Assembly (NCBI RefSeq): GCF_024124375.1
Contig: NZ_JAMXRZ010000016.1
Location: 1-49,647, forward strand
DNA: 49,647 nucleotides
DNA from: Klenkia sp. PcliD-1-E
GTDB lineage: Bacteria > Actinomycetota > Actinomycetes > Mycobacteriales > Geodermatophilaceae
Direction: 5' to 3'
In this document: positions 1 to 49,647 of the stretch, piece after piece
Layout: the number at the start of each line of letters is the position of its first letter
Numbering within the stretch: position 1 is the first letter of the stretch
Notes under the pieces: generated by a model
What the model saw: only the letters and a program-made list of their open reading frames with translations
Database searches by the model: none
Told to the model about the DNA's origin: nothing
Program-made: the position numbers and the translations under genes

Positions 1-313
1 CCGTGCTCGGCGCGGTCGTGCCGGCCGGGTCGCCCGCCGTGGACCCACCGCCGAGGACCACGCCCAGCACGACACCCACGACCAGCACGACCGCGAGTGC
101 GGCCAGGCCCGCGACCAGCGCACCGGTCCGGCGGCGCGGCCGCCGATCCTGCGGGGGCGGCGCAGGGGGAGGCGCCGGAGCGGCGGGGAACGTCGCGGTC
201 TCGTCCCGGGTGCCCAGCGCCCACGGCCCGACCACGTGCGTCGGTCGCCGGCTGCCGGGCAGGTCCGGCCCGACCGCCGGGAACTGCGAGGTCTCCCCGT
301 CCCGCGCGTTCAC
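1..313 (-). CDS. Single-pass membrane protein, N-terminal part (cut by left edge)
   Basis: I translated the reverse complement: a GTG at 313-311 opens a frame that stays open to the left edge, giving about 104 residues. Residues 1-60 are polar and proline-rich with a basic RRPRRR stretch at about 56-62. One long hydrophobic segment follows (about 64-89, Leu/Val/Gly-rich), then a Gly/Ser/Thr/Pro stretch that probably lies outside the cell. The start overlaps the stop of the cvpA-like gene by GTGA, so the two are probably translationally coupled. No family is recognised; the rest of the protein lies outside the window. It is the third gene of the envelope operon that begins at 1649. Confidence 0.6.
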   Translation of the reverse strand, partial: MNARDGETSQFPAVGPDLPGSRRPTHVVGPWALGTRDETATFPAAPAPPPAPPPQDRRPRRRTGALVAGLAALAVVLVVGVVLGVVLGGGSTAGDPAGTTAPST

Positions 314-846
314 CCAGGTCCTCCCGTCGGCAGGTGCAGGTCGGGAGTCTGCCCCCGCACCACCCGCAGTGCCTGGTCGGCGGCGTCCGCGGCCCACCCG
401 CCGACCTGGGAGTCCCGTGCCGCGGTGAGCCAGGCGCCCGCACCGCCCACCACCCCGGCCGGGCCGTCAGCGAGCAACGCCAGGCCCAGACCCAGCACGA
501 CCAGGGCGAGCACCGCACCGCCGACCGCACCGGCCAGCCGGTCCAGCACCCCCAGGTGCAGCCGGGCCACCAGTCCGGCCAGCAGGCCGCCGGCCGCGCG
601 GCCCAGGCCGGAGCCGAGGGCCGCGACGACCAGCACACCGAGGACGGTGGCCGCCACCCGGGTGCCGGCCTGGAGCGACCCGGTGAGCGCCGGCACCACC
701 GCGGTGCCGACGGCCAGGCCCACCACGAGCCCGACCACCGAGCCGGCCAGCCGCAGTCCGCCGCGCCGCCAGCCCCCCACCGCGCCGAGCACGACCAGCA
801 GCACCAGGACCAGGTCCACCCAGCCGGTGCCCACCACCGGGGTCAC
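310..846 (-). CDS. CvpA family membrane protein
   Basis: 178 residues with four hydrophobic segments at about 7-24, 29-52, 62-92 and 102-127. The opening segment ends in a GGWRRG turn and is followed by LAGSVVGLVVG, the pattern of CvpA/colicin V production proteins. In actinobacteria this fold is often fused to a trypsin-like protease (MarP type); no protease domain follows here, so this is the stand-alone form. The GTG start overlaps the upstream gene's stop (GTGA, 843-846), and its own stop overlaps the downstream start (GTGA, 310-313). The biochemical role is uncertain; a membrane or envelope stress function is inferred from the family and from the facing two-component system. Confidence 0.75.
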   Translation of the reverse strand: MTPVVGTGWVDLVLVLLVVLGAVGGWRRGGLRLAGSVVGLVVGLAVGTAVVPALTGSLQAGTRVAATVLGVLVVAALGSGLGRAAGGLLAGLVARLHLGVLDRLAGAVGGAVLALVVLGLGLALLADGPAGVVGGAGAWLTAARDSQVGGWAADAADQALRVVRGQTPDLHLPTGGPG

Positions 847-1649
847 CGGTCCGCGTCGGCGACGACCGTCGTGCCGTCGTCGGTCACCGAGCCGTGCAGG
901 TGCACCTCGTCGCCCACCGCGGGCAGGTCGGAGAGGGCGGCGGCGTCGACGTCCACCCGCAGCCCCGGCACGGTGACCACCGTCAGGTCGGTGCCGTCGA
1001 CCGCGACGACGGTGCCGTCGACGTGCGCGTCCACCTCCCGGACCGCCAGCGCCGCGCCGTCGGACACCCGGACCTCGACCCGGTCGCCGACCGCGATGTC
1101 CGCAGCCGACCCGGCGTCGGGGGCGTCACCCGCGGGCGGCGCGGGGACCTCCCCGTCGGAAGGCGCGGCCGGGGGAGCGGGGGCGTCGGAGGGCGTGCTG
1201 CCGTCGGACGGGGTGCTGCCCTCGCCCTGGCCGCTGTCCTGGCCGCTGTCCTCGCCGCTGTCCCGGCCGCTGCCCTCGCCAGCAGGACCACCGCCGGGGC
1301 CACGACCGGGGCCGCCGTCCGGTCCGCGGCCGGCACCGCCGTCCGGACCAGGACCACCCGGGCCGCCGTAGCGGGTCTCGTCGGACAGCGTCAGCTCGTG
1401 GGTCGCGCCGGTGTCGTCGGTGACGGTCAGGGACGAGTCCGACACCGCGGTCACGGTGCCGACGACGCGCTCCCCGCCGGGGCCGCGGTCGCCGGGACCC
1501 TGGTCGGTCGACGGCGCACCGGTCGAACCGGAACCGGAGCCGTCGGCCAGCGCGATGCCGCCGCCGAGCAGGACGGCGCCGGTGGCGGCGCCGCCGACGA
1601 CGGCCGCGGTCCAGCGGCGGGAACGGGGGGTGCGGGCGGATCGGGACAC
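843..1649 (-). CDS. Exported DUF5666-like protein
   Basis: 268 residues from GTG 1649, chosen because GAGGAGGA lies about 7 bases upstream; a longer frame to 1727 has no such site. A basic N terminus (residues 2-13) and a hydrophobic segment (about 14-33) ending ALADG form a signal peptide or anchor. Two beta-rich modules of the DUF5666 type are visible: the first reads GTVTAVSDSSLTVTDDTG, the second begins DGTVVAVDGTDLTVV near the C terminus. Between them lies a low-complexity Gly/Pro/Asp/Ser linker with GPDGG and DSGQDSGQ repeats. It heads a three-gene operon and diverges from a response regulator gene, so it is a plausible target of that system. Molecular function unknown. Confidence 0.7.
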   Translation of the reverse strand: MSRSARTPRSRRWTAAVVGGAATGAVLLGGGIALADGSGSGSTGAPSTDQGPGDRGPGGERVVGTVTAVSDSSLTVTDDTGATHELTLSDETRYGGPGGPGPDGGAGRGPDGGPGRGPGGGPAGEGSGRDSGEDSGQDSGQGEGSTPSDGSTPSDAPAPPAAPSDGEVPAPPAGDAPDAGSAADIAVGDRVEVRVSDGAALAVREVDAHVDGTVVAVDGTDLTVVTVPGLRVDVDAAALSDLPAVGDEVHLHGSVTDDGTTVVADADR

Positions 1650-1716
1650 GGGGTCCTCCTCGGGTCGGGTGCCACCCCCGGATCGGGGCGGCGCTGTCCC
1701 CACCGTGTGCGGTTCG

Positions 1717-1760
1717 CCTGAACCCACCCTGAAGCGGCCGGTTCTTCAGCGCACCTTCAG
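1717..1760. promoter_or_regulatory. Mirrored 11-bp-period repeats, probable response-regulator operator
   Basis: CCTGAA occurs at 1717-1722 and 1728-1733 (11 bp apart). Its complement form CTTCAG occurs at 1744-1749 and 1755-1760 (again 11 bp apart). Two direct-repeat pairs thus face each other in opposite orientation. Direct half-sites with 11-bp period are the usual geometry for dimers of OmpR/PhoB-type regulators, and such a regulator starts at 1785. The right-hand pair would cover about -41 to -25 if transcription starts at or near the GTG. Assignment to this regulator is inference. Confidence 0.6.
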
Positions 1761-1784
1761 CCCGGGGCAGGCACCATCGCTGCC

Positions 1785-2465
1785 GTGCGCAGCGACGGAA
1801 CACCCCGGCCCCGGGTCCTGGTGGTGGAGGACGAGGCAGCCATCCGGGACGCCGTGGTCACCGCGCTGGCCGACGAGGGCTGCGCGGTCGAGGGCCGCGC
1901 CGACGGCAGCAGCCTCGCCACCGACCTCGCCGGCTTCCGCCCCGACCTCGTCGTCCTGGACGTGATGCTGCCCGGCCGGGACGGGCTGGCGCTGGCCGCC
2001 GACGTCCGGAGGGCCGGGGACGCCGGCGTCGTCGTCCTGACCGCCCGCGACGCCGTCCCCGACCGGCTGGCCGGCTTCGCCGCCGGCGCCGACGACTACC
2101 TGGTCAAGCCCTTCGCGATGGCCGAGCTGGTCGCGCGGGTGCGGGCGGTGCTCAACCGCCGGGGCCGGTGGCCGGGCGCCGTGGAGGTCGGGGACCTGGT
2201 CGTGGACGAGCCGGCCGGCACCGCGACCCGGGCGGGCGCGGACCTCGAGCTGACCGCGACCGAGCTCCGGTTGCTGGGCTACCTGGTGGGCAACCGGGGC
2301 CGCACGGTCTCCAAGGTGCAGATCCTCACCCAGGTCTGGGGCTACGGGGACTACGACCCGAACCTGGTCGAGGTCCACGTCAGCGCGCTGCGCCGCAAGC
2401 TCGAGGCGCACGGGCCACGGCTGGTGCACACCGTCCGGGGGCTGGGCTACACGGTGCGGACGTGA
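1785..2465 (+). CDS. OmpR/PhoB-family response regulator
   Basis: 226 residues. The receiver domain (about 10-122) has the acidic pair E15-D16, phospho-acceptor D59 in VVLDVMLPG, switch threonine T86 and lysine K108 in DYLVKPF. The C-terminal winged-helix DNA-binding domain (about 130-225) ends with the family pattern VEVHVSALRRKLE followed by VRGLGYTVRT. No Shine-Dalgarno site precedes the GTG; a weak CACCAT -10 at 1772-1777 lies 7 bases upstream, so the mRNA may be leaderless. The stop overlaps the kinase start by GTGA (2462-2465). It diverges from the DUF5666-like operon, with mirrored repeats between them that it probably binds. Confidence 0.93.
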   Translation: MRSDGTPRPRVLVVEDEAAIRDAVVTALADEGCAVEGRADGSSLATDLAGFRPDLVVLDVMLPGRDGLALAADVRRAGDAGVVVLTARDAVPDRLAGFAAGADDYLVKPFAMAELVARVRAVLNRRGRWPGAVEVGDLVVDEPAGTATRAGADLELTATELRLLGYLVGNRGRTVSKVQILTQVWGYGDYDPNLVEVHVSALRRKLEAHGPRLVHTVRGLGYTVRT

Positions 2466-3817
2466 CCGCACCGACCCTGCGCACCGCGTCCCTGCGGCGT
2501 CGGCTGAGCCTGTGGGTGCTGGGCCTTCTGGCGGTGCTGCTCGTCGTCCTCGGCGTCACCGTCGACCTGGTGCTGGGCGCGAACCTGCGCAGCGACCTGC
2601 GCCAGCGGCTGGTGGACCGCGCGGAGATCGCCGCGGAGCTCGTCGCCCAGGGCCGGACGGACGAGGAGGTCCTCGACGCGGTCACCGGTGACACGGTGCA
2701 GGCCCAGATCGAGACCGCCGACGGGCAGCAGGTGGGGGAGCTGGAACGGCCGCGGCCCGGACCGCCCGGACGGCCGGGGCCACCGCCGCGGCAGGGCGCC
2801 GTCGTCGACACCGGTGACGCCTACGTGCTGCAGACCGAGCTCGCCGACGGCGCCCGGCTCACCCTGCTGGCCGACCAGGGACCGATCACCGACGCGGTCA
2901 CCCAGCTGCGGTGGGTCCTCGTCGTCGGGGCCGCGGCCACCCTGGCCCTCGCCGCCGTCCTGGTGAGCGCCACCGTCGGGCTCGGGCTGCGGCCGCTGGG
3001 CCGGATGACCGCGGTGGCCCGCTCCATCACCTCCGGCGACCGCGGCCGCCGGCTGCGCCCCGACCGGCCGCACACCGAGCTGGGCGCCACCGCGGCCGCC
3101 TTCGACGACATGCTCGACGAGCTCGAGGGCGCCGAGCGGACCGCGCGCCGCGCCGAGTCCGGCATGCGGGACCTGCTCGGCGACGCCGCCCACGAGCTGC
3201 GCACGCCGCTGGCCGCCGTCCAGGCCTCGGTGGAGACCGTGCTGCGCACCGACCCGGACCGCGACCGCCGGGAGGAGCTGCTGGCCGGCGCCGTCCGGGA
3301 GCTGCAGCGCTCGGGACGCCTGGTGGCCGACCTGCTCGACGTCACCCGCTTCGACAGCGGGGACCCGCCACCGCTGGACCGGCGCCCCACCGACCTGCTG
3401 GCCCTGGCCCGGGGGAGCGCCCAGCGGGTCGGCGGGCCCGTGGCGGTGACCGGCGACCCGGTCACCGCCGAGGTCGACCCCGACCGGGTCGGCCAGGTGC
3501 TGGACAACCTGCTGCGCAACGCCGTCCGGGCGGCGGGTCCGGCAGGCCACGTCGAGGTGCTGGTCCGGGCCGAGGGGGAGCACGCGTGCCTGGACGTCGT
3601 CGACGACGGGCCCGGCGTCCCCGCCGACCAGCGCGAGCGGGTCTTCGACCGGCTGGTCCGCCTGGACGCGGCCCGCAGCAGGGACGGCGGGGCCGGGCTC
3701 GGCCTGCCCATCGCCCGCGCGCTGGCCCGCGCGCACGGCGGCGACGTCGTCTGCCTGCCCGTCGACCGCGGCGCCTGCTTCCGGGTGCAGCTGCCGGTGA
3801 CCGCCGTCACGAGCTGA
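2462..3817 (+). CDS. Sensor histidine kinase
   Basis: 451 residues from the GTG that overlaps the response regulator stop. Order: TM1 (about 15-38); an extracytoplasmic loop (about 39-148) with a proline-rich patch at 96-109; TM2 (about 151-174); HAMP linker (about 175-228); HisKA dimerisation domain with phospho-acceptor H244 in HELRTPLAAV; and a HATPase_c domain with the N box NLLRNAVRAA, the G1 box DDGPGVP and the G2 box GGAGLGLPIA. This is a complete classical membrane kinase and the obvious partner of the regulator at 1785. The signal is unknown. The DUF5666-like and CvpA-like neighbours suggest an envelope cue (inference). Confidence 0.93.
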   Translation: MTAPTLRTASLRRRLSLWVLGLLAVLLVVLGVTVDLVLGANLRSDLRQRLVDRAEIAAELVAQGRTDEEVLDAVTGDTVQAQIETADGQQVGELERPRPGPPGRPGPPPRQGAVVDTGDAYVLQTELADGARLTLLADQGPITDAVTQLRWVLVVGAAATLALAAVLVSATVGLGLRPLGRMTAVARSITSGDRGRRLRPDRPHTELGATAAAFDDMLDELEGAERTARRAESGMRDLLGDAAHELRTPLAAVQASVETVLRTDPDRDRREELLAGAVRELQRSGRLVADLLDVTRFDSGDPPPLDRRPTDLLALARGSAQRVGGPVAVTGDPVTAEVDPDRVGQVLDNLLRNAVRAAGPAGHVEVLVRAEGEHACLDVVDDGPGVPADQRERVFDRLVRLDAARSRDGGAGLGLPIARALARAHGGDVVCLPVDRGACFRVQLPVTAVTS

Positions 3818-3910
3818 TGCGGGAACCCGGCGCGCGGCCCGCCCGTTCACCCGGACGAGCCGTGCCGCGGAGATGGTTGGCGTTTGCACACGCTGTCCGT
3901 CGCGCACAAC

Positions 3911-4024
3911 CGGCTCGCGTGGAGGGGAGTATCCCCCGCGGCAGCTGTCGTCAGCACGAGGTCGCCATCGACCTCCGGCACTGCCGGCCGACCCCCGGGT
4001 CGGTGGGAGAGACCTCCGGCGTTC
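3911..4024 (+). promoter_or_regulatory. yybP-ykoY (manganese) riboswitch
   Basis: The conserved yybP-ykoY elements occur in order: GGGGAGTA at 3924-3931 at the top of P1, a GTCGTCAGCACG segment at about 3946-3957 (the internal loop that contacts the metal site), and GAGACCTCCGGCG at about 4009-4021 closing P1. GGAGG (3921-3925) pairs with CCTCC (4013-4017). This family senses Mn2+ and commonly sits upstream of TerC-type transporters, as here. Recognition is by motif and spacing; no covariance model was run. Confidence 0.88.
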
Positions 4025-4042
4025 TGCTACAGACACCGGAGG
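4013..4042 (+). promoter_or_regulatory. SD-sequestering hairpin (riboswitch expression platform)
   Basis: CCTCCGG (4013-4019) is perfectly complementary to CCGGAGG (4036-4042), with a 16-base loop. The right arm contains the GGAGG ribosome binding site 6 bases before the TTG start. The left arm is also the 3' strand of riboswitch P1. The structures exclude each other, so ligand-stabilised P1 should expose the SD: a translational ON switch (inference from pairing). Confidence 0.7.
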
Positions 4043-4048
4043 CACACG

Positions 4049-5188
4049 TTGGACGTCCCGTTCTGGGTGTGGGCAGTCACGGTGGCCGCGATCGTCGGGA
4101 TGATCGTCTTCGACTTCGTCGGCCACGTGCGCACCCCGCACGCCCCCTCGCTCAAGGAGTCGGCCACCTGGTCGGCCGTCTACGTCGGCATCGCGATCCT
4201 GTTCGGGGTCGGCGTGCTGGTCTTCGCCGGCGGCGAGTACGGCGGTGAGTACTTCGCCGGCTACGTCACCGAGAAGGCGCTGTCGGTCGACAACCTCTTC
4301 GTCTTCGTGATCATCATGGCCAGCTTCGGCGTGCCGCGGGAGCTGCAGCAGAAGGTGCTGCTGTTCGGGATCGCGTTCGCGCTGGCGCTGCGCACCGTCT
4401 TCATCTTCGTCGGCGCCGCGGCCATCGAGAACTTCAGCTGGGTCTTCTACCTCTTCGGCGCGATCCTCATCTACACCGCGGTCGTGCAGGCGCGCAGCGG
4501 CGGCCACGACGAGGACGAGGAGTACAAGGAGAACGGCGTCCTGCGGTTCGTCCGCAAGGTCGTCCCGACGACCGACGAGTACCACTCGGACAAGCTGACG
4601 ACGAAGGTCGACGGCAAGCGGTTCATCACCCCGCTGATGATCGCGCTGATCGCCATCGGCACCGCCGACATCATCTTCGCCGTCGACTCGATCCCGGCGA
4701 TCTTCGGCCTGACCCAGGAGACCTTCCTGGTCTTCACCGCCAACGCGTTCTCGCTGCTGGGCCTGCGGCAGCTGTTCTTCCTCATCGACGGCCTGCTCGA
4801 CCGGCTGGTCTACCTGGCCTACGGCCTGGCGGTGATCCTGGGCTTCATCGGGATCAAGCTGGTCATCCACGCGCTGCACACCAACGAGCTGCCCTTCATC
4901 AACGGCGGTGAGCACATCACGCTGATCCCGGAGATCCCGACGTGGCTGTCGTTGCTGGTCATCCTGGCGACCCTGGTGGTCACGACCGTGCTCAGCCTCC
5001 GCAAGAACAAGAAGGACGCCGAGCGCGGCATCACCAGCCCGACCGGGCTCGAGGACAAGGGCGCCGGGCGCGACGGCCTGCACGCCCAGGGTCCCGGCGA
5101 CCGCGACGGCAGCCCGGCCGGCGCCCGCGCCGACGCCCCGCCGTCGGGCCGCACCGCCGCGGTGACCGACGGCAGCCGCGAGGGCTGA
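4049..5188 (+). CDS. TerC family transporter under a manganese riboswitch
   Basis: 379 residues from TTG 4049, chosen because GGAGG (4038-4042) lies 6 bases upstream and the frame before it runs through the riboswitch. About eight hydrophobic segments. The two TerC hallmark acidic motifs are present: DNLFVF (D81) and DSIPA (D213), within repeats typical of this fold. A charged cytoplasmic loop (HDEDEEYKEN) lies mid-protein. The C-terminal tail of about 60 residues is polar and disordered. TerC/Alx/MntP-type proteins behind yybP-ykoY riboswitches are associated with manganese export or with metallation of exported proteins; which applies here is not visible. A strong terminator follows at 5213-5247. 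Confidence 0.9.
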   Translation: MDVPFWVWAVTVAAIVGMIVFDFVGHVRTPHAPSLKESATWSAVYVGIAILFGVGVLVFAGGEYGGEYFAGYVTEKALSVDNLFVFVIIMASFGVPRELQQKVLLFGIAFALALRTVFIFVGAAAIENFSWVFYLFGAILIYTAVVQARSGGHDEDEEYKENGVLRFVRKVVPTTDEYHSDKLTTKVDGKRFITPLMIALIAIGTADIIFAVDSIPAIFGLTQETFLVFTANAFSLLGLRQLFFLIDGLLDRLVYLAYGLAVILGFIGIKLVIHALHTNELPFINGGEHITLIPEIPTWLSLLVILATLVVTTVLSLRKNKKDAERGITSPTGLEDKGAGRDGLHAQGPGDRDGSPAGARADAPPSGRTAAVTDGSREG

Positions 5189-5212
5189 TCCCGGCACCAC
5201 CCCGCACCACCC

Positions 5213-5247
5213 AGGAGCCCCACCGGACCCCGTCCGGCGGGGCTCCT
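5213..5247 (+). terminator. Hairpin terminator after first terC gene
   Basis: AGGAGCCCC (5213-5221) and CCGGAC (5223-5228) pair with GTCCGG (5232-5237) and GGGGCTCCT (5239-5247). The result is a nearly continuous 15-bp G+C-rich stem with a three-base loop and one A/C mismatch. No U-tract follows, which is usual in this kind of genome. Confidence 0.75.
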
Positions 5248-5297
5248 GTGCGTCCGACACCACGGTGCGACGCACAGCGTGGGCCCAGGCGCGCCCG

Positions 5298-5303
5298 TAC
5301 CCT
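5298..5303 (+). promoter_or_regulatory. -10 box TACCCT, leaderless-type promoter
   Basis: TACCCT fits the actinobacterial TAnnnT pattern and ends 8 bases before the GTG at 5312. There is no SD, so transcription probably begins at or next to the start codon. No clear -35 was found. Confidence 0.5.
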
Positions 5304-5311
5304 GGCCCGAC

Positions 5312-6391
5312 GTGGAGCTCCCCGTCTGGTTCGAGATCGGCACGTTCGTGGGGCTCACCGTCCTGCTGCTGGCCGACCTCGCCCTCGTCGCCCGCCGTCC
5401 CCACGAGCCCTCGGTGCGGGAGGCCAGCATCTGGGTGACCTTCTACGTCGCGCTGGCCCTGGTCTTCGGCCTGGTGCTGCTGCTGGTCACCGACGGCGAC
5501 TTCGCCACGCAGTTCTACGCGGGCTGGCTGACCGAGTACTCGCTCTCGGTCGACAACCTCTTCGTCTTCGTGATCATCATGGCCCGCTTCCAGGTGCCCC
5601 GGAAGCTGCAGCAAGAGGTCCTGATGGTCGGGATCATCATCGCCCTGGTGCTGCGCGGGATCTTCATCCTGCTCGGCGCCGCGGTGATCGAGCGCTTCAC
5701 CTGGGTCTTCTACATCTTCGGCGCGTTCCTGGTCTACACCGCGATCAACCTGGTCCGGAACCGCGGCGAGGACGAGGACTACGAGGAGAACGCCCTCATC
5801 CGCCGGCTGCGCACGGTCCTGCCGCTCACCAAGGACTTCGAGGGCAACAAGATCCGCGTCCAGCGGGACGGCAAGAAGCTCTGGACGCCGATGATCGTGG
5901 TCTTCCTGGCCCTGGGGACGACGGACCTGCTCTTCGCGCTGGACTCCATCCCGGCGATCTTCGGCCTCACCCGCGAGGCGTTCATCGTCTTCACCGCCAA
6001 CGTCTTCGCCCTCATGGGCCTGCGCCAGCTGTACTTCCTGCTCGGCGGGCTGCTCAAGCGGCTGGTCTACCTGTCGCTGGGCCTGGCGGTGATCCTGGCC
6101 TTCATCGGCGTGAAGCTGGTGCTGGAGGCGATCCACGAGAACTCGCTGCCGTTCATCAACGGCGGCGAGCCGGTCGAGGCGGTCCCCGAGATCCCGATCT
6201 GGCTCTCGCTGGTGGTCATCCTCGGCGTCCTCGTGGTCGCCACGATCGCCTCGCTGCTCAAGACCCGGGGCCAGCTGCCCCCGGCCGAGGGCACCGGCGT
6301 GGACCCCGAGCAGCAGCCCACCGGCCGCTCCGACGAGCCGGACGCCCGCCGGGACGCCGAGGCGCGGGCGCAGCGCAGCACCGAGCAGTAG
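5312..6391 (+). CDS. Second TerC family transporter
   Basis: 359 residues from GTG 5312, which sits 8 bases after a TACCCT -10 and is where similarity to the upstream paralogue begins. It carries the same hallmark motifs (SVDNLFVFVIIM and LFALDSIPAIFG), the same length of membrane core, an acidic loop (GEDEDYEEN), and a polar C-terminal tail of about 45 residues. It is a tandem paralogue of the gene at 4049 but lacks a riboswitch and lies beyond a terminator, so it is probably expressed independently. Metal substrate not determined. It converges on the amidohydrolase with only 4 bases between stop codons. Confidence 0.9.
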   Translation: MELPVWFEIGTFVGLTVLLLADLALVARRPHEPSVREASIWVTFYVALALVFGLVLLLVTDGDFATQFYAGWLTEYSLSVDNLFVFVIIMARFQVPRKLQQEVLMVGIIIALVLRGIFILLGAAVIERFTWVFYIFGAFLVYTAINLVRNRGEDEDYEENALIRRLRTVLPLTKDFEGNKIRVQRDGKKLWTPMIVVFLALGTTDLLFALDSIPAIFGLTREAFIVFTANVFALMGLRQLYFLLGGLLKRLVYLSLGLAVILAFIGVKLVLEAIHENSLPFINGGEPVEAVPEIPIWLSLVVILGVLVVATIASLLKTRGQLPPAEGTGVDPEQQPTGRSDEPDARRDAEARAQRSTEQ

Positions 6392-6395
6392 CGGT

Positions 6396-7631
6396 TCAGG
6401 CGGCCGGGTCGGCGACCCGGCCGCCGGCGACGACCCGCTCGCCGTCCAGCCACACCTCGCGCACCCGGCCGGCCAGGCCGCCCAGGTCGGCCGCGTCGCC
6501 GTCGAGCACGACGACGTCGGCCCGCTTGCCCGGCTCCAGCGACCCCAGCTCGTCGTCCACCCGCAGCAGCCGGGCCGCCGACAGCGTGGTGGCGTGCCAG
6601 ACCTCCTCGACCGACATCCCGCGGTCGCGCATCAGCTGGAGCTCGCCGAGGTTCTCACCGTGCGGGCCGACCCCGGAGTCGGTGCCCATCGCGACCCGGA
6701 CGCCGGCCTCGTGGGCCCGGGACACCGACGCGTCGTGCTGGGCCTGCACCGCGACCGCCTTGTCCACCACGGCCTGGGGCAGGGCGGCCCCGGCGGCCAC
6801 CGCGGCGAGCACCGCCCGCGGTGCCGACAGCGTGGGCACCAGCCAGGTGCCGTGCTCGACCATCAGCTCGATGGCCTCGTCGTCGAGGAAGATGCCGTGC
6901 TCGATCGACCGGATGCCGGCCCGGACGGCGTTCTTGATGCCGTCGGCGCCCTGTGCGTGGGCCATGACCGCGAGCCCGGCGGCGGTGGCCTCCTCGACCA
7001 GCACCTCCAGCTCGGCGGACCGGAAGTGCGCGTGCCGCGGGTCGTCCCGGGGCGAGAGGACGCCGCCGCTGGTGGCCACCTTGAGCACGTCGGCGCCTGC
7101 CCGGACCAGGGTGCGCACGGTGCGCCGCACCTCGTCGGGCCCGTCGCAGATGCCGCTGGGCCGGCCCGGGGTGGGCGGCAGCAGCGGGGTCTCCGCGCCG
7201 CAGACGTGCCAGTCGTCGGCGTGCCCACCGGTCTGGCTGATCATCGTCAGCGAGATCTGCATCCGCGGGCCGCGGACCAGGCCCGACCGGACGGCCTCGG
7301 CCACGCCCAGGTCGGCCCCGGCCGCGTCGCGCACCGAGGTGATGCCCAGGGCCAGGGTGCGCCGCAGGTTGCGCGCGGCCTCGAAGTACACCTGGCTGTA
7401 GGGGGTCTGCAGTTGGCGCAGCGTGTCCACCCCGCTCATCAGCACGTGCACGTGGCAGTCGAACAGGCCGGGCAGCACGGTGGCGCCGGTGCAGTCGACC
7501 GCCTCGTCGCCGTCCAGACCCGGCCCCACCTCGACCACCCGGCCGTCCTGCACCGCGACGTCGGCGGGGGCGGCGGGCGCCCCGGTGCCGTCGAGGACCA
7601 GTCCGCCGGTGAACACGCGCCGCGTCGTCAT
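6396..7631 (-). CDS. Metal-dependent amidohydrolase family protein
   Basis: 411 residues; ATG at 7631 with a TACGCT -10 only 6 bases upstream. Amidohydrolase (TIM-barrel) metal ligands are visible: H60-x-H62 in DCHVHV, K184 in LKVATSGG (the carbamylated lysine position), H225 in MAHAQG, H245 in IEHG and D318 in GTDSG. The C-terminal beta-sandwich ends in GSLEPGKRADVVVLDGD. This pattern is that of the imidazolonepropionase/prolidase-like (Sgx9260-type) amidohydrolases that hydrolyse dipeptides or cyclic amides; the exact substrate cannot be read. It is divergent from an S9 peptidase 69 bases away, which makes a peptide-salvage role attractive (inference). Confidence 0.85.
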   Translation of the reverse strand: MTTRRVFTGGLVLDGTGAPAAPADVAVQDGRVVEVGPGLDGDEAVDCTGATVLPGLFDCHVHVLMSGVDTLRQLQTPYSQVYFEAARNLRRTLALGITSVRDAAGADLGVAEAVRSGLVRGPRMQISLTMISQTGGHADDWHVCGAETPLLPPTPGRPSGICDGPDEVRRTVRTLVRAGADVLKVATSGGVLSPRDDPRHAHFRSAELEVLVEEATAAGLAVMAHAQGADGIKNAVRAGIRSIEHGIFLDDEAIELMVEHGTWLVPTLSAPRAVLAAVAAGAALPQAVVDKAVAVQAQHDASVSRAHEAGVRVAMGTDSGVGPHGENLGELQLMRDRGMSVEEVWHATTLSAARLLRVDDELGSLEPGKRADVVVLDGDAADLGGLAGRVREVWLDGERVVAGGRVADPAA

Positions 7632-7637
7632 GCCCGC

Positions 7638-7643
7638 AGCGTA
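7638..7643 (-). promoter_or_regulatory. -10 box TACGCT, leaderless-type promoter for the amidohydrolase
   Basis: Read on the minus strand, TACGCT (7643-7638) is followed by 6 bases and then the ATG at 7631, with no SD. This is the leaderless geometry. Confidence 0.5.
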
Positions 7644-7687
7644 GGTACTGAGCCCGGCTCACGGAATCACCCCCGGCGGGGCTGGGT

Positions 7688-7693
7688 TAGCGT
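7688..7693 (+). promoter_or_regulatory. -10 box TAGCGT, leaderless-type promoter for the S9 peptidase
   Basis: TAGCGT (TAnnnT) ends 7 bases before the ATG at 7701; no SD lies between them. It shares the 69-base intergenic space with the opposing amidohydrolase promoter. Confidence 0.55.
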
Positions 7694-7700
7694 CTGCACC

Positions 7701-9701
7701 ATGCGGCCCGACGACCTCGCCTGCCTGCGCACCCCGGGGCCCGCCACGGTGTCCCCGGACGGGTCGACCGCGGTGGTCGCGGTGACCCGGCTGGACCTGG
7801 ACGGCGACGAGTACCGCAGCCAGCTCTGGGCGGTGCCCACCGACGGCTCCGCGCCCGCCCGGCCGCTGACCCACGGCCACCGCGACTCCGCGCCGGTGTT
7901 CTCCCCGGACGGCCGGTGGCTGGCCTTCCTCGGCGCCGAGAGCGGCGGCAGGCCGCAGCTGCACCTGCTGCCCACCGGCGGCGGCGAGGCCCGCCGGCTG
8001 ACCGACCACCCGCTCGGCGCCGGCGCCCCGGTCTGGGCGCCCGACTCGCGCCGGATCGCCTACACGGCCCGGGTGCCCGAGCACGGCCGCTACGGCACGG
8101 TCGAGGGCATCGACCCGGCCGCCGAGCCGCCCCGGCTGATCACCACGCTGAAGTACCGCTCCGACGACGTCGGGTTCACCACCGACCGCCGCCAGCACGT
8201 GTTCGTCCTCGACCTGCCCGACGACGACGCCGACGACGAGGTGCCGGTCGCCGAGCCCGTGCAGGTGACGTCCGGCGACCACGACGACACCGACGTCGCC
8301 TGGCACCCGGCCGGCACCGAGCTGGTCTTCGTCTCCGCCCGCCACCCGCGCGCCGACCGCGACCTCGTCCGCGACGTGTGGGCCTGCCGGCCCGACGGCT
8401 CGCACCTGCGCCGGGTGACCGAGAGCCGGTCGGCCTGCTCGGCGCCCACCTACGACCCCGACGACCTCGAGGGCCGCACGCTCTACCTGGCCGCCCAGCC
8501 CGACCTCGGCCCCGACGGCCTGGACTTCGTCGGCCGGGGCACCGTCCCGTGCCGGGTGGACGCCGCCGGTGGGCACCCGCAGCCGCTGCTGGACCCGGCC
8601 GTGCACGACCTCGGCCAGGACTTCGGCCGGGTCGTGGTGGCCGGCGGGGACGCCTTCGTCGGGGTGCAGAAGCAGGGGGCGGTCGAGCTGCTGCGGGTGC
8701 CGCTGGCCGGCGGCGAGCCGGAGGCCCTGGTCGACGGCCCGTACACCACCCGCGGCATCGGCGTCGGCGGCGGCGTCGTGGTCGCCACCGTCGCGCACGA
8801 CCGGTCGGCGGGGGAGCTGCTGGCCATCACCCCGGGCCGCCGGCGGCTGCTCACCGGCTTCGGCGCCCAGCTGCAGGGCACCGGCCGGCTGCACGCGATG
8901 CGGGAGAAGACCGCCACCGCGCCCGACGGCTACCCCGTGCACGGCTGGATCACCGTGCCCGACGGGCCCGGCCCGCACCCGGTGCTGCTCACCGTGCACG
9001 GCGGTCCGCACAGCCAGTACGGCTGGTCGCTGTTCGACGAGACCCAGGTCTACGCCTCGGCCGGCTACGCCGTCCTGCAGTGCAACCCCCGCGGCTCCTC
9101 CGGCTACGGCGAGGAGCACAGCCGCGCCGTCAAGGAGCACTTCGGGGAACTGGACGCCGACGACGTCCTCGCCTTCATCGACGAGGCGCTGCAGGAGCCC
9201 GAGCTCGACGACACCCGGGTCGGCGTCATGGGCGGCTCCTACGGGGGTTACATGACCACCCTGCTGGTCGGGCGCACCCAGCGGTTCGCCGCGGCGATCA
9301 GCGAGCGGGCGTTCAACGACCCGGTCAGCTTCGTGGGCTCCTCCGACATCGGGTTCTTCTTCCCCGACCAGTACCTGGGCACCGACCCGGAGCGGGTCGC
9401 CGCCCAGTCGGCGATGGCCGGGGCGCACCGGATCACCACCCCCACCCTGGTGGTGCACTCCGAGGAGGACTGGCGCTGCCCGCTGGAGCAGGGCACCCGG
9501 CTGTTCGTGGAGCTCAAGCGGCGCGGTGTGCCCACCGAGCTGCTGCTGTTCCCGGGCGAGGGGCACGAGCTGTCCCGCAGCGGCCGGCCGCGGCACCGGC
9601 TCGCCCGGCTGGAGCACGTGCTGCGGTGGTGGGGCCGCTGGCTGCCGACCGCGCAGAACAGCACCGCCGCCGCGCTGCCGGCCGGGGAGGCCCCGGCCTG
9701 A
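7701..9701 (+). CDS. S9 family serine peptidase (acylaminoacyl peptidase/prolyl oligopeptidase type)
   Basis: 666 residues from ATG 7701. Residues about 1-390 form a beta-propeller with repeated SPDGRWLAF-like, APDSRRIAY-like and WHPAGTELVF-like blades. The C-terminal alpha/beta-hydrolase domain has nucleophile S513 in GGSYGGYM, acid D590 in SEEDWRCP and base H622 in GEGHEL, a complete catalytic triad. The motif LTVHGGPHSQYGW supplies the HGGP oxyanion segment. The protein has no signal peptide, so it is cytosolic. It removes short peptides or acylated residues; exact specificity is unknown. The start is supported by the -10 box 7 bases upstream. It is divergent from the amidohydrolase. Confidence 0.92.
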   Translation: MRPDDLACLRTPGPATVSPDGSTAVVAVTRLDLDGDEYRSQLWAVPTDGSAPARPLTHGHRDSAPVFSPDGRWLAFLGAESGGRPQLHLLPTGGGEARRLTDHPLGAGAPVWAPDSRRIAYTARVPEHGRYGTVEGIDPAAEPPRLITTLKYRSDDVGFTTDRRQHVFVLDLPDDDADDEVPVAEPVQVTSGDHDDTDVAWHPAGTELVFVSARHPRADRDLVRDVWACRPDGSHLRRVTESRSACSAPTYDPDDLEGRTLYLAAQPDLGPDGLDFVGRGTVPCRVDAAGGHPQPLLDPAVHDLGQDFGRVVVAGGDAFVGVQKQGAVELLRVPLAGGEPEALVDGPYTTRGIGVGGGVVVATVAHDRSAGELLAITPGRRRLLTGFGAQLQGTGRLHAMREKTATAPDGYPVHGWITVPDGPGPHPVLLTVHGGPHSQYGWSLFDETQVYASAGYAVLQCNPRGSSGYGEEHSRAVKEHFGELDADDVLAFIDEALQEPELDDTRVGVMGGSYGGYMTTLLVGRTQRFAAAISERAFNDPVSFVGSSDIGFFFPDQYLGTDPERVAAQSAMAGAHRITTPTLVVHSEEDWRCPLEQGTRLFVELKRRGVPTELLLFPGEGHELSRSGRPRHRLARLEHVLRWWGRWLPTAQNSTAAALPAGEAPA

Positions 9702-9752
9702 GGTCCGCCTGTGGACTTCCTGGTACGGCGCGCCGCGCGGGCTCGGCGGACC

Positions 9753-9758
9753 CATGAT
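9753..9758 (+). promoter_or_regulatory. Weak -10-like CATGAT upstream of GH15
   Basis: CATGAT ends 6 bases before the ATG at 9765, with no SD. It is similar in placement to the other leaderless promoters here but a weaker match. Confidence 0.3.
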
Positions 9759-9764
9759 CGCGGC

Positions 9765-11579
9765 ATGACCGCGATCGAGGACCTGGCCGTCATCGGGGAC
9801 CTGCAGACCGCCGCCCTGGTCGACGCCGAGGGGTCGCTGCGCTGGCTGTGCCTGCCCCGGTTCGACTCCCCGGCCTGCTTCGCCGCCCTGCTGGACACCG
9901 ACGCGGCCGGGCACTGGCGGATCGGTCCGGCCGACGGCGGCCGGTGCACCCGGCGGCGCTACCGGGGCGACACCCTGGTGCTCGAGACCGAGTGGGACAC
10001 CCCCACCGGCACCGTGCGGGTGGTCGACCTGATGCCGCTGCGCGGGCGCTACCCCGACGTCGTGCGCATCGTGCAGGGCGTCGCCGGCGAGGTCGCGGTG
10101 CGCGGCGAGCTGGCCGTCCGCTTCGACTACGGCCGGGTCGTGCCCTGGGTGCGCCGGGTGGAGGGGCGCTGGCAGGCCCTGGCCGGCCCGGATGCGCTGT
10201 GGCTGTCCACGCCCGCGCCGCTGGAGGGCCGGGACCGCACGACCGTCTCGGAGTTCACCGTGCGGGCGGGGGAGACGGTGCCGTTCGTGCTCACCTGGAC
10301 GCCGGGCCACCACCGCTCGCCGCCGGAGGTCGACCCCGAGCGGGCGCTGGGGGACACCGTGGCCGGCTGGGAGCGCTGGGTCGGGGAGGGGCAGCGGGCC
10401 GGCGGACGCTGGGCCGACGTCGTCACCCGGTCGCTGATCACCCTGCGCGCCCTGACCCACGCCCCCACCGGTGGCATCGTCGCCGCCGTCACCACCTCGC
10501 TGCCCGAGCAGCCGGGCGGGCCGCGCAACTGGGACTACCGCTACAGCTGGTTGCGGGACTCCACCTACACGCTGCAGGCGCTGCTGGCCGCCGGGCACAC
10601 CGACGAGGCCCAGGCCTGGCGCCGGTGGCTGCTGCGCGCGGTCGCCGGCGACCCCGCCGACCTGCAGATCATGTACGGCGTCGACGGCACCCGGCGGCTG
10701 CCCGAGTCCGAGCTGGACTGGCTGGCCGGCTGGGAGGGGTCCCGGCCGGTGCGCGTCGGCAACGCCGCCGCGCAGCAGCTGCAGCTCGACGTCGTCGGGG
10801 AGGTGCTCGACGGCCTGCACCTGGCCCGCGCCGCCGGCCTCGGCGCCCCCGAGGAGGCCTGGGACCTGCAGCGCGCGCTGGTGGACCACCTCGAGGGGCA
10901 GTGGCGGCAACCGGACTCCGGGCTGTGGGAGCAGCGCGGTGAGCCGCGGCACTTCGTGCACTCGAAGGTGATGGCCTGGGTGGCCTTCGACCGGATGGTC
11001 CGCGGTGCACAGGAGCACGGGCTGCCCGGCCCGGTGGAGCACTGGGCGCAGGTCCGCGACACCATCCGTGCCGAGGTGCTCGAGCACGGCGTGCACGACG
11101 GCCACCTGGTGCAGTCCTACGGCTCCACCGAGCTGGACGCCGCGCTGCTGCTGGTGCCCCGGGTGGGCTTCCTGCCCGCCGACGACCCCCGCGTCGTCGC
11201 CACCGTCGAGGCCGTGCAGCGCGAGCTGACCCGCGACGGGTTGGTGCTGCGGTACCGGCCCGACAGCAGCGGCGACGGGCTGCCCGGCACCGAGGGCGTC
11301 TTCCTGGCCTGCTCGTTCTGGCTGGTCGACGCCCTGCACGGGATCGGCCGGCGCGAGGAGGCGGAGGCGCTGTTCGAGCGGCTGCTGGGCTGCTGCTCCG
11401 ACCTCGGCCTGCTCAGCGAGGAGTGGGACCCCGACGCCGGCCGGCAGCTGGGCAACACCCCGCAGGCGTTCAGCCACTTCGCCCTGGTGGTCAGCGCCGT
11501 CCAGCTCGACGAGGGCCGGCAGGCCCGCAGCGACCACCCGGTCGGTGCTGCCCGCGCGGGTGCCCCCCGGCTGCCCTAG
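9765..11579 (+). CDS. Glycoside hydrolase family 15 protein (glucoamylase/trehalase type)
   Basis: 604 residues. The start [19 protein letters not shown] and the segment [17 protein letters not shown] are the usual N terminus of bacterial GH15 proteins: a beta-sandwich of about 200 residues followed by an (alpha/alpha)6 barrel. The barrel signature [13 protein letters not shown] (about residues 255-267) is present, and [11 protein letters not shown] and [13 protein letters not shown] lie at positions that in the family carry active-site acids. Family members release glucose from maltose-type glucans or from trehalose; mycobacterial trehalases belong to this family. No signal peptide, so an intracellular substrate is likely. 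It is followed directly by pgi, consistent with feeding glucose to glycolysis (inference). Confidence 0.88.
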
Positions 11580-11582
11580 CGT
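11577..11582 (+). promoter_or_regulatory. -10 box TAGCGT for pgi
   Basis: TAGCGT begins on the TAG stop codon of the GH15 gene. Transcription would start near 11590 and give a leader of about 27 bases that includes the pgi SD, so pgi can be transcribed independently. Confidence 0.4.
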
Positions 11583-11616
11583 CGTCGCCGTCCCCGACCG
11601 ACCCCAGGAGAGCTCC

Positions 11617-13290
11617 GTGGCCGCCCCTTCGCACGACCCCACCTCCACCGCCGCCTGGTCGGCCCTGCTGGCCCACCGCGACGCCACGACCCCCGACCTG
11701 CGCGGCTGGTTCGACGCCGACCCGGGTCGCGCGCAGCGTCTGACGATGGACGTCGCCGACCTGCACGTCGACCTGTCCAAGAACCTCGTCACCGACGAGA
11801 CGCTCGCGCTGCTGAGCGACCTGGCCGAGCAGACCGGCGTCCTCGACCGGCTGCAGGCGATGTTCGCCGGTGAGCACATCAACGTGACCGAGGACCGCGC
11901 CGTGCTGCACACCGCGCTGCGCCGTCCCGCCGGGCTGGACCCGCTGACCGTCGACGGGCAGGACGTCGACGCCGACGTGCAGGCCGAGCTGGCCAAGGTC
12001 TACGAGTTCGCCCGCGCCGTCCGGTCGGGGGAGTGGACCGGGGTGACCGGCCAGCGCATCACCACCGTGGTCAACATCGGCATCGGCGGGTCCGACCTCG
12101 GGCCCGTGATGGCCTACGAGGCGCTGGCGGCCTACCGGCAGCCCGGCCTGACCTGCCGGTTCGTCTCCAACATCGACCCCACCGACCTGGCCGAGACCAC
12201 GGCCGACCTCGACCCGGCCAGCACGCTGTTCATCGTGGCGTCCAAGACGTTCGGCACGCTGGAGACGCTGACCAACGCCCGGCTGGCCCGGCAATGGCTG
12301 TGGGACGGCCTGGCCGGGGAGATCGACGACGACGACACCTCCCGCCGCGAGGCGGTCGCCCGGCACTTCGTCGCCGTGTCCACCGCGCTGGACAAGGTGG
12401 CCGACTTCGGCATCGACCCCGACAACGCCTTCGGCTTCTGGGACTGGGTCGGCGGTCGCTACTCCGTGGACTCCGCCATCGGCACCTCGCTGGCCGTCGC
12501 CGTCGGTCCCGAGCGGTTCGCGGAGTTCCTCGCCGGCTTCCACGCCGTCGACGAGCACGTGCGCACCACCCCGCTGGAGCGCAACGTGCCGCTGCTCATG
12601 GGGTTGCTCAACGTCTGGTACGTCAACTTCCTCGGCGCGCACACCCACGCCGTGCTGCCCTACAGCCAGTACCTGCACCGCTTCCCGGCCTACCTGCAGC
12701 AGCTGACCATGGAGAGCAACGGCAAGTCCGTGCGGTGGGACGGCCGGCCGGTCACCTGCGACACCGGCGAGGTGTTCTGGGGCGAGCCCGGCACCAACGG
12801 CCAGCACGCCTTCTACCAGCTGATCCACCAGGGCACCCGGCTCATCCCGGCCGACTTCGTTGCCTTCGCCACCCCGCAGCACGCGCTGACCGACGGCGAC
12901 ACCGACGTGCACGCGCTGTTCATGGCGAACTTCTTCGCCCAGACCAAGGCGCTGGCCTTCGGCAAGACCGCCGAGGAGGTCCGGGCCGAGGGGACGGCGG
13001 AGGACGTCGTCCCGGCGCGGGTGTTCCCCGGGAACCGGCCGACGACCTCGATCATCGCGGCGTCGCTGACCCCGTCGGTGCTCGGGCAGCTGATCGCGCT
13101 CTACGAGCACATCACCTTCGCCGAGGGCGCGGTGTGGGGCATCGACAGCTTCGACCAGTGGGGCGTCGAGCTGGGCAAGCAGCTCGCCCTGCAGATCGCC
13201 CCCGCCCTCACCGGGGACGACGACGCCCTGCGGTCGCAGGACCCCTCCACGCAGGGCCTGATCGACTGGTACCTCGCCCACCGGGCGTGA
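11617..13290 (+). CDS. pgi: Glucose-6-phosphate isomerase
   Basis: 557 residues from GTG 11617, with SD AGGAG (11606-11610) 6 bases upstream. It interconverts glucose-6-phosphate and fructose-6-phosphate in the cytosol. Family motifs are clear: [81 protein letters not shown] and, at the C terminus, [14 protein letters not shown]. Length matches the long bacterial/eukaryotic form. In some actinobacteria pgi sits within the tkt-tal-zwf cluster; here it is about 20 kb away, behind the GH15 gene. A bidirectional hairpin follows. Confidence 0.97.
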
Positions 13291-13297
13291 TCGGCGT

Positions 13298-13324
13298 CCC
13301 CGGGCCGGCCGGACCGGCCCGGGG
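13298..13324. terminator. Bidirectional hairpin terminator between pgi and VOC gene
   Basis: CCCCGGGCCGG (13298-13308) and CCGGCCCGGGG (13314-13324) form a perfect 11-bp stem with a 5-base loop, between two convergent stop codons. Confidence 0.75.
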
Positions 13325-13331
13325 CGCGAGG

Positions 13332-13730
13332 TCAGGCGGGCGGGGCGAAGAACTCGAGCGCGATGCCGTCGGGGTCCCGGAACGACACCCCCGAGCCGTA
13401 GGGTGCGTCGACCACCCCGCCGTGCGGGACGCCGAGCTCGTCCAGCCGGGCGGCCTGCCGCTCCAGGTCGGCGCGGTCCGCGCAGGCGAAGGCCACGTGG
13501 TCCAGCCCGGTCCGCTTCTCGTCGAACGCGTCGGCGGTCTGACCGGCGGCGTGGGTGTGCAGGCCGAAGAGGCCGCCCCCGTCGAGGGCGTAGACGGTGT
13601 GGTGGAAGCCGCCGGTGGTCTCGTCCTCGTCCAGCACGGGGTCGCTGCCGAACAGGGCTGAGTACCAGGCCGTGCTGCGGGCCAGGTCGGTGACGGTGAC
13701 GGCCACGTGGGCGAGGGCGGGGAACGGCAC
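13332..13730 (-). CDS. VOC (glyoxalase/bleomycin resistance/dioxygenase) superfamily protein
   Basis: 132 residues from GTG 13730, chosen because GGAGG lies 7 bases upstream and the protein then begins directly with the first VOC strand (LAHVAVTVTDL). Two beta-alpha-beta-beta-beta halves are visible: the first with SALFGSDPV, the second with GLDHVAFACAD and ending FRDPDGIALEFFAP. Potential metal ligands are His9 in LAHVAV, the His in GLDHVAF and the Glu of ALEFF. Substrate unknown; family functions include glyoxalase I, extradiol dioxygenase and antibiotic binding. It is on the strand opposite pgi and followed upstream by the metallo-beta-lactamase-fold gene in the same direction, separated by 85 bases. 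Confidence 0.85.
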   Translation of the reverse strand: MPFPALAHVAVTVTDLARSTAWYSALFGSDPVLDEDETTGGFHHTVYALDGGGLFGLHTHAAGQTADAFDEKRTGLDHVAFACADRADLERQAARLDELGVPHGGVVDAPYGSGVSFRDPDGIALEFFAPPA

Positions 13731-13815
13731 GGCGGGACCTCCGGACGACGGTGTCGGGACCGCCCCAGCTGACACCCGCCGCGACGGCGACGCCACTACC
13801 CGGTCGGGCAGGTGC

Positions 13816-14475
13816 TCACCAGCCGCGGGCGCGCCACTCCGCCAGGTGCGGGCGCTCGGCGCCGATGGTGGTGTCCTCGCCGTGGCCGGGGTAGACCCAG
13901 GTCTCGTCGGGCAGGGCGCCGAACAGGCGCTCCTCGACGTCGTCGAGCAGCTGGGTGAAGCGCTGCGGGTCCTTCTGCGTGTTGCCGACCCCGCCGGGGA
14001 ACAGGCTGTCGCCGGTGAACACGTGCGTGCCGGCCTCGCCGCCGCGCCAGACCAGCGCGATCGACCCGGGGGTGTGCCCGCGCAGGTGCACGACCTCGAG
14101 CACCTGGTCGCCGACCGCGACGGTGTCGCCGTGCTCCACGGGGTGGGTCACGGGCACCGGCAGGTCGGCGGCGTCGGCGGGGTGGGCCATCGTCGCGGCG
14201 CCGCTGGAGGCGACCAGCTCGGGCAGCGCGCGGTGGTGGTCCCAGTGGCCGTGCGTGGTGACGACAGCGGTCAGCCGGGTGTCGCCGACCAGCGCCCGGA
14301 GCGCCTCGGGCTCGGCCGCGGCGTCGACGAGGACGCCGTCGCCGGTGGCCGTGCAGGTGAGCAGGTAGGCGTTGTTCGCCATCTCGCTGACCGCCAGCTT
14401 GGTGACCGTCAGGGCCCCCAGGTCGCGGGTGTCCGCGGGCCCGCCGACCTCGACGTCGCCGGTGTACTGGCTCAC
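13816..14475 (-). CDS. Metallo-beta-lactamase-fold hydrolase (glyoxalase II-like)
   Basis: 219 residues. Metal ligands: H75-x-H77-x-D79-H80 in THGHWDHH, a His in LRGHTPGSIAL, an Asp in FTGDSLFPGGVGN, and a His in YPGHGEDT. The arrangement matches hydroxyacylglutathione hydrolase-like members of the fold. Actinobacteria generally lack glutathione, so a mycothiol- or other thioester-type substrate is possible (inference). The GTG start has GGAG 8 bases upstream. It is divergent from the amidase, whose leaderless promoter lies between the two genes. The VOC protein downstream might form a small detoxification pair with it, but nothing in the sequence proves this. Confidence 0.85.
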   Translation of the reverse strand: MSQYTGDVEVGGPADTRDLGALTVTKLAVSEMANNAYLLTCTATGDGVLVDAAAEPEALRALVGDTRLTAVVTTHGHWDHHRALPELVASSGAATMAHPADAADLPVPVTHPVEHGDTVAVGDQVLEVVHLRGHTPGSIALVWRGGEAGTHVFTGDSLFPGGVGNTQKDPQRFTQLLDDVEERLFGALPDETWVYPGHGEDTTIGAERPHLAEWRARGW

Positions 14476-14513
14476 GCTGCACGCTCCGATCTGAGAGTGT
14501 CGGTGGGTCCGTC

Positions 14514-14519
14514 TAGGTT
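14514..14519 (+). promoter_or_regulatory. -10 box TAGGTT, leaderless-type promoter for the amidase
   Basis: TAGGTT ends 7 bases before the GTG at 14527. CTGAGA at 14491-14496 matches TTGACA at 4 of 6 positions with 17-bp spacing. No SD is present. Confidence 0.55.
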
Positions 14520-14526
14520 CGACGGC

Positions 14527-15972
14527 GTGGACGCCAACCTAGCCACGGAGGGCGCCGGGGGCGCGCGGGAGACCACCCGGCGGCTGGTCGGCCTGCCCGC
14601 GGTCGAGCTCGCCGCCCGGGTGCGCCGCGGCGACGTCAGCGCCGTCGAGGTGGTCCGCGCCCACCTGGCGCACATCACCGCCGTCGAGGCCCGGGTGGGT
14701 GCCTACCGGGTGCTGCGCGCCGAGGCCGCGCTGGCCGAGGCGGCCGAGGTCGACGCCCGGGCCGACCGCTCCCGGTTGCCGCTCGCGGGCGTGCCGGTGG
14801 CGGTGAAGGACAACGTGGCGGTGGCCGGCGAGGCGACCACGGACGGCACCGCGCTCGCCGGGGCGCCGGCCACCACCGACCACCCGGTCGTGGCGCGGCT
14901 GCGGGCCGCGGGGGCGGTGGTCGTCGGCATCACCCGGGTGCCCGAGCTGTGCGTCTTCGCCACCACCGACGGGCCGGGCACGGTCAGCCGCAACCCCTGG
15001 GACACCGCGCTGTCCCCGGCGGGCTCGTCGGGCGGCAGCGCCGCCGCGGTCGCCTCCGGCGGTGTGCCGCTGGCCCACGGCAACGACGGGCTGGGCTCGC
15101 TGCGGCTCCCCGCGGCCGCCTGCGGCCTGGTCACCCTCAAGCCCGGCCGGGGCACGGTGCCCTCGCTGCTGGGTGCCGACTCCTGGTCGGGCATGGCCGA
15201 GAACGGTGCGTTGGCCACCACCGTCGCCGACCTGGCACTGGCGCACGCCGTGCTCGCCGACGGCGCGGCCACCGAGCCGCCCGACGACGACGCCACCCCG
15301 CTCACCGTGGCGCTGTCGACGGCCACCCCGGTGCCCGGCTCCCGGCCGGACGCCGAGGGCCGGGCCGCGCTGGAGGCCGTGGCCGCCCGGCTGACCGCCA
15401 TGGGCCACACCGTGGTGCACCGCGACCCACCGGTCCCGCTGTCGGCCGGGCTGGCCGTGCTCGCCCGGTGGTTCGCCGGGGCCGCCGACGACGCCGAGCA
15501 CCGGGGCCTGGACCCGCGCTCCCTGCAGCCGCGCACCCGCGCGCACGCCCGGCTGGGCCGCTGGGTGCGGCGGGCCGGGCTGCTGCGGCCGGCGGACGCC
15601 GAGCGGTTCCGGTCCCGCGTCGCCGGCTGGTTCGCCGGGTCGGCCGCCACCGCGGACCCGGGGGTCGACGTCCTGCTCACCCCGGTCGTCACCGGGCCGC
15701 CGCTGGCCGCCCGGCCCTGGCACGAACGCGGTTGGCTGGCCAACGTGACCGCCAACGCGCGGTGGGCGCCCTGGGTGTCGGCCTGGAACCTGGCGGGGCT
15801 GCCGGCCCTCGTCCTGCCCGCCGGCCTGCGCAGCACCGGCACCCCGCTGGCGGTCCAGCTGGTCGGCCCCCCCGGGGCCGAGACGCGACTACTCTGGCTG
15901 GCTGCGGAGCTGGAACGCCACGGACCCTGGCGTCGGCACGCCCCCGTCTTCGACCCCGCCGCCGGCAGCTGA
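14527..15972 (+). CDS. Amidase (amidase signature family)
   Basis: 481 residues. Amidase-signature catalytic elements: the lysine in [12 protein letters not shown], the cis-serine in [17 protein letters not shown], and the nucleophilic serine in [16 protein letters not shown]. The oxyanion-loop reading D-G-L-G-S differs slightly from the common D-x-G-G-S. The GTG start is fixed by a TAGGTT -10 seven bases upstream. The family hydrolyses a wide range of amides; GatA is excluded because no gatB or gatC is nearby and the C terminus differs. It is divergent from the metallo-beta-lactamase-fold gene. 62 bases separate it from uvrA. Confidence 0.9.
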
Positions 15973-16034
15973 GCACAGCGCTGCCGGTGGCACCCCCGCA
16001 CGCCTCTCGCACACCACCACAGACAGGGACCCAC

Positions 16035-18926
<2,892 letters not shown>

Positions 18927-18929
18927 CCC

Positions 18930-20900
18930 GTGCCGGACCCGTCCACCTACCGGCCGGCGGTCGGCAGCATCCCGGAGTCCCCGGGGGTCTACAAGTTCCG
19001 CGACCCCGGCGGCCGGGTCATCTACGTCGGCAAGGCCAAGAGCCTGCGGCAGCGGCTGAACAGCTACTTCGCCGACATCGCCGGGCTGCACCCGCGCACC
19101 CGGCAGATGGTCACCACCGCCGGGTCGGTGGAGTGGACCGTCGTCGGCACCGAGGTCGAGGCCCTCCAGCTCGAGTACAACTGGATCAAGGAGTTCGACC
19201 CGCGGTTCAACGTCCGCTACCGCGACGACAAGAGCTACCCCTCGCTGGCGGTCACGCTGAACGAGGAGTTCCCGCGCCTGCAGGTCATGCGCGGCCCCAA
19301 GCGCAAGGGTGTGCGGTACTTCGGCCCCTACGCCCACGCCTGGGCCATCCGCGAGACGCTGGACACCCTGACCCGGGTGTTCCCCGCGCGCACCTGCTCG
19401 ACCGGGGTGTTCAGGCGGCACGGCCAGATCGGCCGGCCCTGCCTGCTGGGCTACATCGGCAAGTGCTCGGCGCCGTGCGTCGGGAAGGTCTCCGCCGAGG
19501 AGCACCGCGGGATCGTCGAGGACTTCTGCGACTTCATGGGTGGGCGCACCGAGCAGATCATCCGGCGGCTCGAGCGCGAGATGGCCCGCGCCGCCGAGGA
19601 GATGGAGTACGAGCGGGCGGCCCGGTTGCGCGACGACCTCGGGGCGCTGCGCCGGGCGCTGGAGAAGCAGGCTGTCGTCCTCGGCGACGGCACCGACGCC
19701 GACGTCGTCGCCTTCGCCCAGGACGAGCTGGAGGCCGCCGTCCAGGTCTTCCACGTCCGCGGCGGCCGGGTGCGCGGCCAGCGCGGCTGGATCATCGACA
19801 AGGTCGAGGAGGTCACCACCGGCCAGCTGGTCGAGCAGTTCCTGCTGCAGGTCTACGGCGGCGGGGCCGGCGACGTCAGCGCCGACGCGGTGCCCCGCGA
19901 GGTGCTGGTGCCCGAGCTGCCCTCCGAGCACGAGGTCTACGCCGACCTGCTGTCGGAGCTGCGCGGCTCGCGGGTGTCGTTGCGGGTGCCCCAGCGCGGG
20001 GACAAGCGGTCGCTGATGGAGACCGTCGAGCGCAACGCGCAGGAGGCCTTCGCCCGGCACCGGGTCAAGCGGGCCGGTGACCTCACCGCCCGGTCGCTCG
20101 CGCTGTCCGAGCTGCAGGAGGCCCTGGACCTGCCCGACGCCCCGCTGCGCATCGAGTGCATGGACGTCAGCCACGTCCAGGGCACCAACGTGGTGGCCAG
20201 CATGGTGGTCTTCGAGGACGGCCTGGCCAAGAAGAGCGACTACCGGCGGTTCCAGGTCGCCCAGGGCACCGACGACACCGCGGCGATGGCCGAGGTGGTG
20301 CGCCGACGGTTCGCCCGGCACCTCAAGGAGGAGGCCGACCGCCGGGACGAGCAGGGCATCGCCGCCGAGGAGGGCCGGCCGCGCCGGTTCGCCTACCCGC
20401 CCAACCTGCTCGTCGTCGACGGTGGCCAGCCGCAGGTCGCGGCCGCCGCCCGGTCGCTGTCCGAGCTGGGCGTGCACGACGTCGCCGTGTGCGGGCTGGC
20501 CAAGCGGATGGAGGAGGTGTGGCTGCCCGACGACCCCGACCCGGTCATCCTGCCGCGCACCTCCGAGGCGCTGTACTTGCTGCAGCGGGTCCGCGACGAG
20601 GCGCACCGGTTCGCGATCACCTACCACCGCCAGAAGCGGTCGGCCGGGATGCTGGTGTCGCTGCTGGACGACGTCCCGGGCCTGGGCGACACCCGGCGCA
20701 AGGCGCTGATGAAGGAGTTCGGGTCGCTCAAGCGGCTGCGGGCGGCGACCGTCGAGGACCTCGTACGGGTGCCGGGCATCGGCCGGCGCACCGCCGAGGC
20801 CGTACTGGCGGCCGTGGCCGAGCCACCCAGCGCCGAGGACGACGCCCCGACCGGCGATGATGGCAGCTCGACCCCGCAGACCACCGGAGCCGCCTCGTGA
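18930..20900 (+). CDS. uvrC: Excinuclease ABC subunit UvrC
   Basis: 656 residues from GTG, 3 bases after the uvrA stop. It makes the two incisions around a UvrB-bound lesion. Order: GIY-YIG nuclease domain (SPGVYKF...[15 protein letters not shown], residues about 16-100), Cys-rich segment ([15 protein letters not shown]), UVR/UvrB-binding motif (about 205-240, [15 protein letters not shown]), RNase H-like C-terminal nuclease ([21 protein letters not shown] and [10 protein letters not shown]), and helix-hairpin-helix repeats near the end ([18 protein letters not shown]). The stop overlaps the rapZ start by GTGA. A tight uvrA-uvrC pair is less usual than the separate loci found in many actinobacteria. 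Confidence 0.98.
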
Positions 20901-21811
20901 CCGACCTGCCCGGGACCCCACCCCCGGCCGACCCGACCGAGCCGCAGGACGCCGTCCCCCTCGAGGTGGTCGTGGTGACCGGCCTGTCCGGTGCCGGCAA
21001 GAACAGCGCCGGACGGGTCCTGGAGGACCTCGGCTTCTTCGTCGTGGACAACCTGCCACCGGCGCTGCTCGCCCCGATGGTCGAACTGGGGTCCCGGGGC
21101 GACGTGCGGCGGTTCGCCGCGGTGGTCGACGTGCGCAGCCGGGCCTTCTCCAGCGACCTGGCCGAGTCGATCCGGTCGCTGTCGGACACCGGTCACCGGC
21201 CGCGGGTGGTCTACGTGCACGCCCGCGACGAGGTGCTGGTCCGACGCTACGAGTCCAACCGCCGCGAGCACCCGCTGCAGGGGTCCGGGCGGTTGTCCGA
21301 CGGCATCGCGGCCGAGCGGGCGCTGCTCACCGGCATCGCCGGCGACGCCGACCTGTGGGTGGACACCTCCGACCTCAACGTGCACCAGCTGCGGGCCACG
21401 CTGGAGGCGGCGTTCCTGCGCGAGGGGGCGGCGCCCGAGCTGACGGCGACCGTGCTGAGCTTCGGGTTCAAGTACGGGCTGCCCCTGGACGCCGACCTCG
21501 TCGTCGACGCCCGGTTCCTGCCCAACCCGCACTGGGTGCCCGAGCTGCGGCCGCTGACCGGCCGCGACGCCGCGGTGCGCGACCACGTGCTGGGCGCCCC
21601 CGACGCCGCCGAGTTCCTCGACCGGTACCAGGACGTGCTGCGCATCCTGGTGCCCGGCTACCGGCGCGAGGGCAAGAAGTACCTGACCCTGGCGGTGGGG
21701 TGCACCGGCGGCAAGCACCGGTCCGTGGCGATCGCCGAGGAGTTCGCGCGGCGGCTGTCCGGCGACGGCGTCACCGCCAGCGCCCGCCACCGCGACCTGG
21801 GCCGGGAGTGA
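20897..21811 (+). CDS. rapZ: RapZ-family nucleotide-binding protein with altered Walker A
   Basis: 304 residues from GTG overlapping the uvrC stop. N-terminal P-loop domain, then the C-terminal domain typical of RapZ/Yvc[22 protein letters not shown] and [17 protein letters not shown]. In enterobacteria RapZ is the adaptor that delivers GlmZ RNA to RNase E; in Gram-positives the role is unclear, though the gene is constantly next to yvcK and whiA. Oddity: the P-loop reads [11 protein letters not shown], so the Ser/Thr that normally follows the Walker A lysine (position 36) is Asn, with Ser at 37. [14 protein letters not shown] downstream is normal. yvcK overlaps its stop by GTGA. Confidence 0.95.
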
Positions 21812-22779
21812 GCGACCAGGGTCCCTCGGTCGTCGCGCTGGGGGGCGGGCACGGGCTGGCCGCGGCGCTGGCGGCGTGGCAGCCGCTGGCCCGCGACCTC
21901 ACCGCGGTGGTGACCGTCGCCGACGACGGCGGCTCGTCGGGCCGCATCCGCCGCGAGATGCCGGTGCTGCCGCCCGGTGACCTGCGGATGGCGCTGGCCG
22001 CGCTCGCCGGGTCCGACCCGCGCACCCAGGAGATGGCGACCCTGCTGCAGCACCGGCTGGGTGGCAGCGGAGTGCTGGCCGGTCACCCGGTCGGCAACCT
22101 GGTGCTCACCGGGCTCACCGAGGTGCACCGCGGCGACGCGGTCCGGGCGCTGGACACCCTCTGCGAGCTGCTCGGCGCCCGGGGCCGGGTGCTGCCGATG
22201 GCCGACGTCCCGCTCGACCTGGTCGCCATCGTCGACACCGTCGACCCCGACGACCCGCAGCGGTCGCGGCACATCCGCGGCCAGGTGGCCATCGCGGCCA
22301 GCCCGGACCGGGTCCGGTCGATCCGGGTCACCCCGGCCGACCCGCCGGTGCACCCCGACGTGCTGGCCGCCATCGCCGGGGCCGACGTCGTCTCGCTGGG
22401 CCCCGGCTCCTGGTACACCTCGGTGCTGCCGCACCTGCTGGTGCCGCGGCTGCGCGAGGCGCTGGCCGCGACCCCGGCGCACGTAGTGGTCGTGCTCAAC
22501 CTGGAGCCGCAGGCGGGCGAGACCGACGGGTTCTCCCCGGAGGAGCACCTGCGGGTGCTGGTCGAGCACCTGCAGGGCGTGCCGTTGCACACCGTGGTCG
22601 CGGATGCGGGTGCGGTTGTTGACCGGCGTGGTCTGCTGTCAGCTGTGCGGGCGTGCGGGGCGGAACTGGTCCTTGCGCCGGTGGCTGCCCGGGACGGCGC
22701 GGCCCGGCACGACCCGGAGCTGCTCCGGGACGCGCTGGCGCAGGTCGTGGCCCGGCTGACCGGCGGGGAGCGGGCGTGA
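21808..22779 (+). CDS. yvcK: Gluconeogenesis factor YvcK/CuvA-family protein
   Basis: 323 residues from the GTG overlapping the rapZ stop. Hallmarks: [14 protein letters not shown] at the N terminus, [41 protein letters not shown], and [21 protein letters not shown]. The family binds UDP-sugars and is needed for gluconeogenic growth and cell-wall precursor supply in Bacillus and mycobacteria. Its place between rapZ and whiA is conserved in actinobacteria and firmicutes. A stretch of about 90 bases (22600-22690) has markedly more A/T in third codon positions than anything around it. Confidence 0.96.
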
Positions 22780-22903
22780 GGTCGCCCTCGCGGCACGGTT
22801 CCGGCGTGCGGCAGTATCGGGGGACGACGGTCGCGGGAGCGGGTCCGGCGCGCCGGTGGCGCCCGGTCACCCGGGGGCCGGCCGAGGGGGAGAGGGACAG
22901 CGC

Positions 22904-23884
22904 ATGGCGATGACGGCGATGGTCAAGGACGAGCTCTCGCGGGTCGAGTGCACCAAGACGTCCGAGCGCAAGGCCGAGGTGACGGCGCTGCTGCGCTTCT
23001 CCGGCGGGCTGCACATCGTCGGCGGCCGGGTGGTCATCGAGGCCGAGCTCGACACCGGTTCGGTCGCCCGCCGGCTGCGCCGTGACATCAGCGAGGTCTA
23101 CGGCTACACCAGCGGCGTCAGCGTGCTGGCCGGCGGCAACATCCGTCGCGGGGTCCGCTACCTGGTCCGCATCGCCAAGCACGGCGAGGGCCTGGCCCGG
23201 CAGACCGGGCTGGTCGACCAGCGGGGCCGGCCGGTGCGCGGCCTGCCCCCGGCCGTGGTCTCCGGCGGGCTCAACGACGCCGAGGCCGCGTGGCGGGGGG
23301 CCTTCCTGGCCCACGGCTCGCTCACCGAGCCCGGTCGCTCCTCCTCCCTGGAGGTCACCTGCCCGGGCCCGGAGGCAGCGATGGCGCTGGTCGGCGCGGC
23401 CCGGCGGCTGGGCATCGCGGCCAAGGCCCGCGAGGTGCGCGGCGCCGACCGCGTGGTGGTCCGCGACGGCGACGCGATCAGCGCGCTGCTGACCCGGATG
23501 GGCGCCCACGAGGCGGTGCTCACCTGGGAGGAGCGGCGGATGCGCCGCGAGGTCCGGGCCACCGCCAACCGGCTGGCCAACTTCGACGACGCGAACCTGC
23601 GCCGCTCGGCGCGCGCGGCCGTCGCCGCCAGCGCCCGCGTGGAGCGCGCACTGGAGATCCTCGGCGACGACGCCCCCGAGCACCTGCTCGTCGCCGGCCG
23701 GCTGCGCCTGGAGCACGGCCAGGCGTCGCTGGAGGAGCTCGGCCAGCGCGCCGACCCGCCGATGACCAAGGACGCCGTCGCCGGCCGCATCCGCCGGCTG
23801 CTGGCGATGGCCGACAAGCGGGCCAAGGACCTCGGCATCCCCGACACCGAGTCCGTCGTCACCGACGACATGATCGGGCCCTGA
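22904..23884 (+). CDS. whiA: Sporulation/division regulator WhiA
   Basis: 326 residues. The family N terminus [15 protein letters not shown] starts at ATG 22904, with GAGAGGGA about 6 bases upstream; an upstream in-frame ATG at 22856 lacks family similarity. The N-terminal region resembles a LAGLIDADG homing-endonuclease fold ([39 protein letters not shown]). The C-terminal helix-turn-helix includes [25 protein letters not shown]. In Streptomyces WhiA is a DNA-binding partner of WhiB; in other actinobacteria it is conserved even without sporulation. The gap to yvcK is 124 bases, so it may have its own promoter. A hairpin follows at 23913-23929. Confidence 0.97.
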
Positions 23885-23912
23885 CGCGCCCGGCACCCGG
23901 TGCCACCCCGGC

Positions 23913-23929
23913 AGACGTCCCGGACGTCT
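23913..23929 (+). terminator. Hairpin after whiA
   Basis: AGACGTC (23913-23919) and GACGTCT (23923-23929) form a perfect 7-bp stem with a 3-base loop, extendable by 2 bp past one bulged T. A smaller GGCAC/GTGCC hairpin lies just before it (23892-23904). Confidence 0.5.
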
Positions 23930-23985
23930 TGCTGCCGTCCTGACCTGCGGCGACGGGCCCGTCCTGCGGCCGTGGCCCCGACGGC

Positions 23986-25089
<1,104 letters not shown>

Positions 25090-25091
25090 CG

Positions 25092-26300
25092 ATGCGCACC
25101 GTCGACGAGCTCGTCGCCGAGGGTGTGCAGGGTCGGCGTGTGTTCCTGCGCGCCGACCTCAACGTCCCCCTGGACGACTCCACCGGCACCCCGGTCATCA
25201 CCGACGACGGCCGGATCCGGGCCAGCCTGCCCACCCTGCAGGCGCTCCGCGAGGCCGGCGCCCGCGTCGTCGTCGCCGCCCACCTGGGCCGGCCGAAGGG
25301 CGAGCCGGACCCCCGGTACAGCCTGGCGCCGGTCGCCGCCCGGCTGTCGGAGCTGCTCGGGGTCGACGTCCCGCTGGCCACCGACACCGCCGGTTCCGGG
25401 GCGCAGGCTGCGGTGGCCGCGCTGGAGGACGGCGATGTCTGCCTGCTGGAGAACGTCCGCTTCGAGGCGGCGGAGACCAGCAAGGACGACGACGCCCGCG
25501 GTGCGCTGGCCGACCGGTTCGCCGCGCTGGCCGACCTGTACGTGGACGACGCCTTCGGGGCCGTGCACCGCAAGCACGCCTCGGTCTACGACGTCGCCAC
25601 CCGGTTGCCGCACGCGGCCGGCCGGCTGGTCGCCACCGAGCTCGACGTCCTCACCCGGCTGACCGAGGACCCGCAGCGGCCCTACGTCGTGGTGCTGGGC
25701 GGGTCGAAGGTCAGCGACAAGCTGGCCGTCATCGAGGCGATGCTGCCGAAGGTCGACCGGCTGCTGGTCGGCGGCGGCATGTGCTTCACCTTCCTGGCCG
25801 CGCAGGGCCACGGGGTGGGCGGCTCGCTGCTCGAGCAGGACCAGGTCGAGACCTGCCGGCGGCTGCTGGCCGAGGCGGGGGACAAGATCGTCCTGCCGGT
25901 CGACGTGGTCTGCGCCGAGGCGCTGGTCGCCGACGCCCAGGTCACGGTCACCGGCGTCGACGCCATCCCCGACGGGCTCAAGGGCCTGGACGTCGGCCCG
26001 CGCACCGTCGAGCTGTTCGGCGACCAGCTGGCCGGCGCCCGCACGGTGTTCTGGAACGGCCCGATGGGCGTGTTCGAGCTGGCGCCGTTCACCGCCGGCA
26101 CCCGGGGGGTGGCCACCGCGGTGGCCGCCGTCGACGGGCTGTCGGTCGTCGGCGGCGGCGACTCCGCCGCCGCGGTCCGCCAGCTGGGGCTGCCCGAGGA
26201 CAACTACGGTCACATCTCCACCGGGGGCGGTGCATCCCTGGAGTTCCTCGAGGGCCGCGAGCTGCCGGGCCTGGCCGTGCTGTCGGACAGGGCCGCCTGA
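25092..26300 (+). CDS. pgk: Phosphoglycerate kinase
   Basis: 402 residues, normal length, ATG 2 bases after the gap stop. It transfers the acyl phosphate of 1,3-bisphosphoglycerate to ADP. Signature [13 protein letters not shown] near the N terminus, substrate-binding [40 protein letters not shown] and the C-terminal nucleotide-binding loop [11 protein letters not shown] followed by [15 protein letters not shown]. The stop and the tpiA start share one base (TGATG), indicating coupled translation. Confidence 0.98.
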
Positions 26301-27109
26301 TGGCCCGCACCAAGGCCGGGAAGGTCCACGAGGGCCGCCGTCCGCTGATCGCGGGCAACTGGAAGATGAACCTGACCCACCTGGAGGCCATCGGCCTGGT
26401 CCAGAAGGTCGCGTTCGGCCTCAAGGAGCCCGAGCTGGAGGCGGCCGAGGTCGTCGTCGTCCCGCCGTTCACCGCGATCCGGAGCGTGCAGACGCTGGTG
26501 CAGGGCGACAAGATCGAGATCGGTTTCGGCGGCCAGGACCTGTCCACCGCCGACTCCGGCGCCTACACCGGCGAGGTCAGCGGCGCGCAGCTGAAGGCGC
26601 TGGCCTGCACCTACGTCGTCGTCGGGCACTCCGAGCGGCGGGCGATGCACGCGGAGACCGACGAGGTCGTGGCGAGGAAGGTGCGCAAGGCGCTGGAGCA
26701 CGAGCTGGTGCCGATCCTGTGCGTGGGGGAGGGGCTCGACGTCCGCCGGGCCGGCGAGCACGTCCCGCACACCACCACGCAGGTCGACGCGGCGCTCGAG
26801 GGCCTGGACGCCGCCACCGTGGCGGGCATCGTCATCGCCTACGAGCCGGTGTGGGCGATCGGCACCGGCGAGGTGGCCACCCCCGAGGACGCGCAGGAGG
26901 TGTGCGGGGCGATCCGGGCCCGGCTCGCCGAGCGTTTCGGGCGGGAGACCGCCGACGTCGTCCGTATCCTCTACGGCGGTTCGGTGAAGGCCGGCAACAC
27001 CGCGGGCATCCTCGCCGGACCGGACGTGGACGGGGCACTGGTGGGCGGCGCGAGCCTGGACGCCGACGAGTTCGTCTCCATCTGCCGCACCGCAGCCGAG
27101 AGCCGCTGA
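26300..27109 (+). CDS. tpiA: Triosephosphate isomerase
   Basis: 269 residues with a TGATG overlap with pgk. Catalytic residues are visible: N20 and K22 in AGNWKMN, H110 in VVGHSERR and E182 in [11 protein letters not shown]; the phosphate loop is YGGSVKAGN. The N terminus has about 12 extra polar residues ([12 protein letters not shown]) compared with minimal family members. It interconverts DHAP and glyceraldehyde-3-phosphate, linking to gap. A 10-bp hairpin follows at 27116-27151. Confidence 0.98.
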
Positions 27110-27115
27110 CCCGCA

Positions 27116-27151
27116 GGGGCGGCGGCCCCCCACCCGGAGGACCGCCGCCCC
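27116..27151 (+). terminator. Hairpin after tpiA overlapping the next gene's ribosome binding site
   Basis: GGGGCGGCGG (27116-27125) and CCGCCGCCCC (27142-27151) form a perfect 10-bp stem with a 16-base loop. The loop holds the GGAGGA that would serve as SD for the GTG at 27153, and the stem ends one base before that codon. It can therefore act as a terminator for gap-pgk-tpiA and also affect initiation of the lipoprotein gene. Confidence 0.65.
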
Positions 27152-27152
27152 C

Positions 27153-28883
27153 GTGAGGCCCCACCCGCGCCGCTCCCGCCGCGTCATCGTCCTGCTCGTG
27201 CTCGCCGGTCTGCTGGCGGGCTGCACCGGGGGGGACCCCGCGGACCGGGCGGTGCCCACGGTCTCCGGCTCCCCGGACGCCGGGGTCGACGGACGCCGGG
27301 CCCCCTCCGACGCCACCGGGGGGACGCTGCGGCTGGTCACCGCGCAGGTGGACAGCCTGGACCCGCAGCGCTCCTACCTGCCGGCGGTGTGGAACCTCAT
27401 GCGGCTCTACACCCGCACGCTGGTCACCTACTCCTCCGAGCCCGGCAGCACCGAGCAGCTGGTCCCGGACCTCGCCACCGACCTCGGGACGACGCCGGAC
27501 GGCGGGCGCACCTGGACGTTCACGCTGCGGCCGGGCGCCACCTTCGAGACCGGTCGACCCATCACCAGCCGGGACGTCAAGTACGGCATCGAACGGTCCT
27601 TCGCCGTGGACGTGCTCACCGGCGGACCCAAGCTGGCCCTGGACCTGCTCGACCCCGACAGCCTCTACGCCGGGCCCTACCAGGACGAGTCACCCGACCG
27701 GCTCGGCCTGGGCAGCATCGCCACCCCCGACGACGCCACGATCACGTTCACGCTGTCCCGGGCCGACCCGGACTTCCCGTTCATCCTCGCGCTGCCGCTG
27801 GGCTCCCCGGTGCCCGCGGAGAACGACACCGGTGCCGCCTACCAGGACGACCCGGTCTCCTCCGGCCCCTACGCGATCACCTCCGTCGACCCGGTCACCG
27901 GCATCGTGCTGGACCGCAACCCGGCCTGGACGCAGGACAGCGACCCCGTCCGCACGGCCCTGCCCGACCGGGTCGTGGTGCGGACCGGGCTGACCGGGCT
28001 CGACCGCGACCAGGCGTTGCTGGCCGGCTCGGCCGACGCCGACCTCTCCGGCACCGGCGTGCAGGAGGCCACCACCGCCCGCACCGACGCCGACGAGGGC
28101 CTCGCCGACCGGGTCGACGACGTCACCACCGGGTCGGTGCGCCTGCTGGCCCTGCCCACCACCGTCGCGCCGATGACCTCGCCGGACTGCCGGGCCGCCG
28201 TCGCCGCGGCCGTCGACCGCGCCGACGTGCAGGACGCCCTCGGCGGCGCCGGCGACGCCGTCCGCACCTCGGTGCTGTGGCCGCGCTCCCTCCCCGGCGG
28301 GCCCGACGACGCCGACCCCGCTGCCGACCTCGACGCCGCCCGGCAGTCGCTGGCCGCCTGCGGTCAGCCCGACGGCTTCGCCACGACGATGGCCGTGCCC
28401 GACGTCCCGACCAGCCGGGACGTCGCCGACCGGCTGGTCGCGCAGCTGGCCCGGGTCGGCATCCAGGTCACCGTGGCCCCGCTGGACCCCACGACGTACT
28501 ACACCGCAGGCATCGGCTCGCCGCAGGCCATCGCCGACGGGCAGTACGGGATGCTGCTGGCCACCTGGACGTCGGACCTGCCGACCCCGGCGTCCTTCCT
28601 GGTGCCGCTGGTCGACAGCCGCTCGATCAGCCAGCAGCCCGGCAACTCCAACTACGGCCTGCTCGCCGACCCCGCGGTCGACGCGCTGGTCGACGCCGCG
28701 GTCGCCTCGGACGACGTGTCGGCATGGGCGGCGGTCGCCGACGCCGCGCTGGCCACCCACGCCGTGGTCCCCCTGGCGGAGAACCGGGTGCAGCTGCTGG
28801 CCGGGCAGCGGCTGCACAACGGCGTGGTCATGCTGCCCTGGACCGGCTACGACGCGGCCACCGCCGGGGTCGGCGGCGGCTGA
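27153..28883 (+). CDS. ABC transporter substrate-binding lipoprotein (family 5, peptide/nickel type)
   Basis: 576 residues from GTG 27153. A lipoprotein signal: basic residues 2-10, hydrophobic core to about 20, and lipobox LLAGC with C24 as the lipidated cysteine. The mature part has the SBP family 5 features: DSLDPQRSYLPAVWNLMRLYTRTLVTY, the LVPDLATDLGTTPDGGRTWTFTLRPGATF signature, and RPITSRDVKYGIERSF. This family binds oligopeptides, nickel or related ligands outside the membrane. No permease or ATPase gene is adjacent, so it is an orphan binding protein that must share a transporter encoded elsewhere. Ligand unknown. Confidence 0.9.
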   Translation: MRPHPRRSRRVIVLLVLAGLLAGCTGGDPADRAVPTVSGSPDAGVDGRRAPSDATGGTLRLVTAQVDSLDPQRSYLPAVWNLMRLYTRTLVTYSSEPGSTEQLVPDLATDLGTTPDGGRTWTFTLRPGATFETGRPITSRDVKYGIERSFAVDVLTGGPKLALDLLDPDSLYAGPYQDESPDRLGLGSIATPDDATITFTLSRADPDFPFILALPLGSPVPAENDTGAAYQDDPVSSGPYAITSVDPVTGIVLDRNPAWTQDSDPVRTALPDRVVVRTGLTGLDRDQALLAGSADADLSGTGVQEATTARTDADEGLADRVDDVTTGSVRLLALPTTVAPMTSPDCRAAVAAAVDRADVQDALGGAGDAVRTSVLWPRSLPGGPDDADPAADLDAARQSLAACGQPDGFATTMAVPDVPTSRDVADRLVAQLARVGIQVTVAPLDPTTYYTAGIGSPQAIADGQYGMLLATWTSDLPTPASFLVPLVDSRSISQQPGNSNYGLLADPAVDALVDAAVASDDVSAWAAVADAALATHAVVPLAENRVQLLAGQRLHNGVVMLPWTGYDAATAGVGGG

Positions 28884-28894
28884 TCGCCGTCCCG

Positions 28895-28900
28895 TAGGCT
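28895..28900 (+). promoter_or_regulatory. -10 box TAGGCT for secG
   Basis: TAGGCT fits TAnnnT and would give a start near 28907 and a leader of about 28 bases that includes GGAGA before the secG GTG. Confidence 0.45.
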
Positions 28901-28934
28901 GGACCGCTGGCTGCCCGCTCGAACTGGAGAACCC

Positions 28935-29168
28935 GTGATCGAGATCGTCCTGAACGTCCTGCTGGTGCTCACCAGCCTGCTGCTGATCGTGCTGATCCTG
29001 CTGCACCGCGGCAAGGGCGGCGGGCTGTCCTCGATGTTCGGCGGAGCTGCGTCGTCCTCGCTGTCCGGGTCGTCCGTGGTGGAGAAGAACCTCAACCGGA
29101 TCACCGTGTTCACCGCCGCGATCTGGGCGGTCTGCATCGTCGCCCTGGGCATCCTGCTCAAGGTGTAA
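28935..29168 (+). CDS. secG: Preprotein translocase subunit SecG
   Basis: 77 residues, typical size. Two membrane segments (about 3-24 and 54-75) are joined by a loop with KGGGLSSMFGGAASSSLSGSSVVEKNLNRIT, a strongly conserved SecG pattern, so both termini face the same side. SecG binds SecYE and assists SecA-driven export. GTG start with GGAGA 6 bases upstream. Its position between tpiA (here with a lipoprotein gene inserted) and rbpA is conserved in actinobacteria. Confidence 0.96.
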   Translation: MIEIVLNVLLVLTSLLLIVLILLHRGKGGGLSSMFGGAASSSLSGSSVVEKNLNRITVFTAAIWAVCIVALGILLKV

Positions 29169-29171
29169 GGA

Positions 29172-29223
29172 CCCCGCTGCCCCCCACGACGCGCTCCGCA
29201 CGTCGCGGGACCCTGCAGCGGGG
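29172..29223 (+). terminator. Branched hairpin terminator after secG
   Basis: CCCCGCTGC (29172-29180) pairs perfectly with GCAGCGGGG (29215-29223). The 34-base interior contains a second short stem, CGACG (29187-29191) with CGTCG (29201-29205), giving a branched structure. Confidence 0.55.
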
Positions 29224-29304
29224 CCGTTCCAGTTGGCTGCGGTTCGGTCGCGTACACCCCTTCTGACCTGCGGATCTGTGCGCCCGCCGTAACAACGGTG
29301 TGCC

Positions 29305-29310
29305 TAGACT
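29305..29310 (+). promoter_or_regulatory. -10 box TAGACT for rbpA
   Basis: TAGACT is a good TAnnnT match 45 bases before the rbpA start. A small CCGT/ACGG inverted repeat (29287-29298) lies just upstream. The GGGAAC/GTT pattern of SigR promoters, known for Streptomyces rbpA, is not seen. Confidence 0.5.
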
Positions 29311-29354
29311 CAGCACCGCGGGGGACCGATCCACATTCCAGAGTGGGGGCACAC

Positions 29355-29696
29355 GTGGCTGGTGGCAGCGCGATCCGGGGCAGCCGGGTCGGGGCGGGAC
29401 CGATGGGCGAGTCCGAGCGCGGGGAGGCCGCCCCGCGGGTGCGGGTGGGCTACTGGTGCGCGAACGGGCACGACACCCGCATCGCCTTCGCGCACGACGT
29501 CGAGGTGCCGGAGACCTGGGACTGCCCGCGCTGCGGGTTCCCCGCCGGGCAGGACCAGGACAACCCCCCGCCGCCCCCGCGGATCGAGCCCTACAAGACG
29601 CACCTGGCCTACGTGCGGGAGCGGCGCAGCGACGAGGACGGCGCGGCCCTCCTCGAGGAGGCCCTGCAGCGGCTGCGCGCCCGCCGCGGCGCCTGA
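29355..29696 (+). CDS. rbpA: RNA polymerase-binding protein RbpA
   Basis: 113 residues. The N terminus (AGGSAIRGSRVGAGPMGE) is the conserved RbpA start and fixes GTG 29355 as the initiation codon. A zinc-ribbon-like core follows (YWCANGHDTRIAF and WDCPRCGFPAGQD), then the basic linker and the C-terminal sigma-interaction helix (PYKTHLAYVRERRSDEDGAALLEEALQRL). RbpA is an actinobacterial transcription activator that binds RNA polymerase and principal sigma factors. The SD is weak. A bidirectional hairpin separates it from pgl. Confidence 0.97.
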   Translation: MAGGSAIRGSRVGAGPMGESERGEAAPRVRVGYWCANGHDTRIAFAHDVEVPETWDCPRCGFPAGQDQDNPPPPPRIEPYKTHLAYVRERRSDEDGAALLEEALQRLRARRGA

Positions 29697-29701
29697 GGGG
29701 T

Positions 29702-29729
29702 GCGGGGCCCGCCTCGCGGTGGGCCCCGC
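29702..29729. terminator. Bidirectional hairpin terminator between rbpA and pgl
   Basis: GCGGGGCCC (29702-29710) and GGGCCCCGC (29721-29729) form a perfect 9-bp stem with a 10-base loop between two convergent stop codons. Confidence 0.75.
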
Positions 29730-29731
29730 TC

Positions 29732-30463
29732 CTACAGCTGGGCGGCGGCGTCCTGGTCGAGCATCCACCGGGTGGCCCGGCGACCGACCGCACCGGCGGC
29801 CGGCAGCGACGCCGGGGTCTCCCGGCCCGACAGCGCACGCGCGACGGCCTCGGCCTTGCCCTCGCCCGAGACCAGCAGCCACACCTCCTCGGCGGCGGTG
29901 ATCACCGGGAAGCCCAGGCTGACCCGGGTCGGCGGCGGCTTCGGGCAGTCCCGCACCGCGACCACCGTGCGCTCGTCGGCCACGGCGGGGGAGTCGGGGA
30001 AGATCGAGGCCACGTGCCCCTCCGGGCCGACCCCGAGCAGCAGGACGTCGATGCGGGGCACCGCGCCGTCGCCGGCCGCGGCCAGCTCCTGCGCGTAGGC
30101 CGCCGCGGCGTCCTCGGGCTCGGCGAAGCCGGCGTCGGCGGCCGGGATGGCGTGCACCCGCTCCGCCGGCACCCCGACGACGTCGAGCAGCGCCTCGCGG
30201 GCGCCCTTCTCGTTGCGGTCGTCGTCGGCGGCGGGCACCCAGCGCTCGTCGCCCCACCAGACGTCCACTTGGGTCCAGTCCAGCTCGCCGGACACCGCGG
30301 CGACCGCCCGCAGCACCGCGGTGCCGATGCCGCCGCCGGTGAGCACCACCGACGCCGTCCCGTGCTCGGCCTGCGCGGCTGCGAGCCGGGCGACCAGCTC
30401 ACGGGCCACGGTGGCCGCCAGGTCGTCGGCGTCGGGCCGGACGACGACCTCGGGGGCGCTCAC
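29732..30463 (-). CDS. pgl: 6-phosphogluconolactonase
   Basis: 243 residues, typical length. It hydrolyses 6-phosphogluconolactone, the product of Zwf. Motifs: ASVVLTGGGIGTAVLRAV, DWTQVDVWWGDERWVPAADDDRN, DVLLLGVGPEGHVASIFPDSPA, and the C-terminal WMLDQDAAAQL. The GTG start overlaps the opcA stop by GTGA (30460-30463), so pgl is the last gene of zwf-opcA-pgl. Confidence 0.95.
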   Translation of the reverse strand: MSAPEVVVRPDADDLAATVARELVARLAAAQAEHGTASVVLTGGGIGTAVLRAVAAVSGELDWTQVDVWWGDERWVPAADDDRNEKGAREALLDVVGVPAERVHAIPAADAGFAEPEDAAAAYAQELAAAGDGAVPRIDVLLLGVGPEGHVASIFPDSPAVADERTVVAVRDCPKPPPTRVSLGFPVITAAEEVWLLVSGEGKAEAVARALSGRETPASLPAAGAVGRRATRWMLDQDAAAQL

Positions 30464-31560
30464 GAGGTCTGCCCGGGCTCGTCGTCGCCGCCGTCGTCGT
30501 CGCCCGTGCCGACCTCGGCCACGGTGCCCTCGGAGTCCTCGGGCACGGTCGGGGCCGCCGGGGCGGGCGGGCGCATGGGGTCGAACCAGTGGTGCTCGCG
30601 CACCGGCGACCGGTCGGCCAGGCCGGTGACGCCGGTGGCCTGCTCCAGCGCCTCCCGGTAGGGCTCGTCGCTGTCCAGCCGCTTCATCTCCTCGCCGATG
30701 AGCTCGCCGAGGGAGCGCCTGGTCAGGGCCACGGTGGCGTCGGGCCGGTAGGGCTGGCTGATCACCGCACCGCCCTTGCGGTCGTCGGTCAGCCGGACCT
30801 CCTCGTCCTGGTCCAGGGTGAGGACGACGGTGTCGATGCCCTTGGTGCCGGTGCTGCGCTGGCCGGGCTCGACGGTGATCGAGCAGCCGCAGCGCGCGGA
30901 CAGCCAGCCGGCGACGAGCTGGGCGGTCGGGTTCTCCGGGTCGCCCAGCAGCTGCCCGCCCAGCACGCGCACCGGACCGCCGCGGCGGCCGACCACGGCG
31001 TCCAGGGTGGAGGCCAGCGCCGAGCGCCAGAAGGTGCTGCGGGTCCAGGCCAGGTCGGTGTCGCCGGGGGCGAAGTCCTCGGCCCGGCGGTGCAGCGACG
31101 CGACCGGGTCGGGCGCCATCAGGCTGTCGGTGACCCGGCGGTTGGCGATGACGCCGAGGGCGTCGCGGTCCAGGTGGTCCGGCGGGGCGCCGTGGAACCA
31201 GGTGACGACCGGGGCGTCGGCGGCCAGCAGCGGCAGCACGACGGACTCGGCGTGCAGGCCCAGCCGGCCGTACATGCGCATGACCACGGCCTCGCCGGGG
31301 CCGAGCCGACCGCCCACCAGCACCTCGGCGTCCAGCCGCGGCGCGGGAGCCTCGACCTGGCGGCGCACCACGACCAGCAGCCGGCAGGGGTGCACCTCGG
31401 CCGCCGCGGCGGCGGCCGCCTCGGCCTCGGCGACCTTCTCCTCGTCGGCGACGACGACGAGGGTCAGCGCGACGCCGCTCATGACGGCGCCGCCGGTGCG
31501 GCGCTGGGCGGCGAGCTCCTTGACGATCGCCGACCCGTTGGTGTCCCAGAGGGTGCTCAC
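30460..31560 (-). CDS. opcA: Glucose-6-phosphate dehydrogenase assembly protein OpcA
   Basis: 366 residues from GTG 31560, with GGGGAGGA about 6 bases upstream. OpcA is an accessory protein needed for full glucose-6-phosphate dehydrogenase activity, found in cyanobacteria and actinobacteria. Recognised from TLWDTNGSAIVKELAAQRR, VMRMYGRLGLHAESVVLPLLAADAPVVTWF, and DTDLAWTRSTFWRSALASTLD. A C-terminal acidic tail (about residues 335-366) of Pro, Glu and Asp is probably disordered. It lies between zwf (28-base gap) and pgl (GTGA overlap). Confidence 0.94.
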   Translation of the reverse strand: MSTLWDTNGSAIVKELAAQRRTGGAVMSGVALTLVVVADEEKVAEAEAAAAAAAEVHPCRLLVVVRRQVEAPAPRLDAEVLVGGRLGPGEAVVMRMYGRLGLHAESVVLPLLAADAPVVTWFHGAPPDHLDRDALGVIANRRVTDSLMAPDPVASLHRRAEDFAPGDTDLAWTRSTFWRSALASTLDAVVGRRGGPVRVLGGQLLGDPENPTAQLVAGWLSARCGCSITVEPGQRSTGTKGIDTVVLTLDQDEEVRLTDDRKGGAVISQPYRPDATVALTRRSLGELIGEEMKRLDSDEPYREALEQATGVTGLADRSPVREHHWFDPMRPPAPAAPTVPEDSEGTVAEVGTGDDDGGDDEPGQTS

Positions 31561-31588
31561 TGCGGGTCCTCCCCGTGGCAGGTGGTGG

Positions 31589-33103
31589 TCACGGTCGGCG
31601 CCATGCCCGGCCCTCGGAGGCCAGCATCTCGTCGGCGGCGCGCGGGCCCCACTCGCCGGCGCGGTAGGGGTAGGGCGTGGTGGAGGCCCAGTACTCCTCG
31701 AGCGGGTCGATGACCGCCCAGGACGCCTCGACCTCGGCGTTGCGCGGGAACAGCGTGGCGTCGCCCAGCAGCACGTCCAGCAGCAGCCGCTCGTAGGCCT
31801 CGGGGGATGCCTCGGTGAACTGCTCGCCGTAGAGGAAGTCCATGGAGACGTCGCGGACCTCCATGACGCTGCCCGGCACCTTCGACCCGAACTTGAGGGT
31901 GACCCCCTCGTCGGGCTGCACCCGCACGACGAGCTGGTTGTGGCCCAGCTCCTCGGTGTCGGTGGGCGCGAAGGGCAGGTGCGGCGCACGCCGGAAGGAC
32001 AGCGCGATCTCGGTGACCCGGCGCGGCAGCCGCTTGCCGGTGCGCAGGTAGAACGGCACGCCCGCCCAGCGGCGGGTCTCCACGCCCAGCCGGACGGCGG
32101 CGTAGGTCTCCGTGCGGGAGTCCTCGGCGACCCCGTCCTCCTGGCGGTAGCCCCTGGCGCGCTGGCCGGCCAGCCAGCCCTGCTCGTACTGCCCGCGGAC
32201 GGCGAAGCGGGCCATGTCGGCCGGCACCGAGATCGCGCGCAGCACCTTGAGCTTCTCGGTGCGGATCTCCTCGGCGGAGAACTCGACGGGCTCCTCCATG
32301 GCGGTGAGCGCGAGCAGCTGCAGCAGGTGGTTCTGCAGCACGTCGCGGGCCGCACCGGTGCGTTCGTAGAACTCGGCCCGGCCGCCGATGCCGACGTCCT
32401 CGGCCATGGTGATCTGCACGCTGTCCACGTGCGCGCCGTTCCAGACCGGCTCGAACAGGGTGTTGGCGAACCGCAGCGCCAGCAGGTTCTGGACGGTCTC
32501 CTTGCCCAGGTAGTGGTCGATGCGGAAGACGTCGTCGGCGCTGAACACCGAGTCGACCAGCCCGTTCAGCTCGCGGCTGGAGGGCAGGTCGGAGCCGAAC
32601 GGCTTCTCCACGACCACCCGGCGCCAGCGCTCCGGGGTGCTCTCGGCCATGCCGGTGCGCTGCATCTGCTTGAGCACGACCGGGAACATCGAGGGCGGGA
32701 TGGACAGGTAGAACGCAGCGTTGCCGCCGATGCCGTGGCTGCCCTCGAGCTCGCCCAGGGTGCGGGCCAGCTCGTCGAAGGCCGCGTCGTCGTCGAAGGA
32801 GCCCTGGATGAAGCGGACCGAGCCGCTCAACCGCTCCCAGACCTCCTCCCGCCACGGCGTGCGGGCGTGCTCGCGGGCGGCCTCGCGGGACAGCTCGGCG
32901 AAGTCGACGTCGTCCCAGTCGCGGCGGGCGAAGCCCAGCAGCGCGAAGTTGGTGGGGAGCAGGCCGCGGTTGGCCAGGTCGTAGACGGCCGGCAGCAGCT
33001 TCTTGCGGGCCAGGTCGCCGGTGATGCCGAAGACGACGAGGGCGCAGGGTTCGGGGACCCGGGGCAACCGCCGGTCCCTCGGGTCGCGCAAGGGGTTGGT
33101 CAT
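31589..33103 (-). CDS. zwf: Glucose-6-phosphate 1-dehydrogenase
   Basis: 504 residues from ATG 33103, chosen because AGAGGGA lies just upstream and the family start follows; an 11-residue longer form from 33136 is possible. It commits glucose-6-phosphate to the oxidative pentose phosphate pathway. NADP-binding VVFGITGDLARKKLLPA, EKPFG, active-site RIDHYLGKETVQN, and VPFYLRTGKRLP are present. It is separated from tal by a 12-bp hairpin. I saw no clear TAnnnT box in the short gap, so it may depend partly on read-through. Confidence 0.97.
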   Translation of the reverse strand: MTNPLRDPRDRRLPRVPEPCALVVFGITGDLARKKLLPAVYDLANRGLLPTNFALLGFARRDWDDVDFAELSREAAREHARTPWREEVWERLSGSVRFIQGSFDDDAAFDELARTLGELEGSHGIGGNAAFYLSIPPSMFPVVLKQMQRTGMAESTPERWRRVVVEKPFGSDLPSSRELNGLVDSVFSADDVFRIDHYLGKETVQNLLALRFANTLFEPVWNGAHVDSVQITMAEDVGIGGRAEFYERTGAARDVLQNHLLQLLALTAMEEPVEFSAEEIRTEKLKVLRAISVPADMARFAVRGQYEQGWLAGQRARGYRQEDGVAEDSRTETYAAVRLGVETRRWAGVPFYLRTGKRLPRRVTEIALSFRRAPHLPFAPTDTEELGHNQLVVRVQPDEGVTLKFGSKVPGSVMEVRDVSMDFLYGEQFTEASPEAYERLLLDVLLGDATLFPRNAEVEASWAVIDPLEEYWASTTPYPYRAGEWGPRAADEMLASEGRAWRRP

Positions 33104-33140
33104 GGATCCCTCTGGTGGTGTGCGTGTGGCGGACACCAGC

Positions 33141-33170
33141 GGGGCCGGGTGCGGCGGTGCACCCGGCCCC
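33141..33170 (-). terminator. Hairpin after tal, upstream of zwf
   Basis: GGGGCCGGGTGC (33141-33152) and GCACCCGGCCCC (33159-33170) form a perfect 12-bp stem with a 6-base loop, just after the tal stop. It splits the pentose phosphate cluster into tkt-tal and zwf-opcA-pgl. Confidence 0.7.
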
Positions 33171-33176
33171 GGTGGG

Positions 33177-34280
33177 CTACTTCTTGTCCTTCAGCTGTTC
33201 CTCGACCGAGCCGGAGAGCTCGTCCCAGGCGTCGATGAACTTCTGCACGCCCTCGGTCTCCAGGACGGCGAAGACGTCGTCCAGGTCGACCCCGGCGTCG
33301 CGCACCGACTGGAGCACCTTCTCGGCGTCCGCGTAGGTCTCCGGCACCGGGCGGCCGACCTGGCCGTGGTCGGCGAAGGCCTGCATGGTCTTCTCCGGCA
33401 TAGTGTTCACGGTGTCGGGGGCCACCAGCTCGGACAGGTAGAGCGTGTCGCTGTAGTCGGGGTTCTTCACCCCGGTCGAGGCCCACAGCGGGCGCTGCTT
33501 GCTGGCGCCGCGCTCCTCCAGCGCCGCCCAGCGGTCGGAGGAGAAGACCTCCTCGTAGGCCTGGTAGGCCAGCTGGGCGTTGGCGACGCCGGCCTTGCCC
33601 TTGAGCGAGGGGTCGGCGCCGGCGTCGTCCAGGCGCTTGTCGATCTCGGTGTCCACCCGGGACACGAAGAACGACGCCACGCTCTCGATGCCCTCGAAGC
33701 TCGCGTCGGGGTCCTCGGCGCGCTTCTCCAGGCCGGCCAGGTAGGCCTCCATGACCGCCCGGTACCGCTCGAGGCTGAAGATCAACGTGACGTTGACGCT
33801 GATGCCGTTCGCGATCGACTCGGTGATCGCGGGCAGGCCCTCGACGGTGGCCGGGATCTTGATGAACAGGTTCGGCCGGTCCACCAGCCACCACAGGTGG
33901 GCGGCCTCCGCGGCGGTCGCGTCGGTCTCGTGGGCCAGCCCGGGGGCAACCTCGAGGGAGACGCGGCCGTCCCGGCCAGTGAGGGCAGCGACCGGGGCGA
34001 GCAGGTCGCAGGCGTCGCGGACGTCGGCGGCGGTGATGGTGCGCAGCGCCTCCTCCACCGAGACCCCGCGGACGGCCATCGCGTGCAGCTGGTCGTCGTA
34101 GGACTCCGAGCCACTGATCGCGGCGGCGAAGATGGAGGGGTTGGTGGTGACGCCGACGACGGAGTGCTCGTCGACCAGCTGCTGCAGGTTGCCGCTGCGG
34201 ATGCGGTCGCGGGACAGGTCGTCCAGCCACACCGCGACTCCTGCCTTCGACAGGGCGGCGAGGTTCTCGTTCTGGCTCAT
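33177..34280 (-). CDS. tal: Transaldolase
   Basis: 367 residues, the actinobacterial long form. Schiff-base lysine K141 in [27 protein letters not shown] near the N terminus and [16 protein letters not shown] after the active site. It transfers dihydroxyacetone units in the non-oxidative pentose phosphate pathway. ATG with GGAGG 7 bases upstream; 16 bases after tkt, so the two are co-transcribed. Confidence 0.97.
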
Positions 34281-34296
34281 CTGGGTGCCTCCGGGC

Positions 34297-36510
<2,214 letters not shown>

Positions 36511-36626
36511 CGTGGCGGGTGCTCCTCGGATTGGTCCAACGTCGGGGCGATGCCGGTGTGTCTGCCGGTCGTCGTCCTTGCCGACCTGGGCACTACCCGC
36601 CGGGTGCGCACCATCAACGTGACCGA

Positions 36627-36632
36627 ACCCTA
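36627..36632 (-). promoter_or_regulatory. -10 box TAGGGT for tkt
   Basis: On the minus strand TAGGGT (36632-36627) fits TAnnnT and predicts a leader of about 110 bases before the tkt ATG at 36510. Confidence 0.4.
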
Positions 36633-36666
36633 GTGGTAGCCCGGTGTCCCGGCCCGGCGTCGGGGC

Positions 36667-36672
36667 TAGAGT
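36667..36672 (+). promoter_or_regulatory. -10 box TAGAGT for ctaB
   Basis: TAGAGT is a good TAnnnT match; a start near 36679 gives a leader of about 40 bases before the GTG at 36719. It is 35 bases from the opposing tkt -10 box. Confidence 0.45.
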
Positions 36673-36718
36673 GGGGCCGACCTCCGCCCGCCCCGGCTCG
36701 AATGGTGTGGATCGACCC

Positions 36719-37636
36719 GTGACCTCGATCGCCGAACGGCGTGCCGTCGTCCGGCGCACCCCCCCGCTGGCACTCGTCGGGGCCTACGTCTCGCTGACCA
36801 AGCCCAAGCTGGTCGAGCTGCTGCTGGTCACCACCCTGCCGGCGATGATGCTGGCCGCCGGCGGCTGGCCGGGCACCGGCCTCGTCGTCGCCACCCTGGT
36901 GGGCGGGATGCTGGCCGCGGGCGCGGCCAACACCATCAACTGCTGGTACGACCGCGACATCGACCGGATCATGTCGCGCACCCGTGACCGGCCGACGGTC
37001 ACCGGGGTCATCGCCCCGCGGGCGGCGCTGACGTTCGGGGTCATCCTGGCCTGGATCTCGCTGGTCGTGCTGGGGGTCTTCACCACGCCGCTGGCCACCG
37101 CGCTCGCCGCCGGCGCGATGCTGGCCTACTCGGTCTTCTACACGATGGTGCTCAAGCGCCGCACCCACCACAACACCGTCTTCGGTGGCCTGCCCGGTGC
37201 CGCGCCGGTGCTCATCGGGTGGGCCGCGGTCACCGGCTCGCTGGCCTGGCCCGCCGTCGTCTTCTTCGGCATCGTCTTCTGCTGGCAGATGCCGCACTTC
37301 TGGGCGCTGGCCAGCCGGTACCGCTACGACTACTTCCGCGCGGGCGTCCCGATGCTCTCCGTGGTGGCCGGCCCGGTCACGGTGGCCCGGCAGTCCGCGG
37401 CGTGGGCCTGGGCGACGCTGGCCGTCTCGCTGCTGATGGTGCCGGTGACCGCGCAGCTGGGGCTGATCGCCTTCGTCCCGCTGCTGGCCCTGGGCGGCTG
37501 GTACGTCTACGAGTCCCACGCCTGGCTGGCCCGGATCAAGGCCGGCGTCCCGGACCGCCCGATGAGGCTGTTCTCGGTGTCGATCACCTACATGACCCTG
37601 CTGTCGATCGCGCTGGTCCTCGACGTCCTGTTCTGA
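36719..37636 (+). CDS. ctaB: Protoheme IX farnesyltransferase (heme O synthase)
   Basis: 305 residues from GTG 36719; longer forms start at upstream GTGs but have no SD either. UbiA-type prenyltransferase with about nine membrane segments. The prenyl-diphosphate motif is NTINCWYDRDIDRIM, with the second Asp-rich loop region around HFWALASRYRYDYFRAGVPML. It farnesylates heme b to heme o for cytochrome oxidase. Convergent with ctaA, which performs the next step; the two are separated by large hairpins. Confidence 0.95.
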   Translation: MTSIAERRAVVRRTPPLALVGAYVSLTKPKLVELLLVTTLPAMMLAAGGWPGTGLVVATLVGGMLAAGAANTINCWYDRDIDRIMSRTRDRPTVTGVIAPRAALTFGVILAWISLVVLGVFTTPLATALAAGAMLAYSVFYTMVLKRRTHHNTVFGGLPGAAPVLIGWAAVTGSLAWPAVVFFGIVFCWQMPHFWALASRYRYDYFRAGVPMLSVVAGPVTVARQSAAWAWATLAVSLLMVPVTAQLGLIAFVPLLALGGWYVYESHAWLARIKAGVPDRPMRLFSVSITYMTLLSIALVLDVLF

Positions 37637-37664
37637 CCGCGGTGCTTCGCGCCGCCCGTGGCAG

Positions 37665-37738
37665 GGGGTGGCCGGACATCCCTGACGGTGGCCCGACGTC
37701 GTGCGGTGCACAGACCGTCAGGGATGTCAGGCCACCCC
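37665..37738. repeat. 25-bp inverted repeat between ctaB and ctaA (large hairpin)
   Basis: The left arm 37665-37689 and right arm 37714-37738 are complementary at 24 of 25 positions (single mismatch at 37674), with a 24-base spacer that itself contains the palindromes CGACGTCG and GTGCAC. It is far longer than the other terminators here. It sits between two convergent genes, so bidirectional termination is the simplest role; a dispersed palindromic repeat is the alternative. Confidence 0.85.
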
Positions 37739-37758
37739 GCCGGCGGCACACGGCTGAT

Positions 37759-37800
37759 CGCCGCGCCCCGACCCGTCAGGGGCCGCGTCGGGGCGCGGCG
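37759..37800 (-). terminator. 14-bp hairpin terminator after ctaA
   Basis: CGCCGCGCCCCGAC (37759-37772) and GTCGGGGCGCGGCG (37787-37800) form a perfect 14-bp stem. The 14-base loop contains CCGTCAGGG (37774-37782), the same nine bases found in the right arm of the neighbouring 25-bp repeat. Confidence 0.7.
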
Positions 37801-37814
37801 GTGCTGCGGGTGCG

Positions 37815-38726
37815 CTAGCGGGTGGTGGCGAAGGCGTCGGCGGGGGGCTGGACCTCGGCCTCGGTGCGCGGGCCTCGGACGGCCCAGCACAGCCGCGCCG
37901 TGAAGGCCGTGATCAGCACCGCCCCCAGCATGTGCAGCAGCACCAGCACCACCGGCAGCCCGGTGAAGTACTGCACGTAGCCGATGACGCCCTGCGCGAG
38001 CTCCACGACCAGCAGGTCGCGGGCGGCCCGGCGGACCCGGCCGGGGGAGTCCGTGGCGTAGAGGGCCACCAGGAGCGCCACGGTCAGCCCGATCAGCAGG
38101 AAGACGACGTCGGCGTGCAGCTGGCTGACCAGTTCGGGGTCGAAGCCGGTGCGCCCGGCGCCCGGGTCGCCGCTGTGCGGGCCCGAACCGGTGACGACGG
38201 TCCCGAAGACCTGGACGGCGGCGACGGTGACCGCGATGCCGGTGACCAGCGCGGCGACCGGCCGGCGCACGAGCAGGCCGCCCACCCCGGGCTCACGTGA
38301 GCGCAGCCACAGCGTCGTGGCGATCGCCACCAGCACCATCGACACCAGGAAGTGCGCGGCGACCGTCCACGGGTTCAGCCCGGTCAGCACGGTGACCCCG
38401 CCCAGCAGGGCCTGCGCCGGGATGCCCAGGAAGCTGCCCACCGCCCATCTCCGCAGGTCGCGGCGGGCCGAGCGCCAGACCACCACGACGGTGGCGATGG
38501 CGACCACCGCGAGCACGAAGGTCAGCAGCCGGTTGCCGAACTCGATCAGCCCGTGCCCGGCGAGCTCCGCGGTCGGGGTGATCGACCCGTCGGTGCACTC
38601 GGGCCAGGTGGGGCAACCCAGCCCGCTGCCGGTCAGCCGGACCGCACCGCCGGTGACGACGATGAGGCCGTTGGCGACGGCGTTGGCGAGGGCGACGCGG
38701 CGGACGACGACGGGGGAGACCGGCAC
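37815..38726 (-). CDS. ctaA: Heme A synthase
   Basis: 303 residues from GTG 38726, which lies 6 bases after a TACCCT -10, so the mRNA is probably leaderless. Eight membrane segments in two four-helix halves. Conserved features: TGSGLGCPTWPEC (the paired cysteines), HGLIEFGNRLLTFV (His and the catalytic Glu region), and His residues in TVAAHFLVSM, QLHADVVFLL and LLHMLGAVL. It oxidises the methyl group of heme o to heme a. Convergent with ctaB. Confidence 0.95.
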   Translation of the reverse strand: MPVSPVVVRRVALANAVANGLIVVTGGAVRLTGSGLGCPTWPECTDGSITPTAELAGHGLIEFGNRLLTFVLAVVAIATVVVVWRSARRDLRRWAVGSFLGIPAQALLGGVTVLTGLNPWTVAAHFLVSMVLVAIATTLWLRSREPGVGGLLVRRPVAALVTGIAVTVAAVQVFGTVVTGSGPHSGDPGAGRTGFDPELVSQLHADVVFLLIGLTVALLVALYATDSPGRVRRAARDLLVVELAQGVIGYVQYFTGLPVVLVLLHMLGAVLITAFTARLCWAVRGPRTEAEVQPPADAFATTR

Positions 38727-38732
38727 GCACCC

Positions 38733-38738
38733 AGGGTA
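38733..38738 (-). promoter_or_regulatory. -10 box TACCCT, leaderless-type promoter for ctaA
   Basis: Minus-strand TACCCT (38738-38733) is followed by 6 bases and then the ctaA GTG; no SD. Confidence 0.55.
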
Positions 38739-38837
38739 GGTGGCTGCGTGTTCGCCCTGGGCGCACACGGGAAGGACGCCGGTCCGGGAAGCGCTGGAGG
38801 AGGCAGAGCACGACCCCGATCCACAGGAGCGCACCCC

Positions 38838-41276
38838 GTGACCTCTCCCCTCGACGACTTCTCCGCCTTCCTCGGCCCCCGCCGGGGCATGCAGCGGGTC
38901 GACCTCACCCAGATGCTCTCCGACGAGGGCCGCGCCACGCTGGCCGCCGCCGCGCGCCAGGCCACCGCCTGGGGCGCCCACGACCTCGACGCCGCACACC
39001 TGCTGTGGGCGCTGGCCGGCCAGGAGCCCACCCGCACCCTGCTCACCCGCGCCGGCGCCGACCCCGACCGGCTGCGCGCCGGCCTGGAGGAGACCTTGCG
39101 CGTCGGCGAGCCCACCGACGGCCCGGTCGCCCTGACTCCCGCCGCCCGCCGCGCGCTGCTGGACGCCCACCAGGTCTCCCGCGCCAGCGGCGCCACCTCG
39201 ACCGGCCCCGAGCACCTGCTCTTCGCGCTGACCCTGCACGCCGACACCCCCGCGGGCCGCGAGCTCTCCGACGCCCGGGTCACCCCCGACTCGCTGCAGC
39301 GCGCCGCCTCCGGCGCCCCCGCCGAGGAGCCGGCCTCGGCCACCCCGACGCTGGACCAGTACGGCCGCGACCTGACCGCGCTGGCCCGCGACGGGAAGAT
39401 CGACCCGGTCATCGGCCGGGCCGACGAGATCGAGCAGACCATCGAGGTGCTCGCCCGGCGCACCAAGAACAACCCGGTGCTCATCGGCGAGGCCGGCGTC
39501 GGCAAGACCGCCGTCGTCGAGGGCATCGCCGCCCAGATCGCGGCCGGGGACGTCCCCGACGTGCTGCGCGGCCGCCGGCTGGTCGAGCTCGACCTCACCG
39601 GCCTGGTCGCCGGCACCCGCTACCGCGGCGACTTCGAGGAACGGCTGAAGAAGGTCATGGACGAGATCCGCGAGCACGCGGACTCCGTCCTCGTCTTCGT
39701 CGACGAGCTGCACACCGTGGTGGCGGCGGGCGGCTCGGAGGGCTCGGCCGGCGCGGGGAACATCCTGAAGCCGGCGCTGGCCCGGGGCGAGCTGCACGTC
39801 ATCGGCGCCACCACGCTGGACGAGTACCGCACCAGCATCGAGAAGGACCCCGCCCTGGAGCGCCGCTTCCAGCCGGTCCTCGTCGGCGAGCCGGGCGTCG
39901 CCGACACCGTGGAGATCCTGCGCGGCCTGCGCGAGCGGTACGAGGCGCACCACCGGGTGCGGTTCACCGACGAGGCGCTGGTCGCCGCGGCCGAGCTGTC
40001 CGACCGCTACGTCGCCGACCGGCACCTGCCCGACAAGGCGATCGACCTGGTGGACCAGGCCGGCGCCCGGGTGCGGCTGCGCCGTCCGGCCACCGACCCG
40101 GGCGCCCTGCAGGAGGACGTCGAGCGGTTGGGCCGGGAGAAGGACGCCGCCGTCGCCGCCGAGGAGTACGAGCGCGCCTCGGCGCTGCGGGACGAGCTGA
40201 CCGCTGCGCAGGAGCGTCTGGCCCAGGCCCCGTCGGACGTCCCCGAGGTGGGCGTCGCCGAGATCGCCGAGGTGGTCTCCCGGGCCACCGGCATCCCGGT
40301 GGCCCAGCTGACCGAGGAGGAGCGCGACCGCCTGCTGCGGCTGGAGGACGTGCTGCACGCCCGCGTCGTCGGGCAGGACGAGGCCGTCGAGGTCGTCGCC
40401 GAGGCCGTCCGCCGGTCCCGGGCCGGCCTGGGCGACCCCGACCGGCCGATCGGCAGCTTCCTGTTCCTCGGCCCCACCGGCGTCGGGAAGACCGAGCTGG
40501 CCCGGGCGCTGGCCGAGGCACTGTTCGGCGACCAGGACAAGATGGTCCGCCTGGACATGGGCGAGTTCCAGGAGCGGCACACCGTCAGCCGGCTGGTCGG
40601 CTCGCCCCCCGGGTACGTGGGCTACGAGGACGCCGGCCAGCTGACCGAGGCGGTGCGCCGCAACCCCTACTCGGTGGTGCTGCTCGACGAGGTCGAGAAG
40701 GCGCACCCGGACGTGTTCAACACGCTGCTGCAGCTGCTGGACGACGGCCGGCTCACCGACTCCCAGGGCCGCACGGTCTCCTTCGCCAACACGGTCGTGG
40801 TGATGACCTCCAACCTGGGCTCGGAGGCCATCGTGAACGCGGCGCACGGCCCGCTGGGCTTCACCACCGGTGCCGACGACGGCGGCCGCGACGTCCGCGA
40901 CGCGGTCATGCGCCGGCTGAAGGAGGCCTTCCGGCCGGAGTTCCTCAACCGGATCGACGAGGTGGTGGTCTTCCGGCAGCTCGAGCCCGCGCAGCTGGCC
41001 CGGATCACCGACCTGCTGTTGGACGAGACCCGCGCCCGGCTGGCCGCGCAGGGCATCGACGTCCAGGTGGACGACGAGGCCGTGGCGTGGCTCGCCGAGC
41101 GGGGCCACGAGCCGGCGTACGGGGCCCGTCCGCTGCGCCGGGCGATCCAGCGGGCGCTGGACAACCCGGTGGCCCGGCTGGTGCTCGCCGGTGACCTGCA
41201 GCGCGGTCAGCGGCTGCGGGTCGGGGTGGTCGACGACGAGCTGCACCTCGCCGTCGAGGCGCCGGTGACCGCCTGA
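38838..41276 (+). CDS. Clp ATPase, ClpC-like with divergent N domain
   Basis: 812 residues from GTG 38838, SD AGGAG 8 bases upstream. HSP100 unfoldase with two AAA+ modules: Walker A GEAGVGKT (217-224) and GPTGVGKT (about 545-552), sensor/arginine segments RGDFEERL and RPEFLNRID. The short middle domain contains a UVR-like motif ([13 protein letters not shown]), so it is of ClpC rather than ClpB type. An LGF tripeptide in GPLGFTTG lies where ClpP-interacting loops occur, so it probably works with ClpP. The N domain (residues 1-160) retains the repeat pattern but lacks the FERFTDRARRVV-type start of canonical actinobacterial ClpC1, suggesting a second, specialised copy. Strong terminator follows. 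Confidence 0.88.
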
Positions 41277-41300
41277 CCTGCGGACACCTGGCACGCGGTG

Positions 41301-41338
41301 CCACGGGGGGTGCCGGAGAGCTCCGGCACCCCCCGTGG
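41301..41338 (+). terminator. 18-bp hairpin terminator after the Clp gene
   Basis: CCACGGGGGGTGCCGGAG (41301-41318) is fully complementary to CTCCGGCACCCCCCGTGG (41321-41338). This is the strongest simple terminator in the window and isolates the suf operon from upstream reading. Confidence 0.85.
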
Positions 41339-41359
41339 GCTGCGCGTTCGGGTTAGGGC

Positions 41360-41377
41360 GACCTTGCTTGCGAGGTC
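41360..41377. promoter_or_regulatory. Palindromic operator candidate upstream of sufR
   Basis: GACCTTGC and GCGAGGTC flank a TT centre; 7 of 8 positions pair. It overlaps the likely -35 (TTGCGA, 41368-41373). A second small palindrome, ACACTCGTGT (41391-41400), covers the -10 region. Either could be the site through which the SufR-type protein autoregulates. Confidence 0.4.
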
Positions 41378-41389
41378 CGGGAAATAGCG

Positions 41390-41395
41390 CACACT
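41390..41395 (+). promoter_or_regulatory. Weak -10 box CACACT for the suf operon
   Basis: CACACT ends 6 bases before the GTG at 41402, with TTGCGA 16 bp upstream as -35. No SD precedes the GTG, so leaderless expression is likely. Confidence 0.35.
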
Positions 41396-41401
41396 CGTGT
41401 T

Positions 41402-42196
41402 GTGGAATCCAGCGCGGTGCCGTCCGCCCGGCCGTCGGTGAGCCCCGACGACGGGCGCACGCGCGACCGCGTCACCGGCCTGCTGCTCGAGCACGGCGCG
41501 CAGACCGCCACCGAGCTCGCCGGCCGCCTGGGCGTCTCCCCGGCCGCCGTCCGCCGGCACCTGGACTCCCTCGTCGCCGAGGGGAGGATCGCGGAGCGGG
41601 CCCTGCCCGGCTCGGTCCGCGGCCGGGGCCGCCCGGCCCGGCACTTCGTGCTCACCGACGCCGGCCGCGCCGGCTTCCCGCACGCCTACGACGACCTGGC
41701 GCTCACCGCGCTGCGGTTCGTCGCCGCGCACGGCGGTCCCGACGCCGTCCGCGACGTCGCCGAGCAGCAGCTGGCCGGCCTGGAGGAGCGCTGCTCCACC
41801 GCCGTCGAGCGCGCCGCCACCACCTCCACCGCCCCCGTCGACCGGGCGCAGGTGCTCGCCGAGGCGCTGACCGCCGAGGGCTACGCTGCCTCGGCCTCGG
41901 CGATCTCCAGCGGCGGGCAGCTGTGCCAGCACCACTGCCCGGTGGCGCACGTCGCGGCGGAGTTCCCGCAGCTGTGCGAGGCCGAGACCGCGGTCATCGG
42001 CCGGCTGGTCGGCACGCACGTGCAGCGGCTGGCCACCATCGCGCACGGCGACGGCATCTGCACCACCCACATCCCGGGTCGCGTCCCCGGGAACACCAGC
42101 CGGGCCCCGCGCCCTTCACCAGACGAGCAGGCGGCCACCGGCCGCCCTGCACCGAGCCACACCCGACGAAGCACCCGGGAGAGGACGCCCGCATGA
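41402..42196 (+). CDS. sufR: SufR-type iron-sulfur-responsive transcriptional regulator
   Basis: 264 residues. N-terminal winged helix-turn-helix (about 18-85: [27 protein letters not shown], then [16 protein letters not shown]). C-terminal cysteines expected to hold a Fe-S cluster: CQHHC and, 12 residues on, the Cys of FPQLCEAE, plus DGICTTHIP. Such proteins repress suf genes when cluster-loaded (known in cyanobacteria and mycobacteria). The last 35 or so residues after THIPG are a Pro/Arg-rich tail not typical of the family. Its stop overlaps the sufB start (ATGA), placing it in the operon it likely controls. Confidence 0.88.
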
Positions 42197-43629
42197 CCAG
42201 CACGCAGCAGCCCGCCAAGGCCCTGACCCAGGACGAGCAGATCGACCAGCTCGGCCGCTACCAGTACGGCTGGGCGGACGCCGACACCGCCGGCGCGTCG
42301 GCCAAGCGCGGCCTCAGCGAGGACGTCGTCCGCGACATCTCCGCCCGCAAGAACGAGCCCGAGTGGATGCTCGAGCGCCGTCTCAAGGCCCTCAAGCTCT
42401 TCGACCGCAAGCCGATGCCCGACTGGGGCTCGGACCTGTCGGGGATCGACTTCCAGAACATCAAGTACTTCGTGCGCTCCACCGAGGCGCAGGCGGCCAG
42501 CTGGGACGAGCTGCCCGAGGACATCAAGAACACCTACGACAAGCTGGGCATCCCGGAGGCCGAGAAGCAGCGGCTGATCGCCGGCGTCGCCGCCCAGTAC
42601 GAGTCCGAGGTCGTCTACCACAAGATCCGCGAGGACCTCGAGGAGCAGGGCGTCCTGTTCCTGGACACCGACACCGCGCTGCGCGAGCACGAGGACCTGT
42701 TCCGCGAGTACTTCGGCTCGGTGATCCCGTCCGGCGACAACAAGTTCGCCGCGCTGAACACCGCCGTCTGGTCGGGTGGCTCCTTCATCTACGTGCCGCC
42801 GGGCGTGCACGTGGAGATCCCGCTGCAGGCCTACTTCCGGATCAACACCGAGAACATGGGCCAGTTCGAGCGGACCCTGATGATCATCGACGAGGGCGCC
42901 TACGTGCACTACGTCGAGGGCTGCACCGCCCCGATCTACAAGTCCGACTCCCTGCACTCCGCGGTCGTCGAGATCGTCGTCAAGAAGAACGCCCGCTGCC
43001 GGTACACGACCATCCAGAACTGGTCGAACAACGTCTACAACCTGGTCACCAAGCGGGCCGTGGCCCACGAGGGCGCGACCATGGAGTGGGTCGACGGCAA
43101 CATCGGCTCCAAGGTGACGATGAAGTACCCGGCCGTGTGGATGACCGGCGAGCACGCCAAGGGCGAGGTCATGAGCATCGCCTTCGCCGGCGAGGGCCAG
43201 CACCAGGACGCCGGCGCCAAGATGGTGCACGCCGCGCCGCACACCTCCTCGACCATCGTGAGCAAGTCCGTGGCCCGGGGCGGTGGCCGCACGTCGTACC
43301 GCGGCCTGGTCCAGGTCGACGAGGGCGCCCACGGCTCCGCCTCGACGGTGAAGTGCGACGCGCTGCTGGTGGACACCATCAGCCGCTCGGACACCTACCC
43401 CTACGTCGACGTCCGCGAGGACGACGTGTCCATGGGCCACGAGGCCACGGTCTCCCGGGTCAGCGAGGACCAGCTCTTCTACCTGATGAGCCGCGGCCTG
43501 TCCGAGGACGAGGCGATGGCGATGGTCGTGCGCGGCTTCGTCGAGCCCATCGCCCGGGAGCTGCCCATGGAGTACGCCCTCGAGCTGAACCGCCTGATCG
43601 AGCTGCAGATGGAAGGTGCCGTCGGCTGA
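42193..43629 (+). CDS. sufB: Fe-S cluster assembly scaffold protein SufB
   Basis: 478 residues, ATGA overlap with sufR. Core of the SufBCD scaffold on which Fe-S clusters are built. Typical segments: [83 protein letters not shown] (including the conserved Cys), and C-terminal [27 protein letters not shown]. Stop and sufD start share a base (TGATG). Confidence 0.97.
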
Positions 43630-44954
43630 TGTCCGACCCGAACAACACCCCCGACACGATCGCCGGGCCCGCGGAGTCCGCCGCGTTGGCCAGCGAGCTG
43701 TTCGCCGACGGCGTCGGCGCGCAGGCCGGCCCGCCGACCACGCCCGCTGCGGGCACCGGCGGCCCGGCCGGGTCGCACAGCCACGGCGGCCCGGTCCCGA
43801 CCGGTTCCCCCGCCGAGCGCTTCACCTCCACCGACCCCGACGACTTCGCCGTCGTCACCGGGCGCGAGGAGGACTGGCGCTTCACCCCGATGAAGCGGGT
43901 CCGCCCGCTGCTGGAGGGGGCGGAGTCCGGGCTGCGCCCCGACTGGGACGCCGACCTGCCCGAGGGCGTCGAGCTGACCACCGTCGGCGCCGACGACCCG
44001 CTGCTCAAGGGCCTGCCCGAGCCGGTCGACCGGCTCGCCGCGCTCACCCGGGTGCGGGCCGGGGGCGCCACCGTCGTCCGCGTGCCGGCCGAGGCCCAGC
44101 TCGACGCCCCGGTCACCCTGACCCTGCGCGGCCAGGGCGGCGAGGACGTCGTCTGGGGCCAGACGGTGATCGAGGTCGGCCGGTTCGCCAAGGCCACGAT
44201 CGTGCTGGACCACCAGGGCGAGGCCCGCTACTCCGGTGCGGTCGCCGTCGTCCTCGGGGACGGCGCGCAGGTCGAGCTGGTCAGCGTGCAGGACTGGGCG
44301 CCGGGCACGGCGCACGGCGGGCAATACGACGCCGTCGTCGGCCGCGACGCCCAGTTCACCCAGGTCGTGGTGACCCTGGGCGGTGACCTGGTCCGGCTGG
44401 TCAGCAACGTGACCTACGCCGGCCCCGGCGGCTCGGTCGACCTGTTCGGCGTCTACTTCGCCGACGAGACCCAGCACCAGGAGCACCGGCTGTGGGTCGA
44501 CCACTCGGTGCCCAACTGCCGCAGCAACGTCGTCTACAAGGGCGCGCTGCAGGGCGAGCAGGCGCACACCGTGTGGGTCGGCGACGTCCGGATCCGACCG
44601 GCGGCCACCGGCACCGAGACCTACGAGCTCAACCGCAACCTCGTGCTCACCGACGGCGCCCGCGCCGACTCGGTGCCGAACCTGGAGATCGAGACCGGCG
44701 AGATCGTCGGCGCCGGCCACGCCAGCGCCACCGGCCGGTTCGACGACGAGCAGCTGTTCTACCTCTGCTCGCGCGGCATCGACGCCGAGACCGCCCGCCG
44801 CCTGGTGGTGCGCGGTTTCTTCGCCGACGTCGTCCAGCGCATCGGCGTCCCGGCCCTGCAGGACCGGCTGATGGGTGCCATCGAGCAGCGGCTCGGTGCC
44901 CTGCCCGGTCTCGAGGAGCAGGAGACCCCGGAGTCGGAGCTGCAGCCGGCATGA
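43629..44954 (+). CDS. sufD: Fe-S cluster assembly protein SufD
   Basis: 441 residues. Paralogue of SufB forming the SufB-SufD heterodimer. The first 60 residues are Ala/Gly/Pro-rich with HSHGG and probably flexible. The beta-helix core has ETQHQEHRLWVDHSVPNCRSNVVYKGAL, QAHTVWVGDVRI, and the C-terminal DDEQLFYLCSRGIDAETARRLVVRGFF. Start overlaps the sufB stop (TGATG), stop overlaps the Rieske gene (ATGA). Confidence 0.96.
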   Translation: MSDPNNTPDTIAGPAESAALASELFADGVGAQAGPPTTPAAGTGGPAGSHSHGGPVPTGSPAERFTSTDPDDFAVVTGREEDWRFTPMKRVRPLLEGAESGLRPDWDADLPEGVELTTVGADDPLLKGLPEPVDRLAALTRVRAGGATVVRVPAEAQLDAPVTLTLRGQGGEDVVWGQTVIEVGRFAKATIVLDHQGEARYSGAVAVVLGDGAQVELVSVQDWAPGTAHGGQYDAVVGRDAQFTQVVVTLGGDLVRLVSNVTYAGPGGSVDLFGVYFADETQHQEHRLWVDHSVPNCRSNVVYKGALQGEQAHTVWVGDVRIRPAATGTETYELNRNLVLTDGARADSVPNLEIETGEIVGAGHASATGRFDDEQLFYLCSRGIDAETARRLVVRGFFADVVQRIGVPALQDRLMGAIEQRLGALPGLEEQETPESELQPA

Positions 44955-45286
44955 GCTTCCAGCGGGCCTGCGCGCTGAGCGAGATCGGCGAGGGCGAAGC
45001 CGTGCCCGTCGTGGTCGGGGACGTCGAGCTCGTGCTCGCCCGGCACGACGGCGAGGTCTACGCCCTCACCGACCTGTGCTCGCACCAGGACTACCCGCTC
45101 AGCGACGGGGGCGAGGTCGAGATGGTCGACGGCGTCCCCACCATCGAGTGCACCTGGCACGGGTCGTGCTTCGACCTGCGCACCGGTGCGCCCACCAACC
45201 TGCCGGCGAACCAGCCGGTCACCACCCACCCGGTCCGCGTGGAGGGGGACGACGTCCTCGTCGACACCTCCGCGGCCGCGAACTGA
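44951..45286 (+). CDS. Rieske [2Fe-2S] ferredoxin in the suf operon
   Basis: 111 residues. Cluster ligands C43 and H45 in LCSHQDYPLS, C67 and H70 in CTWHGSCFDL. The protein has no membrane anchor and resembles NirD/biphenyl-dioxygenase-type small Rieske ferredoxins. It is embedded between sufD (ATGA overlap) and sufC (16-base gap), an arrangement common in actinobacterial suf operons. Role there not settled; electron supply for assembly, or a first client protein, are both plausible. Confidence 0.93.
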   Translation: MSFQRACALSEIGEGEAVPVVVGDVELVLARHDGEVYALTDLCSHQDYPLSDGGEVEMVDGVPTIECTWHGSCFDLRTGAPTNLPANQPVTTHPVRVEGDDVLVDTSAAAN

Positions 45287-45302
45287 GAGAGGCACCACCC
45301 AG

Positions 45303-47412
<2,110 letters not shown>

Positions 47413-47413
<1 letters not shown>

Positions 47414-47868
47414 TGAAGCTGCAGGACATGTACCAGGAGATCATCCTGGACCACTACCGGAACCCGCACGGCCGCGGTCTGCGCGAGCCGTTCGACGCCG
47501 AGGTGCACCACGTCAACCCCACCTGCGGGGACGAGGTCACCCTGCGCGTCAAGGTCGACGGCGACACCCTCACCGACGTGTCCTACGAGGGCATGGGCTG
47601 CTCGATCAGCCAGGCATCGGTGTCGGCGATGTACGACCTGGTCGTCGGGAGGAGCGTGCCGGACGCGCTGGCCACCGGTGACGACTTCATGAAGCTCATG
47701 CAGGCCAAGGGCGACCAGTCGGTCGCCGACGAGCTCGAGGACAGCCTGGAGGACGCGGTCGCGTTCGCCGGGGTGTCGAAGTACCCCGCGCGGATCAAGT
47801 GCGCGCTGATGAGCTGGATGGCCCTCAAGGACGCCAGCGCCCGAGCCTGGGGAGGACCCGCAGCATGA
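47413..47868 (+). CDS. sufU: Zinc-dependent sulfurtransferase SufU
   Basis: 151 residues. IscU-like fold that accepts sulfur from SufS. Metal ligands C38 and D40 in NPTCGDEV, C63 in GMGCSISQAS, and C130 in ARIKCALMSW. The 19-residue insertion characteristic of SufU relative to IscU is present after the second cysteine region (DLVVGRSVPDALATGDDFMKL). The stop overlaps the ATG at 47865 of the following, apparently frameshifted, reading frame. Confidence 0.95.
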
Positions 47869-47905
47869 CCGAGAGCACCCCGACCGCCGGCGCCCCGCCG
47901 CGCCC
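47865..47905 (+). other. sufT: Out-of-frame 5' end of sufT (apparent 1-base deletion)
   Basis: An ATG at 47865 overlaps the sufU stop (ATGA) and has a strong SD, GGGGAGGA, about 9 bases upstream. Its frame encodes a plausible polar leader (MTESTPTAGAPPR) but then runs into a non-coding frame that stops at 48044. Adding one base in the CGCCC run at 47901-47905 would join it to the intact DUF59 frame and give about 123 residues. Confidence 0.65.
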
Positions 47906-48235
47906 GTGGTCAAGGCCGACCTCGAAGAGCTCGAGGAGGCCATGCGCGACGTCGTCGACCCCGAGCTGGGCGTCAACGTCGTCGACCTCGGCCTCGTCTA
48001 CGGCATGGAGGTCGACGACGACAACGTCGCCATCATCGACATGACGCTGACCTCGGCGGCCTGCCCGCTGACCGACGTCATCGAGGACCAGGCCCGCCAG
48101 GCCCTCACCGGCGGCCCCGGCCCCGGCCTGGTCGACGACATCCGGATCAACTGGGTCTGGATGCCGCCGTGGGGCCCGGACAAGATCACCGACGACGGCC
48201 GGGAGCAGCTCCGGGCCCTGGGCTTCCGGGTCTGA
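47906..48235 (+). CDS. sufT: SufT/MIP18-family (DUF59) Fe-S assembly factor, 5' end frameshifted
   Basis: 109 residues from GTG 47906, the first start in the intact frame. It contains the full MIP18/DUF59 domain: EELEEAMRDVVDPELGVNVVDLGLVYG, MTLTSAACPLTDVIEDQ (conserved Cys), and RINWVWMPPWGPDKITDDGREQLRALGF. SufT-type proteins help mature Fe-S proteins and end many actinobacterial suf operons. No SD precedes this GTG; the good SD belongs to the out-of-frame ATG 41 bases upstream. Either a base is missing from the sequence, or the gene carries a real frameshift and relies on weak reinitiation. Confidence 0.85.
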   Translation: MVKADLEELEEAMRDVVDPELGVNVVDLGLVYGMEVDDDNVAIIDMTLTSAACPLTDVIEDQARQALTGGPGPGLVDDIRINWVWMPPWGPDKITDDGREQLRALGFRV

Positions 48236-48291
48236 ACGAGCCCCTCGACCGGTGGGCGCGCGGGGACGACCCCGCCGCCGACGGCAGCATG

Positions 48292-48332
48292 ACGACGCGG
48301 CCGGCACCCCTCGGGGCGCCGGCCGTCGTCGT
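48292..48332 (+). terminator. Hairpin terminator at end of the suf operon
   Basis: ACGACG and GGCCGGC plus CCCC (48292-48310) pair with GGGG, GCCGGCC and CGTCGT (48313-48332), interrupted by two small mismatched positions. It lies about 57 bases after the sufT stop. The rest of the gap to 48449 shows no convincing gene. Confidence 0.65.
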
Positions 48333-48449
48333 GGGTGGCACCGGTTGCAGCCACTGCAGGCAGTCGACCACCCGCGGGTGCAGCGGCTCACCGTCACCGC
48401 ACCGTTGTGCACCGCCGGGCGCTACCTGACGCGGGGAGCTGTTCGGCAG

Positions 48450-49647
48450 CTAGCGGAAGGTCCGCACCCGGGCGGGGACCGGGTCGCCGCGGCGGCGCTG
48501 GCGCTCGCGCACCGCGCCCACCAGCAGCAGCACCGCACCCACCCCGAACAGCGTCACCACCCACGGCGTGGGGGCGCCGTCGGCCAGCCACCCGATCGTC
48601 ACCCCCAGCACCCCGGCCAGCCCCAGCACGAACGGGGCCCGCACCGCCCAGCCCAGCCCACCGAGCACGAGCACCAGCGACGCGACCAGGGTGGCGACCT
48701 GCCGGGCGGGGGTGGGGTCGACCACGGCCAGCATCACCGACGGCACGAGCGCCGTCGCCAGGCCGGGGCCCCACGCGGACCAGCTCGGCCCGTGCGGCAG
48801 CGCCCGCCAGGTCCCGGCCAGCAGGACGGCGCCCGCGGCCACCGGCACGACCTCGACCACGCTCCACCCGGCCAGCGCGGCACCGGACCACGCGGCGACC
48901 ACCAGGCACGCCCCGCCGAGCACCCGGGTGCCGCGACCCCGGGTGTCCTGCTCCTCCAGCGGGACGTCGGCCGGCCGGGTGCCGCGGGTGACGTCGCCGT
49001 GGCCCATCAGCGCCAGCCCGAGCACGGCCAGCAGGACCGCGGTCACCCCGGGCCGGCCGGCGGCCATGGCCAGGCCGACGCCCAGCAGGCCCACCACCGA
49101 GCCGGTGACCGCCGCAGAACCCGCGGCCCGCACGTCGGGGGAGTCCGCGTCGAGCTCGGTGGCGCCCACCGGCTCGGCCGAGCGCCCGGTGTCGGCGGCG
49201 CGGAACGCGTCGCGGACGTCGTCCACCGGCCCGGTGACCGGCGGGGACCCGCGCCCCACCCGGCTGCGCACCCAGGCCCGGACCCGCTGGTCGGCCCACC
49301 ACGGCAGCACCACGGCGAGGACGACCGCCTCGGCCAGCGCGGCCACCGCGACCGCCACCAGCGCGGCCCCCACGGCCGCGCCGGACACCGGGCCCTCGCT
49401 GGTCAGCAGGACGACGGCCAGGGCCACCGTGCCGACCGCGATGGGCACGGTGGAGGGTCGGGTGTCCCGGTTGCGCACCGACAGCAGCACCGCCGCGGCC
49501 GCCGTGGTGACCATCAGCAGACCCAGGTCGGCCCAGCGACCGGCCCGCCCCGTGCCGACGGCGGCCAGCAGCACCAGGGTGGCCGCGGCGGCCAGGCCGG
49601 CGTCCCGGGGCACCCAGTCCGGCCCGCGCGACGCGGCGACGGCGACC
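48450..49647 (-). CDS. Polytopic membrane protein, C-terminal part (cut by right edge)
   Basis: The frame is open through the right edge; at least 399 residues are visible, ending at 48450. It has about nine or more hydrophobic segments in short Ala/Leu/Val-rich helices. A polar cytoplasmic-looking segment (DQRVRAWVRSRVGRGSPP to DADSPDVRAA) sits mid-way. The final helix and tail, VTLFGVGAVLLLVGAVRERQRRRG, resemble the C terminus of large actinobacterial SCO7613-type membrane proteins. A GTG at 49613 is only an internal codon if the gene continues. Function unknown. Confidence 0.65.
   Translation of the reverse strand, partial: VAVAASRGPDWVPRDAGLAAAATLVLLAAVGTGRAGRWADLGLLMVTTAAAAVLLSVRNRDTRPSTVPIAVGTVALAVVLLTSEGPVSGAAVGAALVAVAVAALAEAVVLAVVLPWWADQRVRAWVRSRVGRGSPPVTGPVDDVRDAFRAADTGRSAEPVGATELDADSPDVRAAGSAAVTGSVVGLLGVGLAMAAGRPGVTAVLLAVLGLALMGHGDVTRGTRPADVPLEEQDTRGRGTRVLGGACLVVAAWSGAALAGWSVVEVVPVAAGAVLLAGTWRALPHGPSWSAWGPGLATALVPSVMLAVVDPTPARQVATLVASLVLVLGGLGWAVRAPFVLGLAGVLGVTIGWLADGAPTPWVVTLFGVGAVLLLVGAVRERQRRRGDPVPARVRTFR

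Follow-up and report, generated by a model that had tools for sequence, protein, structure and literature searches.

A mirrored pair of 11-bp direct repeats as the probable operator of an OmpR-family two-component system and a divergent DUF5666-like/CvpA-like operon

Introduction

The DNA sites of OmpR/PhoB-family regulators consist of a 7-bp motif and a 4-bp spacer and are bound by a tandem dimer, as described in the available parts of two papers (PMC4832192; PMC4415409). For CopR of C. glutamicum, the available part of the source describes a single repeat with an 11-bp period, which lies in the regulator's own divergent intergenic region and from which both sides are activated (PMC3140484). 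As far as this text goes, CopRS of C. glutamicum is the closest described case found. Among the top matches listed from the open-licence PMC literature no paper described the system analysed here, and the sole listed paper that combined DUF5666 with the term 'two-component system' concerns, in its available part, magnetite synthesis.

The window, which is the whole stretch of 49,647 nt analysed here, contains a regulator-kinase gene pair that is transcribed divergently from genes for two envelope proteins. An earlier note on this DNA had pointed to repeated half-sites between the two units and had proposed them as an operator. Based on the sequence and its comparison with related genomes, we propose that the cognate OmpR-family regulator most probably binds there as two tandem dimers that face outward, switching on both its own operon and the divergent DUF5666/CvpA operon.

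Results

The genes on both sides of the intergenic region

The intergenic region at 1650-1784 comprises 135 bp and separates two divergent operons. The features of the locus are given by their position in the window.

310..846, minus strand: CvpA/Colicin_V family membrane protein (Pfam Colicin_V, 42.4 bits against a cut-off of 29.3)
843..1649, minus strand: DUF5666-like protein, Pro/Gly/Ser-rich, with one N-terminal membrane anchor by eye and a GTG start at 1649
1702..1707, minus strand: CACGGT, putative -10 hexamer for the divergent DUF5666/CvpA operon, with 10 bp between it and the left repeat
1718..1722, minus strand: outer half-site of the left repeat, CTGAA on the plus and TTCAG on the minus strand, facing the DUF5666/CvpA operon; invariant in 8/8 genus members
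1729..1733, minus strand: inner half-site of the left repeat (CTGAA on the plus strand), 11 bp from the outer one; invariant in 8/8 genus members
1745..1749, plus strand: TTCAG, the inner half-site of the right repeat, oriented towards the regulator operon; invariant in 8/8 genus members
1756..1760, plus strand: outer half-site of the right repeat (TTCAG), 11 bp from the inner one; invariant in 8/8 genus members
1772..1777, plus strand: CACCAT, putative -10 hexamer for the regulator gene, with 11 bp between it and the right repeat
1785..2465, plus strand: OmpR-family response regulator, start GTG, Pfam Response_reg and Trans_reg_C; presumed operator binder
2462..3817, plus strand: membrane histidine kinase, Pfam HAMP, HisKA and HATPase_c, overlapping the end of the regulator gene

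The receiver and the winged-helix Trans_reg_C domain of the regulator scored 87.5 and 78.9 bits in Pfam, both above the cut-off. In NCBIfam the best model was MtrA with 178 bits against a cut-off of 300, and none of the named equivalogs (MtrA, PhoB, CseB, PmrA and others) was above its cut-off in the best 25 of the 98 matched. The kinase gene is followed at 3884-6391 by genes for two consecutive integral-membrane proteins, which by their appearance resemble the TerC family.

On the other side, the DUF5666-like gene has a GAGGAG Shine-Dalgarno sequence in the window and a GGAGG-type sequence in 7/7 other genus members. The CvpA-like gene overlaps its end, was kept in 8/8 genus members and is probably co-transcribed with it. 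The operon had been labelled DUF5666-like/CvpA-like before. The CvpA part of this label stood, the protein being above the Pfam cut-off, whereas for DUF5666 (PF18914) the window protein reached 23.3 bits and stayed below the gathering cut-off of 27, which was exceeded by the divergent proteins beside two orthologues. A single-sequence AlphaFold2 model of the DUF5666-like protein had a mean pLDDT of 43.7.

The mirrored repeats in the window

The left repeat, CCTGAA at 1717-1722 and 1728-1733, and the right repeat, CTTCAG at 1744-1749 and 1755-1760, were both found with a period of 11 bp as the earlier note had reported. It had also called them exactly mirrored, and the four 5-bp cores in the window sequence are indeed exactly symmetrical about position 1739. 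The right pair extends to a perfect 7-bp repeat, CTTCAGC, with a 4-bp spacer. When the whole 17-nt arms were compared, their complementarity was just 71%, which makes them an imperfect inverted repeat; the mirror symmetry thus resides in the half-sites and not in a hairpin.

The lone CCTGAA was not enriched in the 49,647 nt (6 seen, 8.33 expected), so that the signal is the paired arrangement. The strict pair CTGAA-N6-CTGAA matched once per strand in the 4.51-Mb genome, both times at this operator, and the reversed control pattern gave 0 matches in the same 4.51 Mb. The genome-wide search for the paired motif, which had been suggested as a check, therefore confined the strict pair to this locus. 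In 60,000 dinucleotide shuffles of 1650-1784 any strict pair appeared in 2 and both pairs in 0. The mirrored repeats are real and far beyond chance.

Conservation in the genus and the order

The regulator was present in 8/9 genomes of the genus, and the ninth assembly, which is 73% complete, gave no match. In each of the 8 members with the regulator, both pairs were found and the four genes are arranged as in the window. Absence of the repeats from relatives that share the divergent pair would, according to the earlier note, have counted against its proposal; the repeats were kept in 8/8. In the genus alignment 20/20 columns of the half-sites were invariant, compared to 7/12 in the spacers within the repeats, 3/11 between the pairs and 28/92 in the flanks; the conserved parts of the flanks include stretches around both putative -10 hexamers.

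In the order, the regulator was found at E <= 1e-64 in 67/397 genomes. Upstream regions were collected from 69 order matches and from 5 of 80 named loci (at least 57% identity; 75 were left out), and after the removal of 2 duplicates the 74 regions gave 72 distinct ones, belonging to presumed orthologues with 56-100% identity. The upstream regions of the named Mycobacterium loci L062 and L064 are identical to those of loci in the order genomes G335 and G127, which places the host in the order of Mycobacterium. Strict pairs were observed on the left (distal) side in 32, on the right (proximal) side in 21 and on both sides in 16 of the 72 regions, where simulated sequences gave means of 0.003, 0.003 and 0, respectively. 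With up to one mismatch the numbers were 50, 29 and 25. The same relaxed count also speaks against our explanation, since the left pair was absent in 22/72, the right pair in 43/72 and both in 18/72. In a control with paralogues of 44-51% identity the strict pair was found in 0/19 and a one-mismatch right pair in 2.

When the orientation of the upstream gene was assigned automatically, the left pair was present in 36/44 divergent and 12/24 co-directional regions (3 of the 72 were too short and 1 had no assignment). These calls are unreliable, because 8/24 'co-directional' regions (L039, L041, L141, L150, L156, L165, L167 and L189) had a divergent candidate ORF in the hand-picked set. The post hoc correction was not used as evidence.

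Position of the repeats relative to -10-like hexamers

The sequence CACCATC was kept in 8/8 genus members in the alignment. A gap of 7 nt separates the hexamer CACCAT from the GTG at 1785, which makes a leaderless regulator mRNA probable. Across the upstream regions a -10-like xAxxxT was located exactly 10 bp past the left repeat in 31/42 deduplicated regions, and on the right side it was found in 16/21, split evenly (8 each) between spacings of 10 and 11 bp. Of the remaining spacings between 2 and 26 bp, none was seen in more than 2 regions. For these counts 8 near-identical rows were removed and the best site per region was taken. A promoter scan showed no sigma-70 consensus promoter, and a terminator scan showed no terminator-like site. 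The missing consensus is expected for activator-dependent promoters, though it is no proof.

In PhoB-type promoters about 10 bp separate the pho box from the -10 hexamer downstream of it. By analogy, the spacing between repeat and hexamer observed here appears as the layout of PhoB/OmpR-class activator sites that replace the -35 element. Each pair faces one of the two divergent units, as had been claimed, with a -10-like hexamer 10 or 11 bp past it. That the right pair overlaps the -35 position of the regulator promoter, another point of the earlier note, holds by inference from the spacing to the -10-like hexamer and is equally true of the left pair. The note had further taken the 11-bp period for the usual OmpR-family geometry, in agreement with the 7 + 4 bp given in the available parts of the two papers (PMC4832192, PMC4415409).

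The divergent protein and the kinase

Divergent ORFs were picked by hand at 33 loci, and 26 of them encode proteins that are single-anchored or secreted by eye and that are DUF5666-like and/or contain Pro/Gly-rich repeats. The divergent proteins of L143-L145 are secreted and have 39-42% identity, over the matched part, to the DUF5666-like protein of the window with little Pro/Gly repeat. Of the remaining four, L150 has a short secreted protein, L147 a CvpA protein, and L192 and L193 each a secreted protein with coiled coils. Ten divergent proteins were scanned with Pfam. DUF5666 was above the cut-off of 27 in L152 (34.5 bits) and L184 (27.7 bits) and below it in L039, L041 and L032 (21.3-21.9 bits); the other 5 of the ten had no DUF5666 match and 3 had no Pfam match at all.

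At one Mycobacterium locus (L245, G127:C25) the kinase N-terminus consists of a membrane anchor and a Pro-rich stretch that replace the usual sensor part. The anchor is homologous over 22-50 residues to the separate divergent proteins of L171, L156, L165 and L158, with BLAST E values of 2e-9, 9e-7, 1e-5 and 1e-4, respectively, in searches against the L245 kinase alone. The left-facing pair of the mirrored operator at this locus faces the fused kinase. The L245 kinase is possibly a natural fusion that links the kinase and the divergent protein. At a locus from the wider phylum (L254) a DUF5666 protein is encoded between the mirrored operator and the regulator gene; it scored 29.2 bits against the cut-off of 27, with no single stretch that passes alone. 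Because of the one fusion and the gene order, the divergent protein is proposed as an extracytoplasmic partner of the kinase, and we rate the chance that the DUF5666/Pro-rich protein has this role as roughly even.

Spread and phasing of the mirrored operator

The whole arrangement, CTGAA-N6-CTGAA-N(0-30)-TTCAG-N6-TTCAG, was searched in the order genomes and in a sample of phylum genomes. It was found in 22/397 order genomes and in 9/396 phylum-sample genomes, 4 of which, including the genome of the window, are also in the order set. The reversed control gave 0 in the 397 and the 396 genomes, and a longer gap, N(31-61), gave 0/397 in the order.

The distances between the starts of the two pairs were just 19-20, 27-30 and 38-40 bp, where 16-46 bp were permitted. 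After near relatives among the loci had been collapsed, leaving 19 offsets, 3 of them from the own genus, the concentration at a period of 10.5 bp was 0.82, a value never reached in 20,000 uniform draws that ignore shared ancestry. For G620/G600, which match at 19 bp too, the offset of 30 bp was taken. The phasing is approximate, since any period from 9.5 to 11 bp gave nearly the same value (0.80-0.82) and each cluster spans 2-4 bp. When one mismatch was allowed, offsets of 17, 51 (L173) and 58 bp (L141) also occurred, and the 58-bp one is out of phase.

Outside the genus there were 15 order loci, 14 of which were inspected as L240-L253, the fifteenth being the L150 region. A presumed orthologue of the regulator adjoins 8/15 (L241, L242, L244, L249-L252 and the L150 region), a 45%-identical regulator adjoins L240, and a related kinase adjoins L245 and L248. 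At the other 4/15 (L243, L246, L247 and L253) none of the four query proteins was found within the fetched stretch; L246 resembles L245, and L247 has an aquaporin-family (MIP) gene. Five further phylum genomes have a regulator of 36-54% identity nearby. In all 19 loci L240-L258 an xAxxxT was observed at 10-11 bp on at least one side, in 8 on both sides and in 11 on one. Against the simplest reading, L243, L245, L246 and L248, at least, have a flanking gene whose end lies at the operator, so that one pair there faces a gene end and not a divergent promoter. The mirrored element thus goes with OmpR-type systems, but it is bound neither to a single gene pair nor, in every case, to a divergent one.

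At L248 (G229) the mirrored operator is located just upstream of a gene for a haem-binding haemophore (MHB), past the end of the related kinase gene, with both genes on the same strand. Another genome, G057, has six CTGAA-N6-CTGAA sites within 22 kb (C17:131475-153288) and a seventh on contig C56. All seven start with CTGAAGA, like the CopR boxes, and two of them form the mirrored operator of L253 between divergent genes for secreted proteins without a Pfam match. This cluster of sites is possibly a metal island.

Related repeats elsewhere

A one-mismatch scan of the own genome found 31 further sites, compared to 14 for the reversed pattern. An xAxxxT at 10-11 bp was present at 9/31, namely at 5 of the 6 sites on C185 and at 4/4 on C193, and the other 22 were without it. 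In 8/9 of these the altered half-site is the second one (GTCAG, TGCAG or TACAG), and in 8/9 the hexamer is at 11 bp. We considered the 31 sites as a regulon of this regulator and counted none of them; the nine with the hexamer are on contigs with other regulators. TTCAG repeats are not exclusive to this regulator, similar ones being found near other regulators, and this stands against our explanation.

The nine sites fall in two similar clusters of the own genome, L230 (G000:C185:57000-76900) and L231 (G000:C193:1-19900), which contain genes for DUF347, BacA, a PMT-type glycosyltransferase and regulator-kinase pairs, and in one or the other genes of the VTT, UPF0014 and GtrA types. We read these sites as a second regulon with a related half-site. 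In sister genera of the same family (L005, L009, L026 and L027) TTCAG-N6-TTCAG was located before an ORF that by eye resembles an ABC-transporter ATPase and is followed by a permease-like ORF; in L009 the repeat is triple.

Discussion

The arrangement suggests that the operator is the autoregulatory site of the adjacent two-component system. The phosphorylated regulator would occupy it with a head-to-tail dimer on each of the 11-bp repeats, both dimers being directed outwards and lying on approximately one side of the helix. Each dimer would take the position of the -35 element, with the -10 hexamer 10-11 bp further on, and recruit RNA polymerase. The right dimer would drive the regulator-kinase operon in a positive feedback, probably from a leaderless message, and the left dimer the divergent operon for the secreted or membrane-anchored DUF5666-like, Pro/Gly-rich protein and the CvpA-like membrane protein. 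Binding by the cognate regulator is very likely, and activation of both promoters is likely. If the DUF5666/Pro-rich protein is the extracytoplasmic partner of the kinase, which would be its most likely role, the operator would set the regulator, the sensor and the sensor partner jointly.

We consider it improbable that the same regulator represses one or both promoters from the same sites, for example by a basal repression that is relieved by phosphorylation. Repeats over the -35 region can block the polymerase too, and in the available part of its description CutR activates or represses according to the position of its site (PMC12802291). However, a -10-like hexamer at 10-11 bp on both sides together with the missing sigma-70 consensus is the signature of an activator, and repressor sites would have no clear reason to hold such a spacing. 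Binding by another OmpR-family regulator, with TTCAG-type repeats common to paralogues, is somewhat less probable still. It would account for the nine one-mismatch sites with their hexamers, which are all on two contigs that carry other regulator-kinase pairs, and for the repeats before the ABC-transporter-like ORF in those sister genera where no orthologue reached the cut-off. Each of the nine sites, however, has one changed half-site, mostly the second, and the strict pairs accompany orthologues of this regulator (left in 32 and right in 21 of 72) and none of the 19 paralogues.

The perfect dyad symmetry of the four cores would also suit a symmetric, palindromic repressor on the inner inverted half-sites CTGAAG-N10-CTTCAG. 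This is very unlikely, as the strict offsets vary from 19 to 40 bp and many orthologues keep one pair only, so that the direct repeat is the unit. An RNA hairpin or terminator, for which the 17-nt imperfect inverted repeat might be taken, has a negligible probability given the poor complementarity of its arms, the negative terminator scan and its position upstream of both genes. The same is true of a chance repeat, against which the shuffles stand; hairpin, terminator and chance repeat are all refuted by the conservation.

Starting again from activation by the cognate regulator on two direct repeats, the mirrored operator may be a distinct element of the Actinomycetota, in which outward tandem dimers spaced in steps of about one helical turn act as one unit; we advance this tentatively and hold it to be somewhat doubtful. 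Such a unit would let the promoter of the kinase and regulator and that of the Pro-rich/DUF5666 partner fire simultaneously. The mirrored form is kept where one side alone seems to face a promoter, which fits a unit better than two independent sites. A cooperative coupling of the two dimers, through mutual contact or a shared bend of the DNA, is conceivable to a similar, limited degree.

The locus offers an exact and testable candidate operator for a two-component system without a named NCBIfam equivalog in the best 25 of the 98 matched. It would also connect a specific kinase with DUF5666, a family to which no function is assigned and whose relatives include Pro/Gly-rich membrane-anchored proteins. 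As a search pattern, the mirrored layout with its spacing has matches in genomes of the whole phylum, most of them next to OmpR-type regulators or related kinases. It could be of help in mapping two-component regulons in high-GC genomes, which have numerous regulators and little data.

The comparison with known systems is drawn from the available parts of their descriptions. CutRS was dropped, since its site is given there as TAWATAAA (PMC12802291). The pho boxes of PhoB and PhoP resemble the window in their two 7-bp motifs with 4-bp spacers and the tandem dimer; they differ in their half-sites (CTGTCAT, GTTCACC and TCACAGC) and in their physiology (PMC4415409, PMC4832192). TcrXY of M. tuberculosis is likewise described as an autoregulated two-component system that controls two small proline-rich proteins; for its site a 7-bp mirror repeat is reported, the second copy of which lies over the putative -10, and the proline-rich targets do not have this repeat (PMC10883919). 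The likeness to TcrXY, considered because of these targets, is one of analogy only, its reported site being a mirror repeat. E. coli CusRS, as described in the source for CopRS (PMC3140484), activates its own and the adjacent divergent operon; its targets, unlike those proposed here, are copper-efflux genes.

CopRS shares with the window a two-component regulator, an 11-bp-period direct repeat with a TGAA core (TGAAGATTTnnTGAAGATTT), which is apparently the sole such site in its genome, and a divergent intergenic region between regulator and target; CopR activates both sides, as is proposed here (PMC3140484). Copper regulation, which the core and the period of the CopR box had suggested, was dropped: the half-site is a different one, and none of the four genes searched is a copper gene. 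The CopRS half-site TGAAGATTT is replaced by CCTGAA/CTTCAGC without GATTT, and in place of copper genes the putative targets in the window are genes for DUF5666-like and CvpA-like proteins. The available text on CopRS gives one repeat for both promoters, at -266 to -285 from one start (PMC3140484), whereas the window has two mirrored repeats, one for each putative promoter and at a fixed distance.
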